Of a DNA stretch of 64,000 nucleotides, positions 1 to 64,000 are shown in pieces. Origin of the DNA: Burkholderiales bacterium (GTDB lineage Bacteria > Pseudomonadota > Gammaproteobacteria > Burkholderiales > Burkholderiaceae_C); NCBI GenBank assembly GCA_016195825.1, contig JACPYV010000161.1, forward strand, positions 1 through 64,000. Direction: 5' to 3'. The position numbers and the translations under genes are program-made. Every line of letters starts with the position of its first letter. Position 1 is the first letter of the stretch. A model generated the notes under the pieces. That model searched no databases, was not told the origin of the DNA, and saw nothing but the letters and a program-made list of their open reading frames with translations.

Positions 1-1
1 C

Positions 2-25
2 GACAGCGTCGCGGCCGCCGAATGA
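2..25 (+). CDS. C-terminal tail of an upstream CDS (partial, ...DSVAAAE*), overlapping the next start codon as ATGA
   Basis: In-frame TGA at 23-25 overlaps the ATG at 22; only the tail is in the window. Confidence 0.35.
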   Translation, partial: DSVAAAE

Positions 26-450
26 GCGGCGGCACCAAGCACAAGGCCGTCGCAACCTGGCTGGCGCTGGCCGTCGGCGTGTTCGGCGCGCATCGCTTCT
101 ATCTGCATGGGCCGAAGGACCGCTGGGCGTGGCTGTTCCCGCTGCCGACGCTGCTGGGCCTGGTCGGCCTGCAACGCATGGACCAACTGGGCCAGGACGA
201 CCGCCTGGCCTGGGCGCTGATCCCGCTGCTGGGCGTCAGCCTCGTCGCCGCACTGATCGGCGGCATCGTCTACGGCTTGATGCCCGACGAGCGATGGAAC
301 GCGCGCTTCAACGCCGGCCAGCCGAGCTCGACCGGCGGCTGGGGTGCCGTCATCGGTGTCGTGCTGTGTGTGTTCGTCGGCGGCACGACGCTGATGGCCA
401 CCATCGCCTTCAGCGCCCAGCGCTATTTCGAGGCCCAGGCCGGTCAGTAG
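22..450 (+). CDS. Small TM2-domain-like membrane protein
   Basis: 142 aa ORF; N-terminal LALAVGVFGAHRFYLHG resembles the TM2 motif; several hydrophobic segments. Confidence 0.75.
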   Translation: MSGGTKHKAVATWLALAVGVFGAHRFYLHGPKDRWAWLFPLPTLLGLVGLQRMDQLGQDDRLAWALIPLLGVSLVAALIGGIVYGLMPDERWNARFNAGQPSSTGGWGAVIGVVLCVFVGGTTLMATIAFSAQRYFEAQAGQ

Positions 451-1454
451 AGAGCGAAACTGACCCAGTAGCAGATGCCGGCCATGGTGGCCGCGGCTGG
501 GATCGTGAAGATCCACGCCCAGACAATGCTGCCCGCCACGCCCCAGCGCACGGCCGAGGCGCGCTGCACCGAGCCGACGCCCACGATGGCGCCCGTGATG
601 GTGTGTGTGGTCGACACCGGGATGCCCATGGCCGTGGCCAGGAACAGCGTGATGGCACCGCCCGTCTCGGCACAGAAGCCGCCCACCGGCTTGAGCTTGG
701 TGATGCGCTGACCCATGGTCTGCACGATGCGCCAGCCGCCGAACATGGTGCCCATGCCGATGGCGATGTAGCAAGCGACGATGACCCAGGTGGGCGGCGC
801 CTTCTCGCCCACACCCACCATGCCGGCAGCGATCAGCAGCATCCAGATCAGGCCGATGGTCTTCTGCGCGTCGTTGCCGCCATGGCCCAGACTGTAGAGC
901 CCGGCGGACACGAGCTGCAGTCGCCGGAACCAGCGATCGATGCGTATCGGCGACTTGTGCCGGCAGATCCAGGCCACGATGACCATCATCAATGAGCCCA
1001 GCAGGTAGCCCAGCAGCGGCGACACGATGATGAAGGCCACGGTCTTCCAGATGCCACCCGCAACCAGCGCCGACGGGCCGGCCTTGGCGACCACGGCACC
1101 GGCGATGCCGCCGATCAGCGCGTGTGACGAGCTCGACGGGATGCCCCACCACCAAGTGATGCCGTTCCAGGCGATGGCGCCGATCAGCGCGCCGAACACG
1201 ACGTGGTGGTCCACGATGCCCGGCTCGACGATGCCCTTGCCCACCGTGGCCGCCACCTTGAGTTGGAAGATGGCGATGGCGACGACGTTGAAGAAGGCGG
1301 CGAACAGCACCGCCTGCTGGGGCTTGAGCACGCCGGTGGAGACGACGGTGGCGATGGAGTTGGCGGCGTCGTGGAAGCCATTCATGAAGTCGAACAGCAG
1401 GGCCAGCACGACGAGCAGGGCCACCACCCAGAAGGCGATCTCAGCGGATGCCAT
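444..1454 (-). CDS. pit: Inorganic phosphate transporter, Pit family
   Basis: 336 aa; FDFMNGFHDAANSIATVVSTGVL and GGNDAQKTIGLI motifs of PiT transporters. Confidence 0.93.
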   Translation of the reverse strand: MASAEIAFWVVALLVVLALLFDFMNGFHDAANSIATVVSTGVLKPQQAVLFAAFFNVVAIAIFQLKVAATVGKGIVEPGIVDHHVVFGALIGAIAWNGITWWWGIPSSSSHALIGGIAGAVVAKAGPSALVAGGIWKTVAFIIVSPLLGYLLGSLMMVIVAWICRHKSPIRIDRWFRRLQLVSAGLYSLGHGGNDAQKTIGLIWMLLIAAGMVGVGEKAPPTWVIVACYIAIGMGTMFGGWRIVQTMGQRITKLKPVGGFCAETGGAITLFLATAMGIPVSTTHTITGAIVGVGSVQRASAVRWGVAGSIVWAWIFTIPAAATMAGICYWVSFALY

Positions 1455-1466
1455 GGGAGCGCCTGA

Positions 1467-2114
1467 TCAGGAGTTCTCGAGGACGATGCCCTCGATCAGA
1501 TTGGCCACGTCCTCGCAACGGTCGGAGATGGATTCCAGCTGCTCGTAGATCGCCTTGAGCTTGATGAGCTCGCGCACGTCCGGCTCCTCGCGGAACAGGC
1601 GCGACATTGCAGAGCGCATGACGCGGTCGGCATCGGACTCGAGCTTGTCGATCTCCTCGCATGTCTTGATCGCGGCCTCGGTCGTGGCCGGCTTGCTGAG
1701 GTGGGGCAGCAGCGTGACGGCGTGCTGCACGCGCTCGCAGCAACGTACGGACAGCGTCGCCAGCTGCAGCACCTGCTCTGGCACGGCGCGCACGTCGTAC
1801 AGCGACAGCGTCTCGGACGAGTCCTGCAGCAGGTCGACGATGTCGTCCATCGCGTTGATCAGGCCGTGGATCTGCTCGCGGTCGATGGGCGTGATGAAGG
1901 TGCGGTGCAGCAGCCGGTTGACCTCGGCCGTCACGCGGTCGGCCGCATGCTCGGCCGTGTCCACATCGTCCGCGTACTGCTGGCGCAGCGCCGGATCGGC
2001 GTAGTTCTCGATCATCTTCAGGAAAGCGCGGGCGCCTTCCGCGATGTGGTTGCCGTGCTCGTTGAACAGCTCAAAAAAATTGCCCTCACGGGGCAGCAGT
2101 TTGCCGAACAGCAT
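1467..2114 (-). CDS. DUF47 family (PhoU-like) protein, pit partner
   Basis: 215 aa helical protein (LLPREGNFFELFNEHGNHIAEGARAF) directly upstream of pit. Confidence 0.9.
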   Translation of the reverse strand: MLFGKLLPREGNFFELFNEHGNHIAEGARAFLKMIENYADPALRQQYADDVDTAEHAADRVTAEVNRLLHRTFITPIDREQIHGLINAMDDIVDLLQDSSETLSLYDVRAVPEQVLQLATLSVRCCERVQHAVTLLPHLSKPATTEAAIKTCEEIDKLESDADRVMRSAMSRLFREEPDVRELIKLKAIYEQLESISDRCEDVANLIEGIVLENS

Positions 2115-2153
2115 GGCCGTCCTTGTCTTGTTCTGATGGGAAGGGCGAGAGTT

Positions 2154-2187
2154 TACCTAGCCCGCCCACATGACCGCATCATGACCG
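2154..2187 (-). promoter_or_regulatory. Candidate PhoB box plus -10 upstream of DUF47-pit
   Basis: Minus strand CGGTCAT-GATG-CGGTCAT (2170-2187), 10-nt spacer, TAGGTA (2154-2159); each heptamer matches CTGTCAT at 6 of 7 positions. Confidence 0.65.
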
Positions 2188-2532
2188 GAAGATGAAATAC
2201 ACGGCACCCATCAGGCACAAACCAACCCACAGGAAATCCAGCTTCAGCGGCTCCCCCATGTAGTACACCGAGAACGGCACGAACACGCCCAGTGTGATGA
2301 CCTCCTGGGTGATCTTCAGCTGCGCCAGCCCGAAGCCGGCGCCATGGCCGATGCGGTTGGCCGGCACCTGCAGCAGGTACTCGAACAGCGCGATGCCCCA
2401 GCTGATCAGCGCGGCGATCCACCAGGGCTTGGTGGCCAGGCCCTTCAAGTGGCCGTACCAGGCGAAGGTCATGAAGACGTTGGACAGGATCAGCAGGCCA
2501 ACGGTCTGCCAGCCGGCAAGGGTCGAGAACAT
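2179..2532 (-). CDS. DMT-like small membrane protein (DUF486)
   Basis: 117 aa; FMTFAWYGHLKGL...GIALFEYLLQVPANRIGH typical of DUF486. Confidence 0.85.
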   Translation of the reverse strand: MFSTLAGWQTVGLLILSNVFMTFAWYGHLKGLATKPWWIAALISWGIALFEYLLQVPANRIGHGAGFGLAQLKITQEVITLGVFVPFSVYYMGEPLKLDFLWVGLCLMGAVYFIFRS

Positions 2533-2547
2533 CGCAGGTCTCCAGGT

Positions 2548-3024
2548 TCAGTGCGGGATGCTGCCGCTGCGTTCAATGCGCTGGGCCTGCCAGGCTTCGC
2601 TGGTGGCCAGTCGCACCAGGTCTGGCGCGATCTCCAGCAGTGGGCGCAGCACGAAGGCGCGCTCGGCGAGGCGTGGGTGGGGCAGCGTCAGGCGCGGCGT
2701 GTCCAGCACCAGGCCACCGTACAGCAGCAGGTCCAGGTCCAGCGTGCGCGGTGCGTTGCGGTAGGGGCGCTCGCGGCCGTGGGCCTGCTCTATGGCTTGC
2801 AGCGCATCCAGCAGTTCAAGGGGTGGGAGCCCCGTCTCCAGCGCCGCGACGGCATTCAGGAAGTCCGGGCCGCCGGCATCGATCGGGGCGCTGCGCCACG
2901 CGCTCGACAGCGCGAGCAGTCGGGTGTCGGGCAGCGCTGCAAGGGCCTGCGCCGCCTGCGTCAGCGTGGCGAGCAGGTCGGCGCCAAGGTTGGCGCCCAG
3001 ACCGACATAGGCGCGCGAACTCAC
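2548..3024 (-). CDS. folK: 2-amino-4-hydroxy-6-hydroxymethyldihydropteridine pyrophosphokinase
   Basis: YVGLGANLG...APRTLDLDLLLYG...LPHPRLAERAFVLRPLLEI. Confidence 0.95.
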   Translation of the reverse strand: MSSRAYVGLGANLGADLLATLTQAAQALAALPDTRLLALSSAWRSAPIDAGGPDFLNAVAALETGLPPLELLDALQAIEQAHGRERPYRNAPRTLDLDLLLYGGLVLDTPRLTLPHPRLAERAFVLRPLLEIAPDLVRLATSEAWQAQRIERSGSIPH

Positions 3025-4595
3025 TCGGCGCTGGGTGCGGGCGTGCCGGCGCCCTCCCCGCCACCGCCAGGCTTGCGACGGCGGCGGCGGCGCTTCTTGG
3101 CGGGTGCATCAGCGACGGCCGCATCGCCCGTATCGCCTGCATCGTCGTCGTCGGGCACGGCCGCTGACTCGGGGCGAGGCGCACGAACGACGCGCGGCTG
3201 TTTCTGCTGCGCGCTGCGCGCGTCGGCCAGCAACGCCTGGCGGTCGTCGTCGCTGCCCAGTGCAAAGTCCTCCCACCAGTCGGCCAGAGCCGGGTCGATC
3301 TCGCCGGCATCTGCACGCAGGCGCAGGAAGTCGAAGCCGGCGCGGTAGCGTGGTTGCTCGATCAGGCTGAAAACGCCTGAGCCGCTGCGGCGCTCGAAGC
3401 GGGTCTGCATCATCCAGATCTCGCGCATGTCGGCGGCCAGCTTGCCGCGGCCGGATATGTCACCGATGCGGGCGTCGAAAACGGCATCGATGGCCTGGGC
3501 CAGCGCCGGTACGGCCGGCTCGCCGCCGTCACGGATCTTGTTCCAGCGGTCCAGCACCTCGTACCAGAGCATGCAGGCCAGCATGAAGCTGGGGCTGACG
3601 CCGCGGCCCTCGGCCACGCGGCGATCGGTGTCCTCGAACGCCTGGCGCACAAACTTGCCGCGCACGCCCTCGTGCAGATCGCCGGTCTCGGTCAGCATGG
3701 CGTCCAGCACGGCGAAGACGCCGCGGGCCAGGCCCAGCTTCTTCAGCTGCGCGATGCTGGCCAGCGAGTGACCGGTCTGCAGCAGCTTGATCATCTCGTC
3801 GAACAGCCGCGACGCCGGCACGTTGGCCAGCAACGCAGCCGAGGTTTTCACCGGCGCCAGCGTCTTGGGCTCCAGCGTGAAGCCGAGCTTGGCGGCGAAG
3901 CGCACGGCCCGGATGATGCGCACCGGGTCTTCGCGGTAGCGGGTCTCGGGATCGCCGATCATGCGCAGCAGCTTGGCGCGCGCATCGGCCAGGCCGCCGT
4001 GGTAGTCCACCACCAGCTGGCGCTGCGGGTCGTAGTACATCGCGTTGACGGTGTAGTCGCGGCGCGCGGCATCCTCGATCTGGGGGCCCCAGACGTTGTC
4101 GCGCAGCACGCGGCCGCTGGCGTCCACGGCGTGGGACTTGCCTTCCAGCTCGGCCTTGGACGTCTTTTCGTTGCCGCCCACGGCGGCGCTGGCAGACTCG
4201 CCCTCCGTCGGCAGCGCACGGAAGGTCGAAACCTCGATGACCTCGTGCTCACGGCCGCGGCCATAGACGACGTGGACGATGCGAAAGCGCCGGCCGATGA
4301 TGAAGGCACGGCGGAACAGGCCCTTGACCTGCTCGGGCGTCGCGTTGGTGGCGACGTCGAAATCCTTGGGCCGCACGCCCAGCAGAAGGTCGCGAACGGC
4401 GCCGCCGACGATGTAGGCCTCGAAGCCGGCGTCGGTCAGCGTCTTGACGACTTTGACCGCACGCTCATCGAGCAATTCGGGGTTGATGCCATGCGTTTCG
4501 GCCGTGATCTCGACGCGCTTGCCGAGCGGGCTGGTCTTCTTGGCGGCGGCCGTGGCGGGCTTGCCGAGGAGCTTGTCGATGAACTTCTTGATCAT
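3021..4595 (-). CDS. pcnB: Polynucleotide adenylyltransferase (poly(A) polymerase I)
   Basis: YIVGGAVRDLLLGVRPKDFDVATNATPEQVKGLF nucleotidyltransferase motif; basic Arg/Lys-rich C-terminus. Confidence 0.94.
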   Translation of the reverse strand: MIKKFIDKLLGKPATAAAKKTSPLGKRVEITAETHGINPELLDERAVKVVKTLTDAGFEAYIVGGAVRDLLLGVRPKDFDVATNATPEQVKGLFRRAFIIGRRFRIVHVVYGRGREHEVIEVSTFRALPTEGESASAAVGGNEKTSKAELEGKSHAVDASGRVLRDNVWGPQIEDAARRDYTVNAMYYDPQRQLVVDYHGGLADARAKLLRMIGDPETRYREDPVRIIRAVRFAAKLGFTLEPKTLAPVKTSAALLANVPASRLFDEMIKLLQTGHSLASIAQLKKLGLARGVFAVLDAMLTETGDLHEGVRGKFVRQAFEDTDRRVAEGRGVSPSFMLACMLWYEVLDRWNKIRDGGEPAVPALAQAIDAVFDARIGDISGRGKLAADMREIWMMQTRFERRSGSGVFSLIEQPRYRAGFDFLRLRADAGEIDPALADWWEDFALGSDDDRQALLADARSAQQKQPRVVRAPRPESAAVPDDDDAGDTGDAAVADAPAKKRRRRRRKPGGGGEGAGTPAPSAE

Positions 4596-5260
4596 GCGAA
4601 GAGTTGGAGCTGGGGCCAGCCGCGCTCAGCAGCGATACGTGCGAGCGCGGGGCTGGGGTTGGTCGCCACCGGGTGACTGACACGTTCGAGCAGCGGGAGA
4701 TCGTTGGTCGAGTCGCTGTAGAAGGTGACGCGCTCGAAATCGGGCCATTGTGCCCCCAGGCCCCGCAACCACCCTTCGACCCGCGCGATCTTGCCCTCGC
4801 GAAAGCTCGGCACGCCGTCGATTTCGCCAAGATAGCGGCCACCGGTCTCTCGCTTGAGGTCGACGGCGATCAGGTGCTCGACGCCGAAGGCCGCAGCGAT
4901 GGGCTCGGTGACGAAGACATTCGTGGCGGTGACGATGGCCAGCAGGTCGCCGGCGGTGCGGTGCTGTTCGACCAGCGCAACCGCCTCGGGCCGCAGCTGT
5001 GGGCGCATGACCTCGGCCATGAAACGCTCGCGCATCGCCAGCGCCTCGGCAAGCGGCCGGCTGCGCCATGCCGACGTCGCGAAGGCGATGTAGGCCGGCA
5101 GGTCGAGCGTGCCGGCGTTGTATTGGGCAAAGAACTCGTCGTTCTTGGCCCCCCAGACTTCGCCGTCCACCCAACCCACGTCGACCATGAAGCCGCCGAA
5201 GGCGTGATCGGAATCCATCGGGATCAGCGTCCCGTCGAGGTCAAACAGCGTCAGATTCAT
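4592..5260 (-). CDS. HAD-superfamily hydrolase, subfamily IB (SerB-like)
   Basis: LTLFDLDGTLIPMDSD motif I; YSDSTNDLPLL motif. Confidence 0.9.
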   Translation of the reverse strand: MNLTLFDLDGTLIPMDSDHAFGGFMVDVGWVDGEVWGAKNDEFFAQYNAGTLDLPAYIAFATSAWRSRPLAEALAMRERFMAEVMRPQLRPEAVALVEQHRTAGDLLAIVTATNVFVTEPIAAAFGVEHLIAVDLKRETGGRYLGEIDGVPSFREGKIARVEGWLRGLGAQWPDFERVTFYSDSTNDLPLLERVSHPVATNPSPALARIAAERGWPQLQLFA

Positions 5261-5946
5261 AAAATGGGGTCGGAGTCTATTTTCTCTTGGTCGGCCAACA
5301 TGGCCTTCAGCAGCGGCAGCGTCAACGCGCGTTTGGCGGACATCGCGAACTCGTCCAGCCGCTCCAGCAAAGCCATCAGGCCCTTGAGGTTGCGCTCGAA
5401 GCGGGTCAGCAGATACGACAGCACCTCGTCGCCCAGCAGCAGGCCGCGGCGGTCGGCCTCGCGGCGCAGCACGGCGCGCATCTCAGCCTCGCGAAGGGGC
5501 TGCAGCGCAAAGCTGGGGCCCCAGCCAAGCCGGGTGCGCAGATCCTCACGCACGGTCAGGTCAACGGCAGGCGCGTCAGCCGTCGCGACAACGGTGTAGC
5601 CCTGCCCCGCCGAAGCGACGAACAGCGCAAAGGCGGCGTGCTGCTGGCCGGCGTCGAAGCGCTGGCAGTCGTCCAGCAACAGCAGGCTCTCGTGGACCGG
5701 AAGCTCCCAGGGCAAGGGCGTGTCCGCGTCGTACCAGGCGACGCGCTGCCCCGCAGCCTGCCAGCGTTCGGCCAGTGCCTGCAGCAGATGCGTCTTGCCC
5801 GAGCCCGTGGCCCCCCAAAGCAGCGTGGGCGGGTCGCCGGGCATCAGGCCCTTCAGATAGGCGAGCACCTCAGCATTGGCGCCGGGCAGGAAGTTGTCGA
5901 AGCTGTGCGCTGGCGGTGCCAGTAGCGCGAGCGGAATCTGCCTCAT
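5257..5946 (-). CDS. hda: DnaA regulatory inactivator Hda
   Basis: MRQIPLALLAPPAHSFDNFLPGAN...LLWGATGSGKTHLLQAL; AAA+ DnaA-like. Confidence 0.92.
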   Translation of the reverse strand: MRQIPLALLAPPAHSFDNFLPGANAEVLAYLKGLMPGDPPTLLWGATGSGKTHLLQALAERWQAAGQRVAWYDADTPLPWELPVHESLLLLDDCQRFDAGQQHAAFALFVASAGQGYTVVATADAPAVDLTVREDLRTRLGWGPSFALQPLREAEMRAVLRREADRRGLLLGDEVLSYLLTRFERNLKGLMALLERLDEFAMSAKRALTLPLLKAMLADQEKIDSDPIL

Positions 5947-5954
5947 GAGAAGGT

Positions 5955-7016
5955 CTATCGGAACAGCGAACTCGCGAGATACGCAGCGTGCAGCCGCCGC
6001 GCAGCGACGGCGGCCAGCGCCGACAGCGGCAGCGCGATCAGCACGCCGACGAAGCCCAACAGATGCCCGAAGGCCAGCAGCGCGAAGATGACCATCAGCG
6101 GGCTCATGCCGATGCGCTCGCCGACGAAGCGCGGCGTGAGCACGAAACTCTCCAGCAGCTGTCCGACGCCGAAGACGATGGCCACGGCCACGACGCCGTA
6201 GAAGTTGGCGAACTGCAGCAGGCCCGCCAGCAGCGCGAGCAACAGGCCCAAGCCGAAGCCCAAGTAGGGAATGAAGACGGCCAGGCCGGTGAAGACGCCG
6301 ATAGGCAGCGCCAGGTCGAAGCGCGCCAGGGCCAGGCCCACGCTGTAGAAGATGGCCAGAGCGACCATGACCAGCAGCTGGCCGCGCAGGTACTGGCCCA
6401 GCGTCTCGTCGCAGTCCTGCAGGAAGCTGCCCACCGACTCACGCGCGGAAGGCGGCACCAGCGCCCAGGCGCGCGCCATCAGTTCGGGCCAGTCGTGCAG
6501 CAGATAGAACAGCACCACCGGCAGCAGCACCGCGTTGCCTACGAAGGCCAACAGGAAGCTGCCGCCGATGCGCGCGGAACTCAGCATGGTGGCCAGCCAC
6601 TCTTCGAGATTGGCATCCAGGTACTTCAGCACAAAGGCCTTGATGCTGGCCGTGTCGAGCTGCAGCTGGATGCCGTGCTCGGCCAGCCAGGGCGCGAACC
6701 GGTCGTTGGCGACCTTGGCCAGCGCCGGGATCTGCTCGCGCATCGCCGGGATCTCCTTGCTCAGGATGGGCAGCACCAGCAACAGCAGCGCAAACAATGC
6801 CAGGCCCAGCAGAAGCTCGACGAACAGCACGGCCACGACGCGCGGCACGCGCCGACTGACCAGCGCCTGCACCGCCGGTGCCAGCGCGTAAGCCAGCACC
6901 AGCGCGGCGATGAAGGGGGCCAGCACGGGCGACAGCAGCCAAAGCAGCAGCGCCACGGCGAGGGCGACGCCGAGCCAGGCCAGGGCGGTGCGTTGGTTCT
7001 TGCTGAGCTTCATCAT
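5955..7016 (-). CDS. AI-2E family transporter (PerM-like)
   Basis: 353 aa membrane protein; PALAKVANDRFAPW...PIGVFTGLAVFIPYLGFGLGLLLALLAGLLQF. Confidence 0.92.
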   Translation of the reverse strand: MMKLSKNQRTALAWLGVALAVALLLWLLSPVLAPFIAALVLAYALAPAVQALVSRRVPRVVAVLFVELLLGLALFALLLLVLPILSKEIPAMREQIPALAKVANDRFAPWLAEHGIQLQLDTASIKAFVLKYLDANLEEWLATMLSSARIGGSFLLAFVGNAVLLPVVLFYLLHDWPELMARAWALVPPSARESVGSFLQDCDETLGQYLRGQLLVMVALAIFYSVGLALARFDLALPIGVFTGLAVFIPYLGFGLGLLLALLAGLLQFANFYGVVAVAIVFGVGQLLESFVLTPRFVGERIGMSPLMVIFALLAFGHLLGFVGVLIALPLSALAAVAARRLHAAYLASSLFR

Positions 7017-7043
7017 GATGGGCGGGCGAACGGGCGCGGATTG

Positions 7044-7901
7044 TCACTGAAGCGGCGGCGGCCGCTGCTCGAGTAGCAAGGCCAACCGGGCACGCAGTTC
7101 GGCCGCGTCGGGCGCGTCGCTGCGCTCGGCCAGGTAGAAGGCCAGGTCGTCGGCCGCGGCCGATGGCGCGCCGATGGCTTCCAGCACCAGGCCGCGATCG
7201 CGCCGCTCTGCCGGGTCGGCGGGCTGCAGCACAACCAGGCGCTGCTGCACGCCCAGCAGGCGCGGCCAGTCGTGCGCGGCGCGGTGCACTTCCTTCAGGT
7301 TGCGCAGCATGCGGGTCAGGATCTGGCGCTTGGTGGCCGCACGCAGGAAGAACTCCAGCGGCAGCTCCATGTCGTCCGGCAGGCCACTGCCCTGGCGGTA
7401 GACGGCCAGCCGCTCGTCCAGCCGGGCGGGCGACAACGAATCACCCGTGAACGGATCGATGACGACCTCGCCCAGGCCGATCTTGAACTTCACCAGGAAA
7501 TGCCCCGGGAAGGCGACGCCCACCGCACGAAGTCCGGCCTGCTCGGCCAGTTCCAGCAGCAGCACGGCCAGCGCGATGGGCAGGCCGCGACGGGTCTCGA
7601 CCACGCGATGGATGAAGCTGTTGTCCATCGCGTAGTAGTTGTTTAGGTTGCCGGCAAAGCCCAGCTCACCGTGGAAGAAGCGCGTGAGTAGGCGCAGCCG
7701 CTGGGCCGGCGCGGCATCGGCTGCGATGCGCCCGCGCAGCCGCCGCGCCAGGCCGTCCACATGCGCCAGCACGGCCTGCACGTCGAGCTGCGGGTGCTCG
7801 TCCTGGGCCAGGCTGATGGCGGCTTCCAGCAGGTTCAGTCCATCGTCCTCCGCCACCAGGGTGGCGAAGTACTCCAGGGGCGTGGGTGCCGCGAAACGCA
7901 T
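7044..7901 (-). CDS. SirB1/transglutaminase-like protein
   Basis: YYAMDNSFIHRVVETRRGLPIALAVLLLELAEQAGLRAVGVAFPGHFLVKF. Confidence 0.9.
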   Translation of the reverse strand: MRFAAPTPLEYFATLVAEDDGLNLLEAAISLAQDEHPQLDVQAVLAHVDGLARRLRGRIAADAAPAQRLRLLTRFFHGELGFAGNLNNYYAMDNSFIHRVVETRRGLPIALAVLLLELAEQAGLRAVGVAFPGHFLVKFKIGLGEVVIDPFTGDSLSPARLDERLAVYRQGSGLPDDMELPLEFFLRAATKRQILTRMLRNLKEVHRAAHDWPRLLGVQQRLVVLQPADPAERRDRGLVLEAIGAPSAAADDLAFYLAERSDAPDAAELRARLALLLEQRPPPLQ

Positions 7902-7902
7902 G

Positions 7903-9465
7903 TCAGACCGGGCGCCCGAGGGCCTTGGGGCGCATCCCCGCCAACATCAGCACGCCAAAATAGACGACCGCGCTGCCTGCCAGGCTGGCTGCCATGACCA
8001 GGGCCCGCTGCAGTTCGTGGTCGCCCAGCGCAATCCAGTCCAGTCGCGTGGCCAGTTGCCACTGCAGCAGACCCATGGCCACGCAACCCAGACCCACACG
8101 CAGGCCAAAGGCAAGCCAGCCGGGCTCGGGCCGGTAGCTGCCGAGCTTCGTCAACCCCCACAGCAGCCAGCTCGCATTCACCAGCGCACCCAGGCCGATG
8201 GACAAGGCCAGGCCCGCCACGCCGATCAAGGGCACGAAGACAAGGTTGAAGAGCTGGGTCAGGATCAGCACCGCCACGGCAATCCTGGCCGGCGTTCCCG
8301 TGTCCTGGCGGGCGTAGAAGCCGGGGGCCAGCACCTTGACCGCGATCAGGCCCAGCAGTCCCACGCCCCAGCCCATCACTGCCTGCGACGTGTGCATCAC
8401 ATCGGCGGCATGGAAGGCACCGCGGTGATACAGCACCGCCGTCAGCGGCTGCGCGAACACCAGCAGCGCGACGGCGCAAGGCAGCGCCAGCAGCATCACC
8501 ATGCGCAAGCCCCAGTCCAGCAGCCGGCTGTAGCGCCCCGTCTCGCCTGAGGCCTGCGCGGCGGAAAGCTGCGGCGTCAGCACAGCGCTGAGCGCCACGC
8601 CCAGCAAGCCAATGGGGAATTCCATCAGCCGGTCCGCGTAGTTCAGCCAGGAGGTCGCGCCCGAGCCCAGGTTGCTGGAGATCTGCGTGTTGATCATCAG
8701 CGACAGCTGCGACACGCCCACGCCCAGCAGCGCCGGGCCCATGTTCAGCAGCAGGCGGCCAACGCCCGGGTGGGCACGCGATTCGGACAGGCCGCGCCAG
8801 GTCCAGCGCAGCTTTGGCAGCATGCCGATGGCGCGCAATGCCGGCCACTGCACGACCAACTGCAAAACGCCACCCAGCATCACGCCCAGGGCCATCGCAT
8901 AGATGCCCGGGTAGCCAGCGCGCTCCAGCGGCTTGACCAGCGCCCAGCAGACGGCGATGGTGCTGAGATTCATCAGCACCGGCGTGGCCGCCGGCACGAC
9001 GAATCGCCGCCAAGTGTTCATGATGCCAGCCGACAGCGCCACCATGGACATGCAGGCGATGTACGGAAACATGAAACGGGTCATGACGACGGCGGCGTCG
9101 AATTCACGCGCCGGAAGGCCGGAACCCAGCAGCCACACCAGCAGCGGCGCACCCAGGATGCCCACCAGCGACGTGGCCACCAGGGCCCAGGCCAATACCG
9201 TGCCGACGGCGTCCACCAGGCGCTTGGTGGCCACGTCGCCGTCCGTCGCGCGGGTCGCCGCCAGCAGCGGCACGAAGGCCTGGGAGAACGCGCCTTCCGC
9301 CAGCAGACGGCGCAGCAGGTTGGGGATGCGAAAAGCGACGAGGAAGGCGTCGGTGAAGAAATTGGCGCCGAACAGCCCGGCCACCATTTGTTCACGAACG
9401 AGCCCGGTGATGCGCGAGGTCAGGGTGAGCAGGGAAATGGTCGACGCAGCGCGCAGCAGATTCAT
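7903..9465 (-). CDS. murJ: Lipid II flippase MurJ (MviN)
   Basis: MNLLRAASTISLLTLTSRITGLVREQMVAGLFGA; 520 aa polytopic protein. Confidence 0.96.
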   Translation of the reverse strand: MNLLRAASTISLLTLTSRITGLVREQMVAGLFGANFFTDAFLVAFRIPNLLRRLLAEGAFSQAFVPLLAATRATDGDVATKRLVDAVGTVLAWALVATSLVGILGAPLLVWLLGSGLPAREFDAAVVMTRFMFPYIACMSMVALSAGIMNTWRRFVVPAATPVLMNLSTIAVCWALVKPLERAGYPGIYAMALGVMLGGVLQLVVQWPALRAIGMLPKLRWTWRGLSESRAHPGVGRLLLNMGPALLGVGVSQLSLMINTQISSNLGSGATSWLNYADRLMEFPIGLLGVALSAVLTPQLSAAQASGETGRYSRLLDWGLRMVMLLALPCAVALLVFAQPLTAVLYHRGAFHAADVMHTSQAVMGWGVGLLGLIAVKVLAPGFYARQDTGTPARIAVAVLILTQLFNLVFVPLIGVAGLALSIGLGALVNASWLLWGLTKLGSYRPEPGWLAFGLRVGLGCVAMGLLQWQLATRLDWIALGDHELQRALVMAASLAGSAVVYFGVLMLAGMRPKALGRPV

Positions 9466-9521
9466 GGCGCGGGATTATCTGTGCCGCCATTGAGGCCGAA
9501 TTCGAAACTCTGCGAGGGCAC

Positions 9522-9551
9522 TTGGCTTTAAACCTGATTTCAGGCTATACT
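9522..9551 (+). promoter_or_regulatory. Sigma-70 promoter of rpsT
   Basis: TTGGCT (9522-9527), 18-nt spacer, TATACT (9546-9551), 34 nt before the rpsT ATG. Confidence 0.6.
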
Positions 9552-9585
9552 CGTCGTCTTTGCACCAACTGGGTATAGATACAGC

Positions 9586-9882
9586 ATGGCAACCAGCTCC
9601 AAAGCCAAGAAGAAGACGGTTCGCCTGGCATCGGGCCGCAAACGCGCCCGCCAGGACGTCAAGCTCAACGCCGCCAACACGGCTCTGCGCTCCAAATTCC
9701 GCACGGTCGTCAAGAACGTGCAAAAGGCCGTGGTCGCGGGCGACAAGCCCAAGGCTGCTGAACTGTTCAAGGCTGCCCAGGCCGTGATCGACTCGGTCGC
9801 TGACAAGGGCATCTTCCACAAGAACAAGGCTGCTCGTCACAAGAGCCGCCTGTCCGCCAAGATCAAGGCGCTCGCCGCCTGA
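9586..9882 (+). CDS. rpsT: 30S ribosomal protein S20
   Basis: [45 protein letters not shown]. Confidence 0.97.
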
Positions 9883-9912
9883 TTACAAATCCAGCTCTGG
9901 TGCAAGCAGAAG

Positions 9913-9934
9913 GCCCGCGAAAGCGGGCTTTTTG
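9913..9934 (+). terminator. Rho-independent terminator of rpsT
   Basis: GCCCGC-GAAA-GCGGGC-TTTTT. Confidence 0.88.
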
Positions 9935-10066
9935 CTTTGAGGCCCGCCCCGCGCGGGCCTCTTGCATTTGGGCTGTCCATTCTTCGCGGGCCGCCCCAAG
10001 CCGGCTCGCCAAGGCGATGAGCTCGCGACTCAATGCCAAAAGCATCGCCGCCCCCTCAGGGGCCGG

Positions 10067-10951
10067 TCAATGCCACTCCCCCGGCCCGACGCCCTGGATG
10101 CTGCGATCACGCAGCCACTCCGCCACGGCGCGGGCGACCCACTGGGGATCGTCCAGCGGCAGGTCATGCCCGGCCTTGGTGTGCAGACGCAAGGGCGCGC
10201 CCCAGGCACGGCTGATGGCCTGGGAGCAGTGCCAGTCGACCAAGCCGTCCGCCTTGCTGCACAGCAGCAGCATCGGCGCGGCCGGTCGGGTGCGGCTGGC
10301 GCGGTAGCGCACGCTGGCCAGCAGCTGGCGTGCGGTGTTGCGCACACCCAGCGGGTGCTGGCGCTGCAGCTCCAGCCAGCGGTCGATGACCGCCTGCGCC
10401 GGCGTCAGCCGCGTCGTCAGGCTAAGCACGCGCTCCTCGCGCATGCGGGCGCTGAAGCGGCTCAATGACAGCAGCAGCAGCCCCAGGTAATTCAGCGGAC
10501 GCGGCTTGCGGAACAGTTCGCTGAATGGGCGCAGGCTGGGGTTGATCAGCACGCCGGCCTCGATCTGGTCTGGATAGCGATTGGCCCAGTCGCTCAGAAC
10601 CGCCACGCCCAGCGACATACCAACCAGCGACACCGGCCCCGTCACGCCGCGGCGCTGCAGCTCGACGCGGCAGGCGTCGACGATGGCCGATACCTGCGTC
10701 GGGCTGACCTGCCGGCGCTGCGTGCCTGTGCCGGGCAGATCTAGCATCAACAGCTCGGAGGAAGGTTGCAGCGCGCGCAGCTCGCGCAACAGATGTTCGG
10801 GGAACACGCCCCAGTGGCCGCTCTCGCGCGACAGGCCGCGCAGCAACACCCAGACCGGTGCAGACGGACGCGGCGCCGGCACCTGCGCCAGGGCAGGCGC
10901 ATTGAGCGACGGGTCTGCTGCACCAGTGGCAGGGCTGAGGTTCATCGGCAT
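10067..10951 (-). CDS. Alpha/beta hydrolase
   Basis: VWVLLRGLSRESGHWG...VSLVGMSLGVAVLSDWANRYP nucleophile elbow GMSLG. Confidence 0.88.
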   Translation of the reverse strand: MPMNLSPATGAADPSLNAPALAQVPAPRPSAPVWVLLRGLSRESGHWGVFPEHLLRELRALQPSSELLMLDLPGTGTQRRQVSPTQVSAIVDACRVELQRRGVTGPVSLVGMSLGVAVLSDWANRYPDQIEAGVLINPSLRPFSELFRKPRPLNYLGLLLLSLSRFSARMREERVLSLTTRLTPAQAVIDRWLELQRQHPLGVRNTARQLLASVRYRASRTRPAAPMLLLCSKADGLVDWHCSQAISRAWGAPLRLHTKAGHDLPLDDPQWVARAVAEWLRDRSIQGVGPGEWH

Positions 10952-11027
10952 GTTTCCAAACGTTGCCGGCGAGGATAACGGCCTGCCGCGCCCGCGGCTC
11001 TCGGGAATGTCGCTAAGGCGTGGGAAA

Positions 11028-11366
11028 TCAGACGCCCGGCTTGCCTTCAGTTCCGTCCGGCAGCAGACAAGCGTCCGCCACCTGGAGGTTGTTGTCGCGT
11101 GCGAAGTTCATGACGAAGTCCCAGGCCATCGGTTCCAGGCGCCGGAGTTCTTCATTGACGATGACGCACTTCACGCCGTTGATGACGGTGGGCACGCACA
11201 GCGGCGAGTAGCCGATGTGGGCACCGATGCCGGGTCGCATGCCGCCGGGCCGAAAGCATGACATCGCGCCGGCCAGTCGCTCGGCCCAATCGCTGGGGCG
11301 GAAGGTGCGTCCGTCCAAGGTCACACCTTGGATGAAGACTTCACGCGGCGAGGGGGCAACGGTCAT
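11028..11366 (-). CDS. DUF3579-type protein (start trimmed from the longer ORF)
   Basis: MTVAPSPREVFIQGVTLDGRTFRPSDWAERLAGAMSCF; longer ORF extends into the argD promoter region. Confidence 0.8.
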   Translation of the reverse strand: MTVAPSPREVFIQGVTLDGRTFRPSDWAERLAGAMSCFRPGGMRPGIGAHIGYSPLCVPTVINGVKCVIVNEELRRLEPMAWDFVMNFARDNNLQVADACLLPDGTEGKPGV

Positions 11367-11517
11367 GGACAGGGAGGCTTCGCGGTACAGCGGAGCTCCG
11401 CTGCCAAAGACTGCTATTGTGCCTCGGCGCGGGCCCATCTGCTGCGGCGCAGCAAATGTCACCGCGCGGACTCTAGAATCAAAAGTCCACTTTTTCTCAA
11501 CCCTCTGCGGAGACCCG

Positions 11518-12723
11518 ATGAACGCTGTCCCCTCCTCGTCCGAGCCCCATGTCATGCCGACCTATGGCCGCCTGCCCGTTGCGCTTTCGCACGGCCAGGG
11601 CTGCTGGGTCTGGGACACGACGGGCCGACGACTGCTGGACGGGCTGGGCGGCATCGCGGTCAACACATTGGGGCACAACCATCCGCGCCTGGTGCCGGCA
11701 CTGCAGGACCAGGTCGCCAAGCTCATCCACACGAGCAACTATTACCTCGTGCCGCTGCAGGAGCAGCTCGCCGCCAAGCTCTGCGAGATTTCGGGCCTGG
11801 CGAACGTCTTCTTCTGCAACAGCGGGCTGGAGGCCAACGAGGCGGCACTGAAGATCGCGCGCAAGTTCGGACATGACCGCGGCAACACCTCGCCGGAGAT
11901 CCTGGTTTTCGAGGGCGCCTTCCACGGCCGCTCGATCGCGACGCTGTCCGCCACGGCCAACCCCAAGATCCAGGCCGGCTTCGCGCCGCTGGTGCCGGGC
12001 TTCGTGCGCGTGCCGCTGAATGATGTTGCCGCCGTCGAGGCCGCGCCGGACGCCCATCCCAACATCACGGCCATCTTCCTGGAGACCATCCAGGGCGAAG
12101 GCGGCATCAACCCGGCCCGCATCGAGTTCCTGCAGGCGCTGCGCCGTGTCTGCGCCGCGCGCGACCTGCTGCTGATGCTGGACGAAGTGCAGTGCGGCAT
12201 CGGCCGCACCGGCAAGTGGTTCGCTCACCAGTGGGCGGGCATCCAGCCGGACGTGATGCCGCTGGCCAAGGGCCTGGGCTCGGGCGTGCCCATCGGTGCG
12301 GTCGTCTGCGGCCCGCGGGCGGCGGGCGTGCTGAAGGCTGGCAACCACGGCACCACCTTTGGCGGCAACCCGCTGGCCATGCGCGCCGGCGTCGAGACGC
12401 TGACCATCATGCAGGAGGACGGCCTGCTGGCCAACGCCGAGGCCGTGGGTGCCACGCTGCGCGGTGCGCTGGCCGAGGGTCTGGCCGGTGTCCAGGGCGT
12501 CGTGGAGATCCGCGGCCAGGGCCTGATGCTGGGCATCGAGCTGGACCGCCCGGCTGGCGCGCTGCTGACGCAGAGCCTGGATGCGGGCCTGCTGATCAGC
12601 GTGACCGCCGACCGCGTCGTGCGCCTGCTGCCGCCGCTGATCCTGACGCATGAAGAGGCCCGCGAGATCGCTGCACGCCTGGTGCCGCTGATCAAGGCCT
12701 TGCTGGCCCAGCCCAAGCCATGA
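11518..12723 (+). CDS. argD: Acetylornithine aminotransferase
   Basis: ATG at 11518 (MNAVPSSSEPHVMPTYGRLPVALSHGQGCWVWD); PLP class III features GEGGINPA, LDEVQCGIGRTGKWFAHQ, GNHGTTFGGNPLA. Confidence 0.95.
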   Translation: MNAVPSSSEPHVMPTYGRLPVALSHGQGCWVWDTTGRRLLDGLGGIAVNTLGHNHPRLVPALQDQVAKLIHTSNYYLVPLQEQLAAKLCEISGLANVFFCNSGLEANEAALKIARKFGHDRGNTSPEILVFEGAFHGRSIATLSATANPKIQAGFAPLVPGFVRVPLNDVAAVEAAPDAHPNITAIFLETIQGEGGINPARIEFLQALRRVCAARDLLLMLDEVQCGIGRTGKWFAHQWAGIQPDVMPLAKGLGSGVPIGAVVCGPRAAGVLKAGNHGTTFGGNPLAMRAGVETLTIMQEDGLLANAEAVGATLRGALAEGLAGVQGVVEIRGQGLMLGIELDRPAGALLTQSLDAGLLISVTADRVVRLLPPLILTHEEAREIAARLVPLIKALLAQPKP

Positions 12724-13682
12724 AGCCGGGAGATGGACTGATTCGCCACTACCTGCAGTTCAAGGACCTGCGTGCCGAGGAGTACGCCCACCTGTTCGAC
12801 CGCGCCGGCATCATCAAGCGCCGCTTCAAGAACTACGAGAAGTACCAGCCGCTGCAGGACCGCACGCTGGCGATGATCTTCGAGAAGGCCAGCACGCGCA
12901 CCCGCGTCAGCTTCGAGGCGGGCATGTACCAGATGGGCGGCTCAGTCGTGCACCTGACGACTGGCGATAGCCAGCTGGGCCGCGCCGAGCCGGTGGAGGA
13001 CTCGGCGCGCGTCATCAGCCGCATGGTCGACATTGTCATGATCCGCACCTTCGAGCAGCGCAAGATCGAGACGTTCGCGGCGCACTCGCGCGTGCCGGTC
13101 ATCAACGGGCTGACCAACGAGTACCACCCCTGCCAGATCCTGGCCGACCTGTTCACCTTCATCGAGAACCGCGGCATGGACCGGCGCGGCGCCATCGACA
13201 TGGACTGCCTGAAGGGCCGGGTCGTGGCCTGGGTGGGTGACGGCAACAACATGGCCAACACCTGGCTGCAGGCGGCGGAGATCCTGGGCTTCACTGTGCA
13301 TGTCAGCACGCCCAGCGGCTACGGCGTCGATCCGGCGGTGGCGGGTGTGAAGGACAGCAGTTGCTACAAGGTCTTTAAGGACCCACGCGAGGCCTGCGTG
13401 GGCGCCGACCTGGTGACCACCGACGTCTGGACCAGCATGGGCTACGAGGCTGAGAACGAGGCTCGCAAGGCCGCGTTCGCCGATTGGTGCGTGGACCGCG
13501 ACATGATGGCCCGCGCCAAGCCGGACGCCCTCTTCATGCACTGCCTGCCAGCGCACCGCGGCGAAGAGGTGGCAGCGGACGTCATCGACGGGCCGCAGTC
13601 GGTGGTCTGGGACGAAGCGGAGAACCGCATGCATGTACAGAAGGCCCTCATGGAGTACCTGCTGCTCGGCCGGATCGGCTGA
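12720..13682 (+). CDS. argF: Ornithine carbamoyltransferase
   Basis: FEKASTRTRVSFEAGMYQMGG, HPCQILADL, MHCLPAHRGEEV; 4-nt overlap with argD. Confidence 0.97.
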   Translation: MKPGDGLIRHYLQFKDLRAEEYAHLFDRAGIIKRRFKNYEKYQPLQDRTLAMIFEKASTRTRVSFEAGMYQMGGSVVHLTTGDSQLGRAEPVEDSARVISRMVDIVMIRTFEQRKIETFAAHSRVPVINGLTNEYHPCQILADLFTFIENRGMDRRGAIDMDCLKGRVVAWVGDGNNMANTWLQAAEILGFTVHVSTPSGYGVDPAVAGVKDSSCYKVFKDPREACVGADLVTTDVWTSMGYEAENEARKAAFADWCVDRDMMARAKPDALFMHCLPAHRGEEVAADVIDGPQSVVWDEAENRMHVQKALMEYLLLGRIG

Positions 13683-13702
13683 ACGGATTCAGCACCCACG
13701 AA

Positions 13703-13734
13703 AAAGCCGGCTGCCTGCAGCCGGCTTTTCTTTT
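13703..13734 (+). terminator. Rho-independent terminator after argF
   Basis: AAAGCCGGCTG-cc-TGCAGCCGGCTTTT hairpin with flanking A/T tracts; could be bidirectional. Confidence 0.88.
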
Positions 13735-13747
13735 GGGTCCTTGCCGA

Positions 13748-14344
13748 TCAGCCGCGACGGCGGCGGGCCAGCAGCAGCGCACCGCCAGCCAGCAGCAGCG
13801 CGACGCTGGTGGGTTCCGGCACGGCGGCGATGTTGTCCAGGCCGACCAGGTTGGCGGTGCCGGTCAGGTCGAAGGACTTGGCGGTGCCGCTGAAGCTCAG
13901 CACGGCCTTGTTCCAGGCCGAGTAATCGGCCGAATTGGCGTTCAGGCTGATCGTGCCCAGCAGCGTGCCGGTGCCATTCAGGCCGGAGTACGCCTTGATC
14001 GCGCCGGTCACGGCTTCAGGCGACGAGTAGAAGAAGCTCAGGCCACCGCTGACGCCGGCGGCGACGTTCATGTAGGCGGTCGTGTTGGTGACGCCGTCCA
14101 GCTGCACGAAGGCCGTGCCCAGCATCGACGGCGCGCTGGCGTAATAGGCGCCGTTGGCCAGGTTGCCCAGGCCGTCGTTGTTAGACACGCCCAGCACGTT
14201 GGTGAAGGTCACGCCGTCGGCGGCGTAGGTGTCGGCGACATCGGTGCCGTAGATCCAGCTCTTTTCGAAGTCGACGGACAAGGGGGCGGCGGCGAAAGCC
14301 GGCGATGCGAGGCCGAGGGCCAGGGCGAGGGTGGCGAGCTTCAT
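13748..14344 (-). CDS. PEP-CTERM sorting-domain protein
   Basis: Signal peptide MKLATLALALGLASPAFAA; C-terminus VPEPTSVALLLAGGALLLARRRRG. Confidence 0.9.
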   Translation of the reverse strand: MKLATLALALGLASPAFAAAPLSVDFEKSWIYGTDVADTYAADGVTFTNVLGVSNNDGLGNLANGAYYASAPSMLGTAFVQLDGVTNTTAYMNVAAGVSGGLSFFYSSPEAVTGAIKAYSGLNGTGTLLGTISLNANSADYSAWNKAVLSFSGTAKSFDLTGTANLVGLDNIAAVPEPTSVALLLAGGALLLARRRRG

Positions 14345-14407
14345 CGAGTGAACTCCAGAGCTTGAGGTGTTGGAGCGGCGGGGCCGCGGCGTCTTGGTCG
14401 GAGGCGG

Positions 14408-14441
14408 AGTGTGGTGAGCAATGACGACAGCCGCGTGACGC
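14408..14441 (-). promoter_or_regulatory. Candidate Pho-box promoter facing the PEP-CTERM gene
   Basis: Minus strand GCGTCAC-GCGG-CTGTCGT (14424-14441), 10-nt spacer, CACACT (14408-14413). Confidence 0.45.
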
Positions 14442-14470
14442 CTCCAAGGCAGATCCGGGCCGGACGGCGC

Positions 14471-14504
14471 GCGTCACGCCGCTGTCACCGGCGCCTGCGA
14501 TGGT
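14471..14504 (+). promoter_or_regulatory. Candidate Pho-box promoter facing the PCu(A)C-like gene
   Basis: GCGTCAC-GCCG-CTGTCAC (14471-14488), 10-nt spacer, GATGGT (14499-14504). Confidence 0.45.
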
Positions 14505-14532
14505 CTATGCCCCCCCGTCTGTACTGCGCCGC

Positions 14533-14982
14533 ATGACCACCCCTTCCCTGCTCCGCCGCCAGCTGTTGATCGCCCTCGGTACGGCAGGCCTGGCCCGCCC
14601 GGCACGCGCCTGCGAGTTCTTCAGCAGCCACCTGCGCATCTGGCACCCCTGGACACGGGCCACGCGCGTCAACGCCGAGACAGCCGTGCTTTGCATGCGC
14701 TTCGACGAGGTCCAGAAAACGGACCGCCTGATCGGCATCGAGACCCCCGTAGCCAGGGGGGCCAGGCTGGCGGGGCCGGCTGCGCCGACGGCCACGCAAG
14801 ACCTGTCACTGCTGATCCCGGCCGGCGAGACGCTGACGCTCGCCGAGGACGGCCTCTACATCGAGCTGCTGGACCTGCAACAGCCACTGCAGATCGGCCG
14901 CAGCTTCCCGCTGCGTCTGATCTTCGAGTCCGCCGAACCGGTCAACGCGATGCTCAACGTCGACTACGCCGGCCTGCGTTGA
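14533..14982 (+). CDS. Exported PCu(A)C-like protein lacking canonical copper ligands
   Basis: MTTPSLLRRQLLIALGTAGLARPARAC signal; HPWTRAT...DRLIGIETPVA...LTLAEDGLYIELLDLQQPLQIGRSFPLRLIFE follows the PCuAC pattern. Confidence 0.75.
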   Translation: MTTPSLLRRQLLIALGTAGLARPARACEFFSSHLRIWHPWTRATRVNAETAVLCMRFDEVQKTDRLIGIETPVARGARLAGPAAPTATQDLSLLIPAGETLTLAEDGLYIELLDLQQPLQIGRSFPLRLIFESAEPVNAMLNVDYAGLR

Positions 14983-15016
14983 AGCCCGGCGGTTCGGCCC
15001 ATTCCGCGTCGCATTG

Positions 15017-15050
15017 CCGTCACGCCAGGGTCACGCCCGCTTCCTAGCAT
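15017..15050 (+). promoter_or_regulatory. Candidate Pho-box promoter of the DUF3604 gene
   Basis: CCGTCAC-GCCA-GGGTCAC (15017-15034), 10-nt spacer, TAGCAT (15045-15050), ATG at 15095. Confidence 0.5.
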
Positions 15051-15094
15051 CCGCCCCGTTTCAAGCCCTTCCAACAAGCCCTGGAGCCGCACCC

Positions 15095-17380
15095 ATGAAC
15101 CATCTCTTCAGCAAGAGCCAGATTGCCTTGGCCGCCGTCGCGGCACTCGGCAGTGTCGCGATCATTTCGCCCAACCTCGCCACCGCCGCCGGCAAGACGC
15201 CCGGCAAATACGTGGCCGGAGACTTCCACAACCACACCACCTGCTCGGACGGCTCCATCTCCATGCAGAAGCTGGTCAAGAAGGTGACTGACAAGACCGA
15301 AACCCCCTGGGGTCTGGACTGGTTCGTGCAAGCCGGCCACGGCGGCAACGGCAACCGCAATTGCACGCTGGTCGAGGACGCCACGCTGTCCACGCCCGCC
15401 TACCCCTTCGTCTCCGGCCAGGGTCCGACAACGACCTGGGCCAACAGCATCGGCGCAGCCAACATCAAGGGCAATGGTGGCGGCGTCGGCGGCAACGGCA
15501 ACATGTGGCGCTGGCAGTCCATCCAGGAGTACCAGTACCCCGTCATCGAATACCTGTCGGCACAAAAGAACGTGCCGCTGTTCATCGGCATGGAGTCCGT
15601 CGTGGCCGGCCATGAGCACACCTCCATGTCCGTCATCACCGGCCAGATGCCTGCCGCCGTGGACAACGCCACGCTGCCGACGACGCCTGGCTACACCGCG
15701 CTGGGCAATGCCAACGCGCTGGCCCAGTGGTCTTATTGCTTCGACCGCGGTGACACCGACACCAGCCGCGGCAACACGACCGGCACCACCACCGGCAACA
15801 ACTGGGATTGCAGCAACCCCGACAGCGCCGACTCCACGTCGAGCACGCTGGGCTGGAGCGCTGCCGGCAAGAAGCTGGTGCAGCCCACCGGCGCCGGCAC
15901 GGGCACCAAGGGTCACCTGAAGACCGTCGAGGCGCTGAAGTGGATGGCCAAGTTCCACGGGCAGGGCAGCTATTACGTGCCCGCCCACCTGGAGCGCGCC
16001 GGCCCGTTCAACGTCGACGGCAACAACGGCTTCAACATCGAGCACCTGCGCAACTTCAACAACGCGGCCCCCACCGTCGCCTTCGGCTTCGAGTCCCAGC
16101 CCGGCCACGGCGCCTCGGCCAACCGCGGTGAATACCAGGTCAAGCGCAACAACTTCGGCGCTGTGGCAGGCCTGGTCGACTCGGTCGGCGGCACAACCTT
16201 CGGCGGCACCGGCGTCTACGCGGCCCAGGTCGGCGGCGTGTGGGACGCGCTGCTCGGCGAAGGTCGCAACTGGTGGTTCTTCGCCAGCTCCGACTGGCAC
16301 AACCGCGGCTCCTTCGGCCCGGATGACCGCCGCTCGTCACAGGACTTCTACCCCGGCGAATACCAGCGCACCTATGCCATGGTCCGCAACGGCGCCGACA
16401 AGCTGCGCCCGCAGACCATCGTCGACGGCCTGCGCACCGGCAACGCCTTCTCGTCCTCGGGTCAGCTGATTGACCGCCTGGCCTTCGTCGCCTGCACGTC
16501 CTACCCCGGCGTCGGCGCCCGCAGCAATGCGGCCGTGGAAGCACTGGCCGTCGCCGCCGCCACCGCTGGCACCGACATCGACAAGACCGGCTGCGCGACC
16601 ATGGGCGAAAAGCTCGTTGCTCGCCCGGGCGCCGAGATCGTCGTCGCCGTGGTGCTGCGCGACCCCGAGGGTGCGAATTTCTCGCCCTACAGCTTCCCCA
16701 ATCCGTCGCTGGCCCAGGTTGGCATCAACCAGCCGCTGAACAAGCCGGTGCTGGACCACGTCGACCTGATCCGCGGCCTGGTGACGGGCTACAAGACGCC
16801 GGGTGCGGCCGACTACTCGGGCGAATGGCCGCGCAACACCAACTGGCTGAAGACCGACGGCACGACCACCGGCCTGGCCAGCGTTCCGAACGGCGCGAAG
16901 AACACGTCAGCCGCCATCGTGAAGACCTTCAGTGGCAACGGCAGCACGCCATGGACGCAGGTGCAGTCCGGTGTGGACAACACGGTCTTCCTGAAGATGA
17001 GCTTCCGCATCCCGGCGGTGCAGGCTTCGCAGTACATCCGTCTGCGCGGCACCAACCTGCCGGCCGCCGTGCCCTACGAGACCGACGCCAACGGCAACCC
17101 GCTGGCCGACATCTTCACCAACGCCAACGACACGACGATGCTGCGCATCCCGTGCACGACGGTGGGCACCAACGTGCCGGCTGCCGGCGTCACCTGGGAC
17201 CAGGCCAAGGGCACGATCGATGGCTGCCCTAGCCACCTGGCCACCGCTTCTGGCGCCAGCCCGATCGCCGGCCAGAAGGCCGTGTCGTTTGACGTGGCCG
17301 CCTGGTCCGACCTCTGGTTCTACAGCAACCCGATCTACGTCGAAGTGGCCAACTCGACCGCCGTCGCCGGCGTGAAGTAA
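15095..17380 (+). CDS. Exported DUF3604 protein (PHP-fold metal-dependent hydrolase-like)
   Basis: MNHLFSKSQIALAAVAALGSVAIISPNLATAAG signal; GDFHNHTTCSDGSISMQKL PHP-like motif; FASSDWHNRGSFGPDDRRSSQDFYPGEYQRTYAMVRNG. Confidence 0.9.
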   Translation: MNHLFSKSQIALAAVAALGSVAIISPNLATAAGKTPGKYVAGDFHNHTTCSDGSISMQKLVKKVTDKTETPWGLDWFVQAGHGGNGNRNCTLVEDATLSTPAYPFVSGQGPTTTWANSIGAANIKGNGGGVGGNGNMWRWQSIQEYQYPVIEYLSAQKNVPLFIGMESVVAGHEHTSMSVITGQMPAAVDNATLPTTPGYTALGNANALAQWSYCFDRGDTDTSRGNTTGTTTGNNWDCSNPDSADSTSSTLGWSAAGKKLVQPTGAGTGTKGHLKTVEALKWMAKFHGQGSYYVPAHLERAGPFNVDGNNGFNIEHLRNFNNAAPTVAFGFESQPGHGASANRGEYQVKRNNFGAVAGLVDSVGGTTFGGTGVYAAQVGGVWDALLGEGRNWWFFASSDWHNRGSFGPDDRRSSQDFYPGEYQRTYAMVRNGADKLRPQTIVDGLRTGNAFSSSGQLIDRLAFVACTSYPGVGARSNAAVEALAVAAATAGTDIDKTGCATMGEKLVARPGAEIVVAVVLRDPEGANFSPYSFPNPSLAQVGINQPLNKPVLDHVDLIRGLVTGYKTPGAADYSGEWPRNTNWLKTDGTTTGLASVPNGAKNTSAAIVKTFSGNGSTPWTQVQSGVDNTVFLKMSFRIPAVQASQYIRLRGTNLPAAVPYETDANGNPLADIFTNANDTTMLRIPCTTVGTNVPAAGVTWDQAKGTIDGCPSHLATASGASPIAGQKAVSFDVAAWSDLWFYSNPIYVEVANSTAVAGVK

Positions 17381-17406
17381 ACCGGGCCGCCTCAAGGCAA
17401 CCTCTC

Positions 17407-17440
17407 GAAGGGCGTCGCGATCGCGACGCCCTTCTTCATT
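17407..17440 (+). terminator. Terminator-like 28-nt perfect palindrome after the DUF3604 gene
   Basis: GAAGGGCGTCGCGA|TCGCGACGCCCTTC followed by TTCATT. Confidence 0.75.
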
Positions 17441-17457
17441 TGCAACAGGAGACCGTC

Positions 17458-18060
17458 ATGAGGACTTCCGTCGCGGCCGCCCTGCTGGCCGTCGCTGCGG
17501 CCTGCGCCCAGGCCACTACCGTTTGGCAGGAAGGGGCGGACGGCACCAACGACTTGTCGAACGACCGGCTGGCGCCGACGACGGTCACCATGGGCCTGGG
17601 GCACAACTTGGTGCTCGGCACGACGGGCAACGCCGGCTCGGGCATCGACCGCGACTATTTCAGGTTCGACGTGCCCGCCGGTGCCGTGCTTGAAGCCATC
17701 GTGCTGCATCCCGACACCTTCGTTTCCGGCGACGCGTCGTTTATCGGCATCCAGGCCGGGCCGCAAGTGACCGTGACGCCCACCGGCGGCGGCGCGGGTG
17801 TCACGGCCCTGTATGGCTTCCTCCACTACCGAAACGACCAGATCGGCCAAAACATTCTCCCGGAGCTGGCGTTCGGGACATCCCCGGTGCCCGCCCCTGC
17901 CGGCACCTACGCAGTCTGGGTACAGGAACTCGGCGGCGAGGTGCGCTACGGGTTCGACTTCGTCGTCGCTTCCAGCGTGCCCGAGCCGGCCGCGGCCCTG
18001 CGCCTCGCTCTGGGCCTTGCAGGCCTAGCCTGTCGTCGTTTTGTCTTGCTGCGTCGATAG
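17458..18060 (+). CDS. PEP-CTERM-type exported protein
   Basis: MRTSVAAALLAVAAACAQA signal; C-terminus SSVPEPAAALRLALGLAGLACRRFVLLRR. Confidence 0.8.
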   Translation: MRTSVAAALLAVAAACAQATTVWQEGADGTNDLSNDRLAPTTVTMGLGHNLVLGTTGNAGSGIDRDYFRFDVPAGAVLEAIVLHPDTFVSGDASFIGIQAGPQVTVTPTGGGAGVTALYGFLHYRNDQIGQNILPELAFGTSPVPAPAGTYAVWVQELGGEVRYGFDFVVASSVPEPAAALRLALGLAGLACRRFVLLRR

Positions 18061-18091
18061 CATCCGCCGCTCGTCGCGCCCTCCAAGACCC

Positions 18092-18946
18092 ATGTCCGCC
18101 CAACTGCCCCTGAGCTCCGCCACCCAGGCACCGCCCCGCCTGCCCCTGCCCACCTGGACGCGCGAACCGCTGCTGCACTTCCTTCTGCTCGGCGGACTGC
18201 TGTTCGGGGCCGACCAGCTACTGAACCGCCGCGCCGGCGATGCCAGCGTGATCGTCGTCAGTGCGGAGATCGAGGAAGAGGCGCGTCAGGTCTTCAAGGC
18301 CTCGCGCAACCGCGAGCCCAACGCCGAGGAGATGGCCGCGCTGCGCAAGGTCTGGCTGGACAACGAGGTGCTGTACCGCGAGGGGCTGGCCCTGCAACTG
18401 GACAAGGGCGACACTGCCATCCGCGAGCGCGTTATCTTCAAGGCGCTCAGCGTCGTCGACGGCGGCACCAAGCTGCCGCCGGTCAACGAAAAGCTGCTGC
18501 GCGAGTGGTTCGACCAGCACATCGCGAAGTACGAAGAGCCAGGCCGCTTCGACTTCCAGGAGGCCGTGCTGAGCGGCGAAAGCGATGAAGCTGCCGTGCG
18601 AGCGTTCGTCGACGCGCTGAACGCCGGCACGCCGGGCGACGCCAAGGCCGGCCTGCGCGTCTTCAAGGGCCGCCCGCACGCCAACTTGGTACAGAGCTAT
18701 GGCGCTGACTTCGCCAAGGCGCTGGAGGCCGCGACACCCGGCCAGTGGCTGGCGCTTTCCTCCAGTGAAGGCTGGCGCGCTGTGCGCCTGGAGGCCACAA
18801 GCGCGCCCAAGCCGGCCAATTTCGACACCTTGCGCGGCGTCGTGCTGCAGGACTGGACCGACGCGACCTTGTCTGAGCAGCGCAGTGCGGCCGTCGCGGC
18901 ATTGGCCAGGAAATACACCGTCCAGGTCGAGGCACCCGCGAAATGA
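18092..18946 (+). CDS. Membrane-anchored peptidylprolyl isomerase (PpiC/SurA-like)
   Basis: Hydrophobic anchor LLHFLLLGGLLFGADQLL; periplasmic SurA/PpiC-like helical region; start trimmed to MSAQLPLSS. Confidence 0.82.
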   Translation: MSAQLPLSSATQAPPRLPLPTWTREPLLHFLLLGGLLFGADQLLNRRAGDASVIVVSAEIEEEARQVFKASRNREPNAEEMAALRKVWLDNEVLYREGLALQLDKGDTAIRERVIFKALSVVDGGTKLPPVNEKLLREWFDQHIAKYEEPGRFDFQEAVLSGESDEAAVRAFVDALNAGTPGDAKAGLRVFKGRPHANLVQSYGADFAKALEAATPGQWLALSSSEGWRAVRLEATSAPKPANFDTLRGVVLQDWTDATLSEQRSAAVAALARKYTVQVEAPAK

Positions 18947-19902
18947 AGCGCCTCGTGATCTTGCTGCGCGCCGCGCTGCTGCTCGCGCTGACTGTGGCTG
19001 CCCTGCCCTCGCAGGCCCACGAGATGAGCATGGCCGAGATGCAGCTGCGCGAGACCCGGCGCGGCGAATTCATCTGGCAGTGGATGGCCACCGAGAAGCG
19101 CCCCGCCGCCCAGGACCTGACACCACTGTGGCCCGAGGCCTGCCAGGCCGAGGCCAACGTGCTGCGCTGCGGCGAGCACGGCCTGTCCGGCACGCTGGCG
19201 GTCAAGGGCGTGGGCGAGCGCTACTCGGCCGCCGTCATCAAGGTCTTCTGGCTGGACGGCGAGAGCCGCGTCTACACCCTCACTAAGGGCCAGCCCACGG
19301 TGCAGCTGTACGGCGCCGCCAACGACCCGCGCGGCATGGGCGAGATCGCCAGCGCCTACACGCTGCTCGGCGTGGAGCACATCCTGGGCGGCATCGACCA
19401 CCTGCTCTTCGTCATCGGCCTGCTGTTCCTGGTCGGCTTTCGGCGCCGGCTGGTTTGGACGATCACGGCCTTCACCGCCGCGCACAGCCTCACGCTGGCC
19501 AGCAGCGCCTTGGGCTGGTTGACGCTGCGCTCGGCACCGGTGGAGGCCAGCATCGCGCTGTCCATCGTGCTGGTGGCCGTCGAGGCGCTGCACCGGCGGG
19601 ACACCTTGGCGCGACGCTGGCCGGCGGTCGTCGCCTTCCTGTTTGGCCTGGTCCACGGGTTGGGCTTTGCCGGCGCACTCAAGGAGATCGGCCTGCCCGA
19701 GAATCACCTGCTGGTCGCGCTGTTGACCTTCAACGTCGGCGTGGAGATCGGCCAGCTGATGACGGTGGGCGCCTGCTGGTGCCTGTGGCGCGTGACCGCA
19801 CGCTGGCCGGCGGCGCAGCGGCTGCGCACGCTGCTGCTCTACGTCATCGGCAGCGTGGCGGCGTACTGGTCTTGGCTGCGCATCGCGGCGGTGCTGGCAT
19901 GA
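18943..19902 (+). CDS. HupE/UreJ family membrane protein
   Basis: EHILGGIDHLLFVIGLLFLVGFRRRLVWTITAFTAAHSLTLA...LVHGLGFAGALKEIGLP; 4-nt overlap with the isomerase. Confidence 0.9.
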   Translation: MKRLVILLRAALLLALTVAALPSQAHEMSMAEMQLRETRRGEFIWQWMATEKRPAAQDLTPLWPEACQAEANVLRCGEHGLSGTLAVKGVGERYSAAVIKVFWLDGESRVYTLTKGQPTVQLYGAANDPRGMGEIASAYTLLGVEHILGGIDHLLFVIGLLFLVGFRRRLVWTITAFTAAHSLTLASSALGWLTLRSAPVEASIALSIVLVAVEALHRRDTLARRWPAVVAFLFGLVHGLGFAGALKEIGLPENHLLVALLTFNVGVEIGQLMTVGACWCLWRVTARWPAAQRLRTLLLYVIGSVAAYWSWLRIAAVLA

Positions 19903-19984
19903 GTCGCGCCGCGCCGCGCCGCCCCAAGCAAGCGGTGGCCCCGTCGGGGGACCGGCCGATGTACTCGTCGGACGAAGGGTTGGG

Positions 19985-20611
19985 ATGACCGACGAAGTCA
20001 TTGGCCTGTTCCCGGTGCCGCTGCTGCGCGCCCCGGGCGCTCTGCCGCAGCCGCTGGTGGGCGCCCTCGTCGACCACTTCAGCACCCAGGCGCTGCAGGC
20101 CAACAACAGCTCCGAGGCGCTGTCGCACACGCGCATGCTGCAGCCGTCGGACAGCCCGCTCCTGGTGCAGGCCGCGGCTCTTATCACGCCCAAGATCGCC
20201 GAGCTCGGCCGCCTTCTCTTCGGGGAGAACCTAGGCTGGGCCATCAAGGAGATGTGGGTCAATGTGCTGGACACCGGCGGCCGCCAGGCCATGCACAACC
20301 ACGCCAACAGCTTCGCGTCCGGCGTGGTCTACCTGACCGAGACCGACGACTCGGCCCGCACCGTGTTCATGAAGTCGCCCGGGGGGCATGACTTCGCGTT
20401 GAAAAACGACCACGCCGGCGTGGTTACCGGGCCCTACAACGCCGAGAAATGGGTCAGCCCCGCGCCCAGCCCGGGCGACCTGGTGTTGTTCCCGAGCTAT
20501 CTGATGCACGCCGTGCCGCCCAACGCCGGCGGGCGGCGCATCAGTCTGGCTTTCAACGCCATCCCGACGCGGCTGGAGAGCTGGGGCTACACACTCAGCT
20601 TCAACGCTTGA
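19985..20611 (+). CDS. TIGR02466-like putative 2OG-Fe(II) oxygenase
   Basis: EMWVNVLDTGGRQAMHNHANSFASGVVYLT...PGDLVLFPSYLMHAVPPN...RISLAFN double-stranded beta-helix features. Confidence 0.85.
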   Translation: MTDEVIGLFPVPLLRAPGALPQPLVGALVDHFSTQALQANNSSEALSHTRMLQPSDSPLLVQAAALITPKIAELGRLLFGENLGWAIKEMWVNVLDTGGRQAMHNHANSFASGVVYLTETDDSARTVFMKSPGGHDFALKNDHAGVVTGPYNAEKWVSPAPSPGDLVLFPSYLMHAVPPNAGGRRISLAFNAIPTRLESWGYTLSFNA

Positions 20612-20675
20612 AATGATGCCCCACGTCCAGTCTCGCCGCGCTGAACGCGGGCGAGCCCAGTCGGCCTTGCAGGCC

Positions 20676-20735
20676 GCGCAGCCGACGAAACGGCTGCTCT
20701 TCGGCAGGCACGCCAAGTCCACAGGACTTGCCGTG
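20676..20735. repeat. Tandem hairpin-forming inverted repeats in a 242-nt intergenic region
   Basis: GCAGCCG-acgaaa-CGGCTGC (20678-20697) and CACGcCAAGTCC-aca-GGACTTGcCGTG (about 20709-20735). Confidence 0.5.
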
Positions 20736-20853
20736 TCCGGCCTCAGCCCCCGACGGGACGGCGATGCATGCGGCATGGAGCCGCAAGCCCATCGCCTGCG
20801 GGCTGGCTTGGGGCGGCCCGGCGCCAGTCCGCGCTTCTAGGCACGACGGGTTC

Positions 20854-23283
20854 ATGCGCCAACTTGCACTCTTGCTGATGGCCGCCTCCGGCTTTGCCGG
20901 GCTGGGCTACCAGATCGTTTGGACACAGCAGATGGGGCTGGTGCTGGGCCACGAGTCGGCCGCCGTGCTGGCCGTCGTTGCGGCCTTCTTCGGCGGGTTG
21001 TCGCTCGGCGCCTTGCTGCTGGGCCGGCGCATCGAGGCAAGCGCCAGGCCGCTGCGCTGGTATGCCGGCTGCGAGGCGTTGATCGGCCTGTGGGGCGCCG
21101 TGCTGATGGCGACCATGCCCGCGGTCAGCAACGCGGCGCTGGCGCTGATCGGACCGGACGTCACGCCCGCCTGGCACTGGAGCGTGGCCTTCGCCGCCAG
21201 CTTCCTGCTGCTGCTGCCGGCCACCGCGGCGATGGGCGCGACGCTGCCGGCCATGGCCCGCCTGGGCACGGCCAGGCTCGCGCCGCTGTACGCCGCCAAC
21301 ACGTTGGGCGCCGTCGCAGGCGTTCTGGCAACGGCCTTCTGGCTGATCCCTGAGCTGGGGCTCACGCGCAGCACCGGCCTGTGCGTGGCGCTCAACCTCG
21401 GGTGCGCGCTGCTGGCCGGCATCGCCCTGAAATCCACGCCCGGCGCTGCGCTCGGCCCGGTGACGTCGAGCCGCCCGCTGTGGATGCTGGCCGCGACCGG
21501 GCTGCTGGGCATCGCGTACGAGGTGCTGGCCGTGCGCGTGCTCAGCCAGGTGGCGGAGGACACGGTCTACACCTTCGCCCTGCTGCTGGCCGTCTACCTG
21601 GCCGGCAGCGCGCTGGGCGCCTCGGCGTTTGCGCGCTGGGCCAAGCTGCGCAGCACGCCGCGGCTGCTGCAGGCGCTGGCCGTCAGCATCCTGCTGGGCA
21701 TGGCCGCGATGTGGGGCGCCGAGTCGATCAAGCAGGCCCTGCGGCCCGAGACATTGGCCGGCGCCCTGGCCACCGAGGCCGCGCTGGCGTTGGCCGTGTT
21801 CGCGTTGCCCACCTTGCTGATGGGCGCCCTGTTCTGCCAGCTCAGCTCGGACGCCGCCGAGGCCGGCATTCCGTTCAGCCGCGCGCTGGGTATCAACACG
21901 CTGGGCGCTACGCTGGCCGCGCCGCTGTTCGGCGTGGCGCTGGCGCCGATGCTGGGCCCGAAGTTCGCGCTGCTGATCGTCGCTGCGGGCTACCTGGCAC
22001 TTGCACCCGCGTGGCGCAACCCGGCCTGGTGGCTGCCTGCTGCAGCGATGGCAGCCGTGGCCGTGCTCGCGCCGCCGCTGGCCTTCATCGACCTGCCCGA
22101 GGGCGGCCAATTGCTCAGCTACCGCGATGGCGCGATGGCCGCTGTCAGCGTCGTGGAGGACGACACCGGCATCGCGCGCCTACGCATCAACAACCGCCAG
22201 CAGGAAGGCAGCAGCGCGACGCTGCTGGTCGACGGCCGGCAGGCCTTGCTGCCCTTGCTGCTGCACCCGGCGCCGCACCGGGCGCTCTTCCTGGGCCTTG
22301 GCTCTGGCATCACGGCCGGTGTCGCCGCGCGCCTGCCGGGCGTACAGGTCGACGCCGTGGAACTGCTGCCCGAGGTCATCGCGGCCTCGGCCCTGTTCCG
22401 CACGCCCCTCGGCGACGGCCCCGCTCCGCGCCTGCACGCCGCCGACGCGCGCCGCTACGTCCGCACGGCCACGCAACGCTACGACGTCGTCGTGTCCGAC
22501 AACTTCCACCCGGCCCGCAGTGGCTCGGGCGCGCTGTACACCGTCGAACACTTCCAGGCCGTGCGCGAGCGTCTGGCACCGCAGGGCCTGTTTTGCCAAT
22601 GGTTGCCGCTGCACCAGCTCGACATCGACACGCTGCGCAGCATCACGGCCGCCTTCCTTCAGGCGTTTCCCGATGGCGCAGCCCTCCTTGCCAGCAACAG
22701 CCTGGACACACCCACCGTGGGCCTGGTGGGCCGTGCCGGGGTCACCCGCTTCCAGCCCGGCCCCAGGCCCGACCTGGCCGTGCGATTCGGCCTGGCCGAT
22801 GACTTTGCCGTGCTGGGCAGCTTCGTGGCTGACAGCGCCGCGCTGCATCGCCTGGCCGCTGGCGTACCGTTGAACACCGACGACCGGCCCTGGGTGGCCT
22901 ACCGCGCGCCACGCATCACCTACGCGCCCGACTCCGCGCCGCGGGACCGCCTGCTGGCGCTGTTGGGTCAGGTCGACGTCGACGCGACGACCCTGCTCGT
23001 CGCGCCGGACCCGGCGCTGGCCGCGCGGCTGACCGCTTACGCCCAGGCCCGGCAGGGCTATCTCGACCTGGGCCGCCGCACCGTGCCCAGCGCTGACCCG
23101 GCTGTCATGCTCACCCGCGTGGGCCCGACACTGCTGGCCGTGCTGCGCCGCAGCCCCGACTTCCAGCCCGCCGCCGAGCCGCTGCGCCGGCTCGCGCAAG
23201 CACTGGCACCGAATGACCCGGCCGCGGCGCAGCGCTTGCTGGCATCCTTAGCCGGTATCCGCCCCGACCTCGCCGCCCCCTGA
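20854..23283 (+). CDS. MFS-like/spermidine-synthase fusion protein
   Basis: N-terminal polytopic half (GFAGLGYQIVWTQQMGLVLGHE); C-terminal LFLGLGSGITAGVAARLPGVQVDAVELLPEVI...YDVVVSDNFHPARSGSGALYTVEHFQAVRERLAPQGLFCQWLPLHQ. Confidence 0.9.
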   Translation: MRQLALLLMAASGFAGLGYQIVWTQQMGLVLGHESAAVLAVVAAFFGGLSLGALLLGRRIEASARPLRWYAGCEALIGLWGAVLMATMPAVSNAALALIGPDVTPAWHWSVAFAASFLLLLPATAAMGATLPAMARLGTARLAPLYAANTLGAVAGVLATAFWLIPELGLTRSTGLCVALNLGCALLAGIALKSTPGAALGPVTSSRPLWMLAATGLLGIAYEVLAVRVLSQVAEDTVYTFALLLAVYLAGSALGASAFARWAKLRSTPRLLQALAVSILLGMAAMWGAESIKQALRPETLAGALATEAALALAVFALPTLLMGALFCQLSSDAAEAGIPFSRALGINTLGATLAAPLFGVALAPMLGPKFALLIVAAGYLALAPAWRNPAWWLPAAAMAAVAVLAPPLAFIDLPEGGQLLSYRDGAMAAVSVVEDDTGIARLRINNRQQEGSSATLLVDGRQALLPLLLHPAPHRALFLGLGSGITAGVAARLPGVQVDAVELLPEVIAASALFRTPLGDGPAPRLHAADARRYVRTATQRYDVVVSDNFHPARSGSGALYTVEHFQAVRERLAPQGLFCQWLPLHQLDIDTLRSITAAFLQAFPDGAALLASNSLDTPTVGLVGRAGVTRFQPGPRPDLAVRFGLADDFAVLGSFVADSAALHRLAAGVPLNTDDRPWVAYRAPRITYAPDSAPRDRLLALLGQVDVDATTLLVAPDPALAARLTAYAQARQGYLDLGRRTVPSADPAVMLTRVGPTLLAVLRRSPDFQPAAEPLRRLAQALAPNDPAAAQRLLASLAGIRPDLAAP

Positions 23284-23328
23284 ACCAGTGTCGGCCCGGC
23301 GTCAGCCCTTCATGGCAAGCTGCGGTCC

Positions 23329-24105
23329 ATGCGCTGGGCTTTCATTACCGACATTCATGCCAACCGACAGGCCTTCGAGGCCGTCCTTGCCGACGCCAAG
23401 GCCCAGGGGGCGACGCACTACGCCTTGTTGGGCGACTTCGTCGGCTACGGCCCCGACCCCGCCTGGGTCATCGACCAGGTCATGGCCCTGGTGGCCGATG
23501 GCGCCATGGCCGTGCAGGGCAACCACGACGAAGCCGTGGCCCACGGCAGCACGTCGAGCATGCATCCGGATGCGCGCGCCGTCATCGACTGGACCCGCTC
23601 GCAGCTGAACGAAGACCAGCTGCGCTTCCTGACCCGGCTACCGCTGACCGCCCATGGCGAGCCTGGCCACGTCCTGTTCGTGCATGCCAACGCCTTCGAG
23701 CCCAAGGGCTGGGAGTACGTACAAGGCCGAGCCGAGGCCGTGAAGAGCCTGCACGCCAGCGCGGCGCGGCTGCAAGTCTGCGGCCACATGCACGAGCCCA
23801 TGCTCTTCCACCTGTCGGGCACCGGCAAAGCGGGCGACTTCCGCCCCGTGGCCGGCGTGCCCATGCCGCTGCCGGCGCACCGGCAGTGGCTGGCCATCCC
23901 CGGCTCCTGCGGGCAGCCGCGCGACGGCAACCCGGCCGCCTGCTACGCGCTGCTGGACCCGGCCCGGTCGGAGCTGGACGACGCCCGCATCAGCTTCCAG
24001 CGCGTGGCCTACGACGTCGACGCCGCCTGCGAGGCGCTACGTGCGACGGCCATGCCGCCGCTCATCACCGAGCGCCTGGCGCGCCGCCTAACCCTCGGCG
24101 AATGA
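23329..24105 (+). CDS. Metallophosphoesterase (Ser/Thr phosphatase or Ap4A-ase-like)
   Basis: FITDIHANRQAFEAVL...LGDFVGYGPDP...VQGNHDEAV...VCGHMHEPML. Confidence 0.93.
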   Translation: MRWAFITDIHANRQAFEAVLADAKAQGATHYALLGDFVGYGPDPAWVIDQVMALVADGAMAVQGNHDEAVAHGSTSSMHPDARAVIDWTRSQLNEDQLRFLTRLPLTAHGEPGHVLFVHANAFEPKGWEYVQGRAEAVKSLHASAARLQVCGHMHEPMLFHLSGTGKAGDFRPVAGVPMPLPAHRQWLAIPGSCGQPRDGNPAACYALLDPARSELDDARISFQRVAYDVDAACEALRATAMPPLITERLARRLTLGE

Positions 24106-25553
24106 TGACCCCCAGCGCGTCGCCTCCCGCCCCGCTGGAAGTCGGCCAGGTGCTGGACGGCTTCAGGCTGGAAGAGCGACTGCACCAGGGCGGCATGGCC
24201 AACCTATGGCGTGTCAGCCGCGTGGCGGGCCCTGATGGCGGCAGCGACGGTGGTTTCGAGCTGCTGATGAAGGTGCCGCGCATCAAAGGCGGCGAGGACC
24301 CGGCCACCATCGTCGGCTTCGAGGTCGAGCAGATGCTGATGCCGCAGCTCAGCGGCCCGCACGTGCCGCGTTTTGTCGCGCGCGGTGACTGGACCCGCCA
24401 GGCCTTCATCGTGATGGAGCGCATCCCCGGCGAGACGCTGCGCCCACGGCTGGACGACGCGCCGCTGCCACCCGAGGAAGTGGCTCACATCGGCGCCCGC
24501 GTGGCCACAGCGCTGGCGGCCCTGCACCGCCAGCATGTCGTGCACCTGGACGTGAAGCCCAGCAATATCCTGTTCCGCCCGGATGGCACGGCCGTGCTGG
24601 TGGACTTCGGCCTGAGCCGCCACGAGCACCTGCCCGACCTGCTGGAGGAAGAGTTCACGCTGCCCATGGGCACGGGGCCTTACATGAGCCCAGAGCAGGT
24701 GCAGTTCGTGCGCAACGACCCGCGCAGCGACCTGTTCGCGCTGGGCGTCATGCTCTACCACCTGGCCACCGGCGAGCGGCCGTTCGGGCAGCCGAACTCC
24801 GTGCGCGGCCTGCGCCGGCGCCTGTTCGTCGAGCCCGTGCCGCCGCGTGCACTGCGTCCGGAACTGCCGCCCTGGCTGCAGGAGGTCATCCTGCATTGCC
24901 TGGAGGTGCGGCCCGACCGCCGCTACCAAAGCGCGGCCCAGCTGGCGCTGGACCTGCGCGAGCCCAGCGGCGTGGCGCTGACGGCCCGCGCTGAAAAGCT
25001 GCAGGTCAGCGGGGCGATGCGGCGGCTCAAGCGCTGGTTCTTCGCACTGGGCTCCGAGCCGGAACCCGCCGCGCCGGCCGGCCAGCAGCTCGCCAGCAGC
25101 CCCATCGTCATGGCAGCGGTGGACGTCGACCACGCCACGCCCGAGCTGCTGGCCCAGCTCTGCGAGACGGTGCGCCGCATCGTGCAGACCGAGGTCGGCG
25201 CACGGCTGGCCTGCGTGTCGGTGATGAAGGTCAACCGCATCGGCATCGACGAGCTGACCGACAAGCACGGCCAGAGCCTGCACGTGAAACAGCTGATCGC
25301 GCTCAAGCACTGGGCGCGGCCCATCAGGAAGGCGCTGGCGCTGGAGGACGGCCGACTAACCTTCCATGTGCTGGAGGCGCCCGACCCGGCGACCGCCATC
25401 ATCGACTTTGCCCACCGCAACGGCGTGGACCACATCGTCATGGGCGCGCGAGGCGCGTCGGCGCTGCGGCGCTACCTGGGCAGCGTCTCGGGACAGGTGG
25501 TGGCGGAGTCGGACTGCACGGTCACCGTGGTGCGCGAGCCGGCGGCAGGCTGA
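24102..25553 (+). CDS. Ser/Thr protein kinase fused to a C-terminal universal stress protein domain
   Basis: Kinase motifs HLDVKPSNILF and VDFGLSRHEHL; C-terminal VMGARGASALRRYLGSVSGQVVAESDCTVTVVR with USP G-2x-G-9x-G-S. Confidence 0.9.
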   Translation: MMTPSASPPAPLEVGQVLDGFRLEERLHQGGMANLWRVSRVAGPDGGSDGGFELLMKVPRIKGGEDPATIVGFEVEQMLMPQLSGPHVPRFVARGDWTRQAFIVMERIPGETLRPRLDDAPLPPEEVAHIGARVATALAALHRQHVVHLDVKPSNILFRPDGTAVLVDFGLSRHEHLPDLLEEEFTLPMGTGPYMSPEQVQFVRNDPRSDLFALGVMLYHLATGERPFGQPNSVRGLRRRLFVEPVPPRALRPELPPWLQEVILHCLEVRPDRRYQSAAQLALDLREPSGVALTARAEKLQVSGAMRRLKRWFFALGSEPEPAAPAGQQLASSPIVMAAVDVDHATPELLAQLCETVRRIVQTEVGARLACVSVMKVNRIGIDELTDKHGQSLHVKQLIALKHWARPIRKALALEDGRLTFHVLEAPDPATAIIDFAHRNGVDHIVMGARGASALRRYLGSVSGQVVAESDCTVTVVREPAAG

Positions 25554-25562
25554 ACTCCACGG

Positions 25563-26741
25563 TCATCCCGCCGCCATCAGCGGGTGCACGACCAGTCCAA
25601 CCAGCGCGGCGGCCAGCACGACGACCGGTTCGGGCAGCTTCTTGAAGCGCCACAGCACCACCACAGTGGCGAGCGCCAGCGCGGCCGTGACCCAGTCCGT
25701 GATCGAGCGCTGGCCGATGACGATGACGGCGCCCGTGATCGCACCGATCGCAGCCGCCGTCACGCCGTCGACGAAGGCCACGATGCCCGGGCGCTTGCCA
25801 TGCTTCTTGAAGTACGGTGCCGGCAGGATCGTGAACAGGTAGCAGGGCACGAAGGTGCCGAGGGCCGCCACGACGGCGCCCCAGAAGCCGGCGACGAGGT
25901 AGCCGATGAACCCCGTCGTGATGACGACCGGCCCCGGCGTGATCATGGCGACCGCGACCGCGTCGACGAACTGCCGGTCCGTCAGCCAGTGGTGCTCCTG
26001 CACGACGCCGCTGTACAGGAAAGGCACGATCGCTAGGCCGCTGCCAAAGACGAAGCTGCCGGCATAGGCGAAGAAGGCGCCGATCTCGACCAGGCGCGGC
26101 CACTCCACCGCCGAGACCAGCCCGCCCACCAACGGCGCCGAAGCCGCGAAGCTGTTGAGCCGCCCACCGAGTCGCGGTGGCGCGCGCAGCAGCCAGACCA
26201 GCACGCCGGCACCCAGGAACAGCCAGACCACCTCGGAGCGGGTGATGGCGGTCACCGCCGCGCTGGCCAGGAAGATGGCCCACAGCAGCTTGTCGCGGCC
26301 GATGTTCTTCGTCGTCAGCTTGTAGGCACTCATCGCGATGATGCCGATGACCGCGGCGCCGACGCCGTAGAAGACCGACTGCATCCAGCCGATGCCGCCG
26401 AAGGCCGTGTAGGCGACACCCAGCCCCAGCACCATCAGGAAGGACGGCAGCACGAAGGCCAGTCCCGCCAGCGTCGCGCCCGTCACCCGGTAGTGCACAT
26501 AGCCGAGGTAGATGGCGAGCTGGGCGGCCAGCGGCCCAGGCATCAGCTGGGCCAGGGCCATGCCCTCCTTGTAGTCCGCCTCGGACACCCACTGCCGGCG
26601 CTCCACCAGGTCGCGGTACATGAAACCGACCAGCGCCACCGGCCCGCCAAACCCCCAGCTGCCCAGGCCCGCCATGTAGGCCACCAGTTGACCCAGCGTG
26701 TAGCGCGGAGCGCCCTGCGGCTCGTCCACGCCATCGCTCAT
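25563..26741 (-). CDS. chrA: Chromate transporter ChrA
   Basis: GSWGFGGPVALVGFMYRDLVERRQWVSEADYKEGMALAQLMPGPLAAQLAIYLGY and second CHR-type repeat. Confidence 0.95.
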   Translation of the reverse strand: MSDGVDEPQGAPRYTLGQLVAYMAGLGSWGFGGPVALVGFMYRDLVERRQWVSEADYKEGMALAQLMPGPLAAQLAIYLGYVHYRVTGATLAGLAFVLPSFLMVLGLGVAYTAFGGIGWMQSVFYGVGAAVIGIIAMSAYKLTTKNIGRDKLLWAIFLASAAVTAITRSEVVWLFLGAGVLVWLLRAPPRLGGRLNSFAASAPLVGGLVSAVEWPRLVEIGAFFAYAGSFVFGSGLAIVPFLYSGVVQEHHWLTDRQFVDAVAVAMITPGPVVITTGFIGYLVAGFWGAVVAALGTFVPCYLFTILPAPYFKKHGKRPGIVAFVDGVTAAAIGAITGAVIVIGQRSITDWVTAALALATVVVLWRFKKLPEPVVVLAAALVGLVVHPLMAAG

Positions 26742-27658
26742 GCCTCGCCGCCCCGGGCCTGCACGGGCCGGCCCGCGCGCGTCCAGCCATCGATGCCGCC
26801 GGGCAGGAAGCGCGCCTGCACGCCCAGCGCCCGCAGCTTCATGGCCGTCGCGCGACCGACCTCGTGGCCGTAGATGCAGTAGACGAGCACGTCGCGATCC
26901 CTGAGCACTTCACCGGCCCAGTCGGTGACATGCGCCGGGTCGCGCCAGCGGGAGCCGGGCAGCATGGTCTGAGCCTGCGCGAACACGCCCGCGCGGCGCA
27001 CGTCTAGCACGGTGGTCTGCGACAGGTCGAGGCCATCGGCATCAGCTGCGAGGCCTTCGCTGCAGGCATGCACCGCCTGCTGGTAGCGCTCGTAGACCTT
27101 GGCCCAGTCGATGCGGGCCATGAAGGCCTCGACGTAGCCGGCCGCAGCGGCGCCGAAGTCCAAATGGTAGGCGTGCTCGTACATGTCCAGCGCCAGGATG
27201 GGGATGGCGCCGACTAGCGCATTCGTGTGATCGGCGGCCCACTGGTTCACCAGCAGCCCTTCGCGGGGCAGCAGGCTCAGCAGCACCCAGCCCGAGCCGC
27301 CGCCCAGGGCCTTGCCCATAGCGGCAAACTCGTCGCGCCAGGCGTCCACGCTGCCGAAGCTGCCGGCCAGCGCCAGCGCCATCGCCGGCACCATCTCGCC
27401 CGGCTGCGCCGCCAAGCTGTCGAAATAGAGCTCGTGCAGCAGCATCGAGTTGGCCGCGATCAGCTCCTCGCGCTTGAGCCCGTTCAGCTCGAAGCCGGGC
27501 AACGTGCCGCGCGGAGCCGCGCCCAGCCTGGCGCGGATCGCGTTCAGGCGTTTGACGGCGCCACCGTAGTTGTTCTGATGGTGGCTGAGCAGCAGCCGCT
27601 CGGACAGGCCCGGCAAGCTGGCGGCGTCGAAAGGCAGTTCGCGGGGGATGGCATTCAT
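26738..27658 (-). CDS. chrC: Fe/Mn superoxide dismutase (ChrC-like) fused to a rhodanese domain
   Basis: SOD motifs LLSHHQNNYGGAV, NSMLLHELYFDSL, LALDMYEHAYHLDF; C-terminal TTVLDVRRAGVF...VLVYCIYGHEVGRATAMKLRALGVQARFLPGGIDGW. Confidence 0.92.
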   Translation of the reverse strand: MNAIPRELPFDAASLPGLSERLLLSHHQNNYGGAVKRLNAIRARLGAAPRGTLPGFELNGLKREELIAANSMLLHELYFDSLAAQPGEMVPAMALALAGSFGSVDAWRDEFAAMGKALGGGSGWVLLSLLPREGLLVNQWAADHTNALVGAIPILALDMYEHAYHLDFGAAAAGYVEAFMARIDWAKVYERYQQAVHACSEGLAADADGLDLSQTTVLDVRRAGVFAQAQTMLPGSRWRDPAHVTDWAGEVLRDRDVLVYCIYGHEVGRATAMKLRALGVQARFLPGGIDGWTRAGRPVQARGGEA

Positions 27659-28590
27659 AGCGGCTCCTCGGGGCGTTGGAAGGCGGTCAGCAGGCCTTCG
27701 AAGACACCGGCGCTGATGAGCAGCAACTGGTCGTCGTCGGTGATGGCTTCACGCATGCCGGCAAGCACGCGCTCGACGCCGGTGGCCTCGGGCGGCTGCA
27801 CGCCGCCCACGTCCAGGCTGTGCACGAGCACGCCCAGGCGAAGCAGGGCCGGCGTCTCCAGACCGAAGCTGGCCAGCAGGGTCTCGAAGCTCACGCGCGC
27901 GCCGACATGGCTGAAGGTGGCGCCGTCGAAGTCGAAGCCCAGCGCCTTCTGCGGGCAGTCGGCGGGCGACTTCAGCCACAGGAAACGGGCCTGCGGGTCG
28001 ATGAAGCGGCGGATCAGCCAAGCACAGGCCAGCCTGTCCACCCAGGGTCGGGCGCGCGTGGCCCAGATGCGACCCTGGTAGTCCTTGGCATCCAGCCGCG
28101 CGATGGCCTGCTCGACCGCGCCCGGTTCGTCGGGTGACAGCAGGCGGTTGGCCTGCTGCTCGAAGTCGTCCAGGGCCTGCTGCGCCTGGCGCTGCGATTC
28201 GCCCGCAAAGAAGTCGAGGGAGACGAGTTGTTCCAGGGCCTTGCGCAGCTTGCGCGCCTGCCTCATGGCCTCGGGCGCCTGGGATTCGGTCAGCAGCGCG
28301 CGGGCGCCACGGATTTCTGCGAGCAGTTCGCCGAACTCGGCGCTGCGGTCGAACAGCGCGGCAAAGTCCTCCGCGGGTGCCTCGGTCTTCAGCAGGTGCG
28401 CCGTGCCCTCGTTGCGGCGCAAGTCATCGGCCACGCCAGCCAGCAAGGCCTCCTGGCCTGGCACCGCCGGCAGGATGTAGACACCGTCCCGCAACACCGC
28501 GGCACCGCAGCCCTTGAGCGCCCGCCAGCACCGCATGCGGGCAGTCGCATTTTGCGTGGGCATGGAAAGAATGAGTAGCAACCATTGCAT
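27655..28590 (-). CDS. chrB: Chromate resistance protein ChrB
   Basis: N-terminal RMRCWRALKGCGAAVLRDGVYILP; C-terminal WATRARPWVDRLACAWLIRRFIDPQARFLWL; in operon with SOD and ChrA. Confidence 0.93.
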   Translation of the reverse strand: MQWLLLILSMPTQNATARMRCWRALKGCGAAVLRDGVYILPAVPGQEALLAGVADDLRRNEGTAHLLKTEAPAEDFAALFDRSAEFGELLAEIRGARALLTESQAPEAMRQARKLRKALEQLVSLDFFAGESQRQAQQALDDFEQQANRLLSPDEPGAVEQAIARLDAKDYQGRIWATRARPWVDRLACAWLIRRFIDPQARFLWLKSPADCPQKALGFDFDGATFSHVGARVSFETLLASFGLETPALLRLGVLVHSLDVGGVQPPEATGVERVLAGMREAITDDDQLLLISAGVFEGLLTAFQRPEEPL

Positions 28591-28692
28591 GCGGTAGAGA
28601 TTACTACATCAATTAACAAGCGCTACATAATTTTTGGCCGTCCGAGGCATTCACGCCAGGAGGGCAGATCCTGTCACGCGCCAAGCGGCGGT

Positions 28693-29364
28693 TCAGCCGC
28701 CAAAGTACGGATCGCCCGCGGGCCGCTTCTTGCGTGCCGGGGCGATCTGCGTGTGCACGGTCACAGCGCTGCCGCCGGACGTGACCTGCACGGACGTGGG
28801 CGTGCCGTCGACGAGCTGGTCCGGGTGCCAGATCCGCACGCGGGCTGGGCCTTCCGGCACGCTCTGCAGGACCGCCTTGCCGTCCTCGCCGCCCAGCTTG
28901 GCCCAGGGCGTATCGGCCACGTAGATGTGACCGCGCATGGAGCCGTGGATATGACAACCCAGCAGGTAGGCGCCGGGCTGGGACAGCACCTTGCTGTCCG
29001 CGGCTGGCGGCTTGCCGGCGACGCGGCCGGCCAGCCGCATCTGCGTGTTCAGGCCGGGGTCCACGTACACGCCGCCCGCGCCCATCAAGCCCAGGATGAC
29101 GTGGTGGTCCCAGCTGTCCAGGTTGCTGAAATTGATCTTGGCTCCCAGGCCCACGACGGTGACCGTGGGCACGAAACGCAGCTTCTCCTGGGCTATGCCG
29201 GCCTCCATGACGGGTGCCGGGCGCGGGCCTTGCACGTTGCTATCGACCAGTACCACGGCGTCGGCCAGCGGCTTGCCGTTGCGGTCCAGCACGGTAACGG
29301 TCAGGTCGGCGGCCTGGGCCACAGCGGCCAGGAGCAGCAGGGCGGAGATCAGGGTGGCGCGCAT
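28693..29364 (-). CDS. Exported cupredoxin/methylamine-utilisation-type protein
   Basis: MRATLISALLLLAAVAQA signal; VGLGAKINFSNLDSWDHHVIL...QPGAYLLGCHIHGSMRGHIYVADTPW. Confidence 0.85.
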   Translation of the reverse strand: MRATLISALLLLAAVAQAADLTVTVLDRNGKPLADAVVLVDSNVQGPRPAPVMEAGIAQEKLRFVPTVTVVGLGAKINFSNLDSWDHHVILGLMGAGGVYVDPGLNTQMRLAGRVAGKPPAADSKVLSQPGAYLLGCHIHGSMRGHIYVADTPWAKLGGEDGKAVLQSVPEGPARVRIWHPDQLVDGTPTSVQVTSGGSAVTVHTQIAPARKKRPAGDPYFGG

Positions 29365-29423
29365 GGTGCGGGAGGTATGAACTGCGACCAAACCAGTGTC
29401 TCACCGCTGCCTACACTGGCGAG

Positions 29424-29750
29424 ATGAGTGACAACCCCTGCCTGAGCTGCGGCGCCTGCTGCGCGAGCTTTCGGGTCGACTTCGACCGCAGCGAGCTGCT
29501 GAGCGAAGGCGGTCAGGTGCCGGACGGTCTGACCGTGGAACTGACCGGCCGCCTGGTCCGCATGCGCGGCACCGACCATGCGCAGCCGCGCTGCGCCGCC
29601 CTGGGCGGCAAGGTCGGCGTGAAGGCCAGTTGCGGCATCCACGAATGGCGGCCCTCGCCCTGCCGGGAGTTCGGCGAACGGGCGCCCATGGGCATGGGGG
29701 ACGACGCCTGTGCCCGCGCGAGGGCGCGCCACGGGCTGCCGCCGCTCTAG
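29424..29750 (+). CDS. YkgJ-family cysteine cluster protein
   Basis: NPCLSCGACCASFRVDF...PRCAALGG...ASCGIHEWRPSPCREF. Confidence 0.9.
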   Translation: MSDNPCLSCGACCASFRVDFDRSELLSEGGQVPDGLTVELTGRLVRMRGTDHAQPRCAALGGKVGVKASCGIHEWRPSPCREFGERAPMGMGDDACARARARHGLPPL

Positions 29751-30952
29751 GAGCCTGCGGCACCCCGCAGCGGCTCGCGGCGCCGCTGCTGCTCGCGCAT
29801 CTCGTTCAGCCAGGCGAGCTTGGCGCCGTACATCTCCCTGTCCTTGGTCGTGGCGCTGTTCTCCAGTGCCTTGGCGATCTCGCCGCGGGCGCCGGGCACG
29901 TCGCCCAGGCCGAAGTTCGCCAGCCCCAGCCAGAAGTGAAACTCCGGCACGTAGGCAGCGCGGGCGATCTCCTTGCGGAACAGCTGGCGCGCGGCGGCGT
30001 ACTCGCCGGCCTTCATCGCCGCCACGCCCTCGTCGAAGAACTTGTAGGGCGGCACGGGCTGGATCTGCGCGAGCTGGTTGGCATACAGCTGCGCCTCCTG
30101 CTGCCGGCCGAGGTCGCTCAGCACCAGCACGAGGTTGGACATGGCCTGCACGTTCAGCGGCTCGCGGCCCAGCACCAGGCGCAGCGTGGACTCGGCGTTC
30201 TGGTACAGCCCCTTGCGCCGGTAGAGCACGGCCAGCGTGTTGTACGCAGCCAGCCAGCGCGAGTCGGTCATGATGGCGGCACGCGCCCACCAATAGGCGT
30301 CGTCGACCTGGCCCACCGTCAACGCCTCGGCGGCGCGGTTGTTCAGGAACATCGCCAGGATGGTGGACTCATCGACGGGGTGGCTGCGGTGGCGGCTCAC
30401 CTGCTCGGGCGGCAGGAAGTCGATGGTCAGCAGCTCGGGGTCCCCGAAGACCGTCACGCGCGATGACGTGGCCAGCGGCCGGGACAGGCTGATGTTGACG
30501 TGGCCGGCCACGAAGAAGATGCCGTTGGAGCGCGTCCAGCTCTCCTCCAGGTAGACGCTGTTGAAACGCACCGGCAGGTTGAGGTGGCGGGCGAAGGCGG
30601 CCGTCATCAGCACCAGCGACATGCAGTTGCCCCGCCTGGCGTCAAAGGCCTCGGCCGCGGTGCGCGTGGTCTCACTGTCGTAGTCCAGCTGCAGCCGGCC
30701 CTTGGTGTAGAGGGCGTCAATGAGGCCGTCGCGCAAGCCCTTGTTGCGGATTTCGCTGGCCATCTCGGTCTCGGCGAAGCGCTGCATCGCCGGGCTCAGC
30801 GCCAGGGCGGACTGGGTGTCGATACGCACGCTGGGCGGGCGGAATGCCGAGTCGAGGAAAACCCCGGAGCTGGGCGGGGCGACGGGCTCGACGGCGCAGC
30901 CAGCCAGGCTGGCGAACGACAGGATGGCGATCAGGGCGCGGATCTTGTTCAT
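29747..30952 (-). CDS. Lipoprotein with transglutaminase-like segment and TPR repeats
   Basis: MNKIRALIAILSFASLAGCAVEP lipobox; DARRGNCMSLVLMTAAFARHLNLPVRF; TPR repeats in the C-terminal half. Confidence 0.8.
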   Translation of the reverse strand: MNKIRALIAILSFASLAGCAVEPVAPPSSGVFLDSAFRPPSVRIDTQSALALSPAMQRFAETEMASEIRNKGLRDGLIDALYTKGRLQLDYDSETTRTAAEAFDARRGNCMSLVLMTAAFARHLNLPVRFNSVYLEESWTRSNGIFFVAGHVNISLSRPLATSSRVTVFGDPELLTIDFLPPEQVSRHRSHPVDESTILAMFLNNRAAEALTVGQVDDAYWWARAAIMTDSRWLAAYNTLAVLYRRKGLYQNAESTLRLVLGREPLNVQAMSNLVLVLSDLGRQQEAQLYANQLAQIQPVPPYKFFDEGVAAMKAGEYAAARQLFRKEIARAAYVPEFHFWLGLANFGLGDVPGARGEIAKALENSATTKDREMYGAKLAWLNEMREQQRRREPLRGAAGS

Positions 30953-31015
30953 GTCAGTCTCCTGACACAAGCTTAGTCCCGCACCGCCGTCCTGTCTTGA
31001 GTCATCCTCACGCGT

Positions 31016-34000
31016 TCAGGGCAGGACAAACACCACCGCCGATAGTGCGGGCAGCGTGAAGCGGCCGGTGGCAGGGTCGAAGCCGGCTCCGGCGGCCACG
31101 CGCTGGTCGGCGGCACCGGCGGCGCGGTGAACCGGGTGCAGCTGCAAGGCCTGCCCCACCTCGCTGGGCACTGTCAGCGCCTGCGGGTTCTTGTCGACGT
31201 TGACAAGGTAGACCACGCGCCTGAAGCCGGCGCCGGCATAGCCGTTGCCGTCAAGCGTGGCGGCCAGCACGACGGGGTTCTGGCCCGAGCCGGTGTTCAG
31301 GAACTTCAGCCGTGCCTGGATGTCGTCGGCCGTACGCAAGCGGAACAGCGTCGAGCTGGCGCGGATCTTCAGCAGGTCGCGGAAGGCGTCCCGCATCCAG
31401 GCGATGTCGCCCGGCGCCGGCTTGATGGTCGCGTTGGCCAGGAAAGGCTTGAGCAGCGCCCAGTCCGAACCGTTGTCGCCCTGCAGCGGCAGGCCGGAGC
31501 CGAAATGGTTGTCCTGGTAGCTCCAGTCCAGGCGGTTGAACCAGTCGCCGCTGTCGTAGCTGTTGCGGTCCAGGCTCTTGCTGCGCAGCACGTCGGTGCC
31601 GGCGTGGAAATAGGCCACGCCCTGGCTGAAGGCATTGATGGCGTTGGCCAGCAGCTGCACGCGCGCGCGGTCCTCACGGCTGGTGGTGGTGGGCAAGCGC
31701 AGGGCCAGCACGTCGAACAGCGTCAGGTTGTCGTGGTTCTCCACGTAGTTGACGACCTCGTCGGGCTGACTGCTCCAGCCGATGAAATTGCCCAGGCTCC
31801 CGGCCGCACGCAGCTCGTCCCAGTGCGTGATGAAGGAGTAGCTCTTCAGGCTGCCGGCCAACGAGGCCTTGAGCTGGTCGCCCAGCCACATCAGGTCAGT
31901 CTTGCTGCGTCCGGCGCCCAGTGCGTTGGGGTCGTAGAACAGGCCGCTGACGAAGCCCTGATTGCCGACCAGCGCGCTGCCGCTGTCGCAGCAGCCGCCG
32001 CCGCGAACCGCGTCGCGGATGATGGGATTGAAGCTGCCAATGCCCGACCCGTTGAGGCTGTAGAGCGTGGCCTGCACAAAGCGGGCGCCGTCGGCCACTT
32101 CGCCGAAGTTCCAGCCCTCGCCGATGAGCTGGATGTCGCGACCCAGCGTGGTCTTCAGTCGGGCCTTCATGCCCTCCATCACCGCGCGCGGCTGGTGGCC
32201 CATGATGTCGAAGCGGAAGGAGTCGATCTTGTAGTCCCGCGCCCACTGCAGCACGGAGTCGCTCATGAGCTTGCCCATCATGAGATTCTCGGTGGCGGTG
32301 TTATCGCAGCAGGTGGAGGTGGTGACCTTGCCGGTCGCGTCCAGCCGGTGGTAGTAGCCCGGCACGATGCGGTCCAGCACCGACCTTTCGTTCTGGCCCG
32401 AGGCGGTGGTGTGGTTGTAGACCACGTCCATGCCCACGCGCAGGCCGGCGTTTTTCAGGCTCAGCACCATCTGCCGGAACTCGACGATGCGTCTGGCGCC
32501 ATCGGCAGCGTCCGACGCGTAGCTGCCCTCGGGGGCGCTGTAGTGGTAAGGGTCGTAGCCCCAGTTGAAGCAGTCGGTGCCGGCGGTTGCTGCGACCGTG
32601 GCCTGCTGGGTCTCGGCATCGGCCGCGCCGGAGGGCGACGGCGTCGTGCAGCCGCTTTCGGGCACGGAGGCGATGTCGAAGCTAGGGAGCAGGTGCACAT
32701 CGGTCAGGCCGGCATCGGCCAGGGCCTTCAGGTGCTTCATGCCGTTGGAGCCGGCTTCGGTGAAGGCCAGGTATTTGCCGCGGTTGGCGGCGCTGACGCT
32801 GGTGTCGCTGGCCGAGAAGTCGCGCACATGCAGCTCGTAGATGGCCATGTCAGTCGGCGCGGCCACCCTGGTGGACACGGGCGCGCCGTCCCAGCCGGCA
32901 GGCTTCAGCGCGGCGGCGCCCAGGTCGGCGATGTAGCTGCGCCTGGAGTCGGTCGTCAGGCTGATGGAGTACGGGTCGGTGACGAGATTGCGCACCACGC
33001 CCACGCCGCGCACGAACACGTCCACGGCAAAGCGGTAGTACTTGCCGGACAGGTCGCCGGTTTTGTCCACACGCCAGATGCCCGTGGCCGCATCGAAAGC
33101 CAGCATGTCGATGGTCCTGGCGTCGCCAGCGCCGCTGTCGTAGGTGAAGACGCTGACCTTCTGCGCCGTCGGCGCCCATAGCTTGAACGTCGTCTTGCCG
33201 TCGGCGATCTTCACGCCGAGGTCGTTGACGCCGGCGGCGGCGGCATAGAGGTCGTCCAGCGCGCCGGGCGCCTGGGCACTGGTCGCGTTCTGCACGTTGC
33301 CGGCGGCATCCTCCTGCACCAGCAGCAGTTGCGTCTTGTGCAGATCGCCCAGTTGGCCCAGGTCGGCGGCCCTGACCGTTAGCACGACGCCCGCGCCGAT
33401 GAACTTGAAGCGCGTTGCGATGTCGGCGGGCACGCTATCGGTGAAGCGGTCCAACGTGAGCGCACCGTCGGCACTGGATACCTTGCCATCCTTGACCACT
33501 GTGATCTGCGCCGTGGCCGAGTGGTAGAGCTTGAACGTGCCGCCGGCGTCCACCTGTGGCCACTTGATAAGCGCCTTGCTCAGCCAGTAGGCCTTGGCGT
33601 CGGTGGTCGAGACGCTGCGCGTGTCCGGGGCGGCCAGGTAGACCTGGGCGTCACCCTGCACCAGCCAGACCTCGGCGAGCTGGCTCCTGATCGCCAGCGA
33701 GCCGAAATCGACGCGGATGTTGTCGACCCGGCCGTCCTTGTTGTCTTGGCCGGGAGAGACGCCGTGGATGATGAACTCCAGCGCCTTGCGCGAGACGTCG
33801 TCCTTGGGGTTGAGCACCGGCAAGTCGAACACCACCTCGCCGGCGTTGACGGCCGCGTAGTTGGCCATCTTGCTGAAGGCCACGGGGCTGGGCCAGTCGC
33901 CGAGGGTCACGCCTGCGGCCAGGCGCGCCGTGTCCAGCCCGCTGCCACCCCACAGATGCAGGCCCCAGGCGGCAAAACCGCCGTCGAACCGCTTGTAGTG

Positions 34001-34546
34001 CACCCTCACCGTCGCGAGGTCCGGCGCAGCGGCGCCCAGCGGGTTGGCCGTGTAGGTGGCCGGGTCGCCCTGGATGCGCCAGATCTCGTTGGCCCCGGCC
34101 TTGAGCACATAGCTCTGGTCGGAGCCGCCGTGGTCCTTGTCGTCGCCCTTGTGGAAGAGGTAGCCGACCGTGCCGGTCTGCGCGGCCAGCGGCACGTTGT
34201 AGACCAGACCGAACGCATCGGTCGCATCGGCGTTGCGGCCGGCATTCCAGTCCACCGGCGCCGCGGCACCCCAGTGGTGCAGCTGCCAGCCCACGGTGTC
34301 ACCGGCCGTGCGGCGGTAGTGGATGCTCAACGTCGTGGGCGTGCCGGCGGGCGTGCTCGCGGCCGGGCTGGCGGCCTGCGCGGACAGCAACTTCTGGAAG
34401 GCCGTCTCGTTGCCAACCTCCAAGCCTGCGGTTGGCGCGGGCGCCGGGTCAGCGGCAGGGGGGCTTCCTCCACCTCCGCCGCCACCGCAGGCCACCAGCG
34501 TGACGGCAAGAAAAAAGGTCCAGATGCTGTGTTTCAGGGCTGTCAT
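31016..34546 (-). CDS. pulA: Pullulanase-type alpha-1,6-glucosidase, lipoprotein, with N-terminal CBM41-like domains (paralogue 1)
   Basis: Lipobox LVACG; GH13 motifs [38 protein letters not shown]-terminal PUD repeats ([19 protein letters not shown]). Confidence 0.95.
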
Positions 34547-34596
34547 GAGGTCTCCGGCATGCCATCCCGTCTTTGCGGGCGATGGCGCGCATGCTA

Positions 34597-34611
34597 TGAA
34601 ATAAAACTACA
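34597..34611. promoter_or_regulatory. Candidate glucan-regulon operator, pul1 side
   Basis: TGAAAT-AAA-ACTACA, imperfect palindrome. Confidence 0.5.
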
Positions 34612-34704
34612 GCTGGTCTCCGCAATTTCACGAACAAGTCCCACTTTTCGGCAGTCTCCCGGCTGATTTGTGATCTTTTCCTCGGGATTCCACCAACTAC
34701 TAAA

Positions 34705-34719
34705 TGTAGTTTTGCTTCA
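34705..34719. promoter_or_regulatory. Candidate glucan-regulon operator, pul2 side
   Basis: TGTAGT-TTT-GCTTCA; also AACTAC-taaat-GTAGTT at 34695-34711. Confidence 0.5.
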
Positions 34720-34754
34720 CTAGCATGCGCGCAATTCCAAAGGAGTGCATGAAC

Positions 34755-37700
34755 ATGAAGGCAACGGCAGGCTGGATGCAGCGGGCGCGTCGGGCGGTGG
34801 CAGTCTTGGCCATGGGCACCCTGGCGCTGCTGGCAGGGTGCGGTGGCGGCGCCGCGCCGCAGGACGCCATGAGCAGCATCAGCAGCGCTGCTGCCGAGGG
34901 CACCGGTACCGAACTGCTGGCCGGCGTGCCCGCTGCCGCGCAGGCGCTGCGAGCCAGGATTGCCGCCGTGGCCACACCCGGCGCGCCGGCCACCTCGCTG
35001 CGCGTGCACTACCGCCGCGCCGATGGCAACGCCGTCGGCTGGCAGATCCATACCTGGAACGCAGCCCAGAGCCCCAACTGGAACGCCGGCTGGAACGCTG
35101 CCGGCAGCGACGACTTCGGCGTGTACTACGACGTACCGCTGGCCGCGGGTTCCGGCGCCGTGGGCTTCCTGCTGCACAACGGCGACAACAAGGACAACGG
35201 CGGCGCGGACCAGAGCTACACGCTGCAGGCCGGCGCCAACGAGATCTGGCGCCTGCAGAACGACGGGACCAACTACGCCAGCAACCCGCTGCTTCTGCCG
35301 GTGCCCGACATCAAGACCGTGCGCGTGCACTACAAGCGCTTCGACGGCAGCTACAGCGCATGGGGCCTGCATCTGTGGGGCAGCAGCGGCCTGAACGCCG
35401 CCGCAATGCCGGCCGGCGTCAACATCGACACCTGGAACCAACCTGTCGCGCTGAGCGCGATGCCGGGCTACGCCGCTGGCGACGGTGAGGTGGTGTTCGA
35501 CATCCCCGTGCTGAACCCGCAGGGCGACGTCAACCGCAAGGGCCTGGAATTCATCATCCACGGCATGCCGCCCAACGAGAACGACAAGGACGGCCGCGAC
35601 AACAACATCCGCGTCGAATACTCAGCACTGGCGGTGCAGAACCAGGTCGGCCACATCTGGCTGGTGGAGCGCGATGCCACGGTCTACACGGCGGCACCCG
35701 ACCTGCGCCAAGTCTCCAGCACCGATGCCCGCGCCGTGTGGCTGAACAAGAGCCTCGTGAAGTGGCCGCGCATCGCCACCAGCAGCCCCGTGCGCCTGTA
35801 CCACTCAGCCACCGGCCAGATCAGCGTGGGCCTGGACGCCGCTGTGCAGGGTGCCGACGGCTACATCACGCTGGACGCCTTCACCGGCACCGTGCCGGCC
35901 GCCGATGCGCTGCGCTTCAAGTACGTGGCCAGCGGCACCGTCTTCAGCGTGCGCGCCGCCGACCTCGTCCGCCTGTCCGCGCTGCACCAGCAACAGCTCG
36001 TGCTGGTCCAGGAAGACGCCAACGGCAAGGTGCAGAACGCCACGACAGCCCAGATCGCCGGCGCGCTCGACGACCTCTACGCCGCGGCCAACAATGTGCC
36101 CGACCTCGGCGCCGTCGCCAGCAACGGCAGCACCGGCTTCAAGCTCTGGGCGCCCACCGCACAGAACGTCTCTCTGGTGCTGACCACGTCGCTGGGCAAC
36201 TCGGGCCTGACCCGCACGACGACCGATGCCATGACCCGCGACGCCGCCACTGGCGTCTGGCAGCTCACCAAGCAAGGCCACCTGCAGGGCGCCAGTTACC
36301 GATACCAGGTCCAGGTGTTCGTCAAGGGCGTGGGCCTGGTGAAGAACCTCGTCACCGACCCATACTCCCTGGGCCTGACGCTGGGCAGCCAGCAGAGCGT
36401 CGTCATGGACTTGCAGGCCCAGGCGACCAAGCCCAATGGCTGGGACCAGGGCGCGCCGCCCACCACCGTGGCCGCGCCGTCGGACCTGAGCATTTACGAG
36501 CTGCACGTCCGCGACTTCTCGATCAACGACCCCAGCGTGCCCGCCGCCAAGCGCGGCAAATACCTGGCCTTCACCGAAAGCCAATCCAACGGCATGAGAC
36601 ACCTCGCCGCGCTGGCCGCCGCCGGCCTGACCGACGTGCACCTGCTGCCTGTGTTCGACATCGCCAGCGTCAACGAGAAGGGCTGCGTGACGCCGGCCCC
36701 CAGTGGCGCGCCGGACAGCGACTCGCAGCAGGCCACGGTCGCCGCCACGGCCGGCACTGACTGCTTCAACTGGGGCTACGACCCGCAGCAGTTCACGACG
36801 CCGGAGGGCAGCTATGCCAGCAACGCCAACGACCCGCTGGCCCGCGTCGTCGAGTTCCGCCGCATGGTGCAGGCGCTGAACGCAGCCGGCCTGCGGGTGG
36901 GCATGGACGTGGTGTTCAACCACACCACGTCGTCCGGCCAGAACGCCACCTCGGTGCTGGACAGGGTCGTGCCCGGCTACTACTACCGCCTCAACGCGAC
37001 CGGTGGCATCGAGCGCTCGACCTGCTGCGAGAACACTGCGGCCGAAAACCTGATGATGGCCAAGCTGATGATCGACTCGGCCATCACCTGGACGCGCGAC
37101 TACCGCATCAGCTCACTGCGCTTCGACATCATTGGCCACCACCCGCGCTCCGTGATGGAGGCGCTGAAGGCCCGCGTCAAGTCGGCCGCCGGCCGCGACG
37201 TTCAGATTGTCGGCGAGGGCTGGAACTTCGGCGAGGTGGCCAACGGCGCCCGCTTCGTGCAGGCCGAGATGCTGTCGCTGAACGGCTCGGGCATCGGCAG
37301 CTTCAACCCGCTGATCCGTGACGCCGTGCGCGGCGGCGGCTGCTGCGACTCGGGCAACGCGCTCGTGGCCGCGCAAGGCTATGTCAACGGCTTCTTCTAC
37401 GACGCCAACCCCAGCGCCTCCGGCCAGAGCCGCGGCGAGCTGATGTGGCAGGCCGACCGCATCAAGGCGTCGCTGGCGGGCTCCATCCGCAGCTTCCAAA
37501 TGCAGACCAGTTGGGACGCGCAGCTGCGCCTGGACCAGATCGACGTCGGCGGCATCCCGGCCGGCTGGGTGCTGGAGCCGGGCGAGGTCGTCAACTATGT
37601 GGAAAACCACGACAACCTGACGCTGTTCGACAACAACGCCTTCCGCTTGCCCTCCACCACCAGCCATGAGGACCGCGCCCGCGTGCAGATCCTGGCCAGC

Positions 37701-38339
37701 GCCATCAATGCCTTCAGCCAGGGCGTGGCCTACTTCCACGCCGGTGTGGACACGTTGCGCAGCAAATCGCTGGACAAGAATAGTTACGACAGCGGCGACT
37801 GGTTCAACCGGCTGGACTGGAGCTATGCCGACAACAACTTCGGCGTGGGCCTGCCGCCGGCGCGCGACAACAGCGACAACTGGGCCCTGGCCCGCCCGCT
37901 GCTCGCCAACCCGCTGATCAAGCCCACCCCGGCCGACATCGCCTGGACGCGCGACGCCTTCCGCGACCTGCTGCGCATCCGCAAGAGCACCACGCTGCTG
38001 CGCCTGCGCACGGCCGAGGACATCAAGGCGCGGCTGAGCTTCCTGAACACGGGCTCCGCGCAGGAGGCCACCGTGCTGGTCGGCCGCGTCAATGGCGCCG
38101 GCTACCCGGGCGCCAACTTTGACGAACTCGTCTACCTCATCAACGTCGACAAGACGGCCAAGCAGCTGAGCATCCCCGCCCTGGCCGGTCACGCACTGGA
38201 GCTGCACCCGGCACACACTGCCGCCACCGCGGCCGACCTGCGCGCCCGGCAGGCCGCCTTCGACCGCGCTACCGGCAGCTTCAGCCTGCCGGCCCGCACG
38301 GCCGTGGTCTTCGTCGTCCGCCCTGCCGCATCCAACTGA
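34755..38339 (+). CDS. pulA: Pullulanase-type alpha-1,6-glucosidase, lipoprotein, with CBM41-like domains (paralogue 2)
   Basis: AGGAG SD 9 nt before ATG 34755; lipobox [45 protein letters not shown]. Confidence 0.94.
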
Positions 38340-38349
38340 GACCCAATCC

Positions 38350-38904
38350 ATGAAAAAACTCAAACACGTGGCCGTCACTGCGGCCCTCGCCCTGGCAGGC
38401 CTTACCGCGCAGGCCGCAACCATCGTTGTCGACGTCAGCGGTGCACAGAGCATCAACCTGCTTGGCGAGACAGGCAACACGGTCTGGCTGGTCGACATCG
38501 GCGCCAATGCGGTCGTGAACTCACTGGGCTGGGCGCTGAACCTCGACGCCCTGAGCCCCAGCAGCCTGTCAGAGATGCAGCTCAGCTTCGGAAGCTCCAG
38601 CGGGCTGGACCTCATCACCGTCACGCCAGGCGCCGCCGACGCCTTCAGCGGCAGCGGCAGCTACGCCGGCTCGCAGGACCTGACCGGCCTGGGCGTCAGC
38701 GCTGGCGCCGACGGCAAGCTTCGTATCGAGTTCAGCGAGGCCTTCAAGGACTTCTCGAGCGGCGTGGTCGAGGGCCAATGGATCAGCGGCAACCTGACCC
38801 TCGACGTGACCGCCGCCGCGGTGCCCGAGCCCGCCACGGCCGCACTGGCGCTGCTGGGCCTGGGCCTCGTCGGCCTAAAGACGCGCCGCCACCGCCGCTG
38901 CTGA
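38350..38904 (+). CDS. PEP-CTERM sorting-domain protein
   Basis: MKKLKHVAVTAALALAGLTAQAA signal; AVPEPATAALALLGLGLVGLKTRRHRRC; 8 nt after pul2. Confidence 0.9.
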   Translation: MKKLKHVAVTAALALAGLTAQAATIVVDVSGAQSINLLGETGNTVWLVDIGANAVVNSLGWALNLDALSPSSLSEMQLSFGSSSGLDLITVTPGAADAFSGSGSYAGSQDLTGLGVSAGADGKLRIEFSEAFKDFSSGVVEGQWISGNLTLDVTAAAVPEPATAALALLGLGLVGLKTRRHRRC

Positions 38905-38926
38905 ACGCTGCGTTGCATTCCCAACA

Positions 38927-38951
38927 GGCCTGGCTGACCGCCGGGCCTTTT
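38927..38951 (+). terminator. Rho-independent terminator of the pul2/PEP-CTERM unit
   Basis: GGCCTGGC-tgacc-GCCGGGCC-TTTT, one G-U pair. Confidence 0.7.
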
Positions 38952-39045
38952 GCCTTGCGCAAGCCGGAGCCGGCCTGCGACGAAAAAGAACGCTTTTCCC
39001 TGCGTCGCGCTTGCGGCGTGGGCACGACGCTGAGAGGATGCTGCA

Positions 39046-39819
39046 GTGCACCACCCAAGCCGCCGCGCCACTCTCGCCGCCATCCCCGCCCTGCTCTGCC
39101 CTTGGGCTGGCTCGTCGGCACAGGGCCTGGTGCCGCTGAAGCTGGTCTCCGGCGACCTGCCGCCCATCGCCATGCCGGGCACGCCCGGCCAGCGCGGCGT
39201 GCTGCTGGACCTGGTTGAAATGCTGCTGCAGCGCGCTGACATGCCGCTGCAGGCCGAGTTCTTCCCCTGGGCGCGCGCGCTGCTGCTGGCTGGCGAGAAG
39301 CCGCGCACCCTCATCGTGCCGCTCAACCGCACGGCGGAACGCGAGGCGCGGTTCCAATGGCTGGTCAAGCTCTACGCGCAGCGTTTCGCCTTCATGTCGC
39401 TGGCCGGCAAGCCCCGGGTGGAGACCCTGGAGCAGGCACGTGAACTGCGCGTCAGCGGCCTGCGCGGCTCGTCCAACCTGGCGCGGCTGCGCCAATTGGG
39501 GGTCCCGGCCGAGCGGGTCTACCAGGCCACCAGCGTCCATGACCTGCAGCGCGCGCTGGAGCGCGGCATCGTGGACGCGGTCTACGGCAGCGAGCTCATC
39601 CACACCGACGCCTGGCGGCGCAGCGGCCGCAACCCAGCCCTGCTGCAGACCGGGCTGGCGCTGGAGTCCGCCGACATCTGGCTGGCGGCGCAAGGCGGCG
39701 TCACCGAGGCCGAGCAGGCCCGGCTGCGCGACGCTCACGAGGCCATGCTGGCCGATGGCAGTGTCGAGCGCCTGTTCAAGCGCTACGGGCTGAAGACGCA
39801 GCCCGAAGATCTACGTTAG
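39046..39819 (+). CDS. Orphan periplasmic substrate-binding protein (SBP_bac_3-like)
   Basis: TAT/Sec-type signal; GVLLDLVEMLLQRADMPLQAEFFPWARALLLA...IVDAVYGSELI; no adjacent permease. Confidence 0.8.
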   Translation: MHHPSRRATLAAIPALLCPWAGSSAQGLVPLKLVSGDLPPIAMPGTPGQRGVLLDLVEMLLQRADMPLQAEFFPWARALLLAGEKPRTLIVPLNRTAEREARFQWLVKLYAQRFAFMSLAGKPRVETLEQARELRVSGLRGSSNLARLRQLGVPAERVYQATSVHDLQRALERGIVDAVYGSELIHTDAWRRSGRNPALLQTGLALESADIWLAAQGGVTEAEQARLRDAHEAMLADGSVERLFKRYGLKTQPEDLR

Positions 39820-42515
39820 TCCAGCACGAACACGGCAGCGCTGCGGGCTGGCACCTCGAAGCGCCCGTCCCGAAAGCGGGCCTCGCGGCGCAGTCGGGCA
39901 TCCGCGCCCCGACGCTGCACCGGGTGCAGCGTCCAGCGCGCGTCGGCCTCCTCAGGCAGCGCCAGCACCTGGGCCGTCGGCGCGACGTTGATCAGCGTCA
40001 TCACGGCACGAGGGCCGGGCAGGCCCTGGCCGTCCACGCGGGTCGCGACCAGCACCGGGTTCTGACCCGGACCGCTGCCGGGGAAGCTGACGCGCTTCTT
40101 GATCTCGGCAGCGCTGCGCAGGCGCAGCAGCGGCGTGCCAGCCCGGATCTTCAGCAGGTCGCGGAACACATCACGCGTCCAGGCGATCTCGGCCGGGCCT
40201 GGGGCGATGCCCGGGTCGGCCAGCCGCTCACGGGCCAGCGCCCAGTCGCGGCCATCCTTGCCGAAGTTGTCCTGCCGGGGCGGCAGGCCGGTGCCGAAGT
40301 GATTGGTCCGGTAGCGCCAATCCAGCCGGTTGAACCAGTCGCCCGAGTCGTAGCTGTTGCGGTCCATGCTCTTGCTGCGCAGGATGTCCTGGCCGGCGTG
40401 GAAGTAGGCCACGCCCTGGCTGAAAGCCACCAGTGCTGCGCCCAGCATCTGCACGCGGGCACGGTCTTCGCGCGGGGTCTCGCGCGGCAGCTTCAGCGCA
40501 TTGACGTCAAAGAGAGTCTGGTTATCGTGGTTCTCGACGTAGTTGACGACCTCGCCGGGCTCGGACGCGAAGCCCGCCGGCTGATCGCCGTAGGGAATGG
40601 CGTCCAGGCGCTTCGTCTCGCCACGCCAGGTGCTCAGCTCGAAGCTGCGCAGCGACCCTGCCAGGCCCACGCGGATCATGTCGGCCGCGGCCAGCAGGTC
40701 CTCGGGCCTAGCGGGATTCAATGCGGCCAACGCATTGGGCGCGTAGACCAGGCCGTTGAGCCAGCCCTGGCGGCGCACGCTGTCGTCGCCGCCCTCGCCG
40801 GCCGAGCCGCCACGCGCTGCGTCGCGGCCACGGTCGCTGAACGTGCCAATGCCGCTGCCATTGAGCGACAGCTGCGAGGCCTGCACGAAGCGCGCACCGT
40901 TGGCCACCTCGCCGAAGTTCCAGCCCTCGCCCAACAGTTGCACCGACCGGCCGGCCTCCGCGTTGACGCGCACCTGCAGACGCTCCATCGCCTCGCGCGG
41001 CTGGTGGCCCATCAGGTCGAAGCGCATGGAGTCGATGCGGTACTCCCGCACCCAGAGCGCCGCGGAGTCGATCATCAGCTTGGCCATCATGCGGTGCTCG
41101 GTGGCCGTGTTGTCGCAGCAGGTGGAGCGCTCAACCTCGCCCTTGGCGTTGAGCCGGTGGTAGTAGCCCGGCACCAGGCGGTCAAGCACCGATCTGGGCG
41201 CCTGGCCGGCCGCTGACATGTGGTTGTAGACCATGTCCATGCCCACACGCAGGCCAGCCCGGTGCAGGGCCATCACCATCTGGCGGAACTCGATGACGCG
41301 CCGCAGCGGGTCCGTCGCGTAGCTGCCCTCGGGCGCATTGAAGTGCCAGGGGTCATAGCCCCAGTTGAAGCAGTCGTCGGCTGCGACCGCCATCACTGCG
41401 GCCTGCTGGCCTTCGCCCTCGGGCACGCCGGCGGGAACCGCTGGCACCTTGCAGCCACGCTCGGGCACGCTGGCCAGGTCGAAGACCGGCAGCAGGTGCA
41501 CGTCGGTCAGGCCCGCCTGGGCCAACGCCTTGAGATGCTTCATGCCATTGGAGGCGCCCTCGGTGAAGGCCAGGTATTTGCCGCGCCAGGCCGGGCGGAC
41601 CGTGGCGTCGCTGACGGAGAAGTCACGCACATGCAGCTCGTAGATGAGCTGGTCGGTCGCCACCTTCACGCGGTCAGGGCGCGGCGCGGCTTCCCAGCCC
41701 TTGGGCTTGAGGGCCGGCGACGCCAGATCGGCCACTACGCTGCGCTGCGAGTCGGCGGTCAGCGCGACCGAGTAGGGGTCGGTGACGAGGTTGCGCACCA
41801 GGCCATGCGTGGGTGTGACGACGTCGACCAGGTATCGGTACGACTGGCCGCTCAGATCGCCCGGCAGTTCAGCACGCCAGGCGCCAGTGGCGGGTTCCAG
41901 GCGCATCGCGTCGACCGCGATGGCTGGCGACTCGGGCCCGGCATGGCGGCACAGCAGCACGCGCTGGGCCGTGGGCGCCCAGACGGCAAAGCGCGTCTGC
42001 GCCTTGGCGGGGTGGGCTCCGAAGTCCGCGACCTGCTCGGCAGGGGCGTAGAGGTCGTCCAGCGCGCCGGGGATCTGGATGCCAGTCGCTGCGATGACAC
42101 GGCCCTCCGCCGTCTCATGCACCAGCAGCACCTGCGCGCGCAGCAGCGCACGGCTATCCACGCCGCTCGCGACCACGAAACGCGGCCCCTCGCCGATGAA
42201 GCGAAAGCGCGTCGGCAGCGCGGCGCTGCTGGGCGCCAGCTCGACGGTGCCCTCCGACCCCGCCACGACCTCGCCTACCGCCGCACGCAGGCCGGCAGCC
42301 CGAGCGTGATGCAGGCGCACCCGCTCGCCGGGCTTCAGCGCCAGCCCCGGCCATTGCAGCGTGTGCGCGTCCAGCCAATAGGCCTCGGCCAGCGGCCTCG
42401 CGGCAGCGTCGGGCGTGGGCACGGCGGCGTTGCAATCCTCCAGGTCACCGGCCTGGGCGGCGCCAGCCACCAGCACGAGGCCCAGCAGCGCCCACGGCGC
42501 GACGCGTACAGACAT
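39816..42515 (-). CDS. pulA: Pullulanase-type alpha-1,6-glucosidase, Sec-exported, shorter (paralogue 3)
   Basis: Signal MSVRVAPWALLGLVLVAGAAQAG (start trimmed to 42515); [38 protein letters not shown]. Confidence 0.93.
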   Translation of the reverse strand: MSVRVAPWALLGLVLVAGAAQAGDLEDCNAAVPTPDAAARPLAEAYWLDAHTLQWPGLALKPGERVRLHHARAAGLRAAVGEVVAGSEGTVELAPSSAALPTRFRFIGEGPRFVVASGVDSRALLRAQVLLVHETAEGRVIAATGIQIPGALDDLYAPAEQVADFGAHPAKAQTRFAVWAPTAQRVLLCRHAGPESPAIAVDAMRLEPATGAWRAELPGDLSGQSYRYLVDVVTPTHGLVRNLVTDPYSVALTADSQRSVVADLASPALKPKGWEAAPRPDRVKVATDQLIYELHVRDFSVSDATVRPAWRGKYLAFTEGASNGMKHLKALAQAGLTDVHLLPVFDLASVPERGCKVPAVPAGVPEGEGQQAAVMAVAADDCFNWGYDPWHFNAPEGSYATDPLRRVIEFRQMVMALHRAGLRVGMDMVYNHMSAAGQAPRSVLDRLVPGYYHRLNAKGEVERSTCCDNTATEHRMMAKLMIDSAALWVREYRIDSMRFDLMGHQPREAMERLQVRVNAEAGRSVQLLGEGWNFGEVANGARFVQASQLSLNGSGIGTFSDRGRDAARGGSAGEGGDDSVRRQGWLNGLVYAPNALAALNPARPEDLLAAADMIRVGLAGSLRSFELSTWRGETKRLDAIPYGDQPAGFASEPGEVVNYVENHDNQTLFDVNALKLPRETPREDRARVQMLGAALVAFSQGVAYFHAGQDILRSKSMDRNSYDSGDWFNRLDWRYRTNHFGTGLPPRQDNFGKDGRDWALARERLADPGIAPGPAEIAWTRDVFRDLLKIRAGTPLLRLRSAAEIKKRVSFPGSGPGQNPVLVATRVDGQGLPGPRAVMTLINVAPTAQVLALPEEADARWTLHPVQRRGADARLRREARFRDGRFEVPARSAAVFVLD

Positions 42516-42543
42516 GGGCAGTCTCCTTTTGCAGTGTCGAAAT

Positions 42544-42558
42544 AGTAGCAAAACTACA
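42544..42558. promoter_or_regulatory. Candidate glucan-regulon operator, pul3 side
   Basis: AGTAGC-AAA-ACTACA. Confidence 0.5.
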
Positions 42559-42620
42559 TCAGTGGAAATCGCTCTAGCGCCACACCCATGGACGCCGATA
42601 TGCTCAAGGCTCGGAGACAA

Positions 42621-42635
42621 AGTAGTTTGAATACA
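42621..42635. promoter_or_regulatory. Candidate glucan-regulon operator abutting the amylase start codon
   Basis: AGTAGT-TTG-AATACA, 13/15 identical to the 55356 palindrome; last base is the A of the ATG. Confidence 0.5.
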
Positions 42636-44227
42636 TGAACATCTCAAAGCTGCTAACAACAGTAGCGCTGGCTTCCGCGCTGACGGCCCAGGCCCAGATC
42701 GACACCCGCCCTGTGCCGCCCCAGCCGCGCGCCAGCACGCTGCCGGCGAACTGGCAGCACGGCGTGTTCATGGAGGTGTTCGTGCGCGGCTACCAGGACA
42801 GCGACGGCGACGGCATCGGTGACTTGCGCGGGCTCACGAAGCGGCTGGACTACCTGCAAAAACTCGGCGTCAGCGGCCTGTGGCTGATGCCCATCACCGC
42901 CAGCTCCGACCACGATCACGGCTACGCGACCACCGACTACCGCGGCATCGAGCCGCAGTACGGCACGCTGGCGGACTTCGACGTGCTGATCCGCGAAGCC
43001 CACAAGCGCGGCATCGGCATCGTGATGGACTACGTCATCAACCACGCGTCGTACCAGTTCCCCCCGTTCCAGCAGGCGCTGGCTGACCGCAACAGCCCCT
43101 GGCGCAGCTGGTTCGTCTGGAACCCCGAGCCCGGCCCCGGCTGGGACATCTGGGGCAAGTACCCCTGGTACGACGGCGCCACCAAACCCTGGGACTGGAC
43201 CGGCGAACGGAAAGACCTGCCCCCCATCAAACCCGGTTCGCCCGACATCTTCTTCGGCACCTTCGGGCCCCACATGCCCGACTTCAACCTGCGCAACCCG
43301 GTCGTCGTGCAGTACCACGAGGACTCGCTGCGCTTCTGGCTCAACCGCGGCCTGGACGGCTACCGACTGGACGCCGTGCCCCATCTGATCGAGAACAACG
43401 CCAAGGACTGGAACGACCAGCCCGAGAGCCGCGTGCTGACCAAACACTTCCAGGACCTCATCAAGAGCTACCCCGGCCGCTACGTCGTCTGCGAGGCCAC
43501 GGCCGAACCCATCGCCTACGGCGACCCTGGCCTGTGCGGCGGCGCCTTCGCGTTCAACCAGAACTACGAGATCGTCAAGGCCGCCAAGGGTGACGCCACC
43601 GCCGTGCACAAGATGGCCGACTACTACCGGACCATGTCGCCGACGATGGCGACCTTCCTGCACAACCATGACATCTTCACCGGCCAGCGCCTGTGGGACC
43701 AGTTGCACGGCGACGAGGCCCGCTACCGGCTGGCGGCGGCCAGCTACCTGCTGCTGCCCGGCACGCCCTTCATCTACTACGGCGAGGAGGTGGGCCAGGC
43801 CGGCATCGACGGCAAGGGTGACGACCCGTTGCGATCGCCAATGAGCTGGACGCCAGCCGGCGGGTTTTCGACCAGCGACAAGCCCTTCCGCCCGCTGTCG
43901 CTGAACCGCAGTCGCCACAACGCCGAGACGCAAACGCGCGAGGCCGGCTCGCTGTTCAATTTCTACCGCGAGCTGATCGCGCTGCGTCGCGCATCACCGG
44001 CACTGACGCTGGGGCGTTACGAGGCCGACCGCGTCGAGGGCAAGCTCTGGACCTTCCAGCGCGTGCAAGGCGCCGAGCGAATGCTCGTTGCCATCAACTA
44101 CGGCGACGAGCCGGCGCCCATCGACCTGCCGGCGCGCAGCCGCCCGCTCTATCCGAAGCCGCCCGCAGCCTCTCGCACGACGGTGCCGCCGCTGTCCCTG
44201 CGCATCTACAGAATGGAAGCGCCATGA
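42635..44227 (+). CDS. Exported GH13 alpha-amylase/alpha-glucosidase family enzyme
   Basis: [20 protein letters not shown] signal; [71 protein letters not shown]. Confidence 0.93.
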
Positions 44228-46056
44228 AAGCCCTGATCACCCTCGCCACCGCACTGCTGATGAGCCTGCCCACGATGGCCGCCGAGCCTTCTCCCCGCGT
44301 CGAACCTCCGAACTGGTGGGTCGGCATGCGCGACACCTCGCTGCAGCTGATGCTGCACGGCAGCGGCATCGCCGACGCCAGGCCCAGCCTGGCGCCCTAC
44401 CCCGGCGTGACGCTGAAAGCCAGCCACCGCGCGAGCAGCCCCAACTACCTGTTTGTCGATCTCGACATCGCCCCCGGCGCCAAGCCCGGTGACCTGCTGC
44501 TCACCGTGGCCGGCAAGCCGCTGCGCTACACGCTGCTGGCCCGCGCACCGGGCTCGGCGGAGCGCCAGGGCTTCGGCCCCAAGGACGCGATCTACCTCGT
44601 AGTGCCCGACCGCTTCGCCCAGGGCGGCAGTGGCCGCCAGGCCGACATGAAGGAAGGCGTTCACCGCACCGACCCTGGCGGCCGTCATGGCGGCGACCTG
44701 GCCGGCATGCGCCAGCACCTGGACTACATCGCAGGCATGGGCTTCACCCAGGTCTGGCCCACGCCGCTGGTCGAGAACAACAGCGCCAAATACAGCTACC
44801 ACGGCTATGCAGCGACCGACTTCTACAAGACCGACCCGCGCTTCGGCACGAACGACGACTTCCGCGCCTACGTGACCGAGGCGAAGTCCAAGGGCGTGGG
44901 CGTCATCCAGGACATCGTGCTCAACCACATCGGCGGCGGGCACTGGTGGATGGCCGACCTGCCGGCGCCTGACTGGGTCAACCAGTGGCCCGCTGGCTAC
45001 ACCGAGACCCACCACGCGCGCATGACGCTGCAGGATCCCTATGCGTCAACCGAGGACCGCAAGCGCTTCACCGACGGCTGGTTCGTGCCCGGCATGCCGG
45101 ACCTGAACCAGCGCCGGCCCGAGCTTGCGACCTACCTAACGCAGATGACTCTGTGGTGGATAGAGAGCGCCGGCCTTTCAGGCATTCGCACCGACACCTG
45201 GTCCTATTCCGACCGCGACTTCCTGACCCGCTGGTCGGCCCGCATCATGCAGGAGTACCCGCGGCTGAACATCGTCGGCGAAGAGTGGAGCCCGCATCCC
45301 GCCGTCGTTGCATACTGGCAGCGCGGCAAGAAGAACCACGATGGCTACGTGTCCCACGCGCCAAGCATGATGGACTTCCCGCTGCAGACCAACCTGCTCG
45401 CAGCGCTGACCGAGGACGATGGGCCCCACACCGGCCTGACCAAGCTCTACGAGGGTCTGGCCCACGACTTCGTCTACCCCGACCCGGCCAACCTGGTGCT
45501 GTTCGATGGCAATCACGACACGCCACGCCTGTTCTCGGTCATGAAACGCGACGTGGGCCTGACCAAGATCGCACTGGCCTATCTGGCCACCACGCGGCGC
45601 ATCCCGCAGTTCTTCTACGGCAGCGAGCTGCTGCTGCAAAGCCCCACCGAGCGCGACGACGGACTGGTGCGGGCCGACATGCCCGGCGGCTGGAAGGGAG
45701 ATGCGGTCGACGCGTTCACCGGCGCGGGCCTCACGCCCGAGCAGCGTGACATGCAGAACTGGGTGCGGCGCCTGTTCACCTGGCGCAAGGGCGCCACCGT
45801 CATCCACGACGGCGCGCTGATGCAGTACGCGCCGCTCGAGGGCTGCTACGTCTTCTTCCGCTACGACGCGGGCCGCACCGTGATGGTCGTGCTGAACAAG
45901 GGGCCGAAGCCGGTGGAGCTCGCGCTGTCGCGCTTCGCCGAGCGCCTTGCGCCGGGCCAGCGCGCGCGCGACGTGCTGGACGGCCGGGAGTTCACGCTCG
46001 GCGCCACGCTCACCGCGCCGGCCCGCAGCCCATTGATCCTGCAAGTCTCGCGCTAA
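44224..46056 (+). CDS. Exported cyclomaltodextrinase/neopullulanase-like GH13 (SusA-like)
   Basis: [20 protein letters not shown] signal; N-terminal Ig-like domain; GIRTDTWSYSD, NIVGEEWSPHP, LFDGNHDTPR; 4-nt overlap with upstream amylase. Confidence 0.93.
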   Translation: MKALITLATALLMSLPTMAAEPSPRVEPPNWWVGMRDTSLQLMLHGSGIADARPSLAPYPGVTLKASHRASSPNYLFVDLDIAPGAKPGDLLLTVAGKPLRYTLLARAPGSAERQGFGPKDAIYLVVPDRFAQGGSGRQADMKEGVHRTDPGGRHGGDLAGMRQHLDYIAGMGFTQVWPTPLVENNSAKYSYHGYAATDFYKTDPRFGTNDDFRAYVTEAKSKGVGVIQDIVLNHIGGGHWWMADLPAPDWVNQWPAGYTETHHARMTLQDPYASTEDRKRFTDGWFVPGMPDLNQRRPELATYLTQMTLWWIESAGLSGIRTDTWSYSDRDFLTRWSARIMQEYPRLNIVGEEWSPHPAVVAYWQRGKKNHDGYVSHAPSMMDFPLQTNLLAALTEDDGPHTGLTKLYEGLAHDFVYPDPANLVLFDGNHDTPRLFSVMKRDVGLTKIALAYLATTRRIPQFFYGSELLLQSPTERDDGLVRADMPGGWKGDAVDAFTGAGLTPEQRDMQNWVRRLFTWRKGATVIHDGALMQYAPLEGCYVFFRYDAGRTVMVVLNKGPKPVELALSRFAERLAPGQRARDVLDGREFTLGATLTAPARSPLILQVSR

Positions 46057-46082
46057 AAAAAGCAAAGGCCCCACGGGGCCTT
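46053..46082 (-). terminator. Terminator of the convergent PEP-CTERM gene
   Basis: Minus strand AAGGCCCC-GT-GGGGCCTT followed by TGCTTTTTTTAGCG. Confidence 0.75.
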
Positions 46083-46102
46083 GTCGATTGAGCGCGGCGA
46101 AA

Positions 46103-46783
46103 TCAGGCTTGTCGGCGGCGACGTGCCAGCATGCCGACCACGCCCAGACCGGCGAGCAGCAGCGCATAGGTCTCGGGTTCCGGCACCGGCACCGCCTGGA
46201 ACGAGAAGCTCAGCTGATTTTGCGTCTGGCCGGTGATCGTGGCAAAGCTGTCGGCCGACGCGCTGAGCGTGATCCAGACGTTCTTCACCTCGATGCTGGT
46301 GACGCCCGCCAGCGGCGCGGAGGCGCTGCCGGAGAAAACCCCGGAGAACGCGTTGCTCGGCGTCTTGCCCAGCGGCGTGGCCGGCAGAACCATATCCGGG
46401 CCGCCGTTCACGCTCACGGTGGCATTCGCCGTGATGCTCGTCGCACCATTGAACTCGGTGTAGACGATGTTGCCGAGGCTGCCCAGCAGCGCGCCGCCGA
46501 GCGAATAGCCGCTATCAGCGGTCAGCTTGAAACTCGGCAGCGCGAAGGTGACCGAGCCGGCGGGACCGCCGTTGTGCGCCAGCGAGACGCTGGTGGGGAC
46601 GTTCCAGTTGAAGCCGACGGCATTGTTGGCACTGGTAAACGAGCCGCTGATCCAGCCGAAGCTCGTGGTCTCGTCGTACAACACCTTGTACATGCCGTTG
46701 TCGAAGGTGGTGGTGGCCGAAGCCAGGCCAGAAACCACCAGGGCCGCGGCAGCGGCGAGCGTCTTGAGCGTCTGCATCGTCAT
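46103..46783 (-). CDS. PEP-CTERM sorting-domain protein
   Basis: MTMQTLKTLAAAAALVVSGLASA signal; VPVPEPETYALLLAGLGVVGMLARRRRQA. Confidence 0.92.
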   Translation of the reverse strand: MTMQTLKTLAAAAALVVSGLASATTTFDNGMYKVLYDETTSFGWISGSFTSANNAVGFNWNVPTSVSLAHNGGPAGSVTFALPSFKLTADSGYSLGGALLGSLGNIVYTEFNGATSITANATVSVNGGPDMVLPATPLGKTPSNAFSGVFSGSASAPLAGVTSIEVKNVWITLSASADSFATITGQTQNQLSFSFQAVPVPEPETYALLLAGLGVVGMLARRRRQA

Positions 46784-46885
46784 TTCTCCGGATGGTCCGG
46801 GGCGGAGGCCCGGTCAACTGGGCCAGATACTAGCCAAACCGCCCGCGAAAAGCATGTCAAAGCGGCAAAGGAAGGCCCCGAAAAC

Positions 46886-46904
46886 ACCCCCGGTTCACGG
46901 GGGC
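46886..46904 (-). terminator. Possible terminator of malQ
   Basis: Minus strand CCCCC-gtgaacc-GGGGG followed by TGTTTTC; weak U-tract. Confidence 0.45.
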
Positions 46905-46921
46905 TGTCGCGGTTTGACTCC

Positions 46922-48429
46922 TCAGACCGGCAGCTTCAGCAGCTCGAAAGGCCCCCGGCCGCTGGCCGCGGTGATCAAGCCGAGCACGCGCGCCGGCTCG
47001 CTGCCCAGCATGCCCCAGTGGAAGCGCCAGCCCCAGTTGCCGCCAAGCACGCCGGGCACGTTCATGCGGTGGGCGCTGCCCAGGCCCAGCACGTCCTGCA
47101 GCGGGTAGACAGCCGTATTGGCCACCGAGTTGGCGCACGCGCGGATCATGGCCCAGTGGACATCCTGCTCGCTGCAGGCGAGATACGAACCCGCGAAGGC
47201 GCGCTCGCGGGACTTGGCCTGGTCCCACCAGCCCCGCACGGTATCGTTGTCGTGCGTGCCGGTGTAGGCCACCGAGGCCCTGGGCCACATGTGCGGCAGG
47301 AACTCGTGGTCGCCCTCGGCGCCGAAGCCGAACTGCAGGATCTTCATGCCGGGGAAGCCGCAGCCGTCGCGCAGCGCGTGCACGTCTTCGGTAATGAAAC
47401 CCAGGTCCTCGGCCACGATGGGCAGCGGACCCAGGGCTTTCTTGATCGCATCGAACAGCGCCATGCCGGGGCCGGTCAGCCAACGGCCTTGCTTGGCATC
47501 GGGGCTGCTCGCGGGGATCTCGTAGTAGCCGGCGAAGCCGCGGAAGTGGTCGATGCGGAAGACGTCCGCCTGGCTGAGGGCGCGCTGGATGCGGGCCGTC
47601 CACCAGGCGTAGTCCTCGGCGGCCATCTTGTCCCAGCGGTACAGCGGGTTGCCCCAGCGCTGGCCCAGCGGTCCCAGGTCGTCGGGCGGCACGCCCGCCA
47701 CCACGGTGGTCTGAAAATTCTCGTCGAGGTGGTACAGGTCAGGGCGCGACCAGCAGTCGGCGCTGTCGTGGGCGACGAAGATGGGCAGGTCGCCCATCAG
47801 GTGGACGCCGCGCTCGTTGGCGTAGCTCTTGAGCGCGCCGGCCTGCACGTCGAACTGCCACTGCACGAACTGCCAGAAGGCAATCTCGTCAGCGTAATCT
47901 TTGCGCGCCTTGGCGATGGCCTTGGTCTCGCGGCGCTTCAGGCCTTCGCTCCATTCCCACCAGGGCTGGCCGTTCAGCGGCGAGCGGATAGCCATGAAGA
48001 GCACGTAGTCGTCCAGCCAGCTCTGCGCTTCCAGGCACCACTTACCGAAGGCGATACGGTCGGCGTCCGCTGCATTGGCGAAGAAGCCCTTGGCGGCGGC
48101 GCGCAGCTGCTGCTCGCGCCAGGGCGTCACGCGGCCATAGTCGACATGCTGGCCGTTGAAGTCGGGCACTTGCGGTTGCGCAAGCCAGCCCTTGGCGATC
48201 AGTGGCTCCAGCGCGACCATCCACTGGCTGCCGGCAAAGGCCGACACGCCCTGGTAGGGGCTGTCGCCGGGGCCGATGGGCGTGGTGGGCAGCAGCTGCC
48301 AGACGGATTGCCCGGCGGACTGCAGCCAGTCGACGAAGCGGTAGGCATCGGGGCCGAAGTCACCCATGCCGTGCGGTCCGGGCAGCGAGGTGATGTGCAG
48401 CAGCACACCGGAGGAGCGTTGGTTCAGGT

Positions 48430-48433
<4 letters not shown>
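46922..48433 (-). CDS. malQ: 4-alpha-glucanotransferase
   Basis: RSSGVLLHITSLPGPHGMGDFG, DVFRIDHFRGFAGYYEIP, VAEDLGFITEDV. Confidence 0.96.
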
Positions 48434-50514
<2,081 letters not shown>

Positions 50515-50557
50515 CAGAGACGGACTAGCAAGTGCAATGCCCGGGAAACATGGCTGA

Positions 50558-52735
50558 TCAGATCGGAACGAAGAACAGCGTCGCCAACGGCGGCAGGTTG
50601 ATCGTGATGGAAAGGCGCTTGCCGTGCGCCGGCTGCGCCTGCACCGGCAGGCCAGCCGCTGCCACGCCGTTGCCCATGTTGCTGCCGCCGTAGTAGGCGG
50701 AGTCGGTGTTCAGCGCCTCGCGCCAGGCGGTCACGCCGTCGGGCACGCCCAGCGAGTAGCCCTCGCGCGGAACTGGTGTCATGTTGCAAACGACCAGCAC
50801 CATGCGGCCGGTGCCGTCGCGGCGCACCCAGGCGTAGATGGAGTGCTCGGCGTCATGCGAGCTGATCCACTCGAAGCCGCCGGCCTCGCAGTCCAGCCGG
50901 TGCAGCGCCGTGTGGTCGCGGTAGAGCTTGTTCAGGTCGCGCACCAGGCGCTGCACGCCGGCGTGGCGGTCATCGTCCAGCAGGCCCCAGGGCAGACTCT
51001 CGGCGTGGTTCCACTCCCGGCGCTGAGCGAACTCCTGGCCCATGAAGAGCAGTTTCTTGCCCGGGTGGCCCCACATGAAGCCGTAGTAGGCGCGCAGGTT
51101 GGCGAACTTCTGCCAGTCATCTCCCGGCATCTTGGCCAGCATGGAGCCCTTGCCATGCACCACCTCGTCGTGCGAGATGGGCAGCATGAAGTTCTCGCTG
51201 AACGCGTAGATCAGGCCGAAGGTCATCTTGTCGTGATGCCAGCGGCGGTTGATCGGGTCCTCGGCCATGTAGCGCAAGGTGTCGTTCATCCAGCCCATGT
51301 TCCACTTGTAGTGAAAGCCCAGGCCACCCGCGTAGGTGGGGGCCGAGACGCCGGGAAAGCTGGTGCTTTCCTCGGCCACGCTGATGGCGCCCTCGACCTC
51401 CCCGACATGTTCGTTCATCTCGCGCAGCAGCGAGATGGCTTCCAGGTTCTCGCGGCCGCCGCGGATGTTGGGCAACCACTCGCCCGCCGGGCGCGAGTAG
51501 TCGCGGTAGAGCATGCTGGCCACGGCGTCCACGCGCAGGCCGTCCACGCCCCAGCGCTCGATCCAGTACAGCGCACTGCCGATCAGGAACTGGCGCACCT
51601 CGGTGCGGCCGAAGTTGTAGATCAGCGTGTTCCAGTCGCGGTGGAAGCCTTCCTTGGGGTCGGCATATTCGTACAGCCGCGTGCCGTCGAACTCGGCCAG
51701 GCCGTGGGCGTCCATCGGGAAGTGCGCCGGCACCCAGTCCAGCAGCAGGCCCAGGCCCTGGTCGTGGCAGGCCTTGACGAAGCGCGCAAAGCCCTCGGGC
51801 GGGCCGAAGCGCGCGCTGGGGGCGTACATGCTGAGCGTCTGGTAGCCCCAGGAGCCATCGAACGGGTACTCCGTGATGGGCATCAACTGCAGATGCGTGA
51901 AGCCCATGTCGGCGGCGTAGGCCGGCAGGTGTTCGGCGAGTTCGTCCCAGTTCGGGAACTCGCCGCTCACGCCGCGGCGCCACGATGCGGCATGCACCTC
52001 GTAGACGCTGATGGCCGACTCGCGGCGATTGGCGCGCTCGCGCTGGCGCGGCAGCGGCGTCACCTCGGGCAGGGCCGCGACGACGCTGGCCGTGTCGGGC
52101 CGCAGCTGGGCGCGGCGGGCATAGGGGTCAGCCTTCAGCGGCAGCAGCGTGCCGCCGCTGGAGACGATCTCGAACTTGTAGAGGTCGCCTTCGGTGGCAT
52201 GCGGGACAAAGATCTCCCATACGCCGGCCTGGTGGCGCAGCCGCATCGGGTGGCGGCGGCCATCCCAGTTGTTGAAATTGCCGACCACGCTGACGCGCCT
52301 GGCGTTCGGCGCCCAGACCGCGAAGCGCACGCCGCTGACGTCGCCGTACTGCACGACATGAGCCCCCAGGCTCAGGTAGGGCCGCATGTTGCGGCCCTCG
52401 GCGAGGGCCGTCAGCTCATCGTCGCTGAGCTGCGGATAGAAGTTGTAGGGGTCGGCATACACGCCCTCCCCGCCGCCGGTCCAACGCACCGCGAGACGGT
52501 AGTCGAAGCGGTGCTTGCGCCGCGGCACCAGCGCTTCCCAGAGGCTGTCGCGGCGACGCTCCAGTTCGACGATGCGCTTGCTGCTGCCCGCGTCCAGCAG
52601 CGCAACTTCGTCGGCGCCGGGCAGCAGCACCCGCACCCACAGCCGACCGTTCTCATCCGCATGCAGGCCGAGCCGGCCGAAGGGGTCGGCATGGCGGCCC
52701 GCCAGCAGGGCGTCAACGTCGGCGTCAGTGAGCAT
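50558..52735 (-). CDS. glgB: 1,4-alpha-glucan branching enzyme GlgB
   Basis: FAVWAPNARRVSVVGNFNNWDGRRHPM, GVDGLRVDAVASMLYRDYSR, SVAEESTSFPG, LPISHDEVVHGKGSM. Confidence 0.97.
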   Translation of the reverse strand: MLTDADVDALLAGRHADPFGRLGLHADENGRLWVRVLLPGADEVALLDAGSSKRIVELERRRDSLWEALVPRRKHRFDYRLAVRWTGGGEGVYADPYNFYPQLSDDELTALAEGRNMRPYLSLGAHVVQYGDVSGVRFAVWAPNARRVSVVGNFNNWDGRRHPMRLRHQAGVWEIFVPHATEGDLYKFEIVSSGGTLLPLKADPYARRAQLRPDTASVVAALPEVTPLPRQRERANRRESAISVYEVHAASWRRGVSGEFPNWDELAEHLPAYAADMGFTHLQLMPITEYPFDGSWGYQTLSMYAPSARFGPPEGFARFVKACHDQGLGLLLDWVPAHFPMDAHGLAEFDGTRLYEYADPKEGFHRDWNTLIYNFGRTEVRQFLIGSALYWIERWGVDGLRVDAVASMLYRDYSRPAGEWLPNIRGGRENLEAISLLREMNEHVGEVEGAISVAEESTSFPGVSAPTYAGGLGFHYKWNMGWMNDTLRYMAEDPINRRWHHDKMTFGLIYAFSENFMLPISHDEVVHGKGSMLAKMPGDDWQKFANLRAYYGFMWGHPGKKLLFMGQEFAQRREWNHAESLPWGLLDDDRHAGVQRLVRDLNKLYRDHTALHRLDCEAGGFEWISSHDAEHSIYAWVRRDGTGRMVLVVCNMTPVPREGYSLGVPDGVTAWREALNTDSAYYGGSNMGNGVAAAGLPVQAQPAHGKRLSITINLPPLATLFFVPI

Positions 52736-52737
52736 CG

Positions 52738-55272
<2,535 letters not shown>

Positions 55273-55355
55273 CAGTGCCGGCCCCCGGCAACGAGGGCAA
55301 GAATGCTACCCGAGCGGCAGCGCTGGGCGAAGTATCGGACAGCTCCGAGTCGTTG

Positions 55356-55370
55356 TGTAGTTTGACTACA
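55356..55370. promoter_or_regulatory. Perfect palindrome operator between glgP and malK
   Basis: TGTAGT-TTG-ACTACA, both half-sites exact. Confidence 0.65.
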
Positions 55371-55465
55371 TCGGGAAAACCCGGAACGTTTTGCAACCCC
55401 TTGATCCATAAGGGTTTCATGAAGATTCTATCGGGTAGTCGCTGTTGTTCTTGCCGTAGGCGAGC

Positions 55466-55480
55466 TGTATATTGTCTACA
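55466..55480. promoter_or_regulatory. Second operator-like site upstream of malK
   Basis: TGTATA-TTG-TCTACA, 12/15 identical to the 55356 palindrome. Confidence 0.4.
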
Positions 55481-55561
55481 AAGATGGTCGCAGAGATGAA
55501 ATTTGCGTCCTCAAACGTTGAGACAAGCCGCTGCACAGCACCGGCGACTGAAAGGTTAGAA

Positions 55562-56685
<1,124 letters not shown>

Positions 56686-56689
<4 letters not shown>

Positions 56690-57855
56690 AGTGGCTGCCC
56701 CTGGTGGCTGCGCTGGTCGCTGCGCCGGCACTCGCCGAGACACCCAAACTCCTCGTCTGGATCAATGGTGACAAGGCCTATGGGGGCCTGCAGACGGTGG
56801 GCGACGCCTTTGAGAAGGCCTCGGGCGTCAAGGTTGTCGTCGAACACCCGGTGGACCCGACCGACAAGTTCCAGCAGGCTGCCGGCGCAGGCAAGGGCCC
56901 GGATATCTTCTGCTGGCCGCACGACCGCGTCGGCGAATGGGCCAAGGCCGGCCTGCTGACGCCGTTGCGACCCTCGGCCAAGCTGAAAGCCGAGTCCGAG
57001 GAGCAGGCCTGGAATGCCCTCAGCTACCGCGGCCGTATCTGGGGCTACCCCATCGCCATCGAGACGACGGGGCTGATCTACAACAAGGCCCTGGTGCCCA
57101 CGCCCCCCGCGACCTGGGATGAACTGATCGCCCTCGACAAGAAGCTCCAGGCCAGCGGCAAGCACGCCGTGCTGTGGGACTACAACAAGAGCTTCTTCAG
57201 CTGGCCCATGATTGCCGGCGCCGGCGGCGTCATCTTCGGGCGCGATGCCCAGGGCGATTTCGACCCGCGCAAGGTCGACGTCAACAACGACGGGGCGCTG
57301 GCGGGCGCCCAGATGATCGAGCGTCTCATCAAGGACGGCCACATGCCCAAGGGCGCGCGCTACTCCGAGATGGAGGCGGCCTTCGCCCGCGGCGAGGTGG
57401 CCATGATGATCTCTGGCCCCTGGGCCTGGGACAACGCCAAGAAGGCCAAGATCGACATCGGCGTGGCCCCCATTCCCGCCGTCTTTGCCGGCAAGCCCAG
57501 CAAGAGCTTCGTTGGCGTGCTGGGCTGCATGATCTCCGCGCCGAGCAAGAACAAGGACATCGCCAAGGAGTTCATCGAGAACCACCTGATGCGCCCCGAG
57601 GCGCTGAAGGTACTGGACGCCAACGTGCCCATCGGCGTGCCGGCCAACAAGGCCTTCTATGCCGAGCTGTCGGTCAACCCGCTGATCGCGGCCAGCATGA
57701 CTAATGCGCGCAACGGCGCCCCCATTCCCAACATTCCCGAGGTGGGCCGCTTCTGGACCGCGATGGACGCGGCGCTGGAAGCCATCACCAACGGCCTGCA
57801 AAGCCCCAAGGACGCGCTGGACGGCGCGGCCGCACGGATGCTGTTGAACAAATGA
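56686..57855 (+). CDS. malE: Maltose/maltodextrin-binding periplasmic protein
   Basis: [71 protein letters not shown]. Confidence 0.95.
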
Positions 57856-59447
57856 ACGCTGCGACCTCCACCCTTGGACAAGGCAGCTACACGACGCTGC
57901 CACCCACGCTCACCGAGAAGCTGTCGAAGTTGCTGCACTGGCCGCTGGCCGGCGTCGCCATGATCGCGGCGCTGTATCTCGTCTTCGTCGTCTACACGAC
58001 CGGCCAGGCCGCCTGGGCCGCTGGCCTTCTGGTGCTGTTCACGGCCGGCTTCTACGTGTACTTGAGCCGCGGTGGTTTTGCCTGGCGCTATCTGTTCCCC
58101 GGCGTGGCGGGCATGCTGGTGTTCATCGCCTTCCCGCTGGTATACACGGCGCAGATCGGCCTGACGAACTACTCCAGCACCCATCTGCTCAGCGAGAGCC
58201 GCGTGCGCGAGTACCTGCTGGAGCAGCACGACGCGGTGGAAGACCAGGTGCTGGCCTACACCTTGCACGCCGATGGCGCCGAGTTCCGCCTCGTGCTGCA
58301 GCCCGAGGGGGGGGCCGCGCCGCGCTGGGTGTCGCCGCCGCTGGCGTTGCGCAGCGTCAGCCGCCCGGTGCGCGTGGACCTGGCCGTCGCCGACGCCGAG
58401 CACCTGCCGCTGACCGCACCGCTGCAGGCGGCCCTCCCCCTGCCGGAGCTGATCAAACACCGCGACGCCCTCGCCAAGCTGACACTCGCCCTGCCCGACA
58501 AGACCGAGCTGCACTACCTCGGCCTGCGCGAGTTCGGCCCCGTCAAGCCGCAGTGGACGGCGAATGCCGACGGCAGCCTGACCCGCGCGCTGGACGGCGC
58601 CGTGTTCAAGGCCAACCGCGACACGGGCTTCTTCCAGACCGAGGCGGGAGAGACTTTGCAGCCCGGCTTCAAGGCCTTCATCGGCATGGCGAACTACACG
58701 CGCATGCTGTTCGACGCCGAGTTCCGCGGCCCCTTCCTGTCCATCTTCAGCTGGACGGTCATCTTCTCGGCGCTGACCGTGGTCTTCTCCACCGCCATCG
58801 GCATGCTGTTCGCCGTGCTTCTGAACTGGGAGGGCATGAAGTACCGCACCACCTACCGCACGCTGCTCTTCCTGCCGTACGCGGTGCCGGGCTTCATCTC
58901 CATCCTCGTGTTCAAGGGCTTGTTCAACCAGAACTTCGGCGAGATCAACGCCATCCTGAACGCGGCCCTGGGCGTCAAGCCCGCCTGGTTCGCCGACCCG
59001 TTGCTGGCCAAGACGATGCTGCTGATCGTCAACGTGTGGCTGGGCTACCCGTACATCATGATCCTGTGCTCGGGGCTCCTGAAGGCGATTCCCGCGGACC
59101 TGTACGAAGCCTCGGCGCTGGCTGGCGCCAGCCCAGCGACCAACTTCCTCAGGATCACAGCGCCGCTGATCATCAAGCCGCTGGCGCCACTGCTGGTGAG
59201 TGCCTTCGCGTTCAACTTCAACAACTTCGTGCTGATCGCGCTGCTGACCGACGGCCGGCCGGACTTCCTGTCCACCAAGCTGCCCGCGGGCCAGACCGAC
59301 ATCCTTGTCAGCTACACCTACCGCATCGCGTTCAAGGACTCGGGCTCGGACTTCGGCCTGGCCGCAGCAATCTCGACGCTGATATTCTTCCTCGTCGCGG
59401 CGCTGTCGTTGATCAACCTGCGCATGAGCGCCAAGGCACAGAGGTAA
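57852..59447 (+). CDS. malF: Maltose ABC transporter permease MalF
   Basis: [23 protein letters not shown]-type loop [46 protein letters not shown]. Confidence 0.95.
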
Positions 59448-59452
59448 TCCGA

Positions 59453-60343
59453 ATGGCCATCGTCCTCGGCAAACAAGCGCGCTGGCGCACCTTCATCGGC
59501 CACGCGGTGATGTGGCTGTTCATCGCCATCACCATCTTCCCACTGCTTGCCGTCGTGTCCATATCGCTGCGGCCCGGCAACTTCGCCACCGGCAGCCTGA
59601 TCCCGACAGAGATCAGCCTGGAGCACTGGAAGCTGGCACTGGGCATCCCTTACCAGGCCGCTGACGGCAGCCTTGTGCAACCACCCTTTCCGGTGCTGAC
59701 CTGGCTGTGGAATTCCATCAAGATCGCCACCATCTCGGCCTTCCTGATCGTGGCCATCTCGACGACCGCGGCCTACGCCTTCGCGCGCATGAAGTTTCGC
59801 TTCGACAGGCCTGTGCTCAACGGCATGCTGCTGTTGCAGATGTTCCCGCCGGTGCTGGCGCTGGTGGCCATCTACGCCATCTTCGAAACCATCGGCACCT
59901 ACGTTCCGGCGCTGGGCATCGAGACGCACGCCGGCCTGGTGCTCGCGTACCTGGGCGGCATCGCCACGCACGTGTGGACCATCAAGGGCTACTTCGAGAC
60001 CATCCCCGTAGAGATCGAGGAGAACGCCAAGGTCGATGGCGCGACCCACTGGCAGGCCTTCTCGCGCGTGCTGCTGCCCATGGCCGTGCCCATCCTGATG
60101 GTGGTCTTCGTGCTGGCCTTCATCGGCACCATCATCGAGTACCCGGTCGCCTCCATCCTGCTGCGCGAAGAGGGCAACCTCACCCTCGCAGTGGGCTCCA
60201 AATACTTCCTGCACGACCAGCGCTTCCTGTGGGGCGACTTCGCAGCTGCGGCCGTGCTGTCGGGCCTGCCGATCACGCTGGTCTTCCTGCTCGCCCAGCG
60301 CTGGATCGTCTCCGGGCTCACTGCGGGCGGCGTCAAGGGCTGA
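59453..60343 (+). CDS. malG: Maltose ABC transporter permease MalG
   Basis: Start trimmed to ATG 59453 ([51 protein letters not shown]); EAA loop [31 protein letters not shown]. Confidence 0.95.
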
Positions 60344-60348
60344 ATCAC

Positions 60349-62727
60349 ATGATCAAGACGATCGCGCTGCTCACGGCGCTGCTGTCGCTCGCCCCTGCGG
60401 CGCGCGCTGCCGACTGCAAGCCCGCGCCGCTGGGCGATGCCACGCTCTACCTGCGCGGTGGCTTGAACAACTGGGCGGCGCAGGACGCGCAGGCCTTCGA
60501 ATACCGCTGCGACGCCTACTACCTGAACCTCAAAGCCCAGGGCACGCAGGAGTTCAAGCTCGCCGACGAGGACTGGACGGCCGCCCTCACCTTCGGCTTC
60601 GACAACAAGGGCAAACTCGCCCGCGGCGCGGCTGTCGTCGGCAACATCAAACGCGACTTCAGCGGCGAGCACAGCTTGCGCCTGAGCCTGACCCCTGACG
60701 GCAACGCGACGCTGGACGTTGGCCCCAGAACCTTTAGGCCATCGCCGCCCCAGCCCATCACCGACAAGGCCGCGCTGACCACCCATTTCAGCTCGCGCAG
60801 CGAAGAGACCAAGACCCCCTTTGGGGCGCAGCCAGCGGACACGGAGATCCAGTTCAGCATCGGCAACGACGTGCCAGGCCTGAAGCGCGCCACCCTGGTC
60901 ATCGAGCGCCGGCAGATGACCGGCAACCAGGAGCAGCTGGCCTACGAGCCGCTCGCGCGTATCACGATGGCGCCGCAATCGCGCGGACTGGGTACCGGCT
61001 TCTCGGCCAAGTACCGCTTCGACACCATCGGCATCTACGGCTACTGGTTCGAGATCGAGACCGACGCCGGCCGCTACGCGCTGCAGAACAACAAGGACAC
61101 GATCTACTGGACCCGCGAGAAGGGTTCGATGGGGGAGTCCTCGATCGAGCGCCTGCCCGCCAACCTCAACCGCGTGCGCCGCTATCGCCAGACCATCTAC
61201 GCACCAGACTTCAAGGTGCCCGACTGGGCGCAGGACATCGTCTACTACTACGTCTTCCCAGAGCGCTTTCGCAACGGCGACAAGACCAACGACCCGCGCC
61301 CCGGCGGCGGCCGGCCGCAGGACCGCTACCAGGACCGCGACGTCGAGCACCACGCCCGGTGGAACGAGAAGCCCTTCAAGCCCGGTACGGGCGACGGGTC
61401 GGACGCCCTCTACAACAACGATTTCTTCGGCGGTGACCTGGCAGGCATCACGAGCAAGCTCGACTACATCAAGAGCCTGGGCGCTAACGCTCTCTACCTG
61501 ACGCCGGTTTTCCGCGCGCCCAGCAACCACAAGTACGACGCGGCCGACTACAAGAACATCGACCCGGCCTTCGGCACCAACGACGACTTCGTGCGGCTGT
61601 GCGCCGAGGCGGCCAAGCGCGGCATCCGCGTCATCCCCGACACCTCGCTGAACCACGTCGGCGCGGACTCGCCCTACTTCAACCGGTATGCCAATTTCCC
61701 CGCGGGCGGCGCGTTTGATGGCGGCAAGGTCAACCCGACATCGCCCTACGCCACCTGGTTCAAGTTCAAGCCGGGTGAGACTGACCCGAACAAGCAGTAC
61801 CAGGGCTGGGTCGGCGTGGCCGACCTGCCCGAGATCGACAAGAACGCCCCATCCTTCCGTGCCTACGCGTATGGCGACGCCGACTCAGTCACCAACCTGT
61901 GGCTGGACCGCGGCGCGGCCGGCTGGCGCATGGACGTGGCCCCCTGGGTTCCCGACGACTTCTGGCGCGAATGGCGCCAGGCCGTGAAGCGCAAGAAGCC
62001 CGACGCGCTGACGGTGGCCGAGACGTGGTTCGATGCCAGCAAGTACTTCCTCGGCGACATGTTCGACTCGACGATGAACTACATCTTCCGCAACGCGGTG
62101 CTGGACTACGCCGCCGGCAAGCAAGGGCAGCAGATGGCCGCCAACCTGGAGCTGATGCGCGAGGCCTATCCGCCCCAGGCCTTCTCGGCGCTGATGAACC
62201 TGCTGTCCTCCCACGACCAGCCGCGTGCGCTGCATCACTTCGAAGAGGACCGCGACCTGAAGCTTGCCAAGCGCCGGCTGCGCCTGGCGGTGTTCTTCCA
62301 GATGACCTACCCCGGCTCGCCCACCATCTACTACGGCGACGAGGTGGGCCTGGGCGGTGGCGACGACCCCTACAACCGCGCGCCCTACCCCTGGGCCGAC
62401 GAAGGTGGCCATCCCGACGAGGCGCTGCTGGCCGACTTCAAGCGCCTGATCCGGCTGCGTCATGATCTGCCGGTGCTTCGCCACGGTCGCCTGAGCGAGC
62501 CGCTGCACGTGGACGACCACGTCGTCGTGCTCGGCCGCCAGGACGGCAAGACCTGGGCCGTCACCGCGACCAACAATAGCACCGAGGCCAGGACCGTCAC
62601 CTTCTTCGTGCCCTTCGAGGCCGCTCGCCTGCGGGACGCGCTGGGCGGCGCCGACGTCCTCGTGAAGAACAACCAGATTCAGCTGACCGTGCCTCCCCTG
62701 TTCGGCCGCGTCCTCGTCGCCCCATGA
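60349..62727 (+). CDS. Exported GH13 alpha-amylase-family enzyme with N-terminal beta domains
   Basis: MIKTIALLTALLSLAPAARAA signal; GAAGWRMDVAPWVP, TVAETWFDASKY, LLSSHDQPRAL; 5 nt after malG. Confidence 0.93.
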   Translation: MIKTIALLTALLSLAPAARAADCKPAPLGDATLYLRGGLNNWAAQDAQAFEYRCDAYYLNLKAQGTQEFKLADEDWTAALTFGFDNKGKLARGAAVVGNIKRDFSGEHSLRLSLTPDGNATLDVGPRTFRPSPPQPITDKAALTTHFSSRSEETKTPFGAQPADTEIQFSIGNDVPGLKRATLVIERRQMTGNQEQLAYEPLARITMAPQSRGLGTGFSAKYRFDTIGIYGYWFEIETDAGRYALQNNKDTIYWTREKGSMGESSIERLPANLNRVRRYRQTIYAPDFKVPDWAQDIVYYYVFPERFRNGDKTNDPRPGGGRPQDRYQDRDVEHHARWNEKPFKPGTGDGSDALYNNDFFGGDLAGITSKLDYIKSLGANALYLTPVFRAPSNHKYDAADYKNIDPAFGTNDDFVRLCAEAAKRGIRVIPDTSLNHVGADSPYFNRYANFPAGGAFDGGKVNPTSPYATWFKFKPGETDPNKQYQGWVGVADLPEIDKNAPSFRAYAYGDADSVTNLWLDRGAAGWRMDVAPWVPDDFWREWRQAVKRKKPDALTVAETWFDASKYFLGDMFDSTMNYIFRNAVLDYAAGKQGQQMAANLELMREAYPPQAFSALMNLLSSHDQPRALHHFEEDRDLKLAKRRLRLAVFFQMTYPGSPTIYYGDEVGLGGGDDPYNRAPYPWADEGGHPDEALLADFKRLIRLRHDLPVLRHGRLSEPLHVDDHVVVLGRQDGKTWAVTATNNSTEARTVTFFVPFEAARLRDALGGADVLVKNNQIQLTVPPLFGRVLVAP

Positions 62728-63611
62728 TCCTCAACGACCTTGGCCACACCGGCCTGCGCGTCTCGGCCCTCGGCTTTGGCGCCATGCACATCAACGACGA
62801 GCGCACAACCGAGGCCGAGGCCGGCGAGCTGCTCAACCAGGTGCTGGATCTCGGCATCAACCTCGTCGACACCGCGCGCGGCTACGGGCTCAGCGAGGCC
62901 CGCATCGGCCGCCACCTCGCGCATCGCCGCGCCGATTTCGTGCTGTCCACCAAGGTCGGCTACGGCGTCGACGGCGTGCCCGACTGGACGTACGACTGCA
63001 TCGTCCACGGCGTGGAGCGCGCGCTACGGCTGATGAAGACCGACTGGCTGGACATCGTCCACCTGCACTCCTGCCCGCTGCCGGTGCTGCAGCAAGGCGA
63101 TGTGGTGCGCGCGCTGACCGACTGCCGCGCGGCAGGCAAGCTGCGCGTGGCGGCCTACTCCGGAGACAACGCCGAGATCGACTTTGCGATTTCGGATGGG
63201 GCCGGCGGCGTCTTCGGCAGCGTCCAGACCTCCATCAGCCTGTGCGACCAAGCCCACCTGCAGCACCGCGCCGCGCGCGCGGACCATGCCGGCATTGGCG
63301 TCATCGCCAAGCGCCCGCTGGCCGGCGCCGTGTGGCGCTTTGCCCAGAGGCCCGGCGACGTCGCCGAAGGCCAGTACTGGGATCGCTTCCAGGAGATGGG
63401 GTTGCAGACTCAGGGTGACTGGGCCGATGTGGCCCTGCGCTTCGTCGCCTTCCACAGCGGCGCGGCAAGCGCCATCGTCGGCACGGCCAAACCGGCCAAC
63501 CTGCGCCTCAACCTGGCGGCCATCGGGCGCGGCCCGCTGCCGGCCGCGCTGGCTGCGACCCTGCGCGACACCTTCACCCGCCAGGGCGCCGGCTGGCCGG
63601 GCCTGATCTGA
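62724..63611 (+). CDS. Aldo/keto reductase
   Basis: LGHTGLRVSALGFGAM; NLVDTARGYGLSEARIG, FVLSTKVG, LDIVHLHS (AKR tetrad); 4-nt overlap with the upstream amylase. Confidence 0.93.
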   Translation: MILNDLGHTGLRVSALGFGAMHINDERTTEAEAGELLNQVLDLGINLVDTARGYGLSEARIGRHLAHRRADFVLSTKVGYGVDGVPDWTYDCIVHGVERALRLMKTDWLDIVHLHSCPLPVLQQGDVVRALTDCRAAGKLRVAAYSGDNAEIDFAISDGAGGVFGSVQTSISLCDQAHLQHRAARADHAGIGVIAKRPLAGAVWRFAQRPGDVAEGQYWDRFQEMGLQTQGDWADVALRFVAFHSGAASAIVGTAKPANLRLNLAAIGRGPLPAALAATLRDTFTRQGAGWPGLI

Positions 63612-63750
63612 CGCCAGCCCCGGCCCGCTGCAGTCGCCCCGACGGGATTCAGGCAAAGCGGCAGCGGCACTGAGCGCTCGGCACGGGCCTGCCAGTCCTG
63701 GGGTAGACGCCAGCGCCCTGCTTTCACCGCTTACCGCATGATGCGAGCTC

Positions 63751-64000
63751 ATGCGCGAGACCCCGACGTTGTTGCGGCGCCGGCCCCTGCTGGCCCTGCC
63801 CCTGCTGCTGGCCAGCCGGCCCCTGCTGGCACAGCCGGGCAAGCCGGTACGGCTGCCGCGCCACATCAGCATGCCGGACCCGCAACTGGCCTATGTGCGC
63901 CGCGTCGTCGAGCTGGCCTTGAGCCGCGCAGGCAGCAAGCTGGAGATACGCCCTGTCGACCTCGACATGGCCCAGGGCCGCACGCTGGTGGAGCTGGCCG
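63751..64000 (+). CDS. N-terminus of an exported, possibly substrate-binding, protein (runs off the window)
   Basis: Open frame from ATG 63751 to the window end: MRETPTLLRRRPLLALPLLLASRPLLAQPGKPVRLPRHISMPDPQLAYVRRVVELALSRAGSKLEIRPVDLD; absent from the ORF track because no stop is reached. Confidence 0.65.
   Translation, partial: MRETPTLLRRRPLLALPLLLASRPLLAQPGKPVRLPRHISMPDPQLAYVRRVVELALSRAGSKLEIRPVDLDMAQGRTLVELA

Follow-up and report, generated by a model that had tools for sequence, protein, structure and literature searches.

An exported PHP-type metallohydrolase linked to PpiC and HupE proteins behind a pstS-like PhoB box: a candidate phosphate-scavenging module in Burkholderiales

Known scavenging genes of the Pho regulon, such as those for PhoX, PhoD, GlpQ-type GDPD, UxpA and PlcP, have a PhoB-type promoter and a presumed role in Pi release. 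An exported phosphodiesterase of the PHP superfamily is known from Sphingobium sp. TCM1, where the Zn enzyme Sb-PDE serves phosphate release and degrades organophosphate together with alkaline phosphatases (PMC5460133). The CehA/McbA metallohydrolases (NCBIfam NF038032) comprise carbaryl hydrolases. On the side of metal transport, the Ang-1 'anglerase' HupE/UreJ-2 permeases have a signal peptide, a His at the mature N-terminus, an extracytoplasmic domain and a C-terminal permease; the Ang-HupE/UreJ-2 proteins bind Cu or Ni through the N-terminal His, and the neighbourhood survey of Ang-1 lists DUF4198, indigoidine-synthase-like and PfkB genes and names neither PHP nor PpiC (PMC12537917). Here, we compare these systems with a gene module in a 64-kb window (the whole stretch of DNA that we analysed) from the 6.0-Mb genome of a Roseateles-like bacterium.

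A preliminary description of the window had placed six genes between 13748 and 19902. All six were found as described (Table 1), and the only wrong label was DUF3604, given to the PHP-type enzyme. The module is larger than described and continues as far as 23283: the 2OG-Fe(II) oxygenase and the SpeE-like protein are linked in more than 90% of orthologous loci, whereas the second PEP-CTERM gene is not a conserved member. Linkage of the enzyme gene with PpiC and HupE is tight, with each partner present in 71 of 72 loci; as many of the compared loci come from close relatives, such counts are not independent. On a Comamonadaceae plasmid, the whole module adjoins nikR and a TonB receptor gene. No E. 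coli-type NikR operator was found in the module at up to three mismatches.

Table 1. Genes and promoter sites of the module and of the phosphate-transport operon in the 64-kb window (locus counts are not independent)
Feature	Coordinates	Strand	Description
PhoU-like/Pit phosphate-transport operon	444-1454; 1467-2114	-	behind the 2154-2187 box
Strict PhoB box before PhoU_div/Pit operon	2154-2187	-	internal positive control in same window
PEP-CTERM exported protein	13748-14344	-	divergent; relative in 41/53 orthologous loci with room
Weak PhoB-box-like promoter of divergent PEP-CTERM gene	14408-14441	-	GCGTCAC-GCGG-CTGTCGT-N10-CACACT; P=0.022 alone
PhoB-box promoter of PCu(A)C-like gene	14471-14504	+	GCGTCAC-GCCG-CTGTCAC-N10-GATGGT; pstS matrix P=0.0017
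PCu(A)C-like protein	14533-14982	+	PF04314, 51.5 bits (cut-off 29.4); RR (Tat-like) signal; 34/53 loci
PhoB-box promoter of PHP gene	15008-15050	+	triple repeat with an 11-nt period, GTCGCAT-TGCC-GTCACGC-CAGG-GTCAC, followed by N10-TAGCAT; two-repeat part 15017-15050, CCGTCAC-GCCA-GGGTCAC-N10-TAGCAT; third in-phase repeat GTCGC at 15008
Exported PHP-superfamily metallohydrolase, 761 aa	15095-17380	+	Sec-type signal by inspection; not PF12228
Second PEP-CTERM protein	17461-18060	+	2/53 loci only
Fourth, degenerate PhoB-box-like promoter, before PpiC	18030-18063	+	CTGTCGT-N4-TTGTCTT-N10-TAGCAT; P=0.0024
PpiC-type peptidyl-prolyl isomerase, membrane-anchored	18092-18946	+	Rotamase_2 PF13145, 39.2 bits (cut-off 27); 71/72 loci
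HupE_UreJ_2 permease with N-terminal exported domain	18943-19902	+	PF13795, 160 bits (cut-off 24.5); 71/72 loci
2OG-Fe(II) oxygenase	19985-20611	+	PF13759; 51/53 loci; beyond the preliminary description
SpeE-like polytopic membrane protein, C-terminal spermidine-synthase-like domain	20848-23283	+	PF01564, 24.5 bits; 49/53 loci

The enzyme is not assignable to DUF3604 (PF12228), which gave no match at E<=1 in 38 members of the enzyme family and none in the genome, and the profile comparison was also weak, with hhalign aligning 107 columns to a set of 22 DUF3604 proteins at a probability of 9% and E=0.0035. The Pfam search returned no significant match for the protein (best PF02811, E=0.17). Significant similarity was detected to the CehA/McbA domain, at residues 381-491 around D400-x-H402 (E=2.7e-10), with a score of 40.2 bits that is half the curated cut-off of 80 bits; the domain match was found in all 38 members scanned. 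The full PHP metal-ligand set (HxH, D/H, H, E, H, H, DxH in order) is present, and H45, H47, D52, H82, E167, H173, H175, H298, D400 and H402 are invariant in about 80 orthologues. With this complete set of invariant candidate ligands and a signal predicted by inspection, the description as an exported enzyme with PHP metal motifs stands. AlphaFold models of the whole enzyme and of the catalytic part alone (pLDDT 68 and 77) had no significant PDB match by Foldseek, the best PHP-plausible match of these mediocre models being PsfC (7rty; E=2.0, TM by target 0.53, not significant), and we thus do not count this comparison as evidence. Furthermore, since the CehA/McbA family includes carbamate hydrolases, phosphate-ester chemistry does not follow from a PHP-type fold.

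When comparing the enzyme to the described systems, we find both likenesses and differences. It shares with Sb-PDE a predicted signal peptide and, judged by its ligand residues, the PHP superfamily, although Sb-PDE has only 441 aa and a detectable Pfam PHP domain; these two were compared by description only. From the CehA/McbA enzymes it also differs in its own context of Pho box, PpiC and HupE. The established Pho scavenging enzymes have another fold, whereas the window enzyme is accompanied by a putative metal permease and a foldase. A parallel in gene order comes from triads of other Proteobacteria (e.g. on a plasmid of Rhodobacter sp. CZR27, L177), in which a DUF3604 enzyme is followed by a Rotamase_2 PpiC and a HupE_UreJ_2 protein. 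The PpiC and HupE proteins of these triads are homologous to those of the window (E of 4e-24 and 2e-54), but the enzymes have no detectable full-length homology, with BLASTP likewise not significant. Unlike the window module, the 30 DUF3604 loci that were sampled contain no strict Pho box, so the triad is not inherently a Pho system. A literature search in a limited collection found no paper on DUF3604 function or on a PHP-PpiC-HupE module, and nothing that directly connects HupE or PHP domains to the Pho regulon.

The upstream regions of the module contain the repeats that the preliminary description had reported. At all three heads (13748-, 14533+ and 15095+), two 7-mers with an 11-nt period are followed by exactly 10 nt and a hexamer; tandem 7-mers with an 11-nt period about 10 nt before the -10 characterize the Pho regulon and are also found at the organism's own pstS. 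To score the sites, we used a matrix trained on pstS promoters only, with 20,000 windows as background from which the module promoters were masked. The PHP-gene site scores 25.6 and lies above all background windows (maximum 21.1). Judged by these scores and P values, the sites of the PHP and PCu(A)C-like genes stand alone, whereas the divergent PEP-CTERM site is weak by itself, so that the claim of three Pho-type heads holds for two of them singly. The box preceding PpiC, which had been overlooked, overlaps the 3' end of the second PEP-CTERM gene. Strict GTCAY-N6-GTCAY repeats occur three times in the window compared to 0.29 expected, a number that none of 100 shuffles reached; besides those of the PHP and PCu(A)C-like genes, the third is the box at 2154-2187. 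GTCAY repeats combined with a -10 at up to one mismatch also occur three times (0.03 expected).

The preliminary description had suggested ranking the sites across the genome as a check on Pho control, and this ranking favours its claim. In a pattern search of the whole genome, GTCAY-N6-GTCAY-N10-TANNNT has only two perfect matches, the PHP-gene promoter (15019) and the pstS promoter. Sites with a single mismatch are enriched for classical Pho-type genes and precede the genes for PhoU_div/Pit, GDPD, GspG (T2SS), a metallophosphoesterase and a PEP-CTERM phytase-like protein; GspG and PlcP depend on PhoBR in Pseudomonas putida (PMC5082522). The stricter TANNAT form has 19 perfect sites in 13 genomes of the genus, of which 12 belong to pstS and seven to the PHP gene, and the reversed-pattern control gave zero. 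PhoB itself is encoded about 4 kb from pstS (337 bits, curated cut-off 296), and Pst is also present.

The boxes are conserved beyond the window. Upstream regions reach the 99th percentile of the background or more, with the pstS matrix, in 61 of 75 orthologues of the PHP gene (0.8 expected), in 20 of 76 of PpiC (0.8 expected) and in 14 of 54 of the 13748- PEP-CTERM gene (0.5 expected); 12 strict boxes precede PCu(A)C orthologues. Across 80 orthologous loci, a spacer of 6 nt yields 70 strict repeats, of which 59 precede module genes, compared to 0-15 for every other spacer length in the range 0 to 15. Several orthologous loci have no strict box. In seven genomes of other Pseudomonadota, the enzyme has distant relatives of 540-660 aa with no PpiC or HupE nearby; one of the seven has a strict box just 5' of its start. 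Taken from these promoter sequences, Pho control of the module is strongly supported.

Two further proteins are metal-related by family. All 74 HupE orthologues have His-Glu at the predicted mature N-terminus (cleavage site predicted by eye) and an HX5DH motif. With a predicted signal peptide, the N-terminal His, an extracytoplasmic domain and a C-terminal permease, the window protein has the layout of Ang-1. Its N-domain has no sequence match to any solved PDB chain. The closest solved chain of the PCu(A)C-like protein is PmoF1 (6p17). No HxM motif was seen by eye in the PCu(A)C-like protein, and among its candidate ligands only H38 and M55 are conserved.

Since the enzyme cluster lies behind one of the two perfect PhoB boxes of the genome, the other being that of pstS, we propose a candidate role in phosphate scavenging. 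The module is probably a PhoB-activated extracytoplasmic PHP phosphoesterase system whose enzyme is folded by PpiC and receives its metal through HupE. Upon Pi shortage, phosphorylated PhoB would bind the tandem 11-nt boxes and switch on the divergent and tandem units. The exported metalloenzyme would then hydrolyse organic phosphoesters outside the cytoplasm, and Pst (and Pit), likewise controlled by PhoB, would take up the freed phosphate. The membrane-anchored prolyl isomerase may aid the folding of the exported enzyme, and HupE, with its mature N-terminal His, may capture and move the transition metal required by the system. We infer the phosphoesterase activity, the chaperoning and the metal supply from the protein families and their linkage.

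Other readings of the locus have to be weighed. OmpR-family regulators generally bind repeats with a period of about 10-11 nt, and the genome encodes many response regulators; nevertheless, it is extremely improbable that the repeats arose by chance or serve another OmpR/PhoB-family regulator in a module unrelated to phosphate, as consensus, spacing and -10 are identical to pstS within genome and genus, the pstS-only matrix recovers the sites and the control counts lie at or close to zero. Chance repeats were ruled out by the genome rank, the spacer test, the genus scan with its control, the pstS matrix and the window shuffles.

With PhoB control granted, the module might mainly serve Ni or Cu acquisition and metalloprotein maturation, with the enzyme as a CehA/McbA-type esterase or amidase or as a releaser of chelated metal. 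We consider this rather unlikely: the strongest box belongs to the enzyme and not to the permease, its rank alongside pstS points to phosphorus supply, and about one-third of the loci lack the PCu(A)C-like gene. Yet the HupE protein with its N-terminal His, the PCu(A)C-like protein and the Fe oxygenase are all metal-related, the Comamonadaceae plasmid has nikR and the TonB receptor gene beside the module, CehA/McbA is the only curated model that matches the enzyme well, and in Synechocystis PhoB is reported to exert direct control over iron acquisition (PMC11126600). That the module remodels the cell envelope or the exopolysaccharide surface when phosphate is limiting, for instance by stripping phosphate from surface polymers instead of scavenging external esters, seems very unlikely. 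The PEP-CTERM proteins, with relatives in most loci, the exported enzyme and the oxygenase could be the actors, and the one-mismatch sites before the PEP-CTERM phytase-like and T2SS genes would fit; however, other lineages also keep the PpiC-HupE pair beside an exported enzyme in their DUF3604-type loci, and the second PEP-CTERM gene recurs in only two of 53 loci.

Lastly, the scavenging reading may be extended, though only tentatively, to a general exported-metalloenzyme triad of Proteobacteria that consists of an enzyme with a dedicated foldase and metal importer and in which the enzyme is exchangeable, being DUF3604 in many lineages and the sequence-unrelated window family in Burkholderiales. 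There, the triad might have been taken over by PhoB, giving an uncharacterized class of phosphate-scavenging enzymes whose metal supply is itself induced by Pi starvation and which supplements or by-passes PhoX, PhoD and PhoA. For soils and fresh waters, the set of enzymes that free phosphate from organic P is still being worked out, and most surveys concentrate on PhoA, PhoX, PhoD and a few more. Such counts omit a concrete candidate, namely a family for which no Pfam model exists and whose promoter equals the pstS promoter. Furthermore, two large families that are so far unexplained would gain a suggested function and a logic of metal supply from the permease linkage and the parallel with DUF3604.

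In the source genome (6.0 Mb on 207 contigs, with Roseateles/Pelomonas as closest named relatives), the PhoB-type promoter pattern GTCAY-N6-GTCAY-N10-TANNNT has exactly two perfect matches, one at 15019 in the window and one at 9780 on contig 119, upstream of pstS. The genome-wide scan proposed in the preliminary description thus singled out the promoter of the exported PHP-type enzyme together with that of pstS. Permitting one mismatch yielded 17 sites, compared to 5 with the reversed pattern; this set includes the PHP-cluster sites and pstS, and some sites lie inside coding regions. Further sites were found upstream of PhoU_div/Pit, GDPD, a calcineurin-like phosphoesterase, a phytase-like PEP-CTERM protein, a fasciclin protein gene divergent from pstS, and GspG (type II secretion system), with a subtilase gene divergent. 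In the latter region (contig 94, 14888-14991), divergent one-mismatch boxes face the subtilase gene on one side and GspG on the other. This is probably a Pho-controlled secretion system resembling that of Pseudomonas putida, where both GspG and PlcP, a metallophosphoesterase, depend on PhoBR (PMC5082522).

Within the 64-kb window, GTCAY-N6-GTCAY occurs three times (0.29 expected), and the pattern with the 10-nt spacing and a -10, at up to one mismatch, also occurs three times (0.03 expected). Two of the three strict boxes sit in the PHP cluster and the third lies upstream of a phosphate-transport operon of PhoU_div (DUF47) and Pit, the latter (444-1454) identified by inspection. Across 13 genomes of the genus, including the source genome, the stricter TANNAT form has 19 perfect sites, 12 at pstS and seven at the PHP gene; the reversed form has no match in 21 genomes.

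Features of the PHP module and the neighbouring phosphate-transport operon
Feature	Position	Strand	Remark
PhoU_div/Pit operon	444-2187	-	own strict PhoB box at 2154-2187
PHP-type enzyme gene	15095-17380	+	761 aa
PpiC gene	18092-18946		
HupE gene	18943-19902		
2OG-Fe(II) oxygenase	19985-20611	+	linked to module in >90% of loci
SpeE-like membrane protein	20848-23283	+	linked to module in >90% of loci

The module promoters have the same build as that of pstS and are conserved. We compared 80 orthologous loci, many of which are close relatives, so that the counts are not independent events. In their 1.13 Mb, a 6-nt spacer gives 70 strict repeats, compared to 0 to 15 for each remaining spacer between 0 and 15 nt, and 59 of the 70 are directed at a PHP, PCu(A)C, 2OG or PEP-CTERM gene. 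We built a matrix from twelve pstS promoters alone and used a background without module promoters. Of 75 regions upstream of PHP genes, 61 score above the 99th percentile, where 0.8 would be expected, and 51 above the 99.9th. The 99th percentile is also exceeded upstream of PCu(A)C (26/47), PEP-CTERM (14/54), PpiC (20/76) and the oxygenase (5/69), and with this matrix never upstream of HupE (0/74), SpeE-like (0/64) or the OTC neighbour (0/12). The scores by gene therefore show that the boxes belong to transcription heads. The PpiC signal revealed a fourth box in the window (18030-18063), which had been overlooked. Boxes were also found in loci of Variovorax, Leptothrix, Pseudorhodoferax, Hydrocarboniphaga and Competibacteraceae. 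On a Comamonadaceae plasmid, a diverged copy of the module (49% identity, altered gene order) has a 9/10 box and a TA at -10 upstream of its first gene. Judging from these promoters, the module is very probably under Pho control. In a further Pseudomonadota genome (L171:6283), the gene for a remote relative of the enzyme has a strict Pho box, GTCACCATCCCGTCAC-N10-TATGGT, immediately upstream of its start; PpiC and HupE are absent nearby.

The six genes and three repeat-bearing heads described previously are present at the coordinates given, and the observation as a whole was confirmed. The extent of 13748-19902 is too short, and we extend the module boundaries to 13748-23283. In 71 of the 72 loci that offer sufficient sequence, PpiC and HupE lie beside the PHP gene. 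The oxygenase is linked in 51 and the SpeE-like gene in 49 of 53 loci, in three arrangements (downstream, divergent upstream and tandem upstream). This suggests that selection keeps the linkage, rather than mere inheritance of a single block. In the divergent arrangement, the oxygenase carries its own strict box in three loci. Relatives of PEP-CTERM 13748 occur in 41/53 loci, the PCu(A)C-like gene in 34/53 and the second PEP-CTERM gene in only 2/53; the module is patchily distributed, its enzyme being encoded in 18 of 201 genomes from the bacterial family. As the longer-ORF start at 14500 would fall within the promoter, 14533 is the preferable start for the PCu(A)C-like gene (14533-14982). Its product has a twin-arginine signal followed by a conserved RACEF, and its closest solved chain is PmoF1; canonical copper ligands are not evident in it.

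The enzyme had been labelled DUF3604, which does not stand: PF12228 was matched neither in 38 members of the enzyme family nor anywhere in the genome, and a profile comparison with 22 real DUF3604 proteins aligned only 107 columns at 9% probability. By inspection, the enzyme carries a signal peptide; no Pfam model matches it. We assign it to the PHP type because the ordered motifs DFHNH, D52, AGH82, E167, H173/H175, AH298 and SD400WH402 are invariant in about 80 orthologues and the CehA/McbA metallohydrolase model matches significantly, albeit under its curated cut-off; structure prediction added no support. An exported Zn-containing phosphodiesterase of the PHP superfamily, Sb-PDE (PMC5460133), provides a precedent, and phosphoesterase function is reasonably likely.

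Under Pi limitation, PhoB would activate the units of the module and the exported enzyme would hydrolyse organic phosphoesters, with PpiC as a plausible folding aid and HupE plausibly supplying metal. HupE has an HX5DH motif and a predicted mature N-terminal His-Glu in 74/74 proteins; in Ang-HupE permeases, the N-terminal His binds Cu/Ni (PMC12537917). Iron acquisition in Synechocystis is described as being under direct PhoB control (PMC11126600). On the Comamonadaceae plasmid (CP099604.1, 25197-43200), the whole module adjoins nikR and a TonB-dependent receptor, a single case that hints at nickel.

True DUF3604 genes occur in a similar context. The DUF3604 gene of Rhodobacter sp. CZR27 (817 bits) has PpiC and HupE genes of the same kind downstream, and so does that of Pararhizobium; among the 30 DUF3604 loci sampled, 19 have PpiC and/or HupE in the short flanking stretches examined. 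The mature HupE there starts with His or Asp. The DUF3604-PpiC-HupE triad recurs across Pseudomonadota, apparently without a description in the literature searched. This shared context may have been the source of the DUF3604 label. PpiC and HupE are homologous between these triads and that of the window, whereas the enzymes are not detectably so, and a strict Pho box was found in none of the 30 sampled DUF3604 loci. Thus, the triad looks like a general exported-enzyme module that is tied to PhoB in its Burkholderiales form.
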